Positions 1-64,000 of a stretch of DNA of 64,000 nucleotides are shown here, in pieces. Positions within the stretch are counted from its first letter, which is position 1, and each line of letters begins with the position of its first letter. Position numbers and translations under genes: made by a program. The notes under the pieces are model-generated. The model did no database searches. It was not told the origin of the DNA and saw nothing but the letters and a program-made list of their open reading frames with translations. Source of the DNA: Sphingobium sp. KCTC 72723 (lineage in GTDB: Bacteria; Pseudomonadota; Alphaproteobacteria; Sphingomonadales; Sphingomonadaceae); the NCBI RefSeq assembly GCF_014280435.1, contig NZ_CP060388.1, positions 2,927,501 through 2,991,500 on the forward strand, read 5' to 3'.

Positions 1-2
1 TG

Positions 3-377
3 GACGAAGCGATCCGCTGGACCAGCCCGGTCAAGCATTTCATGCGCAATGCCACGGCCGACACGCAGGTGCGCGGCATGGACATTCGCGCGATGGAACG
101 GCTGATGATCTGTTATCCGTCGGGCAACCGCGACGAGGCGGTCTTTGCCGATGCCGACCGTTTCGACATCACCCGGTCGCCCAACCCACACATCGCCTTT
201 GGCTTTGGCCCGCATATGTGCCTGGGGCAACATCTGGCCAAGCTGGAGATGCGGATCCTGTTTGAGGAACTGCTGCCGCATCTCAAGTCGGTCGAGATGG
301 CGGGTGTTCCGCGCATGGTCGAAACCAATTTCGTGGGCGGTTACAAGGCACTGCCGATCCGCTTCACCAAAAACTGA
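3..377 (+). CDS. Cytochrome P450, C-terminal part (5' end outside window)
   Basis: Only the last 124 codons are present; the frame is open to the window edge. The first residues contain the K-helix ExxR (EAIR). The heme-binding loop FGFGPHMCLG follows, with the Cys that ligates the heme iron, and then the L-helix. These are hallmarks of a soluble bacterial class I P450 monooxygenase, which would need a ferredoxin and ferredoxin reductase; neither is visible here. A hairpin terminator directly follows, so the P450 is probably the last gene of its own transcript, although the aldehyde dehydrogenase behind it could belong to the same catabolic programme. Substrate cannot be judged from this fragment. 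Confidence 0.95.
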   Translation, partial: DEAIRWTSPVKHFMRNATADTQVRGMDIRAMERLMICYPSGNRDEAVFADADRFDITRSPNPHIAFGFGPHMCLGQHLAKLEMRILFEELLPHLKSVEMAGVPRMVETNFVGGYKALPIRFTKN

Positions 378-392
378 ACCCTCTCCCCCTGG

Positions 393-428
393 GCCGCGCC
401 TTTAAAGGCGGGCGCGGCTTTTTCTTTT
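393..428 (+). terminator. Rho-independent terminator after the P450
   Basis: An 8-bp GC stem (GCCGCGCC at 393-400 with GGCGCGGC at 411-418) and a 10-nt loop are followed by a T-rich run interrupted once by C (419-428). It lies between the P450 stop and the next start, so it should separate the two transcripts. Confidence 0.8.
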
Positions 429-448
429 TACGCCCGGAGATTGTTTCC

Positions 449-1957
449 ATGAACGCACCGACCACCATCGCCGCCGGACTGCATGGCGAAACGGGGCATG
501 AAGTTCGCCTGCCGCCGCAGAAGATGCTGATTGGCGGAGCGTGGGAGGATGCCGGGGACGGTCGCACCATCGCGGTGGAGGATCCCGCGACCGGACGGAT
601 ATTCGCCAGCGTTCCGGCGGGAACGGCCGCCGATGTCGATCGCGCCGTGACCAGCGCGCGCGCTGCCTTCGAATCTACGACATGGAGCCGGATGCGTCCG
701 CTCGATCGTGGCAGGATCATTGAGGCGATCGCGCGCAAGATCGAGGATAATGCCCAGGAACTGGCGCTGCTGGAAAGCTATGACAATGGCAAGGCGGTAC
801 ATCATGCCCTGGCCGTGGACGTGCCCGCCGCCGTCGACATTTTTCGCTACATGGCGGGCTGGGCGTCGAAAATCTATGGTCAGGTGAACCCCATTTCGGG
901 CGATGGCCGCCAATATCACAGCTATTCGGTGCGCGAACCGATCGGCGTGGTGGGACAGATCGTACCGTGGAACTATCCGCTGGCCATGGCCGCGTGGAAG
1001 ATTGCGTCGGCGCTGGCGGCGGGTTGCACCATTGTGTTGAAGCCGTCCGAAGTCACCCCGTTGACCGCGCTGCGCCTCGCTGAACTGGCGCTGGAGGCGG
1101 GGCTACCCGAAGGCGTGCTGAACATCGTCACCGGCTATGGTCATGAGGCGGGACAGGCGCTGGTCGAACATCCCGGCATCGACAAGATCGCCTTCACCGG
1201 GTCGACCCGCGTGGGCAAGCAGATCGTCCAGACCTGCGCGAAGGATCTCAAGCGGGTTACGCTCGAACTGGGCGGTAAGTCGCCCTCGCTGATCTTTGCC
1301 GACGCGGACCTCGACAAGGCGGCGATCGGCGCGGCGCTCGCCATCTTCTTCAACAGCGGGCAGGTCTGCCTTGCTGCCTCGCGACTCTATGTCGAACGGT
1401 CGGTGTTCGACAAGGTGGTCGATGGCGTGGCGCAGGTCGCAAAGACCTTCAAACTGGGCCATGGGCGTGATCCCGACACGATGCTGGGGCCGCTGGTGTC
1501 GAAGATGCAGCAGGGCCGGGTGCTGGACTATATCGAACAGGGCAAGGCAAGCGGCGCGGAACTGGTGACGGGCGGCGGCACGGGCGATCGGGACGGCTAT
1601 TTCGTCGAGCCGACCATCTTTGCCAATCCCGATGCAAATGCCAGCATCGTGCGGGAGGAGATTTTCGGCCCGGTGCTGGTCGCGACGCCGTTCGACGATG
1701 TGAATGATGTGGTCCGGCAAGCCAACGACACCCGCTATGGCCTCGCGGCGAATATCTGGACCCGCGACCTGTCGCGCGCGCATCTGACCGCACGCAAATT
1801 GCAGGCCGGAACGGTGTGGATCAATACTCACGGCATGAACGATCCCTCTGCACCCTTTGGCGGGGTCAAGGAATCGGGCTGGGGTCGCGAAGTCGGTGAA
1901 GAAGGCGTCCTGCATTACACGGAAACCAAGACGGTTACCGCGCTGCTGGAGGAGTGA
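449..1957 (+). CDS. NAD(P)-dependent aldehyde dehydrogenase
   Basis: A 502-aa member of the ALDH superfamily, normal in length. It shows the LELGGKSP motif with the general-base Glu (E273), the NSGQVCLAA motif with the catalytic Cys (C307), the 34-residue spacing usual between them, and the C-terminal EEIFGPVL motif. It oxidises an aldehyde to the carboxylic acid with NAD(P)+ in the cytoplasm. It is close in type to betaine-aldehyde or phenylacetaldehyde dehydrogenases, but the substrate cannot be fixed. The neighbouring P450 and downstream alcohol dehydrogenase make oxidation of an alcohol-derived aldehyde in one catabolic route plausible; that is inference. Confidence 0.95.
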   Translation: MNAPTTIAAGLHGETGHEVRLPPQKMLIGGAWEDAGDGRTIAVEDPATGRIFASVPAGTAADVDRAVTSARAAFESTTWSRMRPLDRGRIIEAIARKIEDNAQELALLESYDNGKAVHHALAVDVPAAVDIFRYMAGWASKIYGQVNPISGDGRQYHSYSVREPIGVVGQIVPWNYPLAMAAWKIASALAAGCTIVLKPSEVTPLTALRLAELALEAGLPEGVLNIVTGYGHEAGQALVEHPGIDKIAFTGSTRVGKQIVQTCAKDLKRVTLELGGKSPSLIFADADLDKAAIGAALAIFFNSGQVCLAASRLYVERSVFDKVVDGVAQVAKTFKLGHGRDPDTMLGPLVSKMQQGRVLDYIEQGKASGAELVTGGGTGDRDGYFVEPTIFANPDANASIVREEIFGPVLVATPFDDVNDVVRQANDTRYGLAANIWTRDLSRAHLTARKLQAGTVWINTHGMNDPSAPFGGVKESGWGREVGEEGVLHYTETKTVTALLEE

Positions 1958-2020
1958 GCGCCGCACACCCGTGAACGAAGAAAAGCAAATAATAATTAAA
2001 TCAAACAAATAGGGGATGTT

Positions 2021-4456
2021 ATGAAGAACAGTATCGGATTTTTTTTGTGTTCTACAAGCATTGGCTGTCTCGCCATAGCGCTACCTGCAAGCGCGCAACA
2101 ATCGCCGTCAACAACGGGATCTGCGGCCCAGACAGCCGATATTGTGGTGACCGCGAACAAGCGCGAGCAAAATCTCAATGATGTCGGGCTGTCAATAACG
2201 GCGATATCGGGCGACGCGCTTGCACAGCGCAAGGTTTCATCGCTTGAAGATATTGCGTCTATCATACCCGGCCTGTCCTACTCGGCCAGCACGACCAATA
2301 CGCCCATTTATACGTTGCGCGGCGTGGGCTTTAACGAAAGCTCGCTGGGCGTTTATCCTGCGGTCAGTGTCTATATCGATCAGGCACCCTTGCCTTTCCC
2401 GGTATTGGCCAGTCATTCGGCCTATGATCTTGAACGCATCGAGGTGCTGAAAGGGCCGCAAGGTACGCTTTTCGGGCAGAATTCCACAGGCGGTGCGATC
2501 AACTATATCGCCGCAAAGCCCACCAGCAGTTTTGAAGCCGGCGGCGATATCAGCTATGGCCGCTTCAATGCGATAGAAGGCAATGCGTTCATCAGCGGTC
2601 CGTTGGCCACCAACGTCCGCGCGCGGCTCGCCGTCACCGGGGCGAATTCGGATGGGTGGCAGTATAGCGTTACCCGGCCAAGTGATCGCAATGGCGCGAC
2701 CAGCTATGTCGCCGGGCGGCTGCTCATCGATGCGGACCTTTCCGAGGGGGTGAAGCTGTCATTCAACATCAACGGTTGGGTCGACAAATCGGAACCGCAG
2801 GCGCAACAACTCATCGGTATCCGCACCGGGGGGCCGCAGGGCGCTACCGCCGTCAAACTTGCGGCGACATCGGTATTCGCGCCCGACAAGGCCCGCGCCG
2901 CGGACTGGAGCAGCTTTCTTACCGATCCGGCGACCGGCGTTCAAAATCCCGATGGCACTTTCGTGCCGGGCACGGCAAAATCGACCGACTTCACGCCAAG
3001 AGCGGATCGCAAATTCTATCAGCTTGCGATGCGCGCTGATGTCGAACTGGGCGCGGACATCACGTTGACGTCGCTCACATCCTATTCCGATTATGACCAG
3101 ACCCAAACAACAGACGGCGACGGCAACGCTGCCGTTACCTTCGATCTTCAGAAGAATGATGGGTATATTCGGTCTTTTAGTCAGGAATTCCGGCTGGCTA
3201 ACGACCCGCGCGGTGCGTTCCGTTGGGTACTGGGTGCGAACTATGAGGACAGCACGACGTTTGAGGACCAATTGCTGCGATATTTCGATAACTCAAATTA
3301 CAATCCAGCGACTGCCTATATCAATGGGAGCGAGGTCAACAATAAGCAGAAGATCAGAAACTATGCCATATTTGCCAGCGGTGAATATGATATTGCGGAG
3401 AAGCTGACCCTGAAGTTGGCAACGCGCTACACAAATTCTCGTATCGCAGATGAAAATTGCGGGTTCACGATTCCCGGTGGAAATGTTGACAAGCTATTTG
3501 GAACACCGACGCCAACGGCCTGCTACACGTTCGATGCTGCTTTTCGAAATGGCCCACCCATCCTGCAAACGCTAAAGGAAGATAATGTGTCTTGGCGGGC
3601 AGGCATCGACTACAAGATGACCGACAGCAGTTTGCTCTATGCGAACGTGTCTCGCGGGTACAAGGCAGGCAGCTTCCCAAGCCTTGCAGCCGCTACTTCC
3701 AAAGCATTGAAACCGGTCACCCAGGAATCGGTCACGGCCTATGAAGCGGGTATCAAGACGGAATTTCTCGACCGTGTCATCGGTTTGAATGCTGCGGCAT
3801 TCTACTATGATTATCGCGACAAGCAGATCCGAGGGAAAATCATCGACAACCCCAATATTTTCGGTGCGCTCGACACGTTGGCCAATATTCCCAAATCGAC
3901 AATCTATGGCTTTGAAGCGGACTTGACGATCCGCCCGACCCGTGGGCTTACGATCAACGGCGCGCTGACATATCTGAAGTCAGAAATTAAAACCGGTCCT
4001 GTTTCACCGTATAATTTCGATGTTTTCGGCCGAACCGACTCCTTTGTCGGCGATGATCTGCCTTTTACGCCGAAATGGTCGGGCGTCATCAATGCCGATT
4101 ACCGGCACGACGTGGCCAACGGCGGTTCGGCCTTTGTCGGGGTCACGGCCAATATCCGGTCAGCCAGCGATGCCGTGCCGGGCGGCAGCCGCATAGAGTT
4201 CCCAAGCCGCGCGGCAGAACCCAATTCCGCGTTGCGGGCAGGTATCGTCCACCCGTTCCAGAATAACAGCTATGCCACGGTCGATGCACGCATAGGCTAT
4301 GAAGGCCCCAACGGCTCGTGGCGCATCATGCTCTGGGGCAAGAACGTCTTTAACGAATATTACTGGACAAATGTAATTGCGTCGGCGGATTCTGCCGCCC
4401 GCTTTGCCGGTCGCCCTGCAACCTACGGCCTGACAGTCGGATTCAACTTCAAATAA
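2021..4456 (+). CDS. TonB-dependent outer-membrane receptor (TBDR 1)
   Basis: An 811-aa receptor preceded by AGGGGA. A Sec signal peptide ends near residue 25 (ASA-QQ). The plug domain starts at about residue 38 (ADIVVTANKRE), contains TLRGVGF and the VLKGPQGTLFGQNSTGGAINY signature, and is followed by a 22-strand-type barrel to the C-terminus. This is the subtype abundant in sphingomonads, used for hydrophobic or aromatic substrates as well as siderophores. It follows an aldehyde dehydrogenase by 64 nt and ends in a strong terminator, so it probably imports the substrate handled by the surrounding catabolic genes. The ligand is unknown. Confidence 0.93.
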   Translation: MKNSIGFFLCSTSIGCLAIALPASAQQSPSTTGSAAQTADIVVTANKREQNLNDVGLSITAISGDALAQRKVSSLEDIASIIPGLSYSASTTNTPIYTLRGVGFNESSLGVYPAVSVYIDQAPLPFPVLASHSAYDLERIEVLKGPQGTLFGQNSTGGAINYIAAKPTSSFEAGGDISYGRFNAIEGNAFISGPLATNVRARLAVTGANSDGWQYSVTRPSDRNGATSYVAGRLLIDADLSEGVKLSFNINGWVDKSEPQAQQLIGIRTGGPQGATAVKLAATSVFAPDKARAADWSSFLTDPATGVQNPDGTFVPGTAKSTDFTPRADRKFYQLAMRADVELGADITLTSLTSYSDYDQTQTTDGDGNAAVTFDLQKNDGYIRSFSQEFRLANDPRGAFRWVLGANYEDSTTFEDQLLRYFDNSNYNPATAYINGSEVNNKQKIRNYAIFASGEYDIAEKLTLKLATRYTNSRIADENCGFTIPGGNVDKLFGTPTPTACYTFDAAFRNGPPILQTLKEDNVSWRAGIDYKMTDSSLLYANVSRGYKAGSFPSLAAATSKALKPVTQESVTAYEAGIKTEFLDRVIGLNAAAFYYDYRDKQIRGKIIDNPNIFGALDTLANIPKSTIYGFEADLTIRPTRGLTINGALTYLKSEIKTGPVSPYNFDVFGRTDSFVGDDLPFTPKWSGVINADYRHDVANGGSAFVGVTANIRSASDAVPGGSRIEFPSRAAEPNSALRAGIVHPFQNNSYATVDARIGYEGPNGSWRIMLWGKNVFNEYYWTNVIASADSAARFAGRPATYGLTVGFNFK

Positions 4457-4461
4457 TTGCC

Positions 4462-4497
4462 GACGCGGCCGCCTGTCCGGCGGCCGCGTCCTTTTTC
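4462..4497 (+). terminator. Strong Rho-independent terminator after TBDR 1
   Basis: A perfect 12-bp stem (4462-4473 with 4479-4490), a TGTCC loop and then CTTTTTCT. It separates the receptor from the duplicated cassette that begins 20 bases later. Confidence 0.9.
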
Positions 4498-4516
4498 TGC
4501 CGTGCATTGAGGTAAG

Positions 4517-5446
4517 ATGATGGAACTCACCACCGCCACCATGACCGCAAATTGCGAGCGCTATATTCCCAATCCGGCGATCCCGAAATGGAACCAGAGC
4601 TATTACTTCAATTTCTATGACCGCAAGGCAAAGTTAGGTGGGTTCATCCGTGTCGGCATCATGGAAAATCTGGGCGAAACCAATGGTTTTGCTATTTTCT
4701 TCAAGGATGGAAAGCCGCTATTCACGCGGGTGAATATGCAGTTGCCCTACACGTCCGACCGGCTCGACCCCGGCCTGGAGGTCGCAGGCGTGCGGATGGA
4801 GGCGACACAATCGCTCCAGACCTGCCGCATCCGTATCGACCTGGAAGATTTCGGCGCGGACCTGATATGGGATCTGCGCTTCCCGATGGGCGACAGCATC
4901 GTCCCCAGCACGGAAGGCGACGACGCTATCGCGCGCGAACTGGCCTATATCCATCTGGAAGGCACCTGCAATGTCACCGGCACGGTGCGTCTGCGCAGCG
5001 GGGAAGTCATCACGATCGACGATAGCGGTTTCCGCGACATAAGCTGCGGGCCGCGCAACTGGGCCGGGGTGCAGCATTACCGCCTTGCCTGGCCGATCTT
5101 CGACAATGGCATGGCCTGCGTCGCGGTCCATGCGATCACCGAACATGGACATAGCTATCAAAAAATCCTGCACGACGGAAAGCGCTGGCACAATATCGGC
5201 CGGGTCGAAGAGACGATCGAATTTGAAGACGACGATATGGGCTTTCGCCATGTCCATTGGAAGGTGTGGGATGAGGACAAAAAGCTGTGGGAATTTACCG
5301 GCACGCCGCTGTTTCGCTGGCAATTCCCGTTCGACACGTTCGTGATGGTCGAACAGATGATGGAATATCGGCTGGCCGACGGGACGATCGGCTATGGCAT
5401 GGGCGAGGGCGGGTTTCGCTTTCCCTGGGAAGGGAATGGCAACTGA
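4517..5446 (+). CDS. Cassette protein A: 309-aa protein of uncharacterised family (copy 1)
   Basis: A soluble protein with no signal peptide or membrane segment, rich in aromatic residues and predicted beta structure. It is paralogous to the 309-aa product at 7184-8113. The family's conserved segment RDHSWGPR (seen intact in copy 2) appears here as RDISCGPRNW near residue 175. The architecture recalls lipocalin-like CrtC/AttH-type proteins, and may correspond to the Pfam DUF7064/DUF7065 families (from memory, not checked). Function is unknown. Its stop overlaps the start of the phosphotransferase gene (ATGA), so the two are translationally coupled. ATG 4520 is an equally possible start behind GAGGTAAG. 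Confidence 0.85.
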   Translation: MMELTTATMTANCERYIPNPAIPKWNQSYYFNFYDRKAKLGGFIRVGIMENLGETNGFAIFFKDGKPLFTRVNMQLPYTSDRLDPGLEVAGVRMEATQSLQTCRIRIDLEDFGADLIWDLRFPMGDSIVPSTEGDDAIARELAYIHLEGTCNVTGTVRLRSGEVITIDDSGFRDISCGPRNWAGVQHYRLAWPIFDNGMACVAVHAITEHGHSYQKILHDGKRWHNIGRVEETIEFEDDDMGFRHVHWKVWDEDKKLWEFTGTPLFRWQFPFDTFVMVEQMMEYRLADGTIGYGMGEGGFRFPWEGNGN

Positions 5447-6627
5447 TGTCCGACACGCTTGACGCCCCGTCGATAGATAGCGTCGACATCTGGGACCGCG
5501 ATGACATGGAGCCGCGTATTCGGGACATTCTCGACCGGACCGTGCGCGACCGTATAAACGGTCCCTATGCGGCGAAAACCGAAGCGCAGGTCGTCGCGAT
5601 GCTGGAAAACTACTTCGCGGTCACTGAGGGGCTGGAGGATATCGCCATATCCGACGTTGCGCGCATGGCGGGCGGCGCGTCGAAGGAGCAGTTCGCGTTC
5701 ATCATACGGCACAGGGGCGATGCAACGGGCGAGAAGCTGGTGCTGCGGATGGACCCGCTGGAGGCGATCGCCCAGACCTGTCGCGGACGCGAGGCGCAGG
5801 TACATGTGGCGTTTGCCGACATATTGCCGGTAGCGTCGGTGCGCAGCGTCGATGCCAACGGCGATATACTCGGTCAGCCAGCGATCATTCTGGGTTTCGT
5901 CAACGGCGTGACCGAACCGACCCAGGGCACCGGACACGGCGTTTCGGGCATCGGCACGCGCTATGATGAATGGGCGGCGAAGTTGACGCCGCAATTTATC
6001 GACGCGCTGGCACAGGTCCACAGGTTCGATTGGCGCGCCGCCGATCTAGCCGATTTCGCGGCGCCTGAACCGGGCACGCGACAGGCGGCGATTTGGCAGG
6101 TGAACTGGTGGTCGCAGGTATGGTGGGACGGGGTGGTGCAGCCGGTCGCCATGGTCACCTATGCCGAACGCTGGCTGCGCGAAAATGCACCGATCTGCGA
6201 TCAGCCGGTAATGTGCCACAGCGACCTGCGGCTGGGCAATTTCATGTTCGAGGAGCCAAGCGGCAAATTTACCGCCGTGCTGGACTGGGAACTGGCGCAT
6301 ATCGGTGATTTTCACGAAGATATTGCCTGGGCCATCCAGCGCCTGTTTGGCACATGGACCGACGATGGCATTTTTCTGGTGTGCGGGCTGATCGCGCGGG
6401 ATGAATTTCTGCGTGCCTATGAAATCGCGTCGGGCAACCGGATCGACCCGGTCAAGCTGCGCTATTATGAAGTGCTGAACGCCTATAAATGCGCGGTGAT
6501 TGACTTGGGTCAAGCGATGCGGGCGGCCACCGAAAGCAATAATCACCAGGACATCATCCTGACATGGTTGGGTTCGGCAGGGGCCGTCTTCCTGGAACAA
6601 CTCGTCACGCTCATTCGGGAGGCCTGA
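5446..6627 (+). CDS. Cassette protein B: APH-family phosphotransferase (copy 1)
   Basis: A 393-aa kinase-fold protein of the aminoglycoside phosphotransferase/ACAD10-11 N-domain type. The catalytic loop is H258-S-D260-LRLGN265 and the metal-binding DxE is at D280-W-E282. The conserved C-terminal part (NAYKCAVIDLGQAMRA) is nearly identical to copy 2. Related enzymes phosphorylate hydroxyl groups of small molecules, for example LvaA on 4-hydroxyvaleryl-CoA and ACAD10/11 on 4-hydroxyacyl-CoA. Antibiotic resistance is unlikely given the context. The start is fixed by the ATGA overlap with gene A; an open frame upstream of it (from 5287) is only a shadow of gene A. Gene C follows after 3 nt. Confidence 0.9.
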   Translation: MSDTLDAPSIDSVDIWDRDDMEPRIRDILDRTVRDRINGPYAAKTEAQVVAMLENYFAVTEGLEDIAISDVARMAGGASKEQFAFIIRHRGDATGEKLVLRMDPLEAIAQTCRGREAQVHVAFADILPVASVRSVDANGDILGQPAIILGFVNGVTEPTQGTGHGVSGIGTRYDEWAAKLTPQFIDALAQVHRFDWRAADLADFAAPEPGTRQAAIWQVNWWSQVWWDGVVQPVAMVTYAERWLRENAPICDQPVMCHSDLRLGNFMFEEPSGKFTAVLDWELAHIGDFHEDIAWAIQRLFGTWTDDGIFLVCGLIARDEFLRAYEIASGNRIDPVKLRYYEVLNAYKCAVIDLGQAMRAATESNNHQDIILTWLGSAGAVFLEQLVTLIREA

Positions 6628-6630
6628 TCC

Positions 6631-7143
6631 ATGCTGCCCAATATCGACCTGCGTATTGCCAATATGATGAAGGCGCTGGAACAGGTGATCCTGCCCGCCT
6701 TGCCGCGCGAACAACGGCTGGCACGCGATCAGGCTATGCTGGTCGTCGGCCAGTTGCACATGATGAGCCAGCAATGGAAATCGGCGTTGCGTTACGAAGC
6801 GCTGTCGCTGGACGAACTGATCGCGCTGGCCCGCGCATTGGCCAGCGATGCGCCCGCGTCGATCGGCGCACCGCTGGAAACCGCGCTGGCCGTGGCGCAG
6901 GCGTGTGACCGCACCAGCATCGCTGCGCTCGAGCAGGCCAGCGTCGCCTTGGGCCATGCCGTGGATGCGGTCATATTGGGTGGGACGGAGCATCTGCCCC
7001 TTTCACCCGCCGCGACCGACGCGGTGCTGGATTATGCGTTGCGTCACGCCCGGCGCGAACGGACCTGGTTCAAGGCGAACCAGATGGACCCCGACCAGGG
7101 CGACCTGCCCGACATAGAGGCGATGCTGACCACTGCCCACTGA
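6631..7143 (+). CDS. Cassette protein C: 170-aa alpha-helical protein, unknown function (copy 1)
   Basis: I do not recognise a family. The protein is Leu/Ala-rich and probably all helical, without signal peptide or membrane segment. It begins MLPNIDLRIANMMKALEQVI and closely matches the start of the 168-aa product at 9304-9810. A good ribosome site (CGGGAGG at 6616-6622) precedes ATG 6631, three bases after the kinase stop. Always following the phosphotransferase in both copies, it may be a partner or regulator of that enzyme, or a second domain that is separately encoded. That role is inference. Confidence 0.8.
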   Translation: MLPNIDLRIANMMKALEQVILPALPREQRLARDQAMLVVGQLHMMSQQWKSALRYEALSLDELIALARALASDAPASIGAPLETALAVAQACDRTSIAALEQASVALGHAVDAVILGGTEHLPLSPAATDAVLDYALRHARRERTWFKANQMDPDQGDLPDIEAMLTTAH

Positions 7144-7183
7144 CGATAGCGATAATGACAGGCCATGGAGGGAGTTGCTTGCG

Positions 7184-8113
7184 ATGCCAGATATAACCCA
7201 GGGTTTTACGGACTTCCCCGTCAAGAATGCCTATCGGCACAAGCTGGCCGAAGACGGCCGGGAATCGGCCACGCACCAGTTTGTGCTGCCCCAATATGGC
7301 ATCGCCGGTTTCTATTATCCCACGGTGCGCGCCAACGGCCATGCCAAGGGGCGGCTGCACCTTTTCGGACCCGGCCTGCCCGCGCCGATTGAGGAGGAAG
7401 TCGAGCAGATGGTGTCCGACGACATGGATTTCGACGACTGGCGTTTTGGCCCGTTGCTGATGGCCGTGCGCGAACCGTTCAAGACGATCGACCTGGGCTG
7501 GGTCAGCGACCGCATCCAGTTCGAAGGGCAGTGGACCGCGATGCACCCGCCCTATGCCTTCAGTTCCCATCCCAAAGGCAATCCGCCTTATTATGGCGAT
7601 GATCGCACAGAGCAGCATGGCATCATCAGGGGCAATCTGCGCGTCGATGGGCGTGACTATCCGCTCAAGGATTTCATGATCCGCGACCATAGCTGGGGAC
7701 CGCGCGTATGGGGTTTGAACCAGCATTATAAATGGTTCCACGCAACCACGGCGACCGTGTCGGTGCATTTTTTCGAAATGATGTCGTTCGGCAAGGTCGA
7801 AACGCGCGGATATCTTTTCAAGGACGGTGTCATGCGGCACGTCGAGGGCATCGACTATGCAATCGATTATGATGATGACATGATGCACGATCGTTTTCGG
7901 GTGACCGTGACCGACACCGACGGACGTTCGGTATTTGTCGATTGCCAGTCATTCGCCAAATATCAGCTGGACCTCGACCCGGTGGTGCTGCTGAACGAAT
8001 CCGTGGTGACCGCGACGATCGATGGCGAAAAAGGCACCGGCTGGTGCGAATTCTGCTGGAACCGCGACTATCTGAAATTCGCCAAACCCTATGTCGAGCG
8101 TTTCGCCTGGTGA
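7184..8113 (+). CDS. Cassette protein A': 309-aa RDHSWGPR-type protein (copy 2)
   Basis: Same length as copy 1 and the same place in its cassette. It carries the full family motif RDHSWGPRVWG at about residues 166-176, followed by QHYKWFH; the clustered His, Asp, Arg and Trp suggest a ligand or metal site. No export signal. The start at ATG 7184 is chosen because GGAGGGA (7167-7173) sits about 10 nt upstream; TTG 7175 would leave almost no spacing. Its stop overlaps the first possible kinase start (ATGA at 8113). Function is unknown; a binding protein or isomerase-like role on the hydrophobic substrate is possible. Confidence 0.85.
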   Translation: MPDITQGFTDFPVKNAYRHKLAEDGRESATHQFVLPQYGIAGFYYPTVRANGHAKGRLHLFGPGLPAPIEEEVEQMVSDDMDFDDWRFGPLLMAVREPFKTIDLGWVSDRIQFEGQWTAMHPPYAFSSHPKGNPPYYGDDRTEQHGIIRGNLRVDGRDYPLKDFMIRDHSWGPRVWGLNQHYKWFHATTATVSVHFFEMMSFGKVETRGYLFKDGVMRHVEGIDYAIDYDDDMMHDRFRVTVTDTDGRSVFVDCQSFAKYQLDLDPVVLLNESVVTATIDGEKGTGWCEFCWNRDYLKFAKPYVERFAW

Positions 8114-8127
8114 TGGAGGAGGCCGCC

Positions 8128-9300
8128 ATGGAAACCCGGCGCGTTCGCGACAGCGACGTGGACATATGGGATCGCTCCGAAATGGAGTCGCGCATCCGGC
8201 ACATATTGGAACGCACCGTCCGCTTGCGCTCTACCGGTCCCTATCGCCCCAAGTCCGATGCGCAGGTCACCGCGATGCTCACCGGCTTCTTTGCGGCCAA
8301 GGGGTTGGAGGAGATCGCGATCAGCGATGTCGAACGCATGTCGGGCGGCGCGTCCAAGGAACAGTTCGCCTTCACCCTGCACCACAGGGCCAGCGTGCAT
8401 CCTGAACGGCTGGTGCTGCGCATGGACCCGCTGGAGGCGATCGCCCAGACCTGCCGGGGGCGGGAGGGTGAGATCCAGCGGATCATGGGCCATCATATGC
8501 CGGTTGCGCTGGTGCGCTGGTTCGACGCCGATGGCGATTTGCTGGGGCAGCCCGCCGTCATTCTGGAATTTGTGCGCGGCGTGACTCAGCCCAGCGAAGG
8601 CGGCGCGGCGGGCGTGTCGGGTATGGGCGGGCGTCTGGGCAGTTTGATCGACCGGCTGGCACCGCAATATATCGACGCGCTGGCAAAGACGCATCGGTTC
8701 GACTGGTCGCGCGCGCATCTGCGCTATTTCGATGCACCCCGCGCCAACAGTAACCAGGCGGCGATCTGGCAGGTCAACTGGTGGTCGCAGGTCTGGTGGG
8801 ACTGCTTGGTCGAGCCGGTGCCGGTGGTGACGCTGGCCGAACGCTGGCTGCGCGAACATGCGCCGGTGTGCGACGCGGCGATGCTGGTCCATGGCGATTT
8901 GCGCATGGGCAATTTCATGTTCGAGGAACACAGTGGCCAGTTCACCGCCGTGCTGGACTGGGAACTGGCCCATATCGGCGATTTCCACGAAGACATTGCC
9001 TGGACCATGCAGAAACTATTTGGCGCGTGGGGCGACGATGGTCGTTTTCTGGTCAGCGGCCTGCTGACCCGCGAAGATTTCATCAGCCGCTATCAAACGG
9101 CGTCGGGCAACCGGATCGATCCGGCCCGGCTCCATTATTATGAGGTGCTCAACGCCTATAAATGCGCGGTCATGGACCTGGGGCAGGCGATGCGCGCATC
9201 GGTCGCCAGCAATAATCATCAGGAGGTGGTGCTGACCTGGCTGGGATCTGCCGGGGCTGTATTCCTGAACGACATCATACAGTTGATACGGAGGACTTGA
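8128..9300 (+). CDS. Cassette protein B': APH-family phosphotransferase (copy 2)
   Basis: A paralogue of the kinase at 5446-6627 (390 aa from this start). It retains the Brenner motif HGDLRMGN and the DxE in VLDWELAHIGD, so it should be active. HGD here replaces HSD in copy 1. The start is ATG 8128 because GGAGGAGG (8115-8122) lies 5 nt upstream; ATG 8113, which overlaps the stop of gene A', is the alternative and would add five residues. Divergence is greatest at the N-terminus and in the substrate-side middle region, which suggests the two kinases act on different substrates or steps rather than being redundant. Confidence 0.9.
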   Translation: METRRVRDSDVDIWDRSEMESRIRHILERTVRLRSTGPYRPKSDAQVTAMLTGFFAAKGLEEIAISDVERMSGGASKEQFAFTLHHRASVHPERLVLRMDPLEAIAQTCRGREGEIQRIMGHHMPVALVRWFDADGDLLGQPAVILEFVRGVTQPSEGGAAGVSGMGGRLGSLIDRLAPQYIDALAKTHRFDWSRAHLRYFDAPRANSNQAAIWQVNWWSQVWWDCLVEPVPVVTLAERWLREHAPVCDAAMLVHGDLRMGNFMFEEHSGQFTAVLDWELAHIGDFHEDIAWTMQKLFGAWGDDGRFLVSGLLTREDFISRYQTASGNRIDPARLHYYEVLNAYKCAVMDLGQAMRASVASNNHQEVVLTWLGSAGAVFLNDIIQLIRRT

Positions 9301-9303
9301 GCG

Positions 9304-9810
9304 ATGTTACCCAGTATCGATCTGCGCATCGCCAATGTTATAAAGGCGCTGGAGCAGGTCATCCTGCCCGCGCTCATGCCGCGCGAACGGCTCGCCAGGG
9401 ACCAGATCAACCTGTGTATCGGCCATCTGCGGATGATCGGCGAACAATGGCGCTGGGCCGCCGCGTTCGAGAACGGGTCGTTTCACGCGATGATCGCGCT
9501 GGCCAAGGCTATGCAGGCGTCGGTCGACCCGTTCTACGCCGATGAACTGGCGGCGGCGATCATGTCGGCCGACGCGATAGAGGGGGGTGATCTGGCCACC
9601 GTGGAACATGGCATCGTTGCGCTGGGCGGTTTAATCGACCGCATCATCCTGGGCGAGGATGGGCAGTTTCCGCTGGCCCCCGAACTCTGGGACGCGGTGC
9701 TGACCTATGGCGAGAGGCAGGCGACGCGCGAGCGGACATGGTTTGCGGCGACCGGGCTTGACCCTGACCGGCATGAATTGCCCGGCATTGCGGAGATGAT
9801 GACCCGATGA
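9304..9810 (+). CDS. Cassette protein C': 168-aa alpha-helical protein, unknown function (copy 2)
   Basis: A paralogue of the product at 6631-7143, starting MLPSIDLRIANVIKALEQVI and sharing the LARDQ and late RERTWF-x-A motifs. GGAGG (9290-9294) lies 9 nt upstream of ATG 9304, and the start follows the kinase stop by 3 nt, the same spacing as in copy 1. The preserved order and spacing show that the whole A-B-C block was duplicated as a unit. Its stop overlaps the start of the PrpD-family gene (ATGA), so translation continues into the next enzyme. Confidence 0.8.
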   Translation: MLPSIDLRIANVIKALEQVILPALMPRERLARDQINLCIGHLRMIGEQWRWAAAFENGSFHAMIALAKAMQASVDPFYADELAAAIMSADAIEGGDLATVEHGIVALGGLIDRIILGEDGQFPLAPELWDAVLTYGERQATRERTWFAATGLDPDRHELPGIAEMMTR

Positions 9811-11234
9811 AGCATGAAAGCCCGGTCCTGCCACAGGATGATCCCGCAGGATTGTTGGCGCAGATGGTGGCGCATACCCGTTATGAGGATATTCCCGCCG
9901 ACGTTATCGACCTGGCCAAGCGCGCGATTCTGGATACGCTGGCCGTCACTATCGCAGGATCCGGCTGGGAAGTTGCGCCCGCCATCGCCGATCAGGTAGC
10001 GGAATGGGGCGGGACGCCGCAGGCGCGGGTGCTGGTGCATGGCCATGCGGTTCCTGCGCCCATCGCCGCGTTTGCCAATGGGGTAATGGCCCGCGCCATC
10101 GATATGGGTGATGTCCATGAAACCGGCGGCCATGTCACCGAATGGAATGTCCCGGCGATGCTGTCCGTCCTGGGCATCGCGCCGGGGCCGGTCAGCGGGC
10201 GCGATTTCCTGACCGCTTATGTGACCGGCGCGGAAGTGGGCGTGCGTGCGAGCGCTGCGCTGAACCTTGTCCGTTATCACACTAATTGGGGGATGCCGGG
10301 CGAATGGAACGGCCCGCTCTGCGCCGCCGCGTCGGTCGCGCGCATCCTGGGCATGGATGCGGACGAGACATGGAACGCGATGGGCATGGCCTATACTGTC
10401 CATGGCATGTCGGAATATAATAAATATTCCGAAGGCACGCAGATGGCGCGGGTCCAGCATAGTTTTGCGGGCGATACGGCGGTCAAGGCCGCGTTGCTGA
10501 CGCGGCGCGGAGTGACGGCCCCGCGCGGTATCTTTCAGGGCGTACCAAGCGGCATATTGCGCCATATCGCGTGGGACGATGTGCGGCCCGAATTGCTGAC
10601 CGACGGGCTGGGCACGCGCTGGCAACTGGCAGAGGGGCGTTCGATGAAGCCCTATTCGGCGTGCAAGTTCACGCATAGTTTCATCGCCAGCACTGCCACG
10701 ATCATGCAGGGCGAAGGGCTGGACTGGCGCGATATCGACCGGATCGATTGTATTGGCAGCACTAGTCCGCGCATGACGTTCGAACCTGCCGCCGCAAAAT
10801 GGAACCCGGGCACCGTTGCGCAAGCCATGTTCAGCGCGCCCTATACAATTGCGACGGCGGCGATGACGGGCGGCTTTTTCCTTCAGGATTTGCACGCCGA
10901 CCTGATGATGGATGATGACCGCCGCGCGCTGATGCAGCGGGTGCATATCCTGTGCGATCCCGATCATGTCGATCAGTTTGAAGGGTTCAGCGTCGCGATC
11001 ACCATGCAGGACGGTCGCCGCTTCGCCCATGTCACGCCCTATGTGAAGGGGCATAGCCGCAATCCGATGACGTGGGATGATCTGGCCGACAAGCTGGCCC
11101 GTTGCGCGCCCTTTGCAGCGATAGCCTTGCCACAGGTCAAGCTCGACCGGCTCGTCGCGCTGTGCCGCGATATGGAGCAGGTCGATGACATGACCGCGCT
11201 GATCGATTGCCTGACCCCCTCTCACCCCGCTTGA
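9807..11234 (+). CDS. MmgE/PrpD-family protein
   Basis: A 475-aa member of the MmgE/PrpD family (2-methylcitrate dehydratase, cis-aconitate decarboxylase IRG1, iminodisuccinate epimerase). The N-terminal all-helical domain includes the ALDTLAVTIAG-type segment near residues 35-45 and GDVHETGGHVTEWN near residue 95; the lid domain includes KPYSACKFTHSFI near residue 280. Length is normal. Family members act by dehydration, epimerisation or decarboxylation of carboxylic acids. Coupling to the duplicated cassette by an ATGA overlap implies that it works on a product of that pathway rather than in propionate metabolism, because no prpB or prpC lies nearby. The reaction is not determinable. Confidence 0.9.
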   Translation: MKHESPVLPQDDPAGLLAQMVAHTRYEDIPADVIDLAKRAILDTLAVTIAGSGWEVAPAIADQVAEWGGTPQARVLVHGHAVPAPIAAFANGVMARAIDMGDVHETGGHVTEWNVPAMLSVLGIAPGPVSGRDFLTAYVTGAEVGVRASAALNLVRYHTNWGMPGEWNGPLCAAASVARILGMDADETWNAMGMAYTVHGMSEYNKYSEGTQMARVQHSFAGDTAVKAALLTRRGVTAPRGIFQGVPSGILRHIAWDDVRPELLTDGLGTRWQLAEGRSMKPYSACKFTHSFIASTATIMQGEGLDWRDIDRIDCIGSTSPRMTFEPAAAKWNPGTVAQAMFSAPYTIATAAMTGGFFLQDLHADLMMDDDRRALMQRVHILCDPDHVDQFEGFSVAITMQDGRRFAHVTPYVKGHSRNPMTWDDLADKLARCAPFAAIALPQVKLDRLVALCRDMEQVDDMTALIDCLTPSHPA

Positions 11235-11252
11235 CCTTTCCCCAAGGAGATT

Positions 11253-12350
11253 ATGATGAAGGCCGCCATACTCAACGCGCTCGATGGCACGTTCCAGATC
11301 GAGAATATCGACATCGACACGCCGCGCGGGCGCGAGGTTCTGGTCGAGGTCAAGGCGTCGGGCCTGTGCCATTCCGACCTGCATTTTGCCGAGCAGGATT
11401 TCGGCGTGCCGTTGCCCGCCGTGCTGGGGCATGAACTGGCCGGTGTCGTCCTGGCGATTGGCCCGGAAGTGCGCGAATTTGCCGTGGGCGATCATGTGGT
11501 GGGGTCGCTGATCCAGTTTTGTGGCCATTGCCGCGCTTGCATCGGCGGCAAGACCTATCAATGCACCCATCCGGAAGAAACGCTGCGCGACGATCCCGCA
11601 CACGCCCACCGCCTGACCCGTAATGGCGAGGGCGTGGCCCAGGTGTTCGGCACCGGCGCCTTTGCCGAACGTGCGCTGGTGCATGAAAATCAGCTGGCCA
11701 TCGTGCCCAAGGAACTGCCCTTCGCTCAAGCGTCCCTGCTGGGTTGTGGCACGATCACCGGCGCTGGCGCGGCGATCAACACGGCGTCGGTCCGGCCGGG
11801 CGATACGGTTGCGGTCATTGGCATCGGCGGCGTTGGGCTGAACGTGATTTCGGGCGCGCAACTGGCCGGGGCCGCGCGGATCGTGGCGATCGACAGGCAG
11901 CCCAAGAAGGAGGAACTGGCGCGCCGGTTCGGGGCCACTGATTTCATCGATGCGTCGGCGGGCGACAGCGTTGCCGCGCTCCAAGCGCTGATCCCCGGCG
12001 GCGTGGACCATGCGTTCGAAGTGGTCGGCATCAAGGCGACGTCTGAACAGGCAATCAAGATGGTTCGCAAGGGTGGCGGCGCCTATCTGATCGGGGTCCA
12101 TGCGCCGACCAGCACGATCGACGTCAATGTGACGGTCGACTTGCTGACCAATCAGGTCGATCTGCGCGGCGTTTATATGGGGTCATCCAATATCAAGCAT
12201 GACATACCGATGTATGCCCGGCTCTATCTGGAAGGAAAACTCAACCTGGACGATCTGATTTCGCGCGAGATCAACTTGGCCGACATCAATGAGGCCTATG
12301 AGGAACTCAAAGGAGGATCCATCGCCCGCAGCGTCATCACATCTTTCTAG
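11253..12350 (+). CDS. Zinc-dependent alcohol dehydrogenase (MDR superfamily)
   Basis: A 365-aa medium-chain dehydrogenase. The catalytic zinc is held by Cys in GLCHSDLHF and by the LGHELAG motif. Structural-zinc cysteines are visible around CGHCRACIGGKTYQC, and the NAD-binding GIGGVGLN motif lies near residue 190. It belongs to the class III/aryl-alcohol type that oxidises primary alcohols to aldehydes. AAGGAG at 11244-11249 fits ATG 11253 or ATG 11256. As the last gene of the run it could supply aldehyde to the dehydrogenase at 449-1957, though that is only inferred from proximity. A large hairpin follows the stop. Confidence 0.93.
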   Translation: MMKAAILNALDGTFQIENIDIDTPRGREVLVEVKASGLCHSDLHFAEQDFGVPLPAVLGHELAGVVLAIGPEVREFAVGDHVVGSLIQFCGHCRACIGGKTYQCTHPEETLRDDPAHAHRLTRNGEGVAQVFGTGAFAERALVHENQLAIVPKELPFAQASLLGCGTITGAGAAINTASVRPGDTVAVIGIGGVGLNVISGAQLAGAARIVAIDRQPKKEELARRFGATDFIDASAGDSVAALQALIPGGVDHAFEVVGIKATSEQAIKMVRKGGGAYLIGVHAPTSTIDVNVTVDLLTNQVDLRGVYMGSSNIKHDIPMYARLYLEGKLNLDDLISREINLADINEAYEELKGGSIARSVITSF

Positions 12351-12361
12351 GTGAGGCGAGA

Positions 12362-12413
12362 GGATGTGCTGCCCTTGGCCGTGCGTGCATATGCGCTCGG
12401 CCGGGCAGCATCC
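12362..12413 (+). terminator. Long inverted repeat ending the cassette operon, probable terminator
   Basis: The arms GGATGTGCTGCCC and GGGCAGCATCC pair around an inner GGCC/GGCC segment. There is no T-run, only CCTAAAA, so this may be a Rho-assisted terminator or an mRNA 3'-stabilising hairpin. Confidence 0.5.
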
Positions 12414-12508
12414 CCTAAAAGCTATGGACGTCGATTGGGTCATTCACTCGATCGATGGTAGTGCAACAGGGCCAGGGTATGAACCGCCCTGCCGCAGCAA
12501 TCGCATAG

Positions 12509-13300
12509 ATGAGCCGCATGTCACAGAACAAGCATATTTTGCCGACAAAGCGCATTCATAATTTCCGAGATTATGGCGGCTATACGGTTCGAGGCGGTGG
12601 CCGTTTAAGACCTGCCATGCTCTTTCGTTCGGGTGAACATTCCAAAGCCACCACATCTGACCTGGCACTCGTTGACGACTTGGCTCTCAAGGCTATGATC
12701 GATTTGCGCAGTCTGGATGAGCGCGTTGCAAAGCCCAATCGCTACAGCGTCTCCAGTCGGGCAAAAATTCTATTTTCTGATAGCTATATTCATGCCCGTC
12801 CACCCCATGAGGCAATTATGGACGTTGCCGCTACACCGCAAATGGTCCGTGCGCGCCTCTTGGAATATTATAGAATCAGTCCTTTCAAACCAGAGCAAAT
12901 TAATTGCCTTCGTCTCTATTTTTCAGCGTTGATCGAAACTGATGGGGCGACATTGGTGCATTGTGCCGCCGGAAAGGACAGGACGGGTATAGCCGTTGCG
13001 CTGTTCCACAAAATCATTGGGGTGGAGATCGGCGATATATTCGCCGACTATCTTCTAACTAATGAGGCAGGGGATTTGAACGACCGCATCGCTTCATTTG
13101 GCTATAGCGTGCGCGCGCATCTAGGGGATGATCTGAGCGAAGAAACCCTGAGAATAAGTTTGTCGGTAGAAGAGCAATATCTCAATGAAATGTTCAAATC
13201 TATATATATTCAGCATGAATCAATCGAAGAATATTTTCGCAAAATATTAAAATTTGATAATTGCCAAATAGATTATCTTATGAATAAATTTGTTGTTTAG
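12509..13300 (+). CDS. Tyrosine-protein phosphatase, PtpB/Y_phosphatase3 type, cytoplasmic
   Basis: A 263-aa protein with the N-terminal RNFRDYGGY-like motif (HNFRDYGGYTV), the LIDLRS-type strand (MIDLRSLDE) and the P-loop HCAAGKDRTG, with nucleophile Cys at about 152 and Arg at about 158. These mark the Cx5R phosphatase family, which also includes lipid and inositol phosphatases. No signal peptide. ATG 12518 is an alternative start; neither has a clear ribosome site. The gene is notably AT-rich, especially its last 100 codons, compared with the very GC-rich neighbours, which suggests acquisition by transfer. It is flanked by AT-rich non-coding DNA and a broken esterase. Confidence 0.85.
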   Translation: MSRMSQNKHILPTKRIHNFRDYGGYTVRGGGRLRPAMLFRSGEHSKATTSDLALVDDLALKAMIDLRSLDERVAKPNRYSVSSRAKILFSDSYIHARPPHEAIMDVAATPQMVRARLLEYYRISPFKPEQINCLRLYFSALIETDGATLVHCAAGKDRTGIAVALFHKIIGVEIGDIFADYLLTNEAGDLNDRIASFGYSVRAHLGDDLSEETLRISLSVEEQYLNEMFKSIYIQHESIEEYFRKILKFDNCQIDYLMNKFVV

Positions 13301-13438
13301 ATTATGAAAATTGAATTTTGAATATTTTGGATTTTTCCTGCTTGATTTGTGATTCAAGGCCCTGGGCTGGCGAATAAAAGTGGCCGGTGTGTAGTAAATA
13401 ATGGCGCGATGCTTAAAAATCAAAACTGCGATTGTGGA
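13301..13438. other. AT-rich non-coding gap
   Basis: Low-GC DNA between the phosphatase and the convergent esterase remnant. I see no gene, hairpin with T-run or repeat. Confidence 0.6.
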
Positions 13439-14149
13439 CTAGGAAAGGTCGAGCATTCGGCGGAGCCAGTGCGACGCGCGTTCAATCGCTGCGTCGGCGG
13501 TTGGAGCTTCTCCTGCCATGAACTGAAACACATGTTGCTCATCTGGATAGATCTCTAACGTCGTTTCGATGCCAACGGCACGCGCCTTTGTGGCCAAAGC
13601 ATGACTGTCGTCGAGAAGAACGTCGTCGCCGCCGACCTGGATCAAGATCGGAGGGAGGCCCGTCAGATCGGCATGCAGCGGATTAGCCGTTGGATCATGG
13701 CGATCGCCGTCGGGTCCCAGCAGCAGCGCGATGAACTGGAGCGTGGCATCGCGGGAACCGAGGCGATCACGCTGGGCATTGCTTGTGTAGGATTCGCCCT
13801 TCGCTTCTGTATCAAGATAGGGTGCCATCGCCATTCCTGCCGCAGGCAGAGGCATATTGCGATCCCGTGCACTCAGCATTCCCGATAGCACCAGCGCGCG
13901 CCCGGCAGAATCTCCCACAAACGCGATGCAGGAACGATCAAAAGCCCGGTCGAGCAGCCAGTGATAGGCGGCGACAGCATCCTCGACGGGACCTGGATGG
14001 GAATTTTCCGGTGCGCGGCGATAATCGACGATCAGGGCATCGCACCCGACGGCCTTGGCGAAATGGCCATAGAGTTTGCGATGCGAGTACATCGAGCCCA
14101 GAACATAGCTGCCGCCAGGTAGGCATAGCAGGATATGACTGAGGATCGG
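13439..14149 (-). pseudogene. Alpha/beta-hydrolase (HSL-type esterase), 5'-truncated remnant
   Basis: From ATG 14092 the frame gives 217 aa with DYRRAPE, the nucleophile elbow GDSAG, the Asp strand VGGDDVLLDD and catalytic His (DEQH), all in hormone-sensitive-lipase order. The oxyanion-hole segment, which must precede DYRRAPE, lies upstream of that ATG: the open frame continues to at least 14149 and encodes LPGGSYVLGS where HGGGFVLGS is expected. No ATG, GTG or TTG start exists in that upstream stretch. The elbow continues as GDSAGR instead of the usual GDSAGG. I infer a gene that lost its N-terminal 60-70 residues and is decaying. Confidence 0.7.
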
Positions 14150-14406
14150 TGTCGAATGCGGGATCCCCTCATTCTGCGAATAAATGACTGATAAAAAGGG
14201 ATAATATGACTTACGAAGGGGTCTCGATCGACGCCGATCTATAGGGCGGCGCGGGCTTACAAACCGCTCTAGATCAATGCCTTAGCTAGATTCTGCCGGC
14301 GTTCCGCCTTCGACGCCGATCCTCATTTGCTGAAACAACGCGCGACCACGCAACCGCTGCCCGATCCTCAACTCCTAATTTAGTATGAGAAATAGATCAA
14401 CGCGAC
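14150..14406. other. Non-coding gap with one copy of the TAGTATGAGAAATA motif
   Basis: No convincing gene is seen. It contains the 14-mer at 14381-14394, which recurs in front of the TBDR 2 gene. Short open stretches on the minus strand have no recognisable motif. Confidence 0.5.
14381..14394 (+). promoter_or_regulatory. Candidate operator, copy 1 (TAGTATGAGAAATA)
   Basis: This 14-mer is identical to 15281-15294, exactly 900 bp away, just outside each end of the FadR-type regulator gene. The GTATGA core resembles half of the AATTGGTATACCAATT operators of UxuR/ExuR-like regulators. A regulatory role is inferred. Confidence 0.35.
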
Positions 14407-15153
14407 CTAAGACATGCCAGCATCGGCGGACGCGTTGCGGATCAGTGCGAGCATCTTCAACCGGGCTTCCTCACCGTCGCCGCGCATGATCGCGTCGAAC
14501 ACGGCGTCATGGTCTGGCATCGGATCTCGGGATTCCTTGCGCTCGTCGCGTGCGAAGCGGGTGGTCCAGGCAACCACCGCCGTAACCGACGTTGCCAGGG
14601 TAGTGAGCGATTCGTTGCGCGTTGCGAGCAAGATTAGTCGATGGAAGCTTTGGTCCGCGGCGCGCCCCTCAAAGGTTTGCAGTCCGAAACGGCGCATTTC
14701 TTCCAGAGCATGGCCCATGCGCGAAATGTCCTGCCCGTCGCGTCGCAGCGCCGCGAATTGAGCGGCCGCCGGTTCCACCACCACGCGCAGTTCGAATATG
14801 TCCCGCAGGAATTGCGGCGTCGGTCCAGCCTCGAACATCCATGCGAGCACGTCGAGATCCAGCATGTTCCACCGCAGTCTATCGTTGATGCGGGTGCCGC
14901 TCTTGGTTCGGCTATAGACCAGCCCCTTGGCGGAAAGGACGCGGACGGCCTCGCGATAGGCGGTGCGCGATACCCCCTGTTCAGCGCTATATCGTTCCTC
15001 GCCCGGCAGGATGTCGCCTGGCTGATAACGGCCACCAACGATAGCAATCCCCAGATCATGGGCGATCCGGTCATGCACTGCCCGTTGTGGGGGATTGGAC
15101 GGGCGGGAAAGGGGGTGGTCGTCGTCTTGCATCATCCCGCCTTGCTCGCCCAT
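14407..15153 (-). CDS. FadR-subfamily GntR transcriptional regulator (FCD domain)
   Basis: A 248-aa regulator. The winged-helix DNA-binding domain occupies about residues 22-95, with PGDILPGEE and the recognition helix VSRTAYREAVRVLSAKGLV. The all-helical FCD ligand-binding domain (about 105-240) starts at FLRDIFELRVVVEPAAA and keeps the metal-site Asp/His pattern, including the FHRLILLATRNESL segment and a late PDHDAVFDAI. FCD regulators commonly sense sugar acids or carboxylates. It is divergent from the TBDR 2/GH39/dehydratase operon and so probably represses it until an acid-sugar effector appears. M7 or M8 may be the real start. Confidence 0.92.
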   Translation of the reverse strand: MGEQGGMMQDDDHPLSRPSNPPQRAVHDRIAHDLGIAIVGGRYQPGDILPGEERYSAEQGVSRTAYREAVRVLSAKGLVYSRTKSGTRINDRLRWNMLDLDVLAWMFEAGPTPQFLRDIFELRVVVEPAAAQFAALRRDGQDISRMGHALEEMRRFGLQTFEGRAADQSFHRLILLATRNESLTTLATSVTAVVAWTTRFARDERKESRDPMPDHDAVFDAIMRGDGEEARLKMLALIRNASADAGMS

Positions 15154-15191
15154 ACTGCCTTGGTCGTCAAGATCGATCGGCTAAGTCCATA

Positions 15192-15208
15192 TAATTGGTA
15201 TGAGGAAA
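15192..15208 (+). promoter_or_regulatory. Candidate operator resembling a UxuR/ExuR half-site
   Basis: TAATTGGTATGAGGAAA lies between the divergent regulator and TBDR 2. The first nine bases of AATTGGTAT match the UxuR/ExuR-type consensus AATTGGTATACCAATT, and the GGTATGAG core is shared with the 14-mer at 15281. Binding is inferred. Confidence 0.35.
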
Positions 15209-15280
15209 AAGACAGAATTTTTGCATCATGCAATTACTCCGTCAAATTATGGCTTGAAACCCGCCTCAACACACGTCATC

Positions 15281-15294
15281 TAGTATGAGAAATA
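15281..15294 (+). promoter_or_regulatory. Candidate operator, copy 2 (TAGTATGAGAAATA)
   Basis: Identical to the 14-mer at 14381-14394. It lies 27 nt before the TBDR 2 start, where a repressor would block transcription of the operon. The ATG inside it is in frame with the receptor but is not the likely start. Confidence 0.4.
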
Positions 15295-15320
15295 AAAAAC
15301 GACTCAAAGGGGATGCTTCA

Positions 15321-18005
15321 ATGAAATATGGCGTGCAACTGTCCATCTCGCTGTTCGCGTTGGCGGCGGCGCAAGCGGCGGCGGCCCAGACCGGCGCTGG
15401 TCAGGCGGCCGGGAGTGCGAGCGATGGCGACATCATCGTCACCGGGATGCGCGCCAGCCTGTCGTCGGCCCAGAACATCAAGCGCAACGCGCAGCAACTG
15501 GTCGATTCCGTCGTGGCCGAGGATATCGGCAAGCTGCCCGACAATAATGTGGTGGAGGCGCTCCAGCGCGTGCCCGGCATCCAGGTGTCGCCCCGCGCCC
15601 GCGGCGAATCCGCCACCGTGTTGATCCGTGGCCTTCCCGACGTTGTGACGCTGGTCAACGGCCGCAACATCTTCAGCACCACCGGTCGCTCGCTTTCGCT
15701 GGCGGACGTTCCGGCGGATCTGGTCGCGGGCGTTGACGTCTACAAATCGCGCTCGGCCGAACAGCTGGAAGGCGGCATTGCCGGCCTCATCAATGTCCGC
15801 ACGCGACGGCCCTTCGACTTCAAGGGATTTGAATTCGCGTTGGCAGGTCGCGAAGTCTATAGTGAGCAGCCCGACAGGATCGATCCTTATGCCAGCGCGC
15901 TCATCAGCAACCGCTGGTCGACTGGCATCGGCGAGATTGGCGCACTCGTGAGTGTCTCCTACCACAAGACCCGCTATCGCGACCAAACCATCTATAGCGG
16001 CGGCTATTTCGGCTATAATCTCGATAACAGCCGCGCGCCCTACACGCCCGGCGTTCCGCTCGACCCGCGTGGCACCAGTGCGGCTGATCCGAAAGTATTC
16101 CGCACCGACGTCATCGGTGCCTTCGACCGGATCGGCACCCGAACTCGCCCGGCGGTCAACGCGACGCTGCAATGGGCGCCCGACGATCGGCTGACTATCC
16201 ATGCCGACGGCTTGTTTTACGGCTATCGCGAACGCGGCAACAGCAACCAGAATTTCACGTCGGTGAACGGCGCTTTGCTCGCACCGCTGGTATTCGTCGA
16301 CGACACCAAGCTGGTCCAGTCGCTCAGCATCGCCAATGGCCGTGTCGCCAATTTCGGCGGAGCCTATCAGAATAAGGCGGACCGTTGGCAGGGGGCGCTA
16401 GGTGCCGACTGGACCAGCGGCGACTGGGAAGCATCGACCGAATTTTCCTATACCCGGTCCAAGGCCACCGACATCGGCAATAATCTGGATATCGACTTCA
16501 TCGCCTCGCGCACCGACGCGGTATTCAACGATGGTTCGGGCGCACCCCGTTTCACCCTGCCTAATGACGACATCGCCGATCCGTCGCGCTATTATCTCTC
16601 GCGTCTGTCCACCACCCGCACGGTCGGCGACGGCAGGGAATTGGCCTGGCGTGGCGACCTGTCCTACCGGACGCCTTTCCTCATCTTCTCCGGCCTCGAC
16701 GCGGGCATCCGTCTCAGCAAGCGCGACGCCAAATCGGACAGCTTCACCCAGACCATCAACTGCTCCGCAACTGGCGCGGTCCGGTGCAACAGCATCAAGG
16801 CGGCGAGCCTGCCCGGCCTGATAACGGTAACGCCAGGCGACTTTTATACCGGCACCCGCCAATTCGTGCGTCAATGGGCGACCCCGACCACCGATTATCT
16901 GCTGAACAATATAGGATCTCTGCGCCAGTTGTTCGGCCTCGCTCTAGGCGACCCGGCCTTCCAGGATACCCAGCATTTCGACATCGAGGAAAAAAACTAT
17001 GCCGGCTATGGCCAGGCCAATGTAGATGTCGGCCGACTGGACGGCCAGATCGGCGTCCGTGTCATCCGCACCGACATCACGTCCAACGCCTTCCTGGTCC
17101 TGCGCGGCGCAACGTCGCCGGTCACCATCCGCAACAAGAGCACCGATATCCTCCCCAGCCTGGCGCTGCGCTATAAGCTCAAGGACAATCTCTTCCTGCG
17201 CTTTGCCGCCAGCAAGACGATCACCCGCCCCAGCTTCGCCCAGCTCAATCCCGCGCTGACCCTGACCCCGCCAGTGCCGGGGCAACAGCCATTCGGTCGC
17301 GGCTCCAGCGGCAATGCGGACCTGAGGCCGGTCCGGTCGGACAATTACGACCTGTCGCTCGAATGGTATATTGATCGTTCCAGCTCGATCACCGCGACGA
17401 TCTTCCGCCGCGACGTCACCGGCTTCATTCAGTCGGTGACCAGCAATTTCGACATCGACTATCTGGGCGTGGACAATGGCGTCTATCAGATTACCCGGCC
17501 GGAAAATTCGGGGTCGGGCAAGCTGGAGGGCATTGAGGGCGGTTTCACGGTCTTCCCCAAAGGACTGCCGACCTGGCTCGACGGAATCGGCGTCAGCGCC
17601 AACGGCACCTATATCAAGGGTAAGAACAAGGCGCTGTCGCCGCTGCCAGGCGTTATCGGCTTTCTGGACATCCCGTTCCAGAATGTGTCGAAATATTCCG
17701 CGACAGGCACTTTGATATACGAAACGGGCGGCTTTTCGGCCCGCGCCTCCTATGTCTGGCGCGACAAATATAATGCGGGCCTGCATTTCACCGGGGTCAA
17801 TCCCAACTTCATCACCAACGGCCAGATCAGCAATCTCGACCTGTCCATCTCCTATGAACTCAATCCCAACTTCACGATCGTCGCCGATGCGACCAATATA
17901 CTCAAAAATCTCTACCAGACCTCGTTCAACGACCCCGGCCTCTACCCGCGCGACACCGTTCTTTACACGCGCACCTTCGCCGTCGGGTTCCGGGCGAAAA
18001 TCTGA
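15321..18005 (+). CDS. TonB-dependent receptor, carbohydrate-utilisation type (TBDR 2)
   Basis: 894 aa from ATG 15321, which has AAAGGGGA about 7 nt upstream and opens directly into a signal peptide ending AAAAQ; the in-frame ATG 15285 would bury that peptide. The plug carries DIIVTGMRASL, EDIGKLPDNNVVEALQRVPG and VYKSRSAEQLEGGIAG, the Caulobacter/Xanthomonas subtype that serves plant glycans and oligosaccharides. It starts the operon GH39, MFS, acid-sugar dehydratase, reductase, so it probably imports the oligosaccharide. The overlap of its stop with ATG 18005 (TGATG) shows tight packing with the glycosidase gene. The FadR-type regulator is transcribed divergently. Confidence 0.93.
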   Translation: MKYGVQLSISLFALAAAQAAAAQTGAGQAAGSASDGDIIVTGMRASLSSAQNIKRNAQQLVDSVVAEDIGKLPDNNVVEALQRVPGIQVSPRARGESATVLIRGLPDVVTLVNGRNIFSTTGRSLSLADVPADLVAGVDVYKSRSAEQLEGGIAGLINVRTRRPFDFKGFEFALAGREVYSEQPDRIDPYASALISNRWSTGIGEIGALVSVSYHKTRYRDQTIYSGGYFGYNLDNSRAPYTPGVPLDPRGTSAADPKVFRTDVIGAFDRIGTRTRPAVNATLQWAPDDRLTIHADGLFYGYRERGNSNQNFTSVNGALLAPLVFVDDTKLVQSLSIANGRVANFGGAYQNKADRWQGALGADWTSGDWEASTEFSYTRSKATDIGNNLDIDFIASRTDAVFNDGSGAPRFTLPNDDIADPSRYYLSRLSTTRTVGDGRELAWRGDLSYRTPFLIFSGLDAGIRLSKRDAKSDSFTQTINCSATGAVRCNSIKAASLPGLITVTPGDFYTGTRQFVRQWATPTTDYLLNNIGSLRQLFGLALGDPAFQDTQHFDIEEKNYAGYGQANVDVGRLDGQIGVRVIRTDITSNAFLVLRGATSPVTIRNKSTDILPSLALRYKLKDNLFLRFAASKTITRPSFAQLNPALTLTPPVPGQQPFGRGSSGNADLRPVRSDNYDLSLEWYIDRSSSITATIFRRDVTGFIQSVTSNFDIDYLGVDNGVYQITRPENSGSGKLEGIEGGFTVFPKGLPTWLDGIGVSANGTYIKGKNKALSPLPGVIGFLDIPFQNVSKYSATGTLIYETGGFSARASYVWRDKYNAGLHFTGVNPNFITNGQISNLDLSISYELNPNFTIVADATNILKNLYQTSFNDPGLYPRDTVLYTRTFAVGFRAKI

Positions 18006-18028
18006 TGTTCCTATCGAGAGGATGCCAT

Positions 18029-19708
18029 ATGACGATTTCCAGGGTGATCGCTTCGCTGTCAGTGCTGATGGCGCTGCCCAATGCGGCCCATGCGCAGGAA
18101 GCCAGACAGGTCACGATCAGCGTCGATGCGGCCAAGCCGGTGGGCAAGCTGCCCCCGGTCTGGCGCTTCTTCGGTGCGGACGAACCCAATTATGCGACGA
18201 TGAAGGACGGTCGCAAATTGCTCGTCGAACTGGGCGAACTGAAAAAGGGGCAGGTCTATTTCCGCGCGCATAATCTGCTGAGCAGCGGTGACGGCACGGC
18301 CGCCTTCAAATGGGGCAGCACCAACGCCTATATGGAGACAAAGGACGGCAAGCCGGTCTATAACTGGGCCATCGTCGACGGCATCATCGATGCCTATCTG
18401 GAACAGGGTATCCGTCCCTATCTCCAGATCGGTTTCACCCCCGAAGCGATGGCGAATGCCCCGGCTGGCACGCCTTATCGCCATAGCTGGCGTCCGGGCT
18501 TTGCCTATAATCTGATCGCGACGGGCTGGACCTATCCGCCCAAGGATTATGAGAAATGGGCGGAACTGGTCCATCAATGGACGCTGCACAATATCGAACG
18601 CTATGGCCGGGCCGAGGTCGAAAAATGGTATTTCGAGGTCTGGAACGAACCGAACAGCGCCTTCTACTGGAGCGCCAGTCCCGAAGAATTCTACAAGCTG
18701 CATGACTATGCGATCGCGGCGGTCCGCAAAGCGTTGCCGACCGCGCGCGTTGGCGGACCGGACGTAGCCGGGCCGGGTGGCACCTTCATGGATGGCTTCC
18801 TGAAACATGTGTCGTCAGGCAGAAATTATGCGACCGGCCAGACCGGCACGCCCACTGACTTCCTGTCCTTCCATGCCAAGGGGCGACCGACCTTTGTCGA
18901 TGGCCATGTCCGCATGGGCATAGCCACCCATCTGCGCGAAACCGATGGTGGCTTCACCAAGATACTGTCGATCCCGTCGCTTGCCAATAAGCCGGTCGTA
19001 ATCGGGGAAAGCGACCCCGAAGGCTGCGCAGCCTGCCCCGGCCCACAAAATGCCTATCGCAACGGCACCATGTATTCCAGCTACACCGCCGCCAGCTTCG
19101 CGCGCATCTGGGAACTGGCCGAGAAGCGGAAGGTCAATCTGGAAGGCGTCGTTTCCTGGTCCTTCGAATTCGAGGACCAGCCCTGGTTCGCCGGCTATCG
19201 CCAGCTATCGACCAACGGCGTTGACCTGCCGGTGCTGAACGTTTTCCGCCTGTTCGCGCAACTGGGCGAAACGAAGCTGGCTACTACAAACGATGCCCAG
19301 GTGCCGCTGGATGTGCTGATGAAAAGTGGCGTGCAGGGGGATGCCGACATCGGTTCGATCGCCACGCGCACTACCGACGGCAAGGTCGCGCTCCTTGTCT
19401 GGCACTATCATGACGACGACGTCGCCGGACCGGATGCGCAGATCACGCTCAGCCTGAACGGCATCAAGGGCAAGCCTGCGCAGGCGAACCTGTGGCGGGT
19501 CGATGGGGATCATGCCAACGCCTTTTCCGCCTGGAAGACAATGGGATCGCCCCAGTCCCCCGATCAGGACCAGTATAAGCTGCTGGAAGCCGCATCGGTC
19601 ATGCAACCGGAAAAGCTGCGCGTGACGAAGGGTCAAAGCAATGCCGCCAGCATCGACCTGCGCCTGCCGCGACAGGGCGTCGCCCTGATCGTCATCGACG
19701 GCCAGTAA
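18029..19708 (+). CDS. Secreted glycoside hydrolase family 39 enzyme
   Basis: 559 aa from ATG 18029, chosen for GAGAGGA (18016-18022) upstream and a signal peptide ending AHAQE. The (beta/alpha)8 barrel carries the acid/base Glu in EVWNEPN (E207) and the nucleophile Glu in VVIGESDPE (E327); the 120-residue spacing agrees with GH39 beta-xylosidases and alpha-L-iduronidases. A C-terminal beta domain follows. It would release a terminal sugar, possibly a uronic-acid-linked one, in the periplasm. The transporter and acid-sugar dehydratase next in the operon argue that the released unit is an acid sugar or is oxidised to one. The exact linkage is unknown. Confidence 0.88.
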   Translation: MTISRVIASLSVLMALPNAAHAQEARQVTISVDAAKPVGKLPPVWRFFGADEPNYATMKDGRKLLVELGELKKGQVYFRAHNLLSSGDGTAAFKWGSTNAYMETKDGKPVYNWAIVDGIIDAYLEQGIRPYLQIGFTPEAMANAPAGTPYRHSWRPGFAYNLIATGWTYPPKDYEKWAELVHQWTLHNIERYGRAEVEKWYFEVWNEPNSAFYWSASPEEFYKLHDYAIAAVRKALPTARVGGPDVAGPGGTFMDGFLKHVSSGRNYATGQTGTPTDFLSFHAKGRPTFVDGHVRMGIATHLRETDGGFTKILSIPSLANKPVVIGESDPEGCAACPGPQNAYRNGTMYSSYTAASFARIWELAEKRKVNLEGVVSWSFEFEDQPWFAGYRQLSTNGVDLPVLNVFRLFAQLGETKLATTNDAQVPLDVLMKSGVQGDADIGSIATRTTDGKVALLVWHYHDDDVAGPDAQITLSLNGIKGKPAQANLWRVDGDHANAFSAWKTMGSPQSPDQDQYKLLEAASVMQPEKLRVTKGQSNAASIDLRLPRQGVALIVIDGQ

Positions 19709-19715
19709 GGACAAG

Positions 19716-20993
19716 GTGGTGGAGACCATGAAGCGGGCGGAGGCGCGGTCTTACGCAGGACGCTGGGCGATCGCGGCGATGATCACCGTCGCGATCGCCA
19801 TCAGCTATCTTGATCGCCAGACGCTGCCCTGGGCGATCAAATATATCGAGGCCGACATTGCGATCGGCAACCAGACCAAGGCCATTCTCGATTCCGCCTT
19901 CCTCGCCACATACGGCATCATGTATCTAGGCGGCGGTTGGCTGCTCGACCGGGTCGGCACGCGGCGCGGCTTTTTGGCGATCATGATCTTCTGGTCGCTC
20001 GCCTGCGCCAGTCATGGGCTTGCCGGTGGCATTGTGGCGCTGGTGGTCAGTCGGTTACTGCTGGGCGTAGGGGAGGGCGGGGGCTTCCCCGCCGCCACTC
20101 GCGCCATCGCCGAATGGTTCCCGCCGGAACGCCGTGCCGCCGCCATGGGCCTCGTCAATGCCGGGACGGCCGTCGGCGCAGTGATCGCCCCGCCGCTGAT
20201 TGCAGGCATATTGGCTTATGGCGACTGGTTCGGCCTGTCGAGCTGGCGCTGGGTTTTCTTCATCACCGGCGGCTTCGGTCTCGCCTGGGCGCTCTGGTGG
20301 TTCGCGACCTATCGCACGCCACCGGCTCTCGACACCGACACCCACGAAGCGGACGGCCTCGCCCCGACCATCGCTATGTTGCTGGCGCGCCGCGAAGTGC
20401 GCGGCCTGGTCGCCGCCAAGTTCCTGAGCGACGGAGCCTGGTATTTCTACCTCTTCTGGCTACCCAAATATCTGTTCGAAGTGCATGGCTTCGACCTAAA
20501 ACAGGCCGCGACGATCGGCTGGATACCCTATGCCGCCTCCGGCGTCGGAAGCCTGTGCGGCGGCTGGCTATCGAGCCGTCTTCTCTCGTCGGGTCGCTCC
20601 GTCGACGCCGCGCGCAAGATCGCACTAGCCCTGAGCGCCGCCTGTATGCCCTGGGTCATGCTTGCGCCCATGACCGCGTCGGTCGCCGTTATAATTGCCA
20701 TTTTCAGCCTCGCATTCTTCGGACAGCAAAGCTGGTCCACCCTCGTCATGACCCTGCCGACCGACCTCGCCCCGCGCAGCGCGCTCGGCCGCCTCGCCGG
20801 GCTGGTCGGCTTGGGCGGCGCATTTGGTGGCATCGTCATGGGACAGGCGGCGGGCTGGGCGCTCGATGCTGGGCTTGGCTACACCCCCGTCCTGACCGTG
20901 GCGGCCACCCTGCACCTGATCGCCTTCGCGCTGATCTGCCTGTCCATCCCCTGCATTTCCCGTCTCACCTTCACTCGAAAGGCCGTTCCTTGA
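19716..20993 (+). CDS. MFS transporter, ACS family (hexuronate/sugar-acid type)
   Basis: A 425-aa, 12-helix carrier. It has SYLDRQTLPWA at the end of TM1, the RxGxR-like loop DRVGTRRGF, and the GVGEGGGFPAATRAIAEWFP segment characteristic of anion:cation symporters such as ExuT, GudP and DgoT. It imports a monosaccharide acid across the inner membrane with protons. The start is uncertain: GTG 19716, GTG 19719 and ATG 19728 are all possible. It lies 7 nt after the GH39 gene and its stop overlaps the next start (TTGA), so the operon continues. The substrate is probably the one degraded by the next two enzymes. Confidence 0.9.
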   Translation: MVETMKRAEARSYAGRWAIAAMITVAIAISYLDRQTLPWAIKYIEADIAIGNQTKAILDSAFLATYGIMYLGGGWLLDRVGTRRGFLAIMIFWSLACASHGLAGGIVALVVSRLLLGVGEGGGFPAATRAIAEWFPPERRAAAMGLVNAGTAVGAVIAPPLIAGILAYGDWFGLSSWRWVFFITGGFGLAWALWWFATYRTPPALDTDTHEADGLAPTIAMLLARREVRGLVAAKFLSDGAWYFYLFWLPKYLFEVHGFDLKQAATIGWIPYAASGVGSLCGGWLSSRLLSSGRSVDAARKIALALSAACMPWVMLAPMTASVAVIIAIFSLAFFGQQSWSTLVMTLPTDLAPRSALGRLAGLVGLGGAFGGIVMGQAAGWALDAGLGYTPVLTVAATLHLIAFALICLSIPCISRLTFTRKAVP

Positions 20994-22168
20994 AAATCAC
21001 CGAAGTCCGCACACGCGTCGTCCAATGGGAAGGCGACACCGTAACGCTGCCGCCGCATTTCTGTACCAATCCCATGGACCTTGTGTCCCCCATGCTCTCG
21101 CCAGAGACCATGGGAACCTTCACCTTCCATGGCTGGCTGATCGTAGAAATTTTCACCGATCAGGGGTTGGTGGGCATCGGCAACGCAGCGCTCGCGCCGC
21201 TCGTCACCAAGCAAATGATCGACCAGTATCTCGCTCCGTTGCTGATCGGCCAGGACCCATGGGACAGCGAGTTTCTGTGGCAGCATATGTACCGCAAGAC
21301 CATGGCCTTCGGCCGCAAGGGCGTGGCTTTGGTCGCCATTTCTGCGCTCGACATTGCGATCTGGGACTTGATGGGAAAATCCGCGAAACAGCCGGTCTTC
21401 CGCCTGCTGGGCGGGCGCACGAAGGCGAAGATTCCGGTCTATGCCAGCCGTCTCTATTCGATCCCCCTGGACGAACTGGCGCGTGAAGCCGCCGCCTACA
21501 AGGAGCAGGGCTATAAGGCGATGAAGCTGCGCTTTGGCTGGGGGCCGATCGACGGCGCGGCGGGCATGGCCCGCAACGTCGAACTGATCCGAACCGTGCG
21601 CGAAACGGTGGGCGATGAGATCGACATCATGGCCGACGCTTATATGGGCTGGAGCCTGGACTATGCCAAACGCATGATGCGCCTGATCGAACCCTTCAAC
21701 CTGCGCTGGCTGGAAGAAGCGATCATCCCAGACGACATCAATGGCTATCACGAATTGCGCCGCTTCGGCACCACGCCGATCGCCGCGGGCGAGCATGAGT
21801 TCACCAGCTACGGCTTCCGCCAGATGATCGAAGCCAAGGCGCTCGACTATTTCCAGTTCGATACCAACCGCGTCGGCGGCATCACCGCGGCGCGCAAAAT
21901 TCAGGCGCTGGCCGAAGCCTATTCCATCCCCGTCGTCCCCCATGCCGGGCAGATGCACAATTATCATGTTGTGATGGCCAGTCTGAACAGCCCTATCGCC
22001 GAATATTTCCCGATGGTCGATGTCGAGGTTGGCAACGAACTCTTCTGGTATATTTTCAAGGGCGAACCGCAGGCGGTGGACGGCTATATCGATCTGGACG
22101 ACAACCTCCCCGGTCTGGGCCTCGAAATCGACGAGGCTGCTCTCTCGCGCTTTAAGGTGATCGGATGA
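20990..22168 (+). CDS. Enolase-superfamily acid-sugar dehydratase (RhmD/mandelate racemase type)
   Basis: 392 aa starting at TTG 20990, overlapping the MFS stop, with GAAAGG about 7 nt upstream. The much longer open frame reaching back to 19937 is a shadow of the MFS gene. Barrel motifs include MKLRFGWGP, metal ligands in MADAYMGW, WLEEAI and AGEHEF, and the DTNRVGGIT and VVPHAG segments. Their order matches L-rhamnonate dehydratase-like members, in which PHA supplies the catalytic His. It would dehydrate an aldonic or uronic acid to a 2-keto-3-deoxy sugar acid. The substrate is not certain: the N-terminal binding loop differs from E. coli RhmD. Confidence 0.85.
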   Translation: MKITEVRTRVVQWEGDTVTLPPHFCTNPMDLVSPMLSPETMGTFTFHGWLIVEIFTDQGLVGIGNAALAPLVTKQMIDQYLAPLLIGQDPWDSEFLWQHMYRKTMAFGRKGVALVAISALDIAIWDLMGKSAKQPVFRLLGGRTKAKIPVYASRLYSIPLDELAREAAAYKEQGYKAMKLRFGWGPIDGAAGMARNVELIRTVRETVGDEIDIMADAYMGWSLDYAKRMMRLIEPFNLRWLEEAIIPDDINGYHELRRFGTTPIAAGEHEFTSYGFRQMIEAKALDYFQFDTNRVGGITAARKIQALAEAYSIPVVPHAGQMHNYHVVMASLNSPIAEYFPMVDVEVGNELFWYIFKGEPQAVDGYIDLDDNLPGLGLEIDEAALSRFKVIG

Positions 22169-23067
22169 CGAACATGAAAATCGCCGTTCTGGGACTGGGC
22201 ATAATGGGTTCCGGCATGGCCCGGCAGTTGCTTACCGCCGGGTTCGACGTGACGGTGTGGAATCGCAGCCGCGAAAAAGCCGGGGCACTGGGTGAAGCCG
22301 GTGCGCGGATCGCCGAGACGCCAGCCGACGCGGCGACCGGCGCAGCGATCGTCATGGCTATGCTGGCCAATGATGAAGTATCGCGGATTGTCTGGACCGG
22401 CGAGGACGGTGCGCTCACCGCCATGGAGCAGGGCGCGATCGCGATCGAATCCAGCACCCTGACCGGCGACTGGGTGTTCGAACTTGCGCGGGAAGCCGTC
22501 GCACACGGGGTGCGCTTCATCGAAGCCCCGGTCACGGGCAGCCGCGACCAAGCGGCGCAGGGCATGCTCCGCTTCCTCGTCGGCGGCGACGCCGATACGA
22601 TCGACGCCGCTCGCCTGGCCTTCGACGCTATGGGGAGTGCGGTCGTCCATCTCGGCCCGGTCGGCAGCGCGGCGACGGTCAAGATTGCCAACAACTTCCT
22701 GTGCGGCGTCCAGGCCGCCAGCCTCGCCGAAGCGATCAGCCTGTTCGAAAAACATGGCCTAGATGTGGAGCAGGCGATGTCCATCCTGTTCGAGGGGGCG
22801 CCCGCCAGCCCGATGGTGAAGGGCGTTGGCCGCAGGATGCTCGATCGCGACTATGCGCCCCATTTTCTGGTGCCGTTGATGGCCAAGGATTTGGGCTATG
22901 CTGCGCAGGCGCTGGCCGATGTCGGCATTGTTTCCGCCATTGCCCAGGCTGCACAGCAACGTTTCTTGGAGGCGGATGCGGCAGGCGAGGGGCATCGCGA
23001 CATAGCGGCGATCGTGGAGCCGCTCAGAGGTGCTGTAAAAAACGGCGGAACGTGGACTGAGCGATAG
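22165..23067 (+). CDS. 3-hydroxyisobutyrate dehydrogenase-family NAD(P)-dependent reductase (GarR-like)
   Basis: 300 aa with the Rossmann motif GLGIMGSGMA near the N-terminus, the substrate-binding segment APVTGSRDQAAQG (about 122-134), and the catalytic Lys in KIANNFLCG. The length is normal for beta-hydroxyacid dehydrogenases, such as tartronate semialdehyde reductase, 2-hydroxy-3-oxopropionate reductase and succinate semialdehyde reductases. It overlaps the dehydratase stop (ATGA), so the two act in one pathway. It probably reduces a semialdehyde released from the keto-deoxy sugar acid. No aldolase is visible in the window, so the route is incomplete here. Confidence 0.9.
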   Translation: MTNMKIAVLGLGIMGSGMARQLLTAGFDVTVWNRSREKAGALGEAGARIAETPADAATGAAIVMAMLANDEVSRIVWTGEDGALTAMEQGAIAIESSTLTGDWVFELAREAVAHGVRFIEAPVTGSRDQAAQGMLRFLVGGDADTIDAARLAFDAMGSAVVHLGPVGSAATVKIANNFLCGVQAASLAEAISLFEKHGLDVEQAMSILFEGAPASPMVKGVGRRMLDRDYAPHFLVPLMAKDLGYAAQALADVGIVSAIAQAAQQRFLEADAAGEGHRDIAAIVEPLRGAVKNGGTWTER

Positions 23068-23090
23068 CCTGGCACTGCAACAAACAATAT

Positions 23091-23321
23091 CAAACGCGGT
23101 TTGGATCCGCTAGCCGCACAATCATTGAAGCCTGGGACCATATGCATCGTGCGGCCGCTGGCGTCCCAATCCTCGCCCTCGACATGTACGAGCATAGTTT
23201 ACACATGAGTTATGGCACGCAGGCCGCCAAATATATCGACGCATGGTTCCGTAACCTCGACTGCCGAGCTTATGCCGGGTTGTCCGTGCCGATGAGCTTT
23301 TTAAGCAGATTCTGGCCCTAA
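23091..23321 (+). pseudogene. C-terminal remnant of Fe/Mn superoxide dismutase
   Basis: An open frame without a start codon, too short to be called as a gene. It encodes AWDHMHRAAAGVPILALDMYEH and then HMSYGTQAAKYIDAW (split here at the metal-site segment). The D-x-x-EH pair is the signature of Fe/Mn SOD, whose Asp and His bind the metal, and the following YIDAWFRNLD matches the end of the enzyme. The N-terminal two thirds, with the other two His ligands, are missing and the end runs into unrelated residues before a stop at 23319-23321. It lies against the tail of a broken peroxiredoxin gene. Confidence 0.65.
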
Positions 23322-23972
23322 CGCGTCGATCTGTGCAATGATTTACTCAGCTTCTGGCCGGTCCAGCCAGTCTGGACTGACATGAAGCCATTACACGACT
23401 CGGCCAAGCCCAACCAGCAACACGGCCGGCTGCGGCAGTTCCCATGTGCCCGTGCCAGTCACTTCGCCGATCCAGCCGGACGGCGGGGGCGATGGGCGAT
23501 CGTCGGGCCGAAATGCGATACCAATCTGTCGGGCGAGGCGGTTGTCTTTGTCTGTCGCGACAGCGAAGGGCAAGTTGTGCCGCCTCTTGATGTTGGTAAG
23601 CCGTTCTGGCGTCTGCGGGCTAAGAGCAACCAGGGGAATATCTCTGCCGCGCAATGCCGGGACGAGCGCCTCAGCATAATAGGGCAAAGCAATGTTGCAG
23701 GCCGGGCAGCCGGCAAAGCGGAAGAAGATGAACAATGCGGAGCCATTGACGGTCAACGCGTCGATGTCGAGCGTTTCACCATCGACCCCTTCGAAGGCAA
23801 GGGGCGGGAGGATGTCACCAACCTGCGCCAAAGCGGCAGGATCGAACCGGTCAAGCAGGACTTGCCGCTGCCGGGCATTGCCCTCCAGTTGCGCGGCCGT
23901 CCAACTGCGCGCCCGCTCAGCCTGTAACGCAGCGAACCGCGCTTCGAGTGTGTCCTTGAGGATCGTCGCCAT
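23301..23972 (-). pseudogene. AhpC/TSA-type peroxiredoxin-like gene with two in-frame stop codons
   Basis: The first 193 codons (23972-23391) read as a thioredoxin-fold protein with the active-site-like FAGCPACN motif. The frame stops at TAA 23393-23391, but the same frame continues with WLHVSPDWLDRPEAE, a second TAA at 23345-23343, and IIAQIDALG before a third TAA at 23303-23301. The post-stop residues match the usual end of this family (residues after GxVR in the form xDVSPDW), and the full span gives a typical length of about 220 aa. Two nonsense mutations in an otherwise well preserved gene indicate recent inactivation. The truncated 193-aa form might still fold. Confidence 0.75.
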
Positions 23973-24076
23973 ATTGATCTCCTTCCTGCAATTCCCTGCT
24001 TATTGGCGATTGAGAGGTGAGAGGGCCAATGAGAGTTGCGGGACGGAGAACGAAAAATTTTCATAGATGCACCAAA

Positions 24077-25180
24077 TCAGGCTGCTTTGCGGCGTTTCGG
24101 TACGGTTGCTGCGCGCCCTACCGGAACAGCCAGGCCAAGATGCCCGCGCAGCGTGTCGGCCTCGTAATCGCGCCGGAAGAGATCGCGATCCTGAAGGATA
24201 GGCACGACTTCGCTCACGAAACGGTCAAACTGGCTGGGGTGACCCAGATGAACATTCACACCATCAAGCGCCCGTCCTTCGAACCAACGTTATATTTCAT
24301 CGGCGACCGTCTGTGCCGACCCGACAAAAGGACTGCCGCGCCCGGCGCGCAAACGCTCGACCGTCTGGCGAAGCGCCAACCCTTCGCCGATGGCCAGATC
24401 AGTGATCTTCTTGGCCTGCGTATAGAAGCTGCTCTTGGCATATTCGAGCGACTCGATCGGGAAGGCGGCGTCGGAATCGTAGCGGCGGAAGTCATGCCAG
24501 CCGAACGGGCGACCGAATTCGGCCAGCGCCTGATCGAAACTCTGGTCGAGCGACTGATAGTGACGTTCAATGTCCCGCGTCTGATCGTCAGTGTCGCCAA
24601 CGATGACCGAAAAGCCGGGCAGGATGACGATCTGGTCGGGATCACGGTCCCGGCGCGCAGCCCGGCCTTTGAGATCCGCGTAGAAGGCTTACCCCTGTTC
24701 GATCGTCGCTGCGTGGGTGAAGATCGCATCAGCGATGGAGGCACCGAGATGGCGTCCCTGGTCGCTGTCGCCTGCCTGGAAGATGACCGGTTCGCCCTGG
24801 GGTGACCGCTGGATATTGAGTGGCCCCACGACCTGGAAGAATTCGCCCCGATGATCCAGCCGGTGCAGCTTGCCGGGATCGAGAAACTGGCCGGTCGCGC
24901 GATCGCGTATCAGCGCGCCATCCTCCCATGAGGACCACAGGCTGCGTGCTACGTCGAGAAATTCGACCGCGCGACGATAGCGCGTATCATAGTCGAAATG
25001 TTCGGGCTGACTGAAATTGCCCGCTGTCCCGGCATCGCCGCTGGTGACGACATTCCAGCCTGCACGGCCCTTGCTGATAAGGTCGAGCGATGCGAAGCGA
25101 CGCGCAAGATTGAACGGATCATTATAAGAGGTGGTGAGCGTCCCAACCAAACCGATCTTGCTGGTCGCCATGGGCGATGG
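24077..25180 (-). pseudogene. NtaA/SnaA/DszA-type FMN-dependent monooxygenase, truncated and interrupted
   Basis: One minus-strand frame encodes [19 protein letters not shown], then AGWNVVTS and [11 protein letters not shown], the signature segments of flavin-dependent nitrilotriacetate/sulfur-compound monooxygenases. The first roughly 90 residues are absent. Two in-frame TAA codons interrupt it: at 24691-24689 (between EQG and AFYADLKG) and at 24292-24290 (between ADEI and RWFEGRAL). Frame is preserved through both, ending at 24077. Upstream, at about 25165-25185, the sequence passes directly into a solute-binding-protein gene in another frame, so a deletion joined the two genes. Such enzymes need a flavin reductase and typically serve sulfonate or sulfur scavenging. 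Confidence 0.75.
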
Positions 25181-25490
25181 CGATCTCGCGGAAGCTTTGT
25201 ATGGTGGAAGCGGCTGCAAAGATGGGCGGCATTTCGCTCATGCCGCCATAGTCGAGCGAGCCGCCATTCAGCGCCTCTATCACCAGATGACCGGACTGAA
25301 ATTCGCTATAATGCAGATCGAAGCCTTCCGGTCTGATCCCTGCCGCCTTGAACAGAAGGCGTGTGTCACCTTCGCCCTTGCCCGTAATGGACACACGCAA
25401 CCGGAGCCGACCACGCTGGCCGCGACAACAGCTGGCGAGCATCAGGCCGGCCGCTGCCCCGGCACCCAGAAATTGGCGTCTCGGCCACAT
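25122..25490 (-). pseudogene. Sulfonate/nitrate-type ABC solute-binding protein, N-terminal fragment
   Basis: It starts MWPRRQFLGAGAAAGLMLASC, combining a Tat-like RR and a lipobox (LASC). The body shows KGEGDTRLLFKAAGI and [19 protein letters not shown], typical of SsuA/TauA-like periplasmic binding proteins (NMT1 family). After REIAIAHGD (about 25165-25185) the homology ends and the frame runs out at 25122 through the monooxygenase sequence in the wrong frame. About two thirds of the protein is missing, so binding is not possible. Together with the next gene this is the scar of a lost sulfonate uptake-and-cleavage operon. Confidence 0.7.
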
Positions 25491-25491
25491 A

Positions 25492-25629
25492 TCAGCGCCT
25501 CGCCTCGCCCCTCTGACCTGGCTCGACGCCACGCTCGAACAGGATCACGTTGGGATCGCGCAGAAATTCGCGACGTGTCGCCTCGCGAATGCGTTGCCAG
25601 CTCGCTCCCAAAAAATGCAACAAAGCCAT
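25492..25629 (-). CDS. Small ORF (45 aa) at the head of the broken sulfonate operon
   Basis: ATG 25629 to TGA 25494-25492. The product is basic and includes SWQRIREATRREFLRDPNVI, with no signal or membrane segment. Its stop precedes the solute-binding-protein start by one base, which suggests a leader gene of the same transcript. I do not recognise a family; it may be a genuine small protein or the tail of another deleted gene. Confidence 0.35.
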   Translation of the reverse strand: MALLHFLGASWQRIREATRREFLRDPNVILFERGVEPGQRGEARR

Positions 25630-25728
25630 GTTCGTCCTTCATCGGTACGGATAAAGTCTTTATCTATTTCATCAGTAGAGATAAGTCTCACAAGCATTGT
25701 TGTGGCTAATATTAGAAATGCTTGATCC

Positions 25729-27079
25729 ATGATGAAGGTCGATCATGCCGCTATCGTAGGCGGTGGTTTCAGCGGTACGCTTATGGCGATAAACCTGCTG
25801 CGCTACGGTGCCCTTAACGTGACGGTCATCGAACGTGATTTGAATCGACTGGGGCGCGGGCTTGCCTATGGTGCCGCGCAAGCGGAGCATATCCTTAATG
25901 TGCGCGCCGCCAATATGAGCGCCTCCCGATCAGCCCGGTCATTTTGTTGACTGGCTGACGCGGCAATGCCTCGGACAGGAAAGCAGTTTTGCAACGCGCC
26001 GCGATTATGGTGCCTATCTTTGCGCGATGCTGGAAGACGCGCGTCGCCTTGCGGGAAACCGGCTGACCGTTCTGAGTGACGAGGCAATTGATTTGAGGCT
26101 CGACCGGGATGGCGTGCGGCTGGAATTGCTTTCGGGGAAGATCGTCGCAGCAGACAGCGTCATCATTGCGCCAGGCAATTTGCCACCCCATGGCCTGCCC
26201 GCACTGGCTGGTCTCCATCGCCCTGCTTATGCGGATGATCCATCGGCCGCAGATCTGGCCGAGGGATTGACCGACACGGATAGTATTTTGTTGTTGGGTA
26301 GCGGGCTAACGGCGGTAGATTGTGCGCTCAGCCTGGACAGCGCTGGCTTCAAGGGGCGGATCATTGCGCTATCGCGGCGGGGGCTGGCACCGCAAAGTCA
26401 CGCGCCGACGCCGCCCTTTGCGTCGTGCCGGGAGCGACCGCAAGGGAGTCTGTCCATGCGGGTACGCAGCGTGCGCCGCCGTGCGGACGAGATCGGCTGG
26501 CGCAATGCGGTCGATGAACTGCGTCCGTTCACGCCCGACATGTGGCGCGCCGCATCGCTTGCCGAACGTGAGCGCTTCCTTCGCCATCTGCGTCCCTATT
26601 GGGACGTCCACCGTCATCGCATCGCACCACCTGTCGCTTCACGGCTTAAGGCGATGCAGGAACAAGGAAGGCTGGACATACGCGCTGCGAAGATAAAGAC
26701 GGCCTCGCTCCAAAACGGCGCGATCGCGGTCGATATAGGCGATCGCGGAAAGGAGGGGACCGAACGGCTTACAGTTGCCCGCGTGGTCAATTGTACAGGC
26801 CCACTTGGCGACCTGCGCCGGACGAGCGATCCGCTGTTGCAAAATCTTTTCCTGCGCGGCGCGATCCGTCCCGATCAGTTGACCATCGGCATTGATGTAG
26901 ACCAGCAGTGCCGTGCGATAGCGCGCAGCGGATCGGCACAGAATCGGTTGTTTGTGGTTGGTCCTATGACGCGCGGTGCGCATTGGGAAATCGTCGCGGT
27001 GCCGGATATCCGGCGACAGGTATGGACTCTTGCGCGGCACATCACCGGTGCGCATTGGGTCGAGGCCGAAGGACTGTAA
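25729..27079 (+). pseudogene. FAD/NAD(P)-binding protein (YdhS-like) with a frameshift
   Basis: The N-terminal part (25729-25950) has the dinucleotide-binding motif AIVGGGFSGTLMAINLL, the ERD acidic end and GRGLAYGAA. It breaks at about 25920-25930 (ANMSAS, then SARSFC and a stop). Homologous sequence resumes in the next frame with DQPGHFVDWL and continues to 27079 through the second motif LLLGSGLTAVDCALSL, SRRGLAP and VVNCTGP. The shift from frame 1 to frame 2 equals one inserted or two lost bases. Restored, the protein is about 449 aa, normal for this FAD-NAD(P)-binding family. It lies divergent from the broken sulfonate operon. Confidence 0.75.
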
Positions 27080-27371
27080 AATCCGTTGTTGGTCGTTGAG
27101 TTGATCGAACGGCTTTCCTTCCCTTGAGGCTTTGTCCATTCTGGGTAGCCGTGCGCAGCCCATCAAGTTGACCGATATCACGAACCATAGGCGCTAGATC
27201 ATCTATGGGATCAGCGAGCAGTTCTCACCTGCTATAACCTCAAGCTATGTCCCGCGCAGATCGGCCAGATTGCCGAACAGGACATAAGGGCGAATATGGC
27301 GACTTCATTTTATGGCCTGTGTGCTGAAATCGGCTCCATCCGGTTTTAGGATACATCGTCAAGGAGTTGCC
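27080..27371. other. Non-coding gap before the dehydroshikimate dehydratase
   Basis: No gene is supported. A short minus-strand open stretch at 27303-27243 ends in a stop, but I cannot assign it. AAGGAG at 27361-27366 is the ribosome site of the next gene. Confidence 0.5.
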
Positions 27372-29270
27372 ATGTCCCCCGTCCGATCCCGGAACGCAAT
27401 TGCCACTGTATCGCTTCGAGGGACGTTGGAAGAGAAGTTGAAGGCTGCGGCTGCTGCCGGATTCGCTGGCGTCGAGATTTTCGAGAATGATCTGGTTGGG
27501 TCCATGCTTGCGCCGCGTGATGTACGCGCCATGCTGGACGATCTGGGCCTCGCCTGCCTGCTCTACCAGCCATTCCGAGATTTCGAAGGAATGCCGGGCG
27601 ATCTGCGCCGCCGGGCCTTTGATCGGGCGCATGCCAAGTTCGACTTGATGGATGCACTTGGCGCAGATCGTGTCCTGTTCTGTTCCAACTGTCATGTTGG
27701 CGCGCTGGGCGACCGTCAGCAAATTGTGGATGATTTCCACGAACTGGGCTCTATCGCGCAGGAGCGCGACATAATCGTGGGCTATGAAGCATTGGCCTGG
27801 GGGCAGCATGTGAACGATCATCGCGATGCCTGGGCGATCGTGAAGGCCGTCGACCATCCTAATATCGGCATCATCCTCGACAGCTTTCATTCGCTATCTC
27901 GCAAGATCCCGAGCGAAAGCATCCGTGATATAACTGGCGACAAGATCGCCTTCGTCCAATTGGCCGACGCGCCGCTGCTGGAGATGGACCTGCTTTATTG
28001 GAGCCGTCATTTCCGTAACTTGCCGGGCCAGGGTGGGCTGGATATAGTGGGTTATGTCGCGGAGATACTGCGCACCGGCTATGACGGGCCGTTGAGTCTG
28101 GAAATTTTCAACGACCGCTTTCGCTCCAATGCCGCTCGAATGGTGGCGGAGGATGGGTGCCGTTCGCTTGACTATGTGCGTGATGCAGCCAAGCGTCTGA
28201 TAGACCAGCCGACCGACATGCCTGCGCCACAGCCGGTATTGGGCGCCGAGTTTGTCGAGTTCACTGCCGATGGCAGCGATGTCGCGCGACTGGGTCGTAG
28301 TTTCGCCGCGTTGGGCTTTACCCCGGTTGGCCAGCACCGACACAAAAAAGTGACGCGCTGGCGGCAGGGTGGCGTCAATCTCGTCATCAACGCTGAACCC
28401 AAGGGGTTTGCCGCCGCTTATCACGCGGCCCAGGGGACGGCGATCTGCGCGATTGGGATACGAGTAAAGGACAAGGCCGCCGTGCTGACGCGCGCGGCGG
28501 CGCTGGGAATCAAGGCCTATAGTCCAGAAGGGCGGCCAGGCCGTCTGGCCATGCCGGCTTTGCGGGGTGTCGGCGGCAGCCTGGTCTACCTGATCGACGC
28601 GGATGAGGTGGAAGGATTGTGGGCGCGCGAATTCCAGGTTGCGCGCGTAGACGATGGCGAAGTCGGGTCGGATGTGCGCGGCATCGATCATCTGGCCGCC
28701 GTGGTTCATAATGACGAATTTATGTCCTGGCAGCTTTACTGGCGGGCGCTGTTCGGGCTGGAGGCGCGCGCAGCGCAGGATGTGATCGACCCTTCCGGTC
28801 TGGTCCATAGCCAAGCGCTGCAATCGGACGATGGGGCTTTCCGGGTGACGATCAACGCATCGGATGCGCGCGAAACTTTGTCCTCCCGTTTTCTCGACCA
28901 TGGTATCGGCGGCGGATATCAGCATGTCGCGCTGACGACCGACGATATATTTGCGACTGCGGAAGCGTTGCGGGACCGGGAGGCGGCAATGCTGGACATA
29001 CCTTCCAACTATTATGATGATCTCGCCGCCCGCTTCGGCTTCGAACCTGAGTTGATCGCGCGCATGGCCGAATTTGGCATTCTTTATGACGAGGATGTTG
29101 ATGGTGCAGGCTTCTGGCAGATGTACAGTCGCGCCTTCGATAAGCTGTTCTTCTTCGAATTCGTCCAGCGGGCCGAGGGCTATGCCGGTTTTGGCGCGCC
29201 CAATGCCGGGGTGCGACTGACGGCGCAAAACCGCTTTCGACCAGAAACGACACCTGCGGCGATCCTGTAG
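27372..29270 (+). CDS. quiC1: 3-Dehydroshikimate dehydratase fused to an HPPD-like domain (QuiC1 type)
   Basis: 632 aa from ATG 27372, with AAGGAG six bases upstream. Residues 1 to about 280 form a xylose-isomerase-like TIM barrel (FAGVEIFEND, metal ligands in GYEALAW, GIILDSFHSL and LSLEIFND). Residues about 290-620 are a VOC/4-hydroxyphenylpyruvate-dioxygenase-like part (GIDHLAAVVHNDE, GGGYQHVALTTDDI, KLFFFEFVQR). This fusion is the bacterial QuiC1 dehydroshikimate dehydratase, which turns 3-dehydroshikimate into protocatechuate. It is divergent from the porin, shikimate dehydrogenase, MFS and LysR genes. Together they form a quinate/shikimate utilisation locus; the protocatechuate ring-cleavage genes are not in the window. 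Confidence 0.9.
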   Translation: MSPVRSRNAIATVSLRGTLEEKLKAAAAAGFAGVEIFENDLVGSMLAPRDVRAMLDDLGLACLLYQPFRDFEGMPGDLRRRAFDRAHAKFDLMDALGADRVLFCSNCHVGALGDRQQIVDDFHELGSIAQERDIIVGYEALAWGQHVNDHRDAWAIVKAVDHPNIGIILDSFHSLSRKIPSESIRDITGDKIAFVQLADAPLLEMDLLYWSRHFRNLPGQGGLDIVGYVAEILRTGYDGPLSLEIFNDRFRSNAARMVAEDGCRSLDYVRDAAKRLIDQPTDMPAPQPVLGAEFVEFTADGSDVARLGRSFAALGFTPVGQHRHKKVTRWRQGGVNLVINAEPKGFAAAYHAAQGTAICAIGIRVKDKAAVLTRAAALGIKAYSPEGRPGRLAMPALRGVGGSLVYLIDADEVEGLWAREFQVARVDDGEVGSDVRGIDHLAAVVHNDEFMSWQLYWRALFGLEARAAQDVIDPSGLVHSQALQSDDGAFRVTINASDARETLSSRFLDHGIGGGYQHVALTTDDIFATAEALRDREAAMLDIPSNYYDDLAARFGFEPELIARMAEFGILYDEDVDGAGFWQMYSRAFDKLFFFEFVQRAEGYAGFGAPNAGVRLTAQNRFRPETTPAAIL

Positions 29271-29355
29271 GAGAAGGGCCGATGACCGTCACATAGGCTG
29301 TATATCGCCTTTGCCCGGACTGGTTTTGCAAAACAACAGATAGTCTAACCGCCGC

Positions 29356-30654
29356 CTACAGTATGACCTTGATCGTCGCGCCCGCCACCAGCGCGTCGGG
29401 ATAAATGTTGGTCGCCCCGACACGGTGGACATATTGCAGGTTTGGCCGCACCAACAATTGGCGGCTTGCCTGCCAGCCGTAGAATATTTCTCCGCTGACC
29501 TCATAGGTCTGGGCTGCGATATTCTGGCCCAACCACGCCTGATCGCGCTGACGGTCGGTGATGTGCGGATTGACTCTTGCATAGACGAGACCGAGGCCGA
29601 AATTGTCGCGCGGGCGATCGTCCCACAGACCGCGCGCGACGAAACCGCCGCTGACGAAGGTGCGCACCCTTGCGGTATGGTGATCCGATAATGTGAACGT
29701 ACCGAACAGACTGAGGCCCCTTTCGCCCGGTCCGAAACGGATGATCATCTTTTCCGCCATAGTCCAGGCGCTCCATCGTTCCTGACGCATCGCCGGAGCG
29801 AGGCCGGACAGGGCATAGCTGTCGCCATTCACATCATCGCGTACATCGGCGCGGTTCGTCGTGTCGATCAGCCCCCCGATACGGAACAGGCCGGGCAATC
29901 CGTCTGGCTGCTGTCCCGTTTTCCAACCCAGTTCCACCGGCAGGACGAAACTGTCGAAGCGCGGGGCGATCTTCCATCCCGCACCGGTTTGAGCGCGAAA
30001 GGCATTCACTTCGAACCCTGCAACCGTGAAGGTCAGATTCGGCGTGATATTCTGCCGGACGCGCAGGCCCCAGCGCGGGATCGGAAAGCCTGAAAAGCCG
30101 CTATTGTAGAAAAGCGTGGTGGGCCGTGGGCAGAAGGCGAAATTCTGAAACTGACAGCCGCTAGGCAAGGTCGCGAAGTCATCGCCCGTATGATAAAGGC
30201 CGAATTTCAGCGCGGTTCTGCCACCGTTTAGCTTCTGTTCGTAGCTCAGTTCCGCCGGTCGCAGATCCTGCCCGCCACCGAATAATTCCTGCACCTCGAA
30301 CAGGTTGCCGAGGCGCGTTGCGGTCAGATCCTCCCCCTTGCGGTGGATGATCGTGGCGATCAGCTTACCACCGTTCAGGCCGAACGCCTTGCCGGTGTCG
30401 ATCGCGGCGGAGGCGAGCAATTGTTGGGTATAGGCCGCGCCGCCATCGCGCCCGCCGGTGATGGACGTTGTGCTTTCAGAGACATAGGAGAAGGTCAGGT
30501 CGATGCCCTTGTCACGCAACTGCGCGCGCCAACCAGGTTTGTCCGTTGCGACGGGCGGCGGCGGCGTCTGGGGACCGGCGGGCGGCCCTTGCAATTGCGT
30601 CGCGTCCGCGACGGGTAGCGCAACGACGATGGCGGGCGGCGCGTCGGCGATCAT
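29356..30654 (-). CDS. OprB-family porin-like outer-membrane protein
   Basis: 432 aa from ATG 30654. Porin features include WRAQLRDKGIDLTFSYVSE, repeated amphipathic strands, EVQELFGGGQDLRPAELSYEQ and a final beta-strand (ATIKVIL). It resembles carbohydrate-selective OprB porins and would let quinate or shikimate through the outer membrane. The start overlaps the stop of the shikimate dehydrogenase gene (ATGA), so the two are coupled. The N-terminus (MIADAPPAIVVALPVADA, then a Pro-rich segment) is a poor signal peptide with no n-region charge and a short h-region. Either secretion is unusual or the original signal was lost when the genes became joined. Confidence 0.8.
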   Translation of the reverse strand: MIADAPPAIVVALPVADATQLQGPPAGPQTPPPPVATDKPGWRAQLRDKGIDLTFSYVSESTTSITGGRDGGAAYTQQLLASAAIDTGKAFGLNGGKLIATIIHRKGEDLTATRLGNLFEVQELFGGGQDLRPAELSYEQKLNGGRTALKFGLYHTGDDFATLPSGCQFQNFAFCPRPTTLFYNSGFSGFPIPRWGLRVRQNITPNLTFTVAGFEVNAFRAQTGAGWKIAPRFDSFVLPVELGWKTGQQPDGLPGLFRIGGLIDTTNRADVRDDVNGDSYALSGLAPAMRQERWSAWTMAEKMIIRFGPGERGLSLFGTFTLSDHHTARVRTFVSGGFVARGLWDDRPRDNFGLGLVYARVNPHITDRQRDQAWLGQNIAAQTYEVSGEIFYGWQASRQLLVRPNLQYVHRVGATNIYPDALVAGATIKVIL

Positions 30655-31547
30655 GCGGTGACCTTTGCGTCGCAGGCGCGGGCGAAATTGCGAAGCATCC
30701 GTGCTGCATCCGGCTCGACCCCAGTGAACAGGGCAAAGGCATGGGCCGCCTGCATGACTGCCATGCCACCGCCGTTCAAGGTCGCGCAGCCCTTCGCCGC
30801 GGCGGCCTGAAGCACCTGCGTCTCCAGCGGGAAATAGATGATGTCGGACACCCATTGATCGGGCGTCAGCAGGGCAGGATCGAAGGGCAGGCCGGGATGG
30901 CTGAGCATCCCGATCGGCGAACATTGCACGATCCCGTCTGCGCCTGGTATGGCGTCTGCGGCGGACATGGCGGTTATCACCTGTGCATCTGGGAACAGCG
31001 CGCCTAACCGATCGGCAAGCGCGGCGGAACGGTCCGGCGCGGGATCGACGATCGTCAATATCTGCGCGCCAAGGTCAAGATGGGCATAGCCCACCGCGGC
31101 CGCCGCGCCGCCCGCACCGATCAGTGCGATCTTTGAACGGCGTCGCTCCCCCAGGCCAGCCAGATAATGGGCGCGATAGCCCGACCAGTCCGTATTGTCG
31201 CCATGGCGCTTGCCGTCGCGAAACAGGATGGTGTTGACAGCGCCCAGGGCGCGAGCCGCATCGGACAGGCTGTCGAGCAGCGGGATCACGGCCTGCTTGA
31301 ACGGATGGGTGACGTTGATACCGTTAAATCCCATGGCCGCCTGCATGTTAAGTAATCCAGGCAGTCCGTCGAGGTCATAGCCCATCACTTGGCCATCAAG
31401 GATGCGATAGACCATGGGCAAACCCAACGCGCGTGCTTCGCCTTCGTGCATTTCCGGGCTGCGCGATCCGGCGATACCGCTGCCGATCAGGCCGCACAGA
31501 ATAGATGCGAAGGGTCGGCCCGTATCGGACACGGGTTGCTGCAACAT
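30651..31547 (-). CDS. Shikimate/quinate dehydrogenase (AroE family), catabolic
   Basis: 298 aa with the substrate motif SRSPEMHE, the catalytic Lys in NVTHPFKQ, the Asp in DNTDWSGY and the cofactor motif GAGGAAAA. It oxidises shikimate or quinate to the 3-dehydro compound. The setting beside QuiC1, a porin and an aromatic-acid transporter makes it a catabolic paralogue rather than the biosynthetic AroE. AAGGA lies upstream of ATG 31547. Its neighbours are the MFS gene upstream (28 nt gap) and the porin downstream (overlap). Confidence 0.92.
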   Translation of the reverse strand: MLQQPVSDTGRPFASILCGLIGSGIAGSRSPEMHEGEARALGLPMVYRILDGQVMGYDLDGLPGLLNMQAAMGFNGINVTHPFKQAVIPLLDSLSDAARALGAVNTILFRDGKRHGDNTDWSGYRAHYLAGLGERRRSKIALIGAGGAAAAVGYAHLDLGAQILTIVDPAPDRSAALADRLGALFPDAQVITAMSAADAIPGADGIVQCSPIGMLSHPGLPFDPALLTPDQWVSDIIYFPLETQVLQAAAAKGCATLNGGGMAVMQAAHAFALFTGVEPDAARMLRNFARACDAKVTA

Positions 31548-31575
31548 AATGATGGTCCTTGACGGGAGAAGGGTG

Positions 31576-32946
31576 TCAGTCTGCCTTGGGCAAGCGGATG
31601 AGCGAGGCGCAGATCCCGGCCAGTACGACGGGCACCGCGAATATCCCGAAGATCATCGACAGCGACACTTTGGCTGCGAGGAGAAAGCCACCCAGCATCG
31701 GGCCGATGACCGCGCCGATCCTGCCCACACCCATGGCCCAGCCGATACCGGTGCCGCGCGCTTCGGGTGGATAGAGGCTGGCAGCGAGCGGATAGCAGCC
31801 GTTGAAGCCGCCCTGCACGAATACGCCGATCAGGAAGGCAGTGCCCAACGTCGCGGCGAGCGGCATTGCGACCGATCCGAAGATGGTCAGCGCAGCGGCG
31901 GCAAGCACCATATAGATCAGGATCAGGCGGCGCAGGTCGAAGCGCATGGCGACAAGGCCGATTGAGGAAGTGCCGATGAACGCGCCGACATTGTATATCG
32001 CGCCGGCATAGATGGCGTCCTTGGCCGGCAGGCCGGCTTCCACCGCGAGTTTGGGAATCCAGCTGATGACGAAATAGAGGGTCATGAAGCTGAAGGTGAT
32101 CGCCAACCAGAGCAGGATGGTGCTGGCGGCGCGGCCTTCGGTCAGCAAGCCGCGAACTCCAGCATGGCGCGCTTCGCTGACATGCTGTGGGGGAAGCATA
32201 TCGAGTTGCGGTTGGCCAATCGAGGCGAGCAGCCTATTGGCTTTTTGCAGCGCTCCCTTGGGTTGGCGGGTCAGCAGGAAGGCGATGGATTCGGGGAGAA
32301 GAAGCCAGACGAGCGGGATGGCGATGGCACAAAGGATGGCCGCCCCAAGCAGCATTGCCTGCCAGCCATAGGTCGGCAGATGGCTGGCGACGATGAAACC
32401 AGTGAGCGTTGCGCCGACAGGATAGCCGGCCTGGAGAAAACCGACCGCAAAAGTGCGGTGTCTTTCCGGAGCATATTCGGCGGTCAGGGCGGCCATGCTG
32501 GCCAGTACCGTGCCAATGCCGATGCCGACAATGAAGCGGCTGGCGATCAGTTCGCCAATGGATGTCGCGACGCCAGATCCGAACATCGCGGCGGTCATCA
32601 TCATGAGTGAGGCGAGGATCAGTTTTCGCCGGCCGAATCGATCGGCGAGCGGGGCGATGAGCAGGCCGCCCGCGGCCATGCCCGCCAGCCCCGCGCTGAA
32701 CACCACGCCCAGGCTTTCGGGGCTGACCTGCCAGTCGCTCGACAGTGCCGGGGCAATGTAAGAGAGGATGAGCACGTCCATGCCGTCGAGCATGTTAAGG
32801 ATGAAACAGGTGGCAACGACCAGTATCTGCCGCGCGGTCCATTGATTATCCGATGGCTGGACCGAACCATTTTCCACGGTAACATAGGGCCGAACCGACA
32901 CGGTGCCGCTGGCAGAATAGCTGGCCATCGAAGAAACGCCTTTCAT
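31576..32946 (-). CDS. MFS transporter, aromatic acid:H+ symporter family (PcaK/shikimate type)
   Basis: 456 aa, 12 membrane helices. TM1 carries LDGMDVLILSYIAPAL with the DG-x-D motif of the AAHS family, followed by the loop LADRFGRRKLIL and the later GWAMGVGRIGAVIGP. AAHS carriers bring in protocatechuate, 4-hydroxybenzoate, shikimate or quinate with protons. Its position between the LysR regulator and the shikimate dehydrogenase supports shikimate or quinate. M1 (32946) abuts GAGAGG with no spacing, so M7 (ATG 32928) is an alternative start. Confidence 0.9.
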   Translation of the reverse strand: MKGVSSMASYSASGTVSVRPYVTVENGSVQPSDNQWTARQILVVATCFILNMLDGMDVLILSYIAPALSSDWQVSPESLGVVFSAGLAGMAAGGLLIAPLADRFGRRKLILASLMMMTAAMFGSGVATSIGELIASRFIVGIGIGTVLASMAALTAEYAPERHRTFAVGFLQAGYPVGATLTGFIVASHLPTYGWQAMLLGAAILCAIAIPLVWLLLPESIAFLLTRQPKGALQKANRLLASIGQPQLDMLPPQHVSEARHAGVRGLLTEGRAASTILLWLAITFSFMTLYFVISWIPKLAVEAGLPAKDAIYAGAIYNVGAFIGTSSIGLVAMRFDLRRLILIYMVLAAAALTIFGSVAMPLAATLGTAFLIGVFVQGGFNGCYPLAASLYPPEARGTGIGWAMGVGRIGAVIGPMLGGFLLAAKVSLSMIFGIFAVPVVLAGICASLIRLPKAD

Positions 32947-33083
32947 CCTCTCAGGGGCAAATCATGCCCCGTCGTACGAACCAACCCGGTGTCCTGTCTG
33001 GTTCTATTCTGCGGGTAGGGCCATCATGTTGCGAACGATCCTTGCTTTCCAGCGTCCTAAACGCGCTTTCCAATGCCTTTATG

Positions 33084-33986
33084 TTATGGCTTGGGCCGGG
33101 GTAGACCGATCAGGACCGATCGGGCGATCTCCTCGAAGGTTTCGCCCATGATTGCGCGGGGGGATTCCAAATTGCGGTTGATATAGACCGGCAAAGTCCC
33201 CGGATCGTCAAACTCCAGAAAGCGCACGCTTTCGGCGTGGGCCTGCATGGCAGTGAAGCTGTCGACCAGCGCCACGCCCATGCCGTTCGCGACGAAGGCG
33301 ACGGCGGTTTCGGCGAAGCGGATATAGGTGTCCACCTCCAGTTCCTGACCCGACCGCGCAAACATGTCGGCGATGATCCTGCCGTGCGGCGTGTCGGGGC
33401 GGAAGGATTGCAGTTGTTCGTCGGCGATATCGGCGACCTCGATCTGTGCCCGGTCGGCCAGGCGATGACTGGCGGGGACAGCGCATACCATACGCCCCGC
33501 GCCGATCCGGCTCGACAGGATATTGGGATGGTCGATCGGAAAGACTGTCAGGGCATAATCACCGCGTTGCAGCGCCAGATAGTCGGATGCCTGTTCGACC
33601 GAAAGGATATCGAACTGGATGGTGAGGCCAGGATAGTTGGCGGTCAATCGCGCCAGCATCCGTGGGACAACCGAATGGCCAAGAGAGGGCGACGCACCGA
33701 CACGAAACGTCCGGTCCTCGCCTTTAGCCAGCCGTTTGATGACGTGGCTGAGATCCTCGAATCCTTTGTAGATATGCTCGATCTCATCGAACAGGACGCG
33801 TGCTTCATGGGTGGGGACGAGCCGCCCGCGCGTGCGGTCGAACAGGCGGAAATGCAGCTTGTCTTCCATATGGCCGAGCATCCGACTGAGGCCGGGTTGC
33901 GCCGTGCCCAGCATCTGCGCGGCGGCACTGACCGTTTTTGCGATCATGATGGCGCGGAATATCTCAATTTGGCGCAGGGTGAGCAT
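33084..33986 (-). CDS. LysR-family transcriptional regulator
   Basis: 300 aa. The N-terminal winged helix-turn-helix (LRQIEIFRAIMIAKTVSAAAQMLGTAQPGLSR is present across residues 4-35) is typical. The periplasmic-binding-like effector domain begins near residue 90 (RTFRVGASPSLGHSVVPRML). It is 137 nt upstream of the MFS gene on the same strand and is the only regulator in the quinate/shikimate locus, so it probably activates the locus with shikimate, quinate or protocatechuate as co-inducer. Effector and sites are inferred. Confidence 0.9.
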   Translation of the reverse strand: MLTLRQIEIFRAIMIAKTVSAAAQMLGTAQPGLSRMLGHMEDKLHFRLFDRTRGRLVPTHEARVLFDEIEHIYKGFEDLSHVIKRLAKGEDRTFRVGASPSLGHSVVPRMLARLTANYPGLTIQFDILSVEQASDYLALQRGDYALTVFPIDHPNILSSRIGAGRMVCAVPASHRLADRAQIEVADIADEQLQSFRPDTPHGRIIADMFARSGQELEVDTYIRFAETAVAFVANGMGVALVDSFTAMQAHAESVRFLEFDDPGTLPVYINRNLESPRAIMGETFEEIARSVLIGLPRPKP

Positions 33987-34411
33987 GGTTCCTCCCTAGC
34001 ATCCTCTGTCGGTGTCGGCCACGGTCGCGTGCGAATCAAGCCATCGACGTCGATCGCCGATTGGTACGCCTCGAAAATCTTTGGCTGTAACTCTGCCTTA
34101 GACCCCCTGTGATCACGAGCGACAATGACAGTCTGTGGATTCCCAGCTCACGATGCTTGTGCGGTGGCAGACGGGCGGCAGCGCTTTAGATCGTGGACCG
34201 GGAGGACGGCGGAGATAGGCGGCAATACGCGCGATGTTGCGTACATAATTGCGCTGCGTCTCGCGGGCTGACCGGATCAAGGCGGTTCAGCTACGATCAT
34301 CGGCTGAAGGCAGACCCTAACACAAAGCCGAGGTTCGCAGACCCCCCCTATGCCTAGATTACCTCTACATTCGCGCGCGCTGTGCAAGAGCGCTTGGGAA
34401 GAGGACAGGTA
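33987..34411. other. Gap between LysR and the PQQ-dehydrogenase remnant
   Basis: Apart from the integrase-like scrap at 34150-34286, no gene, terminator or repeat is recognised. Confidence 0.5.
34150..34286 (-). pseudogene. Remnant of a site-specific integrase (SAM-like N-terminal domain)
   Basis: A short open stretch encodes ETQRNYVRNIARIAAYLRR after an upstream stop. It resembles the KTQRxYxRxVRxFAxFLGR segment of tyrosine-recombinase DNA-binding domains found in XerC/D-like and IS-associated integrases. No catalytic domain is present. It suggests past mobile-element activity beside the broken PQQ dehydrogenase. Confidence 0.4.
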
Positions 34412-34561
34412 ATGGCAAAAGAGCATTTTCTGGGGTGGACGCTGGCGGATTTCGATCCCCCGGCACGCGGGGATCCGATCACCGGAGAACGCTATTATTC
34501 GCAACGCTGGGCGCGCGCATCCGCGACTAACATCTTTGACAGAGGCGTAAACCGCCTATGA
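34412..34561 (+). CDS. Small ORF (49 aa), possible N-terminal scrap of a Rieske oxygenase
   Basis: ATG 34412 has AGAGGACAGG upstream and ends at TGA 34559-34561. The segment GDPITGERYYSQRW resembles the N-terminal DPITxERYxSxEF motif of aromatic-ring hydroxylating oxygenase alpha subunits, but the following EWEHVW-type sequence and the Rieske centre are missing. It may be a genuine small protein or a truncated gene. The PQQ dehydrogenase start lies 38 nt downstream. Confidence 0.3.
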   Translation: MAKEHFLGWTLADFDPPARGDPITGERYYSQRWARASATNIFDRGVNRL

Positions 34562-34599
34562 CGGGCTATCACGCAGGGATAAGCGTGTCGGGAGGATAT

Positions 34600-36679
34600 A
34601 TGCCGCGTCATCAGGCCCTGGTTGTCGTAGCTTTCGCGGCGGCCACCCTGCTCGTTTCTAGTTGTACGCCCGCGGTCCGCGATACCACTGATGCGGTGCT
34701 CAACCCCAATGACTGGACGGGGTTCGGGCGGACCGGCGGGGAACAACATTACAGCCCGCTCGACAGCATCGACAGCGGAAATGTCAGCAAGCTGGGCTTG
34801 GTCTGGTCGATGGACCTGCCGCCGCAGAACAGCGTATCCGCGCCGCTGGCAATCGACGGGATCGTCTACACCGCCACGGGCTACACCATGGTCCGCGCGA
34901 TCGATGCAGTGACGGGCAAGCTGCTCTGGGAATATGACAGCAAGGCGGCCGAAGTATCGGGCCGCAAGTTGCGCCAGGGCTGGGGCATATGCGGCCTTGC
35001 CTATGGCGAGGGCAGGATCTTCGTCGGCACTCATGACGGCCGCCTGCTGGCGATCGATGCGAAGACGGGCGGGCTCGCCTGGTCGTCGCGCACGCTGTCG
35101 ATCGATAATGCCAGCTTCATCAGCGGCCCGCCGCGCTATTTCGCGGGCAAAGTCATCATCGGCTTCGGCGGCGGCGACGTCAGTTCGGTGCGCGGCTATG
35201 TGACGACCTATGACGCCAAAACCGGCAAGCAACTCTGGCGCTTCCATACCGTGCCGGGCAATCCCAAGGACGGGTTCGAGAACAAGGCCGTGGAAATGGC
35301 GGCGCGGACTTGGGCCGGGGATTGGTGGAAATATGGCGGCGGCGGGACCGTGTGGAACGCGATGACCTATGACGTCAGTACGGACTCCATCATCCTGGGC
35401 GTCGGCAACGGTTCACCCTGGAATCATAAGGTGCGCAGCGAAGGCACGGGTGACAATTTGTTCCTGGCATCGGTCGTGGCGCTGGATGCCACGACCGGCA
35501 CCTATAAATGGCATTATCAGGTCAATCCGGGCGAAAGCTGGGACTATAATGCCTCGATGGACATGGAGTTGGCCGACCTGACCATCGACGGGAAGCTGCG
35601 TCAGGTCCTGATGACCGCGCCCAAGAACGGCTTTTTCTACCTCATCGACCGGGTCAACGGAAAGCTGATTTCCGCCAAAGCCTTCGTCAAGGTCAGTTGG
35701 GCCAAGCGCACCGACCTGAAGACCGGCCGCCCGGTAGAAGACCCCGACGCACGCTATCCCGACGGCAAGACATTCACCATGTGGCCCGGTCCGGTCGGCG
35801 CGCACACCTAGCTGCCGATGGCGTTCAACCCCAAGGCAGGCCAGTGTACATCCCGGCGATCGAGATGGCGACCAGCTACAATGACGTCGGCATCACGAAA
35901 GCCAATTGGGTGCGGGCACCCGGCAACGCGGTGGACGGCGCGGCTATCCCTAATTTCGTCGTCAAGGACGCAGGCTCCACCAACGCTACAAGCGCGCTGG
36001 TCGCCTGGGGTCCAGTGCGCCAGCGTGCGGCTTGGAAGGTGCCGACGCCGGGGCCATGGAATGGCGGCGTGATGACGACCGCCGGCAATCTAGTCTTTCA
36101 GGGGCGGATCGACGGCCAGTTCAACGCCTATGCGGCCGACAGTGGCAAGCCGCTCTGGCGTTTTTCGGCGCAGGCGCCCGTCACTGCGCCGCCGATCAGC
36201 TACGCGGTCAATGGCACGCAATATGTGACCGTCATCACCGGCATGGGCACCAGCGGCGCGGCATTTGGCGCGCTGCTGCCGGTCAGCATAGATTATCGCA
36301 CACAGGCGCGGCGCATCCTGACCTTTGCGCTCAATGGCAAGGCAACTTTGCCCAAGTTCGATGCCGTGCCGCTTACCCCAGTTTCAGACCCAACCCTGCT
36401 GTGGAAGCGCGTGGTGTGCTGACCTACGCACGGCATTGCGCCGTCTGTCACGGCGTCGATGTTATCGCAGCCGGTCATGCACCCGATCTGCGGGCATCTG
36501 CTGTGCCACTCGATCCTAAGACTTTTGCTACTGTTGTGCGTGACGGCGCGCTGGTGACTAATGGTATGCCGCGTTTCGAGGAATTTGACGATACCGAACT
36601 GGTGGCGCTGAGCCAATATATCCGGCGGAACAATGCAGATTGGCTTATCCGTACCGCTCAAAAACCCACAGGGAAATAG
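34600..36679 (+). pseudogene. PQQ-dependent quinohemoprotein alcohol dehydrogenase, inactivated
   Basis: Start ATG 34600 follows GGAGG and opens with a lipoprotein signal (LVSSC). The beta-propeller shows WTGFGRTGGEQHYSPL, GNGSPWNHK and PGESWDYNASMDMELADL, and a C-terminal cytochrome c domain has CAVCHG. Three lesions break it: TAG 35809-35811 where family members have Trp (AHT-stop-LPMAFNP), loss of one base at about 35844 (GQ then VYIPAIEM in the next frame), and a second shift at about 36385-36410 before the cytochrome domain. Restored, the protein is about 693 aa, the normal type II size. It once oxidised alcohols in the periplasm. Confidence 0.85.
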
Positions 36680-36898
36680 CGGTAGCGCAAGGTTGGATTT
36701 TGCCAGCAGTCAGGCCGAGCCGGATCGCCTGTCCGCCACTGCGTCGGACATGCTTTGCAAGAGAGGCGTATATGGAAAGCCGCCGTTAGGCATCGACGAA
36801 GCGATCAGCGGCGGAGGCAACTTAATGCGCAACTGATGTCTATCGCGAACTTGCCCCGGTGCAACTTCGCTGGCTGGACGTCGGATTCATGAGGTTGC

Positions 36899-38008
36899 TC
36901 AAGGGTGGAGGCTACATCCGGCAGCCAGGCGCACGGGATTGCACCGCGCCATCTTTCCATTGGGTAGTGTAACGGTGAAACCCGTCTTCAACGGATCGGG
37001 CGCGCCGGGATAATAGTCGGTGCTGATCGCCTGCGCGCCACTTGCCATCGCCGCCTCCGCCTTGGCGTAGTCATGGGCGCGGGCCTCCAGTGTATTGGCA
37101 TCCGTTCGGGTGCGCACGATCATGCCCTGTTGCACCCAATGCCGGATTTTCGCTCCGTCAACCAACGGATCCTGCACGATCTGAATGACGGCCTCCGGCG
37201 CGCCATCCGGATACCAGCCGAACATCGCCCGTCCTGCAAGCGAGGGGTGGCCGACGCGATAGGCATTCGAAACGGCGTCACGCACGTCGAGCAGAATGTA
37301 GATCCGGCCACGCGCTGAATCCAGGCTGGGCCAACCCCGTGTGCGCACTGCATCCCGCAGCGTTGCCGCATTGCCACGGACCTCATCAGGCGTGATGAGC
37401 CGCCCGTCCGGTAAAACCGATCGTATCTCTCCGTCCAGGGCGTCGAGCAGCCCGATGTCGTCCAGCGGGAGTGGATTGCTGATACCCTGCCGGTTCGATA
37501 CCGTGTCCGCTGCGTTAAGCGTGATCATGATCGGCAGATGATCGGGATGCGCACGCGACCAGCTGTCGACTTCCTTCAGGCATTGGACAAGCGTCACGCA
37601 GCTGCTGAGATAATCGACATCGGGAATGTGCAAGGTCTTAAAGCCAGGCTTGGCCATCGCGGTATGATCGAAACCGGTCTTTTCGCCTGCGCTGCGTGCC
37701 AGTTCCTCACCCTTGGGAAAGGCATAGCGCCCACCTTGCGGATCAGCAAAAATGTCCAGTTCAAGCTGGCATACACCCGCATCAAGCTGCTCAGTAAGGG
37801 GGATGTGATAATAATCGAGGCCATCGGCCTGTTTCGGTTCCATCGCCCGGATTTTGGCCATTACCGCGTCGGGGATCTTGGTCTTGAAGCTATTGTGCGA
37901 CCCCACGACCTGAATGTCGTTCATCGCCATTGGCTTGTCTGCCGGGGCCGCCGCGCCGATCAGAGTCAGCGCGGCGGTGGCAAGGGCAGTCAGGGCAATT
38001 CTGCGCAT
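36899..38008 (-). CDS. Secreted PI-PLC-like phosphodiesterase (Ca2+-dependent phosphoinositide PLC family)
   Basis: 369 aa with a signal peptide (residues 1-20, ending GAAAPA). TIM-barrel phosphodiesterase motifs are present: the first catalytic His in VVGSHNSFK (about residue 38), YYHIPLTEQLDAGVCQLELDIF, and the C-terminal AISTDYYP. These match the bacterial PI-PLC family PF16670 as I recall it. It would cleave a glycerophospho- or inositol-phospho-type diester in the periplasm or outside. Its ATG overlaps the stop of TBDR 3, forming a two-gene operon of receptor plus phosphodiesterase. The true substrate is unknown; phosphate or inositol scavenging is inferred. Confidence 0.85.
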   Translation of the reverse strand: MRRIALTALATAALTLIGAAAPADKPMAMNDIQVVGSHNSFKTKIPDAVMAKIRAMEPKQADGLDYYHIPLTEQLDAGVCQLELDIFADPQGGRYAFPKGEELARSAGEKTGFDHTAMAKPGFKTLHIPDVDYLSSCVTLVQCLKEVDSWSRAHPDHLPIMITLNAADTVSNRQGISNPLPLDDIGLLDALDGEIRSVLPDGRLITPDEVRGNAATLRDAVRTRGWPSLDSARGRIYILLDVRDAVSNAYRVGHPSLAGRAMFGWYPDGAPEAVIQIVQDPLVDGAKIRHWVQQGMIVRTRTDANTLEARAHDYAKAEAAMASGAQAISTDYYPGAPDPLKTGFTVTLPNGKMARCNPVRLAAGCSLHP

Positions 38009-40638
38009 CAGAATTCAGTCCGAATGCCGAACAGGATCGTGCGTCCATAATATTGGATCTCATTATAACGCTGCTTGATCCCGTTATAGGAATAGGCCTT
38101 CGCGCCTGCGAGGTTGATGCCCTCCAGACTCACCAGTGTCTTGGGCAAAATGCGCAAGGACAGGTTGCCGTCGAGCGATCCGAACGGAGCGACATAGGCT
38201 TCTGTCTGGGTGGTGCTGCCATTGCTCGACAGGTAACGACCGCGCCATACATAGGACAGGCGCGCCGAAACCGCTCCCTTGTCGTAGAAGCCGACGAGGT
38301 TGTAGCTGTTCTTGGACAGGCCTATCAATTGGTTGACGATAGGGCGCGCGCCGGCGGTGTAGTTGGAACGCACGGAGGTGTGGGTGTAGGATGCCTGAAA
38401 ACCCAGACCATCGAACGGTTCGGGCAGGAAGGTGAAGACCTGGTTATAGGCTGCTTCGATGCCATATACCTTGGCGTCGCCGCCATTGACCTGAGTGCTG
38501 AGCAAAACCGTGCCGCGCCCCGGAATGTCGATGTTGACATTCTGTGCGGTGATGTAATCGTCCATTTTCTTGTAGAAGACCGCGCCGGTCAGCGACGCAT
38601 TGGAACGAAAATACCATTCCAAAGAGCTGTCCAGCTGGGTCGCCAGAAACGGCTTTAGATCAGGGTTGCCGCCGCTGGCCGTAGGCGCGTCGGTCGACAC
38701 GCTGATCTGCGGTGCCGTCTGCGTCATGTTCGGCCGGGTCAGCACGCGGCTGGCGGCAAGGCGGCCGATCAGGTTCGGCGTCAACTCGGCGCGCAGGTTG
38801 AAGCTGGGCAACCAGTTGTTGAACGTTTGCGGGAAGCTGGCTGGTGTCGGTGTCGTTCCCAGTGTCAGCGTACCGCTCGCCACCTGATCGGTATGGACAT
38901 AACGCACGCCCACATTGCCGCTGATGTTGATGTCGCCCAGAGGGAAGGCATAATCGGCGCGCACATAGCCGCCGATAATCTTTTCCGTGACGACATAGGA
39001 TGCCCGCCGGTCGCCCGCAGTGAGCGGCGCGTTGGCGATCGCGTCGGTGAACAGCGTGTTGTAGAAGGCACTGGTGATGGGGACTGCCCAGCTGCGCGGA
39101 ATATTGCCAGACACGCCCGACAGGAAATCGTCGAACGGCAACGCTTCATATCCGCCTGGCACGACCTGCGCGATGGGCGGATTGCCCGCGATGTTCACGT
39201 TGAAATCCCGACGTCTATAGTCGCGCTTGCGCCAATGATATTCGCCGCCTGCCTGTATCTTGGTAATGAAACCGTCCAGATCGCGGTCAACGTCCAGCCG
39301 GGTATAGCTATCCCAGTCCTTACTGTTCTTGGGTGCGATGTTGAACGGATAGAAGATGTAGTTGGCGGGATTGGTCACATTCGCTGGCGGGCTGATTGTC
39401 GGTGCGACCTTATATCCGCCCGAAGCATCATAGGTGAGGGGCGCTATGATCTGCATACGGCTGCGGACGGTGCCTTGTGCATAGCTGGGGTGGAAGCTGT
39501 GCGCATAGGACCAGTTCATGTTCGCCGCGACATGCCAGTCGCCTGGGTTCCAAAGCTGCTTCAGCCCGATATTTATCAGATCATGGCGGTTGAGGCTATA
39601 TTCGCGCGAGGCCATGAACCGGACATTGTTGATCGTCGCGCGCGTCACGGTATCACCTACGACCGTGAAGGAGCCAGGGACGATCGTGGTGCCCGGATCG
39701 TCTGGATAGATGTCGAGGCCAAATTCGTCATATTCGACGTCGAGGCGAGTGACGGAAACGTCCAGCGTCGTTTCCAGTTCGGGCGATGGGCGCCACTGCG
39801 CCGACACTATACCGGACAGGCGCTTGCGTTCTTCGGTTTCTACCGTCGGGCGCGTGCGAGTGGGCGTGTAATAGCTGCCGCCCAGAGTCTGAGCAAAGCG
39901 GGGGACGAGGTTCCAGCCGGTGTTGTAGAAGCGGTCGTTGCGGACAGACTTGGCCCAATATTGCGCGCCGACCAATATGCCGAACTGGTCGTCCTTCGTC
40001 TTGAAGCTGCTCAGCACCGTGGCGTTTGGCTGCACCTTCTGGGTCATCGTGGTGTAGGTGCCACGCAGGTTCAGCGTCGTCTTGGTGCCGACTTCCAACG
40101 GATGGAAGGTCTTGACGTCGATGTTCCCGCCGAGCGCGCCTTCGGTCATGTCTGCCGTGGGCGTCTTGATCACGTCGATCTGCGACACGAATTCGGCAGG
40201 CAGCATCTCAAAACGGAACTGGCGGCCTTGGGCGCCGCCATTTTCGATAAGGTCGTTGATTGCGACTGTGCGTCCGTTGACCAATGTGCTCTGAAATTGC
40301 GGGCCAAGGCCGCGGACGCTCACATACAAACCTTCACCACGGGGGCGCGTGATGGCAATGCCTGTGACCAGTTGCAGCGCTTCTGCGACATTTTGCGTCG
40401 GAAATTTGCCGATGTCCGTGGAATTGATCGAATCCACGCCATAGGCCGCCTTGCGCTTGCTTTCCGTGGCCGCAGCAAGGCTGCGCGCATAAGTGCCGGT
40501 GACGATGATTTCACCCTCCGCCGCAGCGTCTGCGGGCGCAACAGCAGTCGGTGTCGCCGACTGGGCAAATGCAGGCTGCGCCAGCGCAAAAATGGCGAGC
40601 GGAAGCGGCGCGCAAAATATGCGCGAATGACGTGACAT
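38008..40638 (-). CDS. TonB-dependent receptor (TBDR 3)
   Basis: 876 aa with a signal peptide ending AFAQS. The plug has GEIIVTGTYARSL, DIGKFPTQNVAEALQLVTG and IDVIKTPTADMTEGALGG; the barrel ends in ILFGIRTEF with the terminal aromatic residue required for assembly. This subtype of TBDR is associated with carbohydrate or organic nutrient uptake. It is the first gene of an operon with the PI-PLC-like enzyme, so the receptor probably takes up the diester or its product. An inverted repeat lies 57-80 nt upstream of the start. Confidence 0.93.
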   Translation of the reverse strand: MSRHSRIFCAPLPLAIFALAQPAFAQSATPTAVAPADAAAEGEIIVTGTYARSLAAATESKRKAAYGVDSINSTDIGKFPTQNVAEALQLVTGIAITRPRGEGLYVSVRGLGPQFQSTLVNGRTVAINDLIENGGAQGRQFRFEMLPAEFVSQIDVIKTPTADMTEGALGGNIDVKTFHPLEVGTKTTLNLRGTYTTMTQKVQPNATVLSSFKTKDDQFGILVGAQYWAKSVRNDRFYNTGWNLVPRFAQTLGGSYYTPTRTRPTVETEERKRLSGIVSAQWRPSPELETTLDVSVTRLDVEYDEFGLDIYPDDPGTTIVPGSFTVVGDTVTRATINNVRFMASREYSLNRHDLINIGLKQLWNPGDWHVAANMNWSYAHSFHPSYAQGTVRSRMQIIAPLTYDASGGYKVAPTISPPANVTNPANYIFYPFNIAPKNSKDWDSYTRLDVDRDLDGFITKIQAGGEYHWRKRDYRRRDFNVNIAGNPPIAQVVPGGYEALPFDDFLSGVSGNIPRSWAVPITSAFYNTLFTDAIANAPLTAGDRRASYVVTEKIIGGYVRADYAFPLGDINISGNVGVRYVHTDQVASGTLTLGTTPTPASFPQTFNNWLPSFNLRAELTPNLIGRLAASRVLTRPNMTQTAPQISVSTDAPTASGGNPDLKPFLATQLDSSLEWYFRSNASLTGAVFYKKMDDYITAQNVNIDIPGRGTVLLSTQVNGGDAKVYGIEAAYNQVFTFLPEPFDGLGFQASYTHTSVRSNYTAGARPIVNQLIGLSKNSYNLVGFYDKGAVSARLSYVWRGRYLSSNGSTTQTEAYVAPFGSLDGNLSLRILPKTLVSLEGINLAGAKAYSYNGIKQRYNEIQYYGRTILFGIRTEF

Positions 40639-40694
40639 GTGGTGATCTCCCCTGTGGCTCTGAGCCGATAGGGAGCGGTTAGAAACTTGTTATT

Positions 40695-40718
40695 GCAATA
40701 TCGTGGCGCGTATATTGC
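40695..40718. promoter_or_regulatory. Inverted repeat GCAATAT-N10-ATATTGC upstream of TBDR 3
   Basis: A perfect 7-bp dyad (40695-40701 and 40712-40718), centres 17 bp apart, between the helicase stop and the receptor start. Its size and position fit a dimeric regulator's operator. The cognate protein is not identified. Confidence 0.4.
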
Positions 40719-40772
40719 AGAAGCAATTTTCTGAAATAATAAGCATTTCTTCTATTCCCGATGGCCGTCCGC

Positions 40773-42059
40773 TCAGGCGGCTTTCGCAGCGTCCCGCGCT
40801 GCGAGCTTTTCTTCTTCGGTCCAGACTTTGCGCACGCGCTCTTTTTGCGGTTTGACTTGCTTGACCGGTCCACCACCCAGCACAGGCGCGCGCTTGGTCG
40901 AATGACGCGCGACTTCGCAATGCCATTGGTGATCGGCCTGAACCGTTAGGGGCCGACCGATTTCCCGTTCCACATCATGCAACCAGGCACGCTGCTCGGC
41001 ATCGCACAGTGTGATGGCAAAGCCGCTGCGCCCTGCGCGACCTGTGCGGCCGATCCTGTGGACATAGCTTTCCGGCAGGCTGGGCAGGTCATGATTGAAA
41101 ACATGTGTTACCGTATCGACATCAATGCCGCGCGCGGCGATATCCGTCGCAACCAGAACCTGCACGGTCCCGGCACGGAAGGCATCCAGCGCACGTTCGC
41201 GCTGACCCTGCGACTTGTTGCCGTGCAGCGCTTCGGCAGGAATGCCCGCTTCGCTGATGAAGGCACAGACTTCGTTGGCGATATTCTTTTGCAGCGTGAA
41301 GACGACGGCCTGGCCGATTTCCGGTGTTTGCAGCAGCGCCAGCAGTGCGGCCTTCTTGTCTGCGGCGTCGAGGAACATGACGGACTGTTCGATCCGATCG
41401 ACGGTGGTCGATGGCGGGGCGATTTCCACACTGGCCGGATCGTTCAGCAGGCTTTCGGCAAGCGCGGCGATGGATTTCGGCATCGTTGCCGAAAACAGCA
41501 GGGTATGGCGATCCTTCGGCAGCGTTGCGACAATGCGCTCGATCGGCTTGGCAAAGCCCATGTCGAGCATCTGGTCGGCCTCGTCCAGCACCAGCGCCTC
41601 CAGCCCGGACAAGTCGCAAAGCCCCTGGTCGATCAGATCCAGCAAGCGCCCCGGTGCTGCCACGATAATGTCTACGCCATCCCTGAGCGCATTGACCTGA
41701 TGGAACTGGCTTACCCCGCCGAAGATCGTTGTCACGCGCGGCCTGAGATGGCGGCCGAAACTCTCAAAGCCAGCGGCGATCTGGGATACCAGTTCGCGCG
41801 TGGGCGCCAGCACCAGAATGCGGGCGCCACCCTTGGGTGCGGGGCGAGGATCTGCGGCAAGGCGATGCAGCAGCGGCAGCGCAAAAGCTGCGGTCTTACC
41901 CGTGCCAGTTTGTGCCATGCCCAGCATGTCGCGGCCCTGCAACAGCATGGGGATGGATTGCGCCTGGATAGGCGTGGGGCTGGCATAGCCTTCCTCGGCG
42001 AGTGCCTGTAACAAAAACGGTGCCAGAGCAAGGTCGGCGAAAGTCATGGTCATCGTCAC
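40773..42059 (-). CDS. DEAD-box ATP-dependent RNA helicase (RhlE-like)
   Basis: The N-terminal domain has the Q motif (SPTPIQAQSIP), Walker A AQTGTGKT, PTRELVSQI, VLDEADQMLDMGF and SAT; the second domain has VLVATDIAARGIDVD and HRIGRTGRAGRSG. The short basic tail is typical of RhlE. It unwinds RNA duplexes in ribosome assembly and mRNA decay. GTG 42059 is preferred because GGAGG lies 6 nt upstream; ATG 42053 is close by. The frame stays open to 42107, but that part lacks homology. It is a housekeeping gene unrelated to its neighbours. Confidence 0.93.
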   Translation of the reverse strand: MTMTMTFADLALAPFLLQALAEEGYASPTPIQAQSIPMLLQGRDMLGMAQTGTGKTAAFALPLLHRLAADPRPAPKGGARILVLAPTRELVSQIAAGFESFGRHLRPRVTTIFGGVSQFHQVNALRDGVDIIVAAPGRLLDLIDQGLCDLSGLEALVLDEADQMLDMGFAKPIERIVATLPKDRHTLLFSATMPKSIAALAESLLNDPASVEIAPPSTTVDRIEQSVMFLDAADKKAALLALLQTPEIGQAVVFTLQKNIANEVCAFISEAGIPAEALHGNKSQGQRERALDAFRAGTVQVLVATDIAARGIDVDTVTHVFNHDLPSLPESYVHRIGRTGRAGRSGFAITLCDAEQRAWLHDVEREIGRPLTVQADHQWHCEVARHSTKRAPVLGGGPVKQVKPQKERVRKVWTEEEKLAARDAAKAA

Positions 42060-42282
42060 GCGGCGCCTCCAGCGCTGAGCAAGGCTGCGCCTGATCGGGC
42101 TTAGCATAATATAGAGAGGGCGCGCTGTTAGGTGCGATGCTGCACCGCGTCAATATGGAAAGCCGGAACGGTAGCAGTTTTAGGCGCGGTTTCTCGCCCC
42201 TGCGCCTAAAACGGGTCGACTGATTTCAACTTGGGACGATCGCATGATCGTCGCCTACGCCATCAGGGCTGGCACCGAAACT

Positions 42283-43032
42283 CTAACATGTTGCGCCTGT
42301 GACCAGCCCGTCGCTGAACCATTGTCCCAGAAATGCTGCCGCGCGCGCCAGGCCATCGGTTTCGTCCAATGCCAGCATCTGGGTCTGGCACAGGTCTGCG
42401 AACGTGGCACCGGCGCGGATTTGCCTGATCGCGTCTCTTTCCGGCGCGTCGATGGTGCGGAAACAGGGCGTGAAGTCCTGTCGCCATACGAGCAGGGTCT
42501 GGGGGACGGGCAATTGCTGCGCGACTGGTGGCATTTCGCCTGCCGCCAGCGCGGACCAGATCGCCGCGGCATTGCTGTGGGCCGGTGCCATGGTCAGCGT
42601 GGGGGTCAGGGTCAGCACGACATGATCCCAGTTGATTTGCGCGATAGCACGAGCCGTCAGCGGAGGAGCATCGGGCGCAGTGAAGGCCTGGGCCAGCGCT
42701 TGGTCCAACCATGCGATTTCGGCGACCTCTTGATCCTGTGGATAGAGGCGCGCCAGCGTATCGGCAAAACCTGCCCCATAGGCATCAAGCGTCCAGCTCG
42801 ATGGCGGGGTGGCGTCGATATGCGCTGCCGCTGCCGCCACAAACGCTTCGTCGCCGAGCCAGAGATGTACCCGCTCATATCGTTCGGTGAGGCATTCGAT
42901 CAGCGCTGCACGATAATTATTCTGGTAAATCAGCAGGCCCGGTTGCGCGCTCGCCGCGAAACGGGTCGCGGCTGCATCCGATCCGTCGATCAGCCAGTGG
43001 CGAAAATCGCTCTGAAGCGTGGCGAGTGTCAT
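42283..43032 (-). CDS. bufC: DUF2063-family bufferin maturation partner BufC
   Basis: 249 aa with the DUF2063 N-terminal segment LQSDFRHWLI, then GLLIYQNNYRAALIECLTERYERV-like residues. In bufferin and methanobactin-like pathways, DUF2063/HvfC-type proteins help the DUF692 enzyme recognise and modify the peptide. ATG 43032 overlaps the bufB stop (ATGA), confirming a coupled bufA1-bufB-bufC operon on the minus strand, preceded by sigF-nrsF. The frame open upstream of 43032 is a shadow of bufB. Confidence 0.9.
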   Translation of the reverse strand: MTLATLQSDFRHWLIDGSDAAATRFAASAQPGLLIYQNNYRAALIECLTERYERVHLWLGDEAFVAAAAAHIDATPPSSWTLDAYGAGFADTLARLYPQDQEVAEIAWLDQALAQAFTAPDAPPLTARAIAQINWDHVVLTLTPTLTMAPAHSNAAAIWSALAAGEMPPVAQQLPVPQTLLVWRQDFTPCFRTIDAPERDAIRQIRAGATFADLCQTQMLALDETDGLARAAAFLGQWFSDGLVTGATC

Positions 43033-43868
43033 GCTGCCTGCCGGTGTGCGGCGGCACCGATCGAACGGGCGATCGCCAGTTCGGTCAGCAGTTCGTTCAG
43101 CGGCGGAATGGCGTCGTCTCGCTCGATCATGGTGGCGACCGGGCCGATCCGTTCGATCGCCTGCGCATAAAGCGCCCATACCGATGGCGGCACGGGCTGG
43201 TCATGGGTGTCGATCAGCATGTCCGCACCCCGACTATGCCCGGCCAGATGCACCTGACGAACGCGGTCGGCGGGGATGCCCGCCAGATAGGCTAAAGGAT
43301 CGAACCCATGATTGGCGGCGCTGACGAAGATATTGTTGACGTCCAGCAACAGGTAACAGCCGGTTCGCGCGCACATGGCGTCGATGAAGGCCCATTCGGT
43401 CATTACCGAACCGTCGAAGGCGATATAGCTGGACGGGTTTTCGATCAGCATGGGCCGCTGCAATATATCCTGCGCATGGCCGATATTGGTGCAGACGATA
43501 TCGAGTGCTTCAGGCGTGCAGGGCAGGGGCAGCAGGTCGTGGGAATTGAAACTGCCATGGCGCGACCAGCTGAGATGGTCGGACACGAAAAGCGGCTCCA
43601 CCGCATCGACCAGCGCCTTGAGGCGAGCAAGGTAGGCCGGGTCCAGACCGTCGGCCGATCCGATCGACATTGACACGCCATGCAGCGCGACGGGGTGGCG
43701 TTCGCGCACACGGCGCAACGTGTCGGTGGGTCGCCCGCCATCGATCATGAAATTTTCCGAAATCACTTCGACGAAATCGACCGGAACCGTGGTTTCGAGG
43801 AAGTCGCGATAATGGTCCTTGCGCAGGCCAAGGCCATAGCCGGAAAAGGGCGGATCGGTGGCTGGCAT
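43029..43868 (-). CDS. bufB: DUF692-family multinuclear-iron enzyme BufB
   Basis: 279 aa, the normal size for DUF692 (MbnB-related). The TIM-barrel features include VDFVEVISENFM near the N-terminus, ALHGVSMSIGSADG, VSDHLSW, MLIENPSSY, LLLDVNNIFVSAANHG and HLAGHS, the clustered His, Asp and Glu residues that hold the iron atoms. The enzyme modifies Cys residues of bufferin precursors, making heterocycles that bind copper. It sits between bufA1 (61 nt upstream across a hairpin) and bufC (overlap). Confidence 0.93.
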   Translation of the reverse strand: MPATDPPFSGYGLGLRKDHYRDFLETTVPVDFVEVISENFMIDGGRPTDTLRRVRERHPVALHGVSMSIGSADGLDPAYLARLKALVDAVEPLFVSDHLSWSRHGSFNSHDLLPLPCTPEALDIVCTNIGHAQDILQRPMLIENPSSYIAFDGSVMTEWAFIDAMCARTGCYLLLDVNNIFVSAANHGFDPLAYLAGIPADRVRQVHLAGHSRGADMLIDTHDQPVPPSVWALYAQAIERIGPVATMIERDDAIPPLNELLTELAIARSIGAAAHRQAA

Positions 43869-43892
43869 GGGGGAGCCTTCGTGCAGGAGAAT

Positions 43893-43919
43893 GCCCGGCC
43901 GCTGAATGAGCGGCCGGGC
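43893..43919 (-). other. Perfect stem-loop between bufA1 and bufB
   Basis: An 11-bp perfect stem (43893-43903 with 43909-43919) and a 5-nt loop, without a T-run. It probably stabilises the bufA1 mRNA end or attenuates read-through into bufBC, so that more peptide than enzyme is made. Confidence 0.65.
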
Positions 43920-43928
43920 GGGGAAGGC

Positions 43929-44198
43929 TTATTTGGTTTCGGTCAGGCTACCGCCCGCCGTGGTGCAGGCCTTGGCAGTCATTTCCTTGAAACCATGACC
44001 CTTGCAGACGTTCATGCCCTTGCACTCGTTCGCGGCAGTCTTGCAGTCCGAGGTGCCTTTGCAGCTGTTGACGCCATAGCAATGGACGGTCTGCGCCTTG
44101 TCCGCCTTGGCAAAGGCGACGGTCGAAACGCCAGTGGTGCCGAGCGCGAGCAGAGCGGCGGTTGCGGCGAAACTGATGCTCGATGTGATGCTGGTCAT
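43929..44198 (-). CDS. bufA1: Bufferin-type RiPP precursor, DUF2282 (BufA1)
   Basis: 89 aa from ATG 44198, preceded by GGAGA. A Sec signal peptide covers residues 1 to about 29 (ending VAFA). The mature part carries six Cys, in [28 protein letters not shown] and KACTTAGG, the DUF2282 pattern. Such peptides are modified by DUF692/DUF2063 proteins and sequester copper in the periplasm. A longer frame upstream (to 44345) lacks support. A SigF-type promoter lies about 40 nt upstream, separate from the sigF-nrsF transcript. Confidence 0.9.
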
Positions 44199-44238
44199 GG
44201 GATGATCTCCGAAAATGGTGCCGGGTTGGCCTCTCCAG

Positions 44239-44264
44239 TTCGGACGCAGGGAGCAGGGCGTTAC
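44239..44264 (-). promoter_or_regulatory. SigF-type promoter of bufA1 (GTAACG-N16-CGAA)
   Basis: On the minus strand, GTAACG (44264-44259) and CGAA (44242-44239) are 16 nt apart. The Caulobacter SigF elements, as I recall them, are GTAACC and CGAA. The same layout occurs twice in the sigF/bufA2 intergenic region. The start codon lies about 40 nt downstream. Confidence 0.75.
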
Positions 44265-44283
44265 AAAGGACGCTATTTTCTTT

Positions 44284-44943
44284 TCACCAGCGCAGCAGGC
44301 GCGGACCCAGCAGCGCGCCAAAACAAGCGGCAAGCCCGATGCCAAACGTGTACCATGTCAGCACGAAGATCGCCGATACTTCCGGGCAATGCAGGCAATA
44401 GAGCGTGGCGGCGCACGCGCCGGCTGCCAGTCCCGCCGCCGCCCCGGCCGCGCGTAGCCGGGTCGGTGCGAGCCGCCGGAAGGACCAGAGCAGCCCGGTG
44501 AAGATCGGCGCGGACAGGGTCAGCACCATCCATGGGCATTTCTTCCAACTGCTCCCCAGCCACATCGACAACCATTCGCCCGAAGGCACCCGCGCCATTT
44601 CCATAGCGCCGATCGCGGCAAGCAACAGGACCGGCACGGCGAGCGGCCACAACCACCGCAATCGCCCCGCATCGGGCCGGGCCAAGCGCCCGACCATCAC
44701 CAGCGCGGCGACAGCGAGAGAGACAGTATAAGCCCATTTCATCCAGAAGGCAGTGCCGCGCATCGCCAGCCCCAGATCGGGGCGAATACCCAATGCCAGA
44801 ATGACCGCGATCGTCGTGACGAGGGCGCCCGCGACGATGCCAACGGCGATACGGCGGCCAACGGCATGGCGTGACACTGGCGGCACGTTCCGGGCCAGAG
44901 AGCGGATGAGGTCGTCGGTTTTATGTGGGGTATTCACTGCCAT
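44284..44943 (-). CDS. nrsF: NrsF-type anti-sigma factor (DUF1109 family)
   Basis: 219 aa with an N-terminal cytoplasmic part ([14 protein letters not shown]) that binds the sigma factor and six hydrophobic membrane segments from about residue 28 to the end. Cys residues lie in the periplasmic parts (KKCPW and LYCLHC), consistent with sensing of metals or oxidants by NrsF proteins. The start overlaps the sigF stop by 10 nt. It holds SigF inactive at the inner membrane until copper, chromate or oxidative stress releases it. Confidence 0.92.
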
Positions 44944-45473
44944 TCCCCCTTGATCCGCGCCGCCAGCGCCCTCAACCCGCGATGGACCGAAACCTTTACG
45001 TCGGACTCGGTCAAGCCGTCCGTGCTGGCCGCTTCTGCCACGCTTAGCCCGTCGATGCGGGTGCGGCGTATGGCGCGCGCCTGCTTGCCGGGCAATTCCG
45101 CGAGCAGACGATCCATGTCCATATGCGCATGGGTTGCATCCTCAAAGCCTTCGGTAGCCAGAACATCCTCCAGACCCTCGATCGGGCAGGTCGCGCGCCG
45201 TGCGCGAAAATGGTCGATCATCTTGTAACGCGCGATCGCAAACAGCCATGCGGTGAAGGCACGGTCGCGGTCATAAGTGGCGCGGCGAGTGTGAACGGCA
45301 ATCAGCGTTTCCTGCACAAGATCCTCGATATCATCCCCGCCATCGCACATGCGGCGGCGGTAGAAGGCGCGCAGCAACGGAACGAGCGCCGCCAATAGCG
45401 CGGCATGGGCCACGGCGTCGCCATCAAGGCCGCCGATCATCATCGTCCTGAGCTGGTCTTCACTTGCCCGCAT
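44934..45473 (-). CDS. sigF: ECF RNA polymerase sigma factor SigF
   Basis: 179 aa. Region 2 includes [15 protein letters not shown] and [16 protein letters not shown]; region 4 includes [20 protein letters not shown] and [15 protein letters not shown]. It is the sigma partner of NrsF, and its operon starts from its own type of promoter (GTAACC-N16-CGAA at 45518-45493), so it is auto-activated. AGGAG lies 5 nt upstream of ATG 45473. Targets visible here are its own operon, bufA1-bufB-bufC and bufA2-doxX. Confidence 0.93.
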
Positions 45474-45492
45474 TCACGCTCCTGATCCGTCA

Positions 45493-45518
45493 TTCGCTAT
45501 CGGGGTGGCAAAGGTTAC
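45493..45518 (-). promoter_or_regulatory. SigF-type promoter of sigF-nrsF (GTAACC-N16-CGAA)
   Basis: Minus-strand GTAACC at 45518-45513 and CGAA at 45496-45493, with a 16-nt spacer. It is followed by a short leader and ATG 45473. It implies positive autoregulation. Confidence 0.8.
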
Positions 45519-45553
45519 AGCAAGGCTACAGGAAAAATCTTGCGGACGGCATT

Positions 45554-45579
45554 GTAACCTTTGCATCTGCCTGCCCGAA
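45554..45579 (+). promoter_or_regulatory. SigF-type promoter of bufA2-doxX (GTAACC-N16-CGAA)
   Basis: Plus-strand GTAACC at 45554-45559 and CGAA at 45576-45579, 16-nt spacer. It drives the divergent gene, with a leader of about 95 nt to ATG 45682. Confidence 0.8.
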
Positions 45580-45681
45580 TTGTCTGTCATGACCCGGCCA
45601 GTAATGCCGCCATCGGGTCGCCCGGTCACGGCATGGTCATCGCCCCGCCACCGGGACGGCGCATTTTACAGGATAAGTTCC

Positions 45682-45948
45682 ATGACAAAGACCCATGCCA
45701 CTTTGGCTGCTGCACTTGCACTCTCGATCGCTACCGGCGCCACAGCCGCCCCGACCAGCAAGTCGACCGAAAAATGCTATGGCGTATCGCTGGCGGGCAA
45801 GAATGACTGCAAGGCCGGCGCCGGCACCAGTTGCGCAGGATCTTCCAAGGTCGATTATCAGGGCGATGCCTGGAAACTGGTCAAGGCTGGTACCTGCGTC
45901 AAGACCAAGACTCCCAAGGGTTTGGGATCGCTGACGCCCAAGGCCTGA
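45682..45948 (+). CDS. bufA2: Second bufferin-type precursor, DUF2282 (BufA2)
   Basis: 88 aa from ATG 45682 with CAGGATAAG upstream. The signal peptide ends near TAAA; the mature region carries four Cys in [27 protein letters not shown] and AGTCVK. This is the four-Cys DUF2282 form, distinct from the six-Cys BufA1. No DUF692/DUF2063 pair follows; instead a DoxX gene does, so this peptide must be modified by the bufB-bufC pair on the other strand, or not at all. A longer frame back to 45505 has no support. Confidence 0.88.
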
Positions 45949-45962
45949 ACCTGCCCCCTCAC

Positions 45963-45999
45963 GCATCCGGCTGAAGTCCCCCGTGCCGACGCCGGATGC
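45963..45999 (+). other. Stem-loop between bufA2 and doxX
   Basis: Perfect 9-bp arms GCATCCGGC (45963-45971) and GCCGGATGC (45991-45999) with a 19-nt loop and no T-run. Like the hairpin after bufA1, it may keep precursor mRNA more abundant than the downstream message. Confidence 0.45.
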
Positions 46000-46024
46000 G
46001 CCCCTCCATGCAGAGTTGATCGCC

Positions 46025-46531
46025 ATGCCAGCCCTTAACGTGTCCGAATTGCACAATCGCTTTGTCGACATCCTTACCCGCCTGCTGCCCCAAAGCCTGC
46101 TGCTGCTGGTTGCGCGCGTAAGTATCGCGGCGATCTTCTTCCAGTCGGGACGAACCAAGGTGGAAGGGTTGCTGACCATTACGCCTGGCACCTATGACCT
46201 GTTCAGCAGCGAATATGCGTTGCCGTTCATTGCGCCGCATATCGCGGCGCAGGCTGCGACCTATAGCGAGCATATATTCCCGATACTGCTCATCCTTGGC
46301 CTGTTCACCCGGCCTGCGGCGATTGCCTTGTTGGGCATGACTGCGGTTATTCAGATATTCGTCTATCCCGACGCCTGGCCAACGCATCTGGGCTGGACGG
46401 CGATCCTGCTGCCGCTGGTCGGTCGCGGAGGAGGCGCCTGGTCGCTGGATCATCACATACAAAAGATGCCCGGCAGTCAGGCCGCCGGGCGCAAGAGCAG
46501 GGATGAGAACCGACCCACAGGGGAAGAGTAA
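46025..46531 (+). CDS. DoxX-family membrane protein
   Basis: 168 aa from ATG 46025 (GTG 45983 is an alternative). It has four membrane helices typical of DoxX: LLVARVSIAAIFFQSGRTK, PHIAAQAATYSEHIFPILLILGL (given here in two parts: the helix from IFPILLILGL), AAIALLGMTAVIQIFVYP and HLGWTAILLPLVGRG. DoxX genes are regular companions of bufferin operons and are linked to oxidative stress and quinone or thiol chemistry. It is co-transcribed with bufA2 under a SigF-type promoter. Confidence 0.9.
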   Translation: MPALNVSELHNRFVDILTRLLPQSLLLLVARVSIAAIFFQSGRTKVEGLLTITPGTYDLFSSEYALPFIAPHIAAQAATYSEHIFPILLILGLFTRPAAIALLGMTAVIQIFVYPDAWPTHLGWTAILLPLVGRGGGAWSLDHHIQKMPGSQAAGRKSRDENRPTGEE

Positions 46532-46689
46532 AGTTTCCGAAGCAAAGGGTTCGGTTTCCGCCAGCCTCATGATCGACGTGCCGCCAAACCCGCCCGAACG
46601 ATAATTGCGCGCAACGCCCCCTATGACACCGATGGCGGGCAATATTATGTCTGCTTGGGCCTGAGCTTCTGATCGGTTAGGGTCGGGAA

Positions 46690-47952
46690 ATGGATTTCAC
46701 GCGCAGGCAGATGATGGCGGCAGGAGCGGCAATGCTAGTGGCGGGGCGGGTCTCAGCTGCGCTGCCGACGGTCGCAGTGGTTCGGCCCGATGATGAGGCA
46801 TATTGGGCCAGCGTGGCTGCCCAATACGATGTGACGCGCGACGTCATTCAACTGGAAAATGGCAATTGGGGCATGATGGCCCGACCGGTGCTGGCCCATT
46901 ATGAAATGGCGGTGCGGCGGGTCAATCGCGACACCAGCTATTATGCACGCCGCAGCCTGACGCCAGACCTGATTGCGGTTCGCGATAGGGTTGCGACGAA
47001 GATGGGCGTGGCCCCACAGGAGATCGCTTTCACCCGCAATGCGACCGAAGCGTTGAAGGCGCTTATCGTTGGTTATAACCGATTACGGCCGGGGGATGCG
47101 GTTCTTCATGCCGATCTCGACTATGACAGTATGCAGGCTTGCCTTGCGTCGCTCAAGCATAGTCGTGGCGTTGATCTGCTGTCCATCGCCTTGCCCGAAC
47201 CGGCGACCTATCAGGGTTTGATCGACGCCTATGAAGCCGCGCTCAAGGCCAATCCGAAGGTCCGTCTGATTTTGCTGACGCATCTGAGCCACCGGACCGG
47301 GCTGGTGCTGCCGGTTCGGGAAATCGTGGCGATGGCCCGCGCGCGTGGCGTCGATGCGATTGTCGATGCGGCGCATAGTTGGGGCCAACTCGATTTCCGC
47401 CCGGCAGACCTGGATGCGGATTTCATCGGTTTCAATCTGCATAAATGGTGGGGCGCTCCTTTGGGCGTCGGCGTCATCTATATTCGCAAGAGCAAGATCG
47501 ACCTGATCGACCCGGACAGCGCGAATAGTCCGCCCTTTGCGGCCAACAGCCAAGCGCGGGTCCACACCGGCACCGTCGATTTCGCCGCGCAGTTGACTGT
47601 CCCTGCCGCGCCGGATTTTCAGGACGGGATCGGGGATGCCGCCCGTGCCGCCCGGCTTTCTTACTTGCGCAACCTGTGGACCGAAACGCTGCGGGGTACG
47701 ACGGGGCTTGAGATATTGACCCCTGCCGATCCCCGGCTGCACGGGTGCATCACGTCTTTTCGTTTTGCGGGGCGGACCAGTGTGCAGGATAATGCTGCCA
47801 TCGCCAAACGACTGCTCGACGAATATCGCATCTTTTCCGTTCATCGTGACGGGCCTGCGCGGGGCGCATGTGTGCGGATTACCCCCGCACTGTTCAACAG
47901 CGTTTCTGATATTCGCGCGCTTGAAAAAGCCATTCCAAAATTGCTGGGTTAG
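46690..47952 (+). CDS. Class V aminotransferase-fold PLP enzyme with a Tat signal (isopenicillin N epimerase-like)
   Basis: 420 aa. A twin-arginine-type signal (FTRRQMMAAGAAMLVAG, cleaved near SAA) directs a folded protein to the periplasm. The PLP domain shows TRNATEALKALI, VDAAHSWGQLDF with the cofactor-binding Asp, and the Schiff-base Lys in FNLHKWWGAP; the small domain has CVRITPALFN. Related proteins include isopenicillin N epimerase and cysteine desulfurase-like enzymes. An exported PLP enzyme is uncommon; its substrate, perhaps an amino acid derivative or a peptide, is not evident. No operon partner is seen. Confidence 0.88.
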   Translation: MDFTRRQMMAAGAAMLVAGRVSAALPTVAVVRPDDEAYWASVAAQYDVTRDVIQLENGNWGMMARPVLAHYEMAVRRVNRDTSYYARRSLTPDLIAVRDRVATKMGVAPQEIAFTRNATEALKALIVGYNRLRPGDAVLHADLDYDSMQACLASLKHSRGVDLLSIALPEPATYQGLIDAYEAALKANPKVRLILLTHLSHRTGLVLPVREIVAMARARGVDAIVDAAHSWGQLDFRPADLDADFIGFNLHKWWGAPLGVGVIYIRKSKIDLIDPDSANSPPFAANSQARVHTGTVDFAAQLTVPAAPDFQDGIGDAARAARLSYLRNLWTETLRGTTGLEILTPADPRLHGCITSFRFAGRTSVQDNAAIAKRLLDEYRIFSVHRDGPARGACVRITPALFNSVSDIRALEKAIPKLLG

Positions 47953-47965
47953 GCCTGGTTCGACA

Positions 47966-47993
47966 GGGTGCCGCTCTCCACAAGGCGGCACCC
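47966..47993. terminator. Stem-loop between convergent genes, possible bidirectional terminator
   Basis: Perfect 9-bp arms GGGTGCCGC and GCGGCACCC with a 10-nt loop, no T-run on either side. It lies between the aminotransferase and phosphatase stops. Confidence 0.4.
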
Positions 47994-48017
47994 CGATGAT
48001 CCATCCTTAGCGCATTT

Positions 48018-49079
48018 TCAGTCCAGCATCGTTGCCCGCAATGTGACGATGTCTGCGTCCGTCAATCCCAGCGCTTTCTTCATAAAGCCTTCAGATCCGC
48101 CATATTGCGCATCAACATAGGTGAAGAATTGCGCCAGATGCGACGCGCCGCTCGGCGTGTAGAGCGGTTCGGCCACCGTGCGTTTCTTCTCATCCGCCGC
48201 ATAATAATATTTCAGGATCGGGTTGTTGGGATAGTCGGCGGGATTGACCTTGGGCATTTCCCATTGCGGGCGGCGCAGGGCGGTGGACATGTGATAGTCC
48301 TTCAGGATCGTGTCGCGATCCACGCCCAGCATGTCGTAAAGCAGCGCCGTCGCCATGCCCGTGCGATCTTGCCCCGCCGAACAATGGTAGATTACTGCCC
48401 CTTCATTCGCCTCGATCCGGCGATAGAGCGCGCGCAATTGCGGGACGAGCATCTTTTCCATGCCCTGATAGACATTTTCGCCATTGCCCTTGCCGAAATT
48501 CGCCATCAGGGGCTTGAGCGAATAATCATTGGCAATGAATAGCGCGCCGGTGCGATCGTCGACCAGATCCGGGGCGACTTCGCGCTCTTCGATCGAGCGG
48601 AAGTCGACGACCGATCCAATGCCAAGCTGGTCGATCAGGCTGTAGTCCGCCTCGCTCAGCAATGGCATCGCACCGGACCGATATGCCTTACCCCAGCGTA
48701 TGGTGCGGCCATCCTTGGTCACATAGCCGCCTATGTCGCGGAAATTGCTGCCCTGTTCCAGCGGCAGAACCCGTTCGCCGACGACGTTGACATGGCCCTT
48801 ACGGTCCTTGAGCAGGACATAGCGGCGGCTGTTGGCCGGGATGGCCAGCGTCAGCTTGCCGTCCTTGCCCGCTGCCTTGATCAGGCCCGGCTCGACCTGC
48901 TGGTCGGCCTTGTCGATCATGCCATCCTGGCTGATCCAGATCGCGACCGGCACCGTTTCGCCCCGGTCTAGGGTGACGTTGGCCGCGTCGATCCGGGTCA
49001 GGGTTGCAGCCTCCCGCGCGTTCGCCGGGGTGGCGATCGACGCGGCAAGGGCCAGCGAGGTGATTAGCGTGATGCGCAT
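48018..49079 (-). CDS. Secreted tyrosine-protein-phosphatase-like enzyme (Y_phosphatase3 type)
   Basis: 353 aa from ATG 49079, with GGAG 8 nt upstream and a signal peptide (LITSLALAASIATPANA). An N-terminal beta domain of about 110 residues precedes the phosphatase domain, which shows GSNFRDIGGYVT, SVVDFRSIEERE and the P-loop HCSAGQDRTG with nucleophile Cys and Arg. It is exported, so protein phosphotyrosine is an unlikely target; family relatives act on phosphoinositides and other phosphoesters. It directly follows TBDR 4 in one operon. A TTG at 49097 overlaps the receptor stop but is a weaker start. Confidence 0.85.
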   Translation of the reverse strand: MRITLITSLALAASIATPANAREAATLTRIDAANVTLDRGETVPVAIWISQDGMIDKADQQVEPGLIKAAGKDGKLTLAIPANSRRYVLLKDRKGHVNVVGERVLPLEQGSNFRDIGGYVTKDGRTIRWGKAYRSGAMPLLSEADYSLIDQLGIGSVVDFRSIEEREVAPDLVDDRTGALFIANDYSLKPLMANFGKGNGENVYQGMEKMLVPQLRALYRRIEANEGAVIYHCSAGQDRTGMATALLYDMLGVDRDTILKDYHMSTALRRPQWEMPKVNPADYPNNPILKYYYAADEKKRTVAEPLYTPSGASHLAQFFTYVDAQYGGSEGFMKKALGLTDADIVTLRATMLD

Positions 49080-49093
49080 CTGTCTATTCTCCG

Positions 49094-51658
49094 TCAAAAG
49101 CTGAAGCGCGCGCCGAACAGGTAGCGCGAACCGATTTGTTCGACCTCCGTCGGCGTTGCCGTGGTGCCTTGATAGGCGATATATTTTTCGTTGGTCAGGT
49201 TCGACAGGTCGGCAAACAGCGTCAGATTTTCGTTGATGGCATAGCGCAGCGACACATCGAGATTTTCATAGCCCTTGCGATATTCGCCGCTGCCAAAGCC
49301 GCCCAGCGTGTCGAGCCAGTTGGAACGCCATTGATAGCTGGCACGAGCCGACAGGCCATATTTTTCGTAGAAGATGGAAGCATTGGCGATCTTCTTGGAC
49401 ATGCCCTGAAACGCGATACCCTGCTGCGTGGGCGTGTCGAAGCTGCCGTCCAGCAGAGTGACGTTACCCTGAAAACCGAAGCCATCGAGCGCGCCGGGCA
49501 GGAAGTCGAACTGTTTGAGCAGGTTGAACTCGACGCCGTAAAGCTTGCCGCTGCGCCCATTATAGGTGCCGCTGAGCAGGTAGGCGGAGCGATCGACCCC
49601 GCCAAAGTCGTAGAAATCGCTGCCGACCGCCGCCTGATTTTGATAGAGGACATTGTCGACCCAGCGGTGGAAGGCTGCGACCGATACCATGCCGTTACCG
49701 GGCAGATAATATTCGATGCTGGCGTCCGCGCCCCAGGTATATTCGGGCTTCAATGCTGGGTTGCCGCCGCCGATCGTGCCGGGGCTGTTGGTGTCGTTGA
49801 TCGACGCGCCGACGCGGATTGCGCCATAGGCCGGGCGCGACACGCCGCGTTGGCCCGCCACGCGCAGAAGCAGATTTTCGGTCGCGGCATATTTGATGTT
49901 CAGGCTGGGGAAGAAATCGGTCTTGCTGCTTTCATAGACCAGCGGCGTGGCGACACCGCTGGCGACGACGGTGCCGCGATTGTCCATCAGATAGCGTTCC
50001 ATGCGCACGCCACCCACGGCGGTCAGCGCGCCGCTTTCAACCTTGCCCATGACATAGGCAGCCAGCGTCCGTTCACGCTGGGCATAACGGTCGGCGTCCG
50101 GCACGTCGAGCGCCGGATTGTAACGACCAGCCGCTGTCAACCGGTCGAGCAGGCTGAGCGCATCGTCGCGAATGGCGACATTATCGACATAGTTGAGCGT
50201 GACGCCGAGCGGGAAGCCGGTGTCCCACGGCCGGTTCGTGACATAGCTGTTGATGTTGAAAGGCTGGCCCACCGACGCGCCCAGCGCACCAAGGGCAGCA
50301 ACATTGGCGGTCGAGAAATTATTGCCCGCAATGTCACGATCGGCATAGAGGCCGCCCGCCGACAGCATAAGATCGCCGATTTCCTTGGAAAGGTCGAATT
50401 TTGCGGTGTAGCTGTTGGAAACTGTTTTTTGCCGCGCGGCGATCAATATCGTGCTGCTGGCCGAAAGCGTGGCCTGGTTGAACGCCCCGTTGACGTTGAC
50501 GATGGGGAAATTGGGGGCGCTATTGTCGTAGCTGAGCGACAGATTGTTCGCCCCGCTGGTGGACGACTGGATCAGCGGCAGGAAGGTGGTGTTTTCGGTG
50601 CGGCTGTAATTGAACTTGAACGAAGCTTTCAACCCGTCATCGGTGGCATAATCGCCGCCCACCGTGCCGATATAGTTGCGGTTACGATATTCGCCGAAAT
50701 TGAACGTTCCGCGCAACGGCACCCCGGTCAGGCTGCCGCTGTCCTGCGTGCGGGTGCCGCCAGTCGCGCGGTCCAGCCGGAATTCATATTGGTTGCGCTG
50801 TTCATTATCGTTGAATTCGGAAAAAATCGCCTTGGCATAGATGCGCTGGCCTTCTTCCGGGCTATATTCCACGCCGCCGAACAGGCCGTTATTCCATCGT
50901 TCGATCTCATATTGGCGCACGTCGAATTCGGTCGGCCCCTTGGCATCATAGGCGCCCACTTCGCGGTTGTCGGTCAACTGCTTGCGGCGATAGTGCGATC
51001 CGCCCACGACCACGCCGAACACATCGTTGGACCATGACAGGCGCAGCGAACCCTGACGCTGTTCGCCCTTGCCCAGGTCCATGAAGCCATAGCCTGCGTC
51101 GCCCGTTACATGCAGGCCTTTACGGTCCATCGGCGAATAGGTGCGCAGGTCGATGGTGGCGACGATGGCGTCGGCCTGAAGGTCGCTGGTCAGCGATTTG
51201 TTGATGACCATTTGCGACAGCAGCACGGCGGGGATCGCGTCGAAGCGGAAGGCGCGGGTGTCGCCGCCCTCGTCCACGCCGACCATCGGGATGCCGTCGA
51301 TGCTGACCGAAGTCCAGCGATTGGGCGCACCGCGCACCTGAATATAGCGTTCCTGACCCTGATCGCGCTGCACGGCGACGGCGGGCAGGCGCGACAGGGC
51401 GGCGGCAGCATTCTGGTCGGGGAAGCGGCCAACCGCATCGGCGGCGGCGACATCGGACAGATTGTTCGCCGCGCGCTTGATCGCGATCGAATCCTGCTGC
51501 GCCGACAGGATGGATCCGGTCACGACGATCGCTTCGCCTTCATCGAACGCTTCAACCGCCGCAGGCGGTGCATCCTGCGCGGCCAGTGCTGGCTGCGAAA
51601 CGGCGAGGATGCCGCAAAGGGCGGTGGTGCGTAATAGCAGGCGGCCAGGCAATGTCAT
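49094..51658 (-). CDS. TonB-dependent receptor (TBDR 4)
   Basis: 854 aa from ATG 51658; the open frame back to 51733 lacks a signal. The signal peptide ends ALAAQ. The plug contains GEAIVVTGSILSAQ, DAVGRFPDQNAAAALSRLP and MVINKSLTSDLQADAI; the barrel ends in YLFGARFSF. Receptors with DAVGRFPDQNAA are a sphingomonad/Caulobacter subgroup often found next to phosphatases or phytase-like enzymes in my experience of such loci. It forms an operon with the secreted phosphatase and is divergent from a double-TetR regulator. Confidence 0.92.
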   Translation of the reverse strand: MTLPGRLLLRTTALCGILAVSQPALAAQDAPPAAVEAFDEGEAIVVTGSILSAQQDSIAIKRAANNLSDVAAADAVGRFPDQNAAAALSRLPAVAVQRDQGQERYIQVRGAPNRWTSVSIDGIPMVGVDEGGDTRAFRFDAIPAVLLSQMVINKSLTSDLQADAIVATIDLRTYSPMDRKGLHVTGDAGYGFMDLGKGEQRQGSLRLSWSNDVFGVVVGGSHYRRKQLTDNREVGAYDAKGPTEFDVRQYEIERWNNGLFGGVEYSPEEGQRIYAKAIFSEFNDNEQRNQYEFRLDRATGGTRTQDSGSLTGVPLRGTFNFGEYRNRNYIGTVGGDYATDDGLKASFKFNYSRTENTTFLPLIQSSTSGANNLSLSYDNSAPNFPIVNVNGAFNQATLSASSTILIAARQKTVSNSYTAKFDLSKEIGDLMLSAGGLYADRDIAGNNFSTANVAALGALGASVGQPFNINSYVTNRPWDTGFPLGVTLNYVDNVAIRDDALSLLDRLTAAGRYNPALDVPDADRYAQRERTLAAYVMGKVESGALTAVGGVRMERYLMDNRGTVVASGVATPLVYESSKTDFFPSLNIKYAATENLLLRVAGQRGVSRPAYGAIRVGASINDTNSPGTIGGGNPALKPEYTWGADASIEYYLPGNGMVSVAAFHRWVDNVLYQNQAAVGSDFYDFGGVDRSAYLLSGTYNGRSGKLYGVEFNLLKQFDFLPGALDGFGFQGNVTLLDGSFDTPTQQGIAFQGMSKKIANASIFYEKYGLSARASYQWRSNWLDTLGGFGSGEYRKGYENLDVSLRYAINENLTLFADLSNLTNEKYIAYQGTTATPTEVEQIGSRYLFGARFSF

Positions 51659-51692
51659 GATCGGTTCCCCCAATTGGTTCGCCGGTCCGCTA

Positions 51693-51700
51693 GAACGTTC
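51693..51700. promoter_or_regulatory. Palindrome GAACGTTC in the TBDR 4/TetR divergent region
   Basis: The 8-bp palindrome starts the longer GAACGTTCGTATG. A similar ACGTTCATACC lies at 51807-51817, close to the TetR start. Two related sites in one divergent region would suit autoregulation by the TetR-type protein. Weak evidence. Confidence 0.3.
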
Positions 51701-51826
51701 GTATGTAACTAATATGACGTTTGGCATGGTCATGAAAATGTCTGTATGGAGCGTCAGGCATCTCGTTCGGTGAACCCGACCTTGCTATGCTGCCTGTTCT
51801 ACTACCCACGTTCATACCGGAAAATC

Positions 51827-53020
51827 ATGCCCGAAAACTTAGAAAAATCATCCTATTTCAGGCTGATAGATGCCGTTCAGGAGCAATGGGAGCTTAGTGG
51901 GCATGACCGGATTTCCGCGCGGCTATTGTCTGCTGTTGCGTCCGTTCCGGTTTCATCCATCTACCATCATTTCGGTTCTCTGGAACAGTTGTTGGCTATT
52001 TCACAGGGGCAGGCGCAGAGGCAGGCGCGCTTGTGGTGCGCCGATCGGCTGGCCCAGCTGGCCGGGATGCCCTGCGATTCGCGGGCCTTCCCCGCTTTCT
52101 TCGCTGCCTGTGTCGATGACTGGGTGACGCAGCAACGCCGCCTCGCCTTTGCATGGCGCGAAGGCCAGTTGCTGCGCACCGATAGCCCGACGGCACGCAA
52201 CCAGCGGATGCAATGGCAGGAATTGTGGAGCGCCTTCTGGCAAACGGCAATGGCATGTTTCGGGCTGAAAAAAGGGGCTGGCGTCGCCCATCGCCTGTTC
52301 GAAAATGAATCCTTCCTCCACATGATCGACTGGCGACGGGCGGTGGACCGCGCCGGGTTGGACGAATTCGCACGCGGGCTTGGGGCGTGGTTGACGGGGG
52401 AGGCGGTGCCGCCATCGCCCTGGCGCGATTTCGCGCGTGCGGCGGCGCTGGACGCCATGCCCGGCATTCCCGATCATGACGACATGACCGGGCGCATCGT
52501 TACCGCAGCGGCATCGTTGATCGAACAATCCGGGCCGGGCGGGCTGACCCATCGTGCCGTTGCAGAACAGGCGGGCCTGACGCTAGGTACCGTGTCGCAT
52601 AAGGTGCGGACCAAGGCGGAGTTGATGCAGCTTGGCTATGAAGCGCTGTATATCAAGGCAGTATCGCGTCTGCGCGTGCAAACGGCGGCCTTGCCATCGG
52701 GCGGCCAGTCGCTTGGCGGCATTGCCGATTTCATCGCGGCATCGTCGGGTAGTGGTGGAGTCGATGCCCTGCACCTTGCCGTCGCGCGCGATCCGGCGCT
52801 GCGGCAATTTGGTCTGCAACTGCGCTATTTGCGCGGTGAAACGTCGCGTGCCTTGTTCGGGATGCTGCTGCCCCAACGGCCGGAGCCGGGGAATCTTGAA
52901 GCAGCGCTACTGTCCGCCTTTCTGGCATCCCTGTCGCGTAACCATGTGGATTGGACGACAGAGGAATCCCGCACGCCGATCCGCATGGAAATAGAGGGTC
53001 TGACGGCACTGTTCCAATAG
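51827..53020 (+). CDS. Regulator with two tandem TetR-type DNA-binding domains
   Basis: 397 aa from ATG 51827; the frame stays open to 51746. Unusually, two TetR N-terminal helix-turn-helix domains occur in one chain: DRISARLLSAVASVPVSSIYHHFGS (residues about 25-50, in HTH position) and GGLTHRAVAEQAGLTLGTVSHKVRT (about 235-260). Each is followed by a helical ligand-type domain of 130-190 residues. The protein therefore looks like a covalent TetR dimer. It is divergent from TBDR 4 and followed by two sugar-type carriers, so it probably represses this uptake locus. The effector is unknown. Confidence 0.82.
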   Translation: MPENLEKSSYFRLIDAVQEQWELSGHDRISARLLSAVASVPVSSIYHHFGSLEQLLAISQGQAQRQARLWCADRLAQLAGMPCDSRAFPAFFAACVDDWVTQQRRLAFAWREGQLLRTDSPTARNQRMQWQELWSAFWQTAMACFGLKKGAGVAHRLFENESFLHMIDWRRAVDRAGLDEFARGLGAWLTGEAVPPSPWRDFARAAALDAMPGIPDHDDMTGRIVTAAASLIEQSGPGGLTHRAVAEQAGLTLGTVSHKVRTKAELMQLGYEALYIKAVSRLRVQTAALPSGGQSLGGIADFIAASSGSGGVDALHLAVARDPALRQFGLQLRYLRGETSRALFGMLLPQRPEPGNLEAALLSAFLASLSRNHVDWTTEESRTPIRMEIEGLTALFQ

Positions 53021-53118
53021 AACGGCTGCTTCATGAAGCTGTCATAGACGCCCTGTACCGGCGCGTCATGCGACTGGGCCATCCCCTGCGAACAGATCAG
53101 CCGTCGTCGCCCGGCACG

Positions 53119-54408
53119 ATGCGGATCAGCCGCGCCCGACTGGCTATCTTCACGATGCCGGTGCTGCTGTTTCAGGCCATCGAAATGGCATGGCGCGCTT
53201 ATCTGCCCCGTTTCCTGACGCTGGACGTCGGCATCACGCTGGGTCTGGTGGGCGCGCTGATGCTGGGCGCTCGTCTGCTGGATGCAGTTGCCGATCCGGT
53301 GCTGGGCTGGTTGAGCGACACGGTTCGCACGCCACTGGGCCTGCGCAGGCCATGGATGCTGGCAGGCGCTTTGCTCGTCCCGGCCGGCGCGTTGCTATTA
53401 TTCCTTGCCCCGCCCGGCACCGCGCTGGTCCAGATCGTGGGGGCCAGCCTGCTGCTGCATCTGGGCTATTCCTGCATCATCACGCCTCATGGTGGATGGG
53501 GGCTGGAATTGTCGGACGACAGCCATCAGCGCACGCGGATCATGGGCGCGAAAGTCTGGTTCGGGTTGCTCGGTTCGCTTGGCCTGATCGCGGTCATGGC
53601 CCTGATGGAACGCAGCTTTGCTATTGCGCGCGCGGGCCAGATGGAGGTGCTGGGCTGGGTCATCGCTGTCCTTGCACCCGTCACGGTGCTGGCGGTCATC
53701 ATGATGTTTCGCGAGCGCCCCGACACGGACAGGCCATCGACGGCGGTGCGCCCGCTGGCTTTGTTTGCGGCCATCCTGCGGGATCGGTCCATGCGTGCGA
53801 TCCTGTTCCTCTACATGGTGACTGGCATCATCGACGCAGCGGCCGCAGGCAGTTTCCTGTTTCTGGCCGAAGACGCGCTGGGTTTGAATGGCTGGGGCGC
53901 TACGCTGCTGCTGGTCCAGCCGGTGCTGGCGCTGGCGACGCTGCCGGTCTGGAGCCGCATCAGCGCCCGGATCGGTCGGCAACGGTCGTTGATGATCGCC
54001 TATGGCTGGCAAGCTGTCACCGCGCCGTTGATTTTTTTCATCCCCGACGGCCAGCCGCTTGTCTTCGCGGCCTTTCTTGCCATGCGCGCGCTGGGTTGGG
54101 GTGTCGATTATATGTTGTTGCGGGCCATGGTCGCCGATCTGGCGGACCGACCATCGCCGCGCGCCGCTCGGCTGGGCGGCACCTATTATGGCATGAGCAG
54201 CGTGACGCTCAAACTCGCCATGGGGCTGGGCGGCGGCGGCGCGCTCTGGCTGATCGACCTGATGGTCCGCCAATCCGGCACCGGCACGAGCGATGTCGCC
54301 ATCCGCCTTGCTTATGCCCTGCCGGCCATGGTCCTCGCCCCGATCGCCGTCATGCGCTTGGGCGGGCATGACAGAAATACGCAGTCTGCCTCGCTGCTTG
54401 TGGCATAG
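53119..54408 (+). CDS. MFS carrier of the GPH (glycoside-pentoside-hexuronide:cation) type, copy 1
   Basis: 429 aa from ATG 53119 (ATG 53068 also possible; no clear ribosome site). Twelve hydrophobic segments; family signs are FLTLDVGITLGLVG, LLDAVADPVLGWLSDTVRTPLGLRRPWM and the late DYMLLRAMVADLADR, resembling MelB-like PLxG and DxxTR-like loops. It probably brings a glycoside or other small organic solute across the inner membrane. It is followed after 4 nt by a second carrier of the same type, and preceded by the TetR-type gene. Confidence 0.85.
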   Translation: MRISRARLAIFTMPVLLFQAIEMAWRAYLPRFLTLDVGITLGLVGALMLGARLLDAVADPVLGWLSDTVRTPLGLRRPWMLAGALLVPAGALLLFLAPPGTALVQIVGASLLLHLGYSCIITPHGGWGLELSDDSHQRTRIMGAKVWFGLLGSLGLIAVMALMERSFAIARAGQMEVLGWVIAVLAPVTVLAVIMMFRERPDTDRPSTAVRPLALFAAILRDRSMRAILFLYMVTGIIDAAAAGSFLFLAEDALGLNGWGATLLLVQPVLALATLPVWSRISARIGRQRSLMIAYGWQAVTAPLIFFIPDGQPLVFAAFLAMRALGWGVDYMLLRAMVADLADRPSPRAARLGGTYYGMSSVTLKLAMGLGGGGALWLIDLMVRQSGTGTSDVAIRLAYALPAMVLAPIAVMRLGGHDRNTQSASLLVA

Positions 54409-54412
54409 GGCC

Positions 54413-55927
54413 ATGGTTCAGCCCATGCTGCCGCATGTCGCCCGTGAGGGCCGGTTTTTCGCTTATGCTTCGGGTAATTTCGGCAAGGCGCTGATCTTTT
54501 CCGGCGCGGACGTGACGATCCTGTTTCTGCTGACCGACCTGCTGGGCCTTTCGGCGACGGCCGCAGGATCGCTGATGCTGGTCGCGCTGTGTGGCGATCT
54601 TGTGTTCGATTTGCTTGCCGCCCGGCTGGTCATTCGCTTGGCGCAGTCGGGTAAGGGCTATCGCTGGATGGTGATTGCCGCCGCCATCCCGTGCGGCATG
54701 GCGTTTGCGATGCTCTACGCCATGCCTGCGCTGGGCCTGCGCACGGAATGGATGCTGGCCTGCGCGCTGTTGCTGTTCCGCAGCGCTTATGCGGTGATCG
54801 ACGTGCCGCATAATGCGCTGATGGCGCAGATCACCAGTGACAGCCGCGCGCGCGGCCGAGTGTCGGGCTATCGGCTGTTCTTCAGCACGGCGGCGGCGCT
54901 GGCGATCGCCACCATCCTGACGCCCCTGGTGCAGGAGGCCGGGCGCAGCCATGCGTTCGACCGGCTGGCGCTCACCGGGATTATTGCGGGCGCCTTGTTT
55001 GCTGTAACGATGATCCTGTGCGCCTTGACATCGGGCAGGGGCATCGTCCGCGCCGGTGCGGCAGCCCCGGACGGAGACGGAATAGGCATACCGTTGCGCG
55101 ATCCGATGGTGATCGGCATGGGGCTATTGGCACTCATCACTGGCTTTGCCGCACCGACATTCGGGCGGATGCTGCTCTATATCGGCACCTATGTCGCCGA
55201 TCGGCCTGGTCAGGTGCCGATGCTGCTGCTGGCGCTTACCCTGGGGCAGTTTGTCGGCGTCCTGATATGGACGGCGCTGACGGGGCGTTTCAGCAAGAGC
55301 CACCTGCTGGCCATGGGTCATGGCGTGGTTGCTGTCGGCATCCTGGCTTTTGCCCTGTGCCTGCATTGGCCCGTCGCCCTGCTGGCCTGCGCCATCCTGA
55401 TCGGCTTTGGCTTTGCCAGCGTCTATATGCTGCCGTGGGGATTGCTGGCCGATGCGATCGACAGTGTCGCGTGGCGGCACGGTCGCCGGTTCGAAACGGG
55501 ACTGTTCGCCTTCTACCTCGTCGTCGTGAAGGCCAGCGGCGCGGGCGCGACGGCGCTGATCGGATGGACTTTGGGATGGGTCGGCTATGCCCCCGACACG
55601 GCGCAGGCCATGCCGGTTCAGGCGGTAATGCTGGGTCTGGGGCTGGGCGTGCCGATCGTCGGATCTATTGCTGCGATCACCCTGATGCGGCATTTCGATA
55701 TGGATCATCGCCGCCACGCGCGCCTGCTGACGGCTTTGTCCTATCGCAGCAGGCGCGCGGCGCGCAGTTCGGTTCAATCCGGCGCGGACCCCGTTTCCGG
55801 GTTGAAGGCGGGATTGGAAAATTCGGGCGGCGCAGGCGTGACTTTTGCAGGCGGCACGGCGCTTTCCGTCCATGCGCGACAGAACATGTCGCGTAGCATC
55901 GTTGCCCCGGCCGCGGCCCTTTCATAA
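54413..55927 (+). CDS. MFS carrier of the GPH type, copy 2, with an unusual C-terminal tail
   Basis: 504 aa from ATG 54413, four bases after the previous stop. MelB-like features are AYASGNFGKALIFSGADVTILFLLTDLLGLS (start), the ASRRLVIRLA-like loop, DVPHNALMAQITSD and LLADAIDSVAWRHGRR. The last roughly 50 residues (after the final helix) are encoded by DNA antisense to the end of the S1/P1 nuclease gene (55774-55927), so they are probably a non-conserved run-on tail. The pair may act as a heteromeric carrier or handle two related substrates. Confidence 0.83.
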   Translation: MVQPMLPHVAREGRFFAYASGNFGKALIFSGADVTILFLLTDLLGLSATAAGSLMLVALCGDLVFDLLAARLVIRLAQSGKGYRWMVIAAAIPCGMAFAMLYAMPALGLRTEWMLACALLLFRSAYAVIDVPHNALMAQITSDSRARGRVSGYRLFFSTAAALAIATILTPLVQEAGRSHAFDRLALTGIIAGALFAVTMILCALTSGRGIVRAGAAAPDGDGIGIPLRDPMVIGMGLLALITGFAAPTFGRMLLYIGTYVADRPGQVPMLLLALTLGQFVGVLIWTALTGRFSKSHLLAMGHGVVAVGILAFALCLHWPVALLACAILIGFGFASVYMLPWGLLADAIDSVAWRHGRRFETGLFAFYLVVVKASGAGATALIGWTLGWVGYAPDTAQAMPVQAVMLGLGLGVPIVGSIAAITLMRHFDMDHRRHARLLTALSYRSRRAARSSVQSGADPVSGLKAGLENSGGAGVTFAGGTALSVHARQNMSRSIVAPAAALS

Positions 55928-56763
55928 ACCAGCGCGCGCGCATCCTTATCGGCAAAATCGGCAAAGCCGTTGCGCTTTTCCAATATGTAGACCCTTTCCA
56001 TCTTGTCGCCGGCGCTATCCAGAAAGGCCAGTACCGCGTCGAACATGTCGCCGCTGCGGTGGCCGGGCGCACCGATGCGCGGGGCGATGTCCGCGACGCT
56101 CAGCGCCATGCCATCGACCAGCTGGCTTTCGAACCGGCCATGGATGCTGCGTTCGCGCGTATAGTCTTTGGGATTGTCGCCGCGCCAGCCATCGGAATGT
56201 ACCGAGTCATGCAATGGCTGTGCGCCATCGCCGATATAATGGCCCAACCGGATCGCCTGAAATGCGCAATGTTGATCCGGCACCGATGCGTCGCGGCCTT
56301 CGGCCTGCGCCTTGCGGACATAGCGCATACATACGACCAGCCGGTCATAGGCCTCGATCGCGGCATAGGGCAGGGTACCGGTCCAGCGGACATTGGTGCG
56401 CGCGGCGGTTTGCGGGTCGCTGTCCTTGATCGTGTCATAGCGCTTATAGAGCGCGAGGATGAATTCGTAGCGGGAGCGGGGGATCGGCTTTACGAAAGTA
56501 AACTGTTCGCGAAACCAGCCATGATTGGGGTCTTCCTCCATTTTCGAGAAATTTTCCGTGTCGCCGCGCCAGCTGTCGGGCAGCGATGCGGATGCCGCGA
56601 TATAATCGGCATAGTGGCGCAGAAAGATCGGGCCATCGTCGGGAATCGCATCGATGGCGGCGCGGTCGATGACGGCATGGGCGGTATTGCCCCATGCGTG
56701 CGCGCTTTGCGGCGCCAGCGCCAGCACGCTGGCGATCGTGAGGGTAAGGGCAAAAGCGCGCAT
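55774..56763 (-). CDS. Secreted S1/P1-nuclease family phosphoesterase
   Basis: 329 aa from ATG 56763, with AAGGA 8 nt upstream and a signal peptide ending SAHA. The mature N-terminus starts WGNTAHAVIDRAA, in which the terminal Trp and the His bind zinc. RLGHYIGDGAQPLHDSVHSDGW carries the HxxGDxxQPLH zinc cluster (split: LGHYIGD, then QPLHDS). The family includes nucleases, 3'-nucleotidases and phospholipase C. It is the third gene of the TBDR 5 operon, just after the DUF218 gene, and its end overlaps the convergent MFS gene by 154 nt. Confidence 0.88.
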   Translation of the reverse strand: MRAFALTLTIASVLALAPQSAHAWGNTAHAVIDRAAIDAIPDDGPIFLRHYADYIAASASLPDSWRGDTENFSKMEEDPNHGWFREQFTFVKPIPRSRYEFILALYKRYDTIKDSDPQTAARTNVRWTGTLPYAAIEAYDRLVVCMRYVRKAQAEGRDASVPDQHCAFQAIRLGHYIGDGAQPLHDSVHSDGWRGDNPKDYTRERSIHGRFESQLVDGMALSVADIAPRIGAPGHRSGDMFDAVLAFLDSAGDKMERVYILEKRNGFADFADKDARALVYERAAAGATMLRDMFCRAWTESAVPPAKVTPAPPEFSNPAFNPETGSAPD

Positions 56764-56788
56764 GGTCATGGTCCTTTGACGCAAGGGT

Positions 56789-57931
56789 TCAGGGGTCGAG
56801 CGGATCGCGCGGATCGACCCGCGCGGACGTGGCGGCGGGACGAAATTCCAGTTCGGTGGGCGACAGGCGCTGGCCCAGGATGCCGGGCTGATAACCCAGT
56901 TCGGCCTCGTTGCGCTTGACGAACTGAGCGCTGCCGATCGCCGCGCTCTGCCCCGGATTGCAAACGATCAGCGCATCGCGATTCATCGGCGCACCCATTG
57001 CCATCAACAACCGGCTGGCGTTGCGCAAATTGGTGGTGGTGTGCCGGGCATAGGGTTCGATCAGGATCGCGTCGGCCGGAACCCTATAGCGTTCGATCAG
57101 CGCGTCGCGCATCTCCTGCGCTTCGGTAAAGCGTGTCGCGCGCGGGTGCGCCCGCCCGCCGGTCACGATGATGAAGGGCGCTTCGCCCCGCGCAAAGCGA
57201 TTGGCGGCCAGACGCAGATGATATTTGCCATAGGGGCTGATCGCCATATCGGCGACTTCCGGTCCCACACCGGTCACGATCAAGGCCGTGTAGCGATAAC
57301 GCTGCCATTCCATCTTGCGCGCGCGCTGCATCGCGGCGGCATTGGCACCCGCGTTCAGCGGCTCGAACCCGATCGCATCGGTCCGGTCGCTCACGTCCAG
57401 CAACGCCAGCGCATAGGCGAAACTGAGGTCGATCGCCGGGGGCGTGCTTTGGCCCGGCGTGCGCGCGATCCATTCGGCAGCCTGCAATCGCGCCTGCCGT
57501 TCCAGCGGGTCGATGGTCCCGGCGCCGTCGATCTGGGCATAGGGCGGCACCTGCCCCAGTGCATAGGTGCGCAGGATGGCGTTGACGCCTTCCATCTCAC
57601 GCCGCGCCTGCGCCGCTGCGCCGTCGTCGGGCAAAGGACCATGGGCTGGCACCCTGTCGGCCATCGCCGTCATCTCAGCCTGCGTCCACATCATCGCCTG
57701 CGCGCCGCAGACCAGATCGTCGCCGCACGCTGCTTTCCGGCCCCGTCGCGCATCCAGCATGGCGACCATCGCGTCATTGGGCTGCATCCTGTCGAACAGC
57801 GGGAACAGCCGTTGCGCCAGCCGTTCGGTCACCCCGTCGCGAACTGTCCCGGCATCTGCCGGGACAGTCGCACACAGCGCCGCAGCCACCATGACACCGA
57901 CAGGTGTCAAACATGTCAGGCGGCGACCCAT
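56789..57931 (-). CDS. Exported YdcF/DUF218-domain protein
   Basis: 380 aa with a signal peptide (VMVAAALCATVPADA). The C-terminal half holds the DUF218 domain (YTALIVTGVGPEV, FIIVTGGRAHPRATRFTEA, ILIEPYARHTTTNLRNA), as in YdcF/ElyC/SanA proteins, a fold with possible nucleotide or sugar-phosphate binding. The N-terminal 150 residues are helical with a Cys pair (AACGDDLVCGA). ATG 57931 overlaps the TBDR 5 stop (TGATG); GTG 57934 is the alternative. Biochemistry of DUF218 is poorly known; the operon suggests work on an imported phosphorylated compound. Confidence 0.82.
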   Translation of the reverse strand: MGRRLTCLTPVGVMVAAALCATVPADAGTVRDGVTERLAQRLFPLFDRMQPNDAMVAMLDARRGRKAACGDDLVCGAQAMMWTQAEMTAMADRVPAHGPLPDDGAAAQARREMEGVNAILRTYALGQVPPYAQIDGAGTIDPLERQARLQAAEWIARTPGQSTPPAIDLSFAYALALLDVSDRTDAIGFEPLNAGANAAAMQRARKMEWQRYRYTALIVTGVGPEVADMAISPYGKYHLRLAANRFARGEAPFIIVTGGRAHPRATRFTEAQEMRDALIERYRVPADAILIEPYARHTTTNLRNASRLLMAMGAPMNRDALIVCNPGQSAAIGSAQFVKRNEAELGYQPGILGQRLSPTELEFRPAATSARVDPRDPLDP

Positions 57932-60417
57932 CACCAGGACTTGCTGATGACGAGGCGGAAGTTACGGCCGAAGATCGGACGACCATAGATCGCTTCCGCG
58001 CTACCCTGACCGCTCAGAGAGTCGGTGCGGGTATTGCCTTCGGTCAGGCCATGGGCATTGAACAGATTGTCGCCCACCACCTGCATCTGCCAGCTGCCAT
58101 GACGCGCAGTCAGCCCTGCGCCGACCGTGCCATAAGCGGGCAGGGCAGTATTGTTATACAGGTCGACGAAGCGCTTCCCCATATAGGTGTAGCGGCCATA
58201 AACCGATATGTCCGTCTCGCCCGTCTGGAAGTCGAAGCTGGGGCGGATATTGCCATAGATTTTGGGCTGGCGGACGATCTGGTTGCCTTCGACCTGTTCC
58301 GGGTTCGCGCCAGTCGAACTCTGGAAACTCTTATATTTGGGGTCGCTGATCGTCAGCGCGCCGTTCAGCGTGAACCAGGGCGTTACCGCGACCGATGCGT
58401 CGAACTCTACGCCCTTGACCTTCGCCTCGCCGATGAAGGGAATGTTCACGTCATTGCGCCCGGTCGTCGGGTCAAATGCCAGGAACGAAGCATTTAACGG
58501 GTCGAAATTGGTATAGAAACCCGTGACATAGAGGTAGGAGCGACCCGATGCGAGTTTCAGCCCCGCTTCGAACTGGTCGGCGACGGTCGTGATGATCGTC
58601 GGGTTGATGCTCATCACCGTCTGAACGTTGGGTGGCGTTTCCAGATGCGACGCGCGGCCATAGATGCCGACATTGGCGCTGAAGTCGTAATTCGCACCGA
58701 CCGTCCAGTTGGTGACGCTTGGCTTCAACTGCGCATTGACGATCGCCCCGGTAAAGGCGCGGGTCGTGTCGTCTGCCAGCGTCGTGGTGCTGCCCAGATT
58801 GGCCTGCGTGGTCAGCGCGGCCCAGCCCTTATAATCATAGCGTTCGTGGCGGATGCCCGCGTCGATACGCAGGCCGGGGATCACTTCCCAGGTGTCGTTG
58901 GCGTAGAGCGCGAACATCTTGGCATCCGCGTCACCCTGGCTCAGGGTCGCGGCATAGCTCAGCACGCCATTGTCGGTGACACGGCCCAGTTCCGTACCCG
59001 CTGCGTTATACGCGACCAGATCGAGTGTGCGCGGCTTGCCCGCCACTTCGATCAGGTAATTCTGGTAGGTTGTGCGGCTGCTTTCGCCATAGGCGCTGGC
59101 ATAGAGGCCCAGCTTGATGTCATGGCTGCCAATGCCGGTGTCGAACCGCTTGGCGACCGAGAAATTGCCCTGCGTCGAATAATATTTGGAATGAATGTCG
59201 CGATACTGGCCCTGCATGACCAGGCCCGATGCGGCGGCGGGGTTATAGACTGTGTTGGTGCCGGCCAGCACATAGGCAAAGCGGCTGACTGCGCCGAATG
59301 CCGTGGTCGCACGGGCCAGATAGCCATTGGCGAAGCTGGTCGCGTCGGCCGGGTTGGTGGTCGAATAGAAAGCGGTGAAATCCAGCTGACCCTGGGTATA
59401 ACCTGCCTTGGCCGACACCAGCCAGCCGTCGAAATCCGCTTCATATTGCGCGCCGATGTTGATCATCTGCATATGACGGCCATCGGACAGGTCGCTGGTT
59501 TGATTCTGTATCACGCCTGCGCCATCACGATATTTCAGGTTGACGTTGCGCAGCGCGGGCGAATTCATCGTGCCTTCGAAAAAGTCGATATAGGGGTTGA
59601 GCGACACGGCCGGATTGCGCGGATCGGCAATCGGGATCGGCAGATAGAACACATTGTGATCGTTGACATAGTTCAGGCTCAGCTTGATCGAGCCATTGTC
59701 CAGATCATGCTTGATGTTCGCGCGGATCTGGCCGCCCTTGTCGTTGGGAAAGCCATTGTCGCGATAGCCGTCATGCAGGCGCATGAAGCCGCCGATCGCA
59801 TAATAGGTGTTCTTGCCAAGCGGCCCTGCCTGATAGGCGTCGAGGCGATAGAGGCCGGTATCGCCCAGCGTCAGTTGCGCCTTGCCACGCGGAGTGTCGC
59901 TGCCCGTCACCGTGATGGCGTTGATGATCGCGCCGGAATAGCTGGCATAAACGGGGGCCGGGCCGCCGCGCACGACTTCGACATGGTCGGTCATCAGATC
60001 TTGTTTCAGGATCGCGTCGCCACGGAAGAACACGCCGTCATTTTCGTGGAACAGCGGCAGGCCGTCCTGCTGGAAGCTGACGAAGCCGCCATCATTGGGC
60101 AGGCCGCGAATACGGTAGATATTCTGCACTTCGCCGCCGGTGATTTCGGTCTGGAAACCGGGCAACTGGCCGATCAGGTCAGCGAAGTTGACGGGCGCAA
60201 TCTTTTCCACATCCTCGTTAGAGATTGTGTTGATCGCATAGGATACGTCGAACCGGCGCTGCGCGCGGGTGGATCCGGTGACGATGATGTCGCCCTGTGC
60301 TTCGCCCGCTTCGGCGGGCTGCTGCGCAGGGGCAACGTCCTGCGCGAAGGCGGGGGTGATGAAGGCGGAACAGAGCGCGGCAAAGGCCGTGCCGGTGGCA
60401 AAAATGGTCTTGGTCAT
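57931..60417 (-). CDS. TonB-dependent receptor (TBDR 5)
   Basis: 828 aa with a signal peptide ending AFAQD. The plug has GDIIVTGSTRAQRRFDVSYA, NFADLIGQLPGFQTEITGGE and VEVVRGGPAPVYASYSGAIIN; the barrel ends RNFRLVISKSW. This resembles receptors with the DVSYAI-type plug start that are common in sphingomonads near sugar regulators. It leads the operon TBDR-DUF218-S1/P1 nuclease and is divergent from a ROK regulator with 134 nt between the starts, so a sugar-type ligand is a good guess. Confidence 0.92.
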   Translation of the reverse strand: MTKTIFATGTAFAALCSAFITPAFAQDVAPAQQPAEAGEAQGDIIVTGSTRAQRRFDVSYAINTISNEDVEKIAPVNFADLIGQLPGFQTEITGGEVQNIYRIRGLPNDGGFVSFQQDGLPLFHENDGVFFRGDAILKQDLMTDHVEVVRGGPAPVYASYSGAIINAITVTGSDTPRGKAQLTLGDTGLYRLDAYQAGPLGKNTYYAIGGFMRLHDGYRDNGFPNDKGGQIRANIKHDLDNGSIKLSLNYVNDHNVFYLPIPIADPRNPAVSLNPYIDFFEGTMNSPALRNVNLKYRDGAGVIQNQTSDLSDGRHMQMINIGAQYEADFDGWLVSAKAGYTQGQLDFTAFYSTTNPADATSFANGYLARATTAFGAVSRFAYVLAGTNTVYNPAAASGLVMQGQYRDIHSKYYSTQGNFSVAKRFDTGIGSHDIKLGLYASAYGESSRTTYQNYLIEVAGKPRTLDLVAYNAAGTELGRVTDNGVLSYAATLSQGDADAKMFALYANDTWEVIPGLRIDAGIRHERYDYKGWAALTTQANLGSTTTLADDTTRAFTGAIVNAQLKPSVTNWTVGANYDFSANVGIYGRASHLETPPNVQTVMSINPTIITTVADQFEAGLKLASGRSYLYVTGFYTNFDPLNASFLAFDPTTGRNDVNIPFIGEAKVKGVEFDASVAVTPWFTLNGALTISDPKYKSFQSSTGANPEQVEGNQIVRQPKIYGNIRPSFDFQTGETDISVYGRYTYMGKRFVDLYNNTALPAYGTVGAGLTARHGSWQMQVVGDNLFNAHGLTEGNTRTDSLSGQGSAEAIYGRPIFGRNFRLVISKSW

Positions 60418-60551
60418 GGAGAAGCCCCTCTCTGGTGGTCGAGCGGCCCGTGGTCTTTCTGTGTGACGTTTTTAATTATTGTTGTGAAAATAAATAATAG
60501 TACCTACCCGTCCCGCTACCCCATCTGCATCGAGGAAAAAGGGCGTGGTCC

Positions 60552-61664
60552 GTGCATTTTCCGACCTTTGAAAAGGACCAGCGGCGCATCCTGCACCTGC
60601 TGCGCAAGTCCGGTCCGTTGTCGCGGTCCGCGCTGGCGACCGCGCTGGAAATCAGCGGAACGGCGCTTACCCGCCTGTCGCGCGACTTGCTGGCGCTGGG
60701 CGTGGTGGAGGAAATGGCCGACAGCGAATCGCAGGGCCGGGGCCGCCCTGCCGTGCCGCTGCGGTTGGCGGCCAAGGGCGGCTATGCGGTGGGCGCGACG
60801 GCGCACAAAGGTCTGCTCGACCTGTCGCTGGTCGATTTCACCGGCGCGACGATCGCGACGCATCATGAAGCGATCGACCCGATAGCGCCCAAGGCATTCG
60901 CGCGAAAAGTGCGTGGCCTGACACATGAAATGGTCGATCGCCATGGCCTGCTGGGGCAACGGATGCTGGGCATCGGCATCGCCGTGCCGGGACCGTCGCT
61001 CTCGCTCGCCGGGGATAGGTGGAGCGTTGTCGATGTGTTGCCGGGATGGCGCGACGCGCCGCTGCGCGAGATATTTTCCGCCGAACTGGGTTGGCCATTA
61101 TGGATCGAAAATGATGCCAATGCCGCCGCGATCGCCGAATATTATCTGGGCGGGCTGATGCGGGATTTTTCCACCATCGTCGTGCTGCTGCTGGGGTTCG
61201 GCATTGGCGCGGGCGTCATTGTCGATGGGCGTCTGGTGCGTGGTCAATTTGGCGTGGCGGGGGAAATTGGCTGCCTGTTTCCCGGCGACCAGCCACGCCC
61301 CAGTCCACTCGACCTTCTTGCCATACTGCGCGCCAGTGGCTGCGATATTTCCTCCGTCGCGCAGATAGACCTGGCCGCCCCGGATCAGGCGCCGACAATC
61401 GAAAACTGGCTGGACCGCGCGGCGCAGCAACTGGAAATCGTCGCCAACACGGCCTTCGCCTGGCTTGATCCCGGCGCGATCATGCTCGCTGGCACGCTGC
61501 CTCCGCCGATCCTGCATGGCCTCGCCGACCGACTCGATCGCGCAGACCTCGTCACCATGCTCGGCCAGCGTCGTCCCCCTGTGCGCGTGTCCATGCTGAC
61601 AGGATCGCCGATAACATTGGGCGCTGCATTATTGCCGATCCACGCGCTTTCCGCAGAAATATAG
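60552..61664 (+). CDS. ROK-family transcriptional regulator
   Basis: 370 aa from GTG 60552. The N-terminal winged helix (QRRILHLLRKSGPLSRSALA, then SGTALTRLSRDLLALGVVEE) precedes the ROK sugar-kinase-like domain with GIAVPGPSL, ENDANAAAIAEYYLGG and GFGIGAGVIVDGRLVRGQFGVAGEIG (the GHxxxxxGxxC zinc cluster appears only partly, GEIGCLFPG). NagC/Mlc-like proteins sense sugars or sugar phosphates. It is divergent from TBDR 5 and probably represses it. The downstream gene is convergent. Confidence 0.9.
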   Translation: MHFPTFEKDQRRILHLLRKSGPLSRSALATALEISGTALTRLSRDLLALGVVEEMADSESQGRGRPAVPLRLAAKGGYAVGATAHKGLLDLSLVDFTGATIATHHEAIDPIAPKAFARKVRGLTHEMVDRHGLLGQRMLGIGIAVPGPSLSLAGDRWSVVDVLPGWRDAPLREIFSAELGWPLWIENDANAAAIAEYYLGGLMRDFSTIVVLLLGFGIGAGVIVDGRLVRGQFGVAGEIGCLFPGDQPRPSPLDLLAILRASGCDISSVAQIDLAAPDQAPTIENWLDRAAQQLEIVANTAFAWLDPGAIMLAGTLPPPILHGLADRLDRADLVTMLGQRRPPVRVSMLTGSPITLGAALLPIHALSAEI

Positions 61665-61671
61665 GCTCGCC

Positions 61672-62487
61672 TCAATCGATCGACTGAACTTCGTCGGTAT
61701 GCACGTCGAACCGCACCAGATTGGCCGTGCCAAATGCCGTGGTCAACGCGACATCGGTGGCGTCGCGCCCGCGCGCCATCAATATGCGGCCGATGCGCGG
61801 CTTGTTATGCCGTGCGTCATATGTGTACCAGTCGCCATCGATATAAACATCGAACCACGCGCTGAAATCCATCGGTGCATCCACCGGCGGAATACCGATG
61901 TCGCCCAGATAGCCGGTGCAATAGCGCGCCGGGATGTTCATGCACCGGCATAGCGTCACGGCCAGATGCGCAAAATCGCGGCACACGCCCTGCCGTTCCT
62001 GATAGGCGTTCCAGGCCGTCTTGTCCGACCGCGCGAAATGATAGCCGAACTGGATATGATTGTGGACGAAATCGACGATCGCATCGACCCGGTCCCGCGC
62101 CGACAGATAATGCGCAAAATTCCCCCAAGCGACCTGCATCAGCCGGTCGGTTTCGCAATAGCGACTGCCCAGCAGATAGGGCATGACCGCGTCGGGCAGA
62201 TCCTCGACCGGCGTCTGAGGGCCATCGGGCGCGCGCACGTCCGGCTCGCCATCATCCTCGATCACGAAATCGCAGGACAAAGTGACGCCCCCTGCCGGAA
62301 TGGCCAGTCGGGTGGCGACATTGCCGAACCCGTCCTCGAACTGATAAAGCGGTATGTCCGGGCTGGCCATCAACCGCTGGGGCGTGCGCAAATCCTGATG
62401 GCGCGAAGGATGCACGTTCAACAACGCCATCATCGCGGTCTTGGTGTCAGTAACGAACTGAATATCATATCCGCAGCGGATCAGCAT
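61672..62487 (-). CDS. Transglutaminase-like protein with Ser at the expected catalytic His
   Basis: 271 aa. The catalytic-Cys motif is present as QGVCRDFAHLAVTLCR, with the Asp region YTYDARHN. In the position where many relatives have His-Ala-Trp, this protein reads MDFSAWFDVY, with Ser in place of His; some members of this subfamily share that, so loss of activity is not certain. The N-terminal part matches the bacterial transglutaminase-like N domain. It is the second gene after the related 62493-63431, five bases downstream. Confidence 0.85.
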   Translation of the reverse strand: MLIRCGYDIQFVTDTKTAMMALLNVHPSRHQDLRTPQRLMASPDIPLYQFEDGFGNVATRLAIPAGGVTLSCDFVIEDDGEPDVRAPDGPQTPVEDLPDAVMPYLLGSRYCETDRLMQVAWGNFAHYLSARDRVDAIVDFVHNHIQFGYHFARSDKTAWNAYQERQGVCRDFAHLAVTLCRCMNIPARYCTGYLGDIGIPPVDAPMDFSAWFDVYIDGDWYTYDARHNKPRIGRILMARGRDATDVALTTAFGTANLVRFDVHTDEVQSID

Positions 62488-62492
62488 TTATG

Positions 62493-63431
62493 TCACTTTC
62501 CTGAAACGCCGATGGCTCGGCTGTTGATGGCACCATGGTCGGTCGGGGAAAACAGGGCCGGGTCGGCGCGACGGACATCGACCGTTACGTCCATCCCCAG
62601 GAAACTGGCGGGCGGGCCAAACCAGGTGCCGGACATCGGCAGCGCCTGAAAAGGATCGCGCGCGATGGCGACGCGGATCAGGCCGCGATTGCCGATGATG
62701 CCGTTGGTCGGATCAAATTCGACCCAGCCCGATCCGGGCAGGAAGATGCGCACCCAGGCATGGGTATTGCCGCCCCCGACCACCCCTTCCGATCGGGACG
62801 GGTTGTAGACATAGCCTGACACGAACCGCGCGGCGAAACCCAGCGCCCGCACCGCCTCGATCATCAATACGGCAAAGTCGCGGCACGTCCCCTGCCGTTT
62901 CTTCAGCGTTTCGATCGGCGACTGGGTGCCTTTTTCATGGCGCGGGACATAAGTGAATTCCCGTTGGATGCCGGTGGCGATCTGCGTGAGCAGAGCGATC
63001 GTTTCGGTATTGCCGTTGTTACTGACGAACCCGCGCGCCCAATTGTCGACGATCCGTTCGGGGTCATGATATTCCCGTTCGATCGACCGCAGCAGGTCGG
63101 GCATGTCCTCCGACGAATAGGTGAAGGGGAACAGCCGGGCATAGGCTTCGACATCCACCTGCCTTTGCGCGATCGGTGCGTGGTCCAGCGTCATTTCGCT
63201 GGTGACGATCAGCCGCGATGCGCGCTGGTTGAACAAGGCGATCGCGACCGCGTTGCCAAAAACGTCGTGCAGCCAGCGCAACTCGCTGGGCGGCGGGTCG
63301 ATGTCCAGCCGCGCCGACAGCAGGCGCTGGTCAAATGCTTCGCGCGGGCGCATCATGATGCGATGTTCACCCAAGGATACTGGCTGCTGATAACGATAGG
63401 CAGTGACATGATGAATGGTCAGCAACGGCAT
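62493..63431 (-). CDS. Transglutaminase family protein (bacterial N domain plus cysteine-protease-like core)
   Basis: 312 aa from ATG 63431 (the frame is open to 63464). The bacterial transglutaminase N-terminal domain starts MPLLTIHHVTAYRYQQPVSL. The catalytic triad is visible: Cys in QGTCRDFAVLM, His in GGGNTHAWVR and Asp in EFDPTNG. Such proteins often lie beside circularly permuted ATP-grasp and alpha-E genes, and probably process amide bonds of peptides or cyanophycin-like polymers; those partners are not in the window. It is divergent from the N-formylglutamate amidohydrolase with 14 nt between starts. Confidence 0.9.
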   Translation of the reverse strand: MPLLTIHHVTAYRYQQPVSLGEHRIMMRPREAFDQRLLSARLDIDPPPSELRWLHDVFGNAVAIALFNQRASRLIVTSEMTLDHAPIAQRQVDVEAYARLFPFTYSSEDMPDLLRSIEREYHDPERIVDNWARGFVSNNGNTETIALLTQIATGIQREFTYVPRHEKGTQSPIETLKKRQGTCRDFAVLMIEAVRALGFAARFVSGYVYNPSRSEGVVGGGNTHAWVRIFLPGSGWVEFDPTNGIIGNRGLIRVAIARDPFQALPMSGTWFGPPASFLGMDVTVDVRRADPALFSPTDHGAINSRAIGVSGK

Positions 63432-63445
63432 GGGGTCATGTCCTG

Positions 63446-64000
63446 ATGGCCGGGCGCACGGCATATGGTCTGTTGGGTCCGAATGATCCGGCGCCGTTCG
63501 GGCTGTTCAACGCGCAAGGGCGCTCCCCGTTCCTGCTGATCGGCGATCATGCCGGTTGCGCCTTTCCCGCCGCGCTGGGCGACATGGGGCTGGATGCGCA
63601 GGACCGGGGCCGTCACATCGCGATCGACATCGGCATATATGGCCTGGGCCATGCGCTCGCCCGCTTGCTCGACGCGCCCTTCCTGCATCAACCCTATTCG
63701 CGGCTGGTGATCGATTGTAACCGCGATCCCCTGCACCCTGACGCGATTCCATCCATGTCCGATGGGACATGGATCGGCGGCAATGACGGGTTGGACGATG
63801 CGGCAAGGACCGCCCGGATCGCGGCGATCCATAACCCCTATCATCGCGCCATAACGGACCTGATCACTACCCGCGCCGCCGCCGGGCATCAGACGATCCT
63901 GCTGTCTTTGCACAGTTTTACGCCGGTCATGGCAGGCATCGCCCGGCCCTGGCATGTCGGGATCATGCATTGGACAGGCTATGTCCATGTCGCTGTCGCA
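63446..64000 (+). CDS. N-formylglutamate amidohydrolase family, 5' part (runs off the window)
   Basis: 185 codons remain open to the window edge. Family features are FLLIGDHAGCAFP near residue 30, RHIAIDIGIYGLGHALARL with the conserved HxxxDxG-like Asp and His, YSRLVIDCNRD, and the late LLSLHSFTPVM. Members hydrolyse N-formyl or N-acyl glutamate and related amides using a metal. ATG 63446 is the first usable start; the ATG eight bases earlier meets a stop at once. It is divergent from two transglutaminase-like genes, a neighbourhood seen for amidohydrolases in peptide turnover. Confidence 0.9.
   Translation, partial: MAGRTAYGLLGPNDPAPFGLFNAQGRSPFLLIGDHAGCAFPAALGDMGLDAQDRGRHIAIDIGIYGLGHALARLLDAPFLHQPYSRLVIDCNRDPLHPDAIPSMSDGTWIGGNDGLDDAARTARIAAIHNPYHRAITDLITTRAAAGHQTILLSLHSFTPVMAGIARPWHVGIMHWTGYVHVAVA

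What the first reader, a model, noticed from the sequence alone, without database searches (positions are those of the whole stretch)
4517..9810. Tandem duplication of an uncharacterised three-gene cassette (A-B-C, A'-B'-C')
Seen: a 309-aa RDHSWGPR-type protein, an APH-fold phosphotransferase and a helical protein of about 170 aa occur twice in identical order, with the same tight overlaps (ATGA at A/B, 3 nt at B/C). B and B' both keep HxD and DxE residues, so both should be active. Inference: a kinase-driven catabolic module whose two copies work on successive or alternative hydroxylated intermediates, comparable in logic to LvaA or ACAD10/11 phosphorylation of hydroxyacyl-CoA. A and C have no function I can name.
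Basis: partly seen in the sequence, partly recalled or inferred. Interest (0 to 1): 0.82.

Follow-up and report, generated by a model that had tools for sequence, protein, structure and literature searches.

The report
ATP-driven alcohol dehydration operon, duplicated
A soil bacterium carries two side-by-side sets of genes that most likely strip a hard-to-remove alcohol group from plant-oil-like (terpene) molecules by first phosphorylating it and then expelling the phosphate, a trick described for cholesterol breakdown in an anaerobic bacterium.

The parts
1..377 (+). 3' end of the P450 gene that opens the operon; whole gene G000:C1:2926522-2927877 (L092:16522-17877)
   Evidence: Pfam p450; closest solved relative P450terp 8euh/1cpt, E 1e-166, 249 of 424 aligned residues identical = 58.7%
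449..1957 (+). aldehyde dehydrogenase
   Evidence: Pfam Aldedh E 9e-181; 86-96% identical in L007, L008, L009, L012, L014, L018
2021..4456 (+). TonB-dependent receptor, probable importer
   Evidence: Pfam plug and barrel
4517..5446 (+). A1: DUF7065-DUF7064 protein, second lyase type (RDISCGPR; H at A2 position 141, C at 171)
   Evidence: Pfam; related to the A2 family by profile (E 6e-11 with the A1 row left out); motif columns
5446..6627 (+). B1: APH-fold kinase, 25-HSK/Rv3168-like
   Evidence: Pfam APH E 5.5e-22; PDB sequence hits 9o56, 3ats, 3dxp, ACAD11, 9fsg
6631..7143 (+). C1: predicted helical partner of unknown family, in frame 3 nt after B1
   Evidence: no Pfam or NCBIfam hit; 48% identical to C2
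7184..8113 (+). A2: DUF7065-DUF7064 protein, predicted phospho-alcohol lyase (RDHSWGPR; D168 predicted catalytic)
8113..9300 (+). B2: APH-fold kinase, 25-HSK/Rv3168-like
9304..9810 (+). C2: predicted helical partner of unknown family
   Evidence: 42 relatives in the protein search; weak hhalign link to DUF6285 (weaker still)
9807..11234 (+). MmgE/PrpD family enzyme, overlapping C2 by ATGA
   Evidence: Pfam; nearest solved: IDS-epimerase and cis-aconitate decarboxylase, best E 7e-19
11253..12350 (+). zinc alcohol dehydrogenase (nearest model NDMA-dependent ADH, below cut-off)
   Evidence: present together with MmgE/PrpD in 9 of the 16 loci
12509..13300 (+). PF13350 phosphatase, possibly part of the set (uncertain)
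   Evidence: Pfam E 5.8e-50; a PF13350-like gene is also near A/B/C genes in L050, L051, L052, L055, L066, but this genome has 3

Best explanation
Each A-B(-C) set is an ATP-dependent alcohol dehydratase. B, an APH-fold kinase, puts a phosphate on an alcohol that cannot be oxidised directly, most likely a tertiary gem-dimethyl carbinol. A, a CrtC/AttH-fold lyase, then removes a neighbouring proton with its conserved aspartate (D168) and expels phosphate, leaving an alkene. C binds B and supports it, as LvaB does LvaA. The operon is a degradation pathway for a p-menthane terpenoid such as alpha-terpineol: TonB uptake, P450terp-like hydroxylation of the ring methyl, ADH and ALDH oxidation to an acid (oleuropeic-type), then ATP-dependent removal of the 8-hydroxyl (to a perillic-type acid), with MmgE/PrpD downstream. 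The two sets, with similar kinases but two lyase types, act on two hydroxyls, two enantiomers or two regiochemistries. Shown by computation: gene order, families, A2 and B2 folds, conserved residues, conservation of the operon. Inferred: the reactions, the substrate, the role of C and the reason for two sets.
Against: No activity data. 17-22% identity allows other substrates or reactions; AttH and pericyclases of the same fold score within 3 Z units of 25-PSL. A profile of 10 A1-type proteins finds no PDB sequence at E 5, and A1 was not modelled. Twelve of 57 A genes have no B-like gene within 1.5 kb on the same strand, and of 18 distant A loci in other Pseudomonadota genomes only 3 show one in the short flank. 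CYP108 relatives also take other substrates: a PAH-hydroxylating CYP108 is known (PMC7037279, abstract start in the listing), and p450tol scores 501 bits here. No CoA ligase or ring-cleavage gene was seen among the neighbours scanned. One hydroxyl of terpineol does not explain two sets. C's link to DUF6285 is weak (hhalign probability 26%; 2% with the narrower C alignment).
Confidence: 0.74

Rival explanations
1. Same kinase-plus-lyase dehydratase, but for another substrate: a steroid side chain, sesqui- or diterpenoid, or branched alkanol; the P450 resemblance reflects the CYP108 family only.
For: 25-HSK and 25-PSL act on sterols; relatives of A-B sit beside varied sets: alkane monooxygenase, P450 and rubredoxin in Sphingopyxis macrogoltabida, HMG-CoA lyase and enoyl-CoA hydratases in M. 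paragordonae.
Against: P450 58.7% identical to P450terp; no steroid-ring gene recognised among the 21 neighbours scanned.
Confidence: 0.35
2. LvaAB/ACAD10-11-like: B and C phosphorylate a 4-hydroxyacyl-CoA, and A is a hydratase, isomerase or binding protein.
For: B matches ACAD11 by sequence; C shows a weak link to DUF6285, a family found as the C-terminal part of an APH kinase beside an acyl-CoA dehydrogenase in three sphingomonad genomes (L096-L098).
Against: No acyl-CoA dehydrogenase or CoA ligase among the neighbours scanned; A resembles a phosphate lyase, which would supply the elimination step.
Confidence: 0.12
3. A is a CrtC/AttH-type hydratase or cyclase that adds water to, or rearranges, a terpene double bond, and B works separately, for example in detoxification or signalling.
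Against: 25-PSL is the first match in both structure and sequence; A lies within 300 nt of B in 37 of 57 cases.
Confidence: 0.12

Closest known systems
[quoted passage not shown]
   Different: Only 17-22% identity; here the two genes are joined, doubled, paired with C and placed behind a P450, whereas the 2021 paper found one kinase gene and no lyase candidate near it (PMC8449060 passages)
P450terp (CYP108A1) terpineol pathway
   Same: P450 58.7% identical; ADH and ALDH nearby
   Different: The passages seen do not say how the tertiary hydroxyl is removed and name no kinase or lyase; the original operon paper was not read
LvaA/LvaB of levulinate degradation; ACAD10/ACAD11 (papers on the latter seen as listing only)
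   Same: APH-fold kinase followed by phosphate elimination; small partner next to the kinase (LvaB, 12 kDa, interacts with LvaA in a pulldown: PMC6692424 passage)
   Different: No acyl-CoA dehydrogenase here; the proposed lyase is of another fold; C is longer (168-170 aa) and not a DUF6285 hit
Rv3168-Rv3169 operon of Mycobacterium tuberculosis
   Different: No C-like gene named in the passages; A scores 45-49 bits against a cut-off of 150

Membership tests
25-phosphosteroid lyase (for A) | Same fold over most of the chain | tested here: met
25-phosphosteroid lyase (for A) | Aspartate of the RDxSWG motif (N in the product complex 9g4c) | tested here: met
   54 of 54 rows (51 distinct), A1 and A2 included; that this residue is catalytic is inferred from the two PDB sequences
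25-phosphosteroid lyase (for A) | Eliminates phosphate from a tertiary phosphoester | not testable with these tools
   needs an assay
25-hydroxy-steroid kinase (for B) | APH fold, HxD and DxE catalytic residues | tested here: met
25-hydroxy-steroid kinase (for B) | Nearest among APH-fold enzymes to 25-HSK | tested here: inconclusive
   First by VIA (28.2), but Rv3168 (27.3) is within 1; by sequence 9o56, 3ats and 3dxp rank above 9fsg
25-hydroxy-steroid kinase (for B) | Phosphorylates tertiary alcohols | not testable with these tools
   needs an assay
LvaABC / ACAD10-11 | Acyl-CoA dehydrogenase partner in the operon | tested here: not met
   none among the six neighbours from the P450 to the PF13350 phosphatase, nor among 15 further proteins scanned
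DUF6285 / LvaB (for C) | Match to PF19802 | tested here: not met
   0 of 20 C proteins match at E 10; profile-profile score 28.8 against a maximum of 18.15 in 100 column shuffles, but probability only 26%, and 2% with the narrower C alignment
P450terp (CYP108A) | At least 55% identity (subfamily rule, recalled) | tested here: met
   58.7% over 424 residues
DUF7064/DUF7065 (for A) | Above Pfam gathering score | tested here: met
   A1 45.5/44.5 bits, A2 84.4 bits for DUF7064 (cut-offs 24.7/27); A2 26.8 for DUF7065, just under 27

The most novel reading that the evidence does not exclude
Bacteria hold a widespread, unrecognised class of ATP-dependent alcohol dehydratases (kinase B, CrtC-fold phospho-lyase A = DUF7064/7065, often a new kinase partner C) that removes tertiary hydroxyls from terpenoids and other isoprenoids under oxic conditions. 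Terpene degraders run two in series with different lyase regiochemistry, and Rv3168-Rv3169 of mycobacteria belongs to the same class.
Probability: 0.45. Interest if true: 0.85.

Novelty: new variant of a known kind. Interest (0 to 1): 0.72.

Why it matters
Tertiary alcohols cannot be oxidised directly, and the passages seen here do not say which genes let aerobic bacteria get past the one in terpineol. If right, two Pfam domains of unknown function gain a reaction, kinases filed as 'aminoglycoside phosphotransferase' gain a catabolic role, and an enzyme pair for making alkenes from tertiary alcohols becomes available in many sequence variants. No held paper contains DUF7064, DUF7065 or DUF6285; two held papers name the lyase, as unknown or putative.

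Tried and rejected
Simple tandem duplication of A-B-C: rejected for A (21-23% identity, trees). Antibiotic resistance by B: rejected, as the aminoglycoside and macrolide models score 16-39 bits against cut-offs of 205 and more. C as a plain DUF6285 member: no hit; kept as a distant link after shuffles, a reversed control (score 16.0) and B-segment controls (10.9-13.4), although the narrow C alignment gave probability 2%. Natural B-C fusion: none among the 120 listed of 1138 B relatives (lengths 341-437), but APH-DUF6285 fusions exist. The B2-C2 read-through model has pLDDT 80.8 and pTM 0.83, with parts of C's start under 50; no PAE or coordinates were seen, so the interface is untested, and its fold search mainly covered the kinase part. 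PF13350 phosphatase as a fixed part: not settled, as it is in 12 of 12 genomes searched, often away from the A genes. The profile comparison of A1 and A2 types first included an A1 row; repeated without it. Sterolibacterium's own loci were not looked at, and no search with 25-HSK or 25-PSL as query was run.

Not a census: the loci were found through A or C, so adjacency counts are biased towards sets. One search left out L069 and L073 as repeats of L018 and L007, but kept L051 and L055/L056, which hold near-identical sets. One search used A open frames with E under 1e-8 and over 230 aa; weaker or shorter ones were left out, and 54 rows are 51 distinct. One search used 26 of 29 A-B-C sets (exact repeats dropped); L006 set 1 was not among the 29 because its B is in two pieces.
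Full report
WHAT IS THERE. The window is contig position 2927501-2991500 of a 4.43-Mb genome. Its genus is probably Sphingobium: G224, listed as same genus, has the set on a contig of 108596 bases, the length of the Sphingobium sp. C100 contig of L007. It holds A1-B1-C1-A2-B2-C2 at 4517-9810. A = DUF7065+DUF7064, B = APH kinase, C = no Pfam or NCBIfam family. The set lies in a longer run: P450 (starting just before the window, L092:16522-17877), aldehyde dehydrogenase, TonB receptor, the six genes, MmgE/PrpD, zinc ADH, then a PF13350 phosphatase. DUF7064 (E 0.001) and C are found in this genome only here, twice each.

DUPLICATION. B1/B2 are 66%, C1/C2 48% and A1/A2 about 22% identical. In trees of 26 A-B-C sets, first- and second-position B's form sister clades, with the single-set B's of L018 and L050 on the second side; C gives a similar but less supported picture. 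The A tree sets the A1 type apart by a branch of 3.2, and the A1 type also occurs in Pseudomonas borbori (L016) and G345 (L067) with more distant B's (long-branch warnings apply). So B-C was copied and combined with two old kinds of A, or A was swapped. A1-type proteins (15 of 54 rows) carry H at position 141 and C, A, V or Y at 171, where A2 carries R and W. The second set of L014 is a remnant (coverage 0.42 and 0.55).

CONSERVATION. Of 16 loci that encode a C relative in one genome per species, 7 hold the double set (L006-L012; B1 of L006 in two pieces), L014 one and a remnant, 3 a single A-B-C (L013, with a 0.5-kb gap, L016, L018), 4 B-C without A (L015, L017, L019, L020), and L021 C with B on the other strand. 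MmgE/PrpD and ADH are present in 9 of 16; a P450 at 80-97% identity in 7 of 16, after the set in L011 and L018. Sphingomonas sp. MM-1 plasmid pISP1 has phosphatase-A-B-C-MmgE/PrpD-ADH near lin genes. In Sphingomonadales, DUF7064 is over cut-off in 17 of 396 genomes and C is in 10 of 396, both in 5. In 42 loci (window included; chosen through A or C), C lies within 300 nt of B in 43 of 44; A does in 37 of 57, 8 more lie within 1.5 kb and 12 do not. Actinobacterial plasmids carry A-B pairs, and A-B-C in Rhodococcus aetherivorans. Against: A is found in 18 of 398 Pseudomonadota genomes, and of the 18 loci outside this genome only 3 show a B-like gene in a flank of about 1.5 kb.

WHAT A IS. An AlphaFold2 model of A2 from 69 sequences has pLDDT 94.6. 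Foldseek's first five matches are 25-phosphosteroid lyase chains (E 1e-14 to 1.5e-13), then kievitone hydratase, AttH and the CghA/Fsa2/Phm7 pericyclases; VIA gives 25-PSL 25.4, AttH 24.2, pericyclases 22.6. A profile of A finds 25-PSL by sequence as well (E 2.2e-6), over the RDxSWG stretch; there 9fzn has D and the product complex 9g4c has N, which I read as an inactivating change made to trap the complex (inference). That D is present in 54 of 54 aligned A rows. For A1 the lyase assignment rests on homology to A2 (E 6e-11 with the A1 row left out) and on the same D; its own profile finds nothing in the PDB.

WHAT C IS. Helical in the joint model, with parts at low confidence; close behind B, with TGA-NNN-ATG in frame in 20 of 25 B-C junctions examined, both window sets included. 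It has no consistent Pfam match in 20 members and no PDB sequence below E 0.6. Its N-terminal 66-81 columns align in register with DUF6285 (hhalign score 28-29, E 7e-4, probability 26%; 100 column shuffles reach at most 18.6); with the narrower C alignment the score is 19.7 and the probability 2%. DUF6285 occurs fused behind an APH kinase, beside an acyl-CoA dehydrogenase, in three sphingomonad genomes. That LvaB is a DUF6285 protein is recalled, not tested; that it interacts with LvaA is from PMC6692424 (passage). So: a kinase partner, probability about 0.7.

SUBSTRATE. The P450 is 58.7% identical to P450terp, which makes 7-hydroxyterpineol (PMC7794910 passage); terpineol is degraded via oleuropeic acid (PMC4109377 passage). 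Removal of the 8-hydroxyl would give perillic acid, which Castellaniella activates and cleaves (same paper). Terpineol's (CH3)2C(OH)- group is the same as that of 25-hydroxysteroids (established chemistry). I put 0.5 on a p-menthane alcohol or acid and 0.8 on the reaction type.

NOVELTY. The reaction pair is known; the operon-borne, doubled, three-protein, terpene-linked form is a new variant in what I could find. Searches behind that: DUF6285/DUF7064/DUF7065, 0 papers; lyase and kinase names, 5 papers of which 2 are on this enzyme pair; four of five linking terms since 2022, 0 papers. The library lacks most subscription journals, and a paper for the 2026 structures may exist outside it.

Noticed in passing
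L050 (Sphingomonas sp. MM-1 plasmid pISP1, 5337-34260): The single A-B-C-MmgE/PrpD-ADH set lies just past an IS6100 copy beyond which are linA and linX, with a second A gene on the other strand; the module travels on a pollutant-degradation plasmid.
   Followed up: partly
L054-L058 (G383:C8) and L051 (Novosphingobium resinovorum pSA1): One contig carries eight of this genome's nine DUF7064 genes and several B-C pairs with TonB receptors, an ALDH and a PF13350 phosphatase; it looks like a large unexplored catabolic island.
   Followed up: partly
L059-L065 (G393): Ten DUF7064 genes spread over four contigs with weak B-like kinases and TonB receptors but no C.
   Followed up: no
window 12509-13300 and 48024-48767 (-): Two of this genome's three PF13350 phosphatases lie in the window; whether the first removes phosphate from pathway intermediates is open.
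   Followed up: partly
L096-L098: APH kinase fused to DUF6285 beside an acyl-CoA dehydrogenase: an LvaA-LvaB-like fusion in sphingomonads.
   Followed up: partly
L093 (Mycobacterium paragordonae plasmid): A-B pair inside a cluster with HMG-CoA lyase, CoA-transferase and enoyl-CoA hydratases, suggesting a branched-acid substrate.
   Followed up: no
L092:14705-15430 and 15528-16277: Integrase-core gene and a MerR-type regulator directly upstream of the P450; the regulator may control the operon.
   Followed up: no
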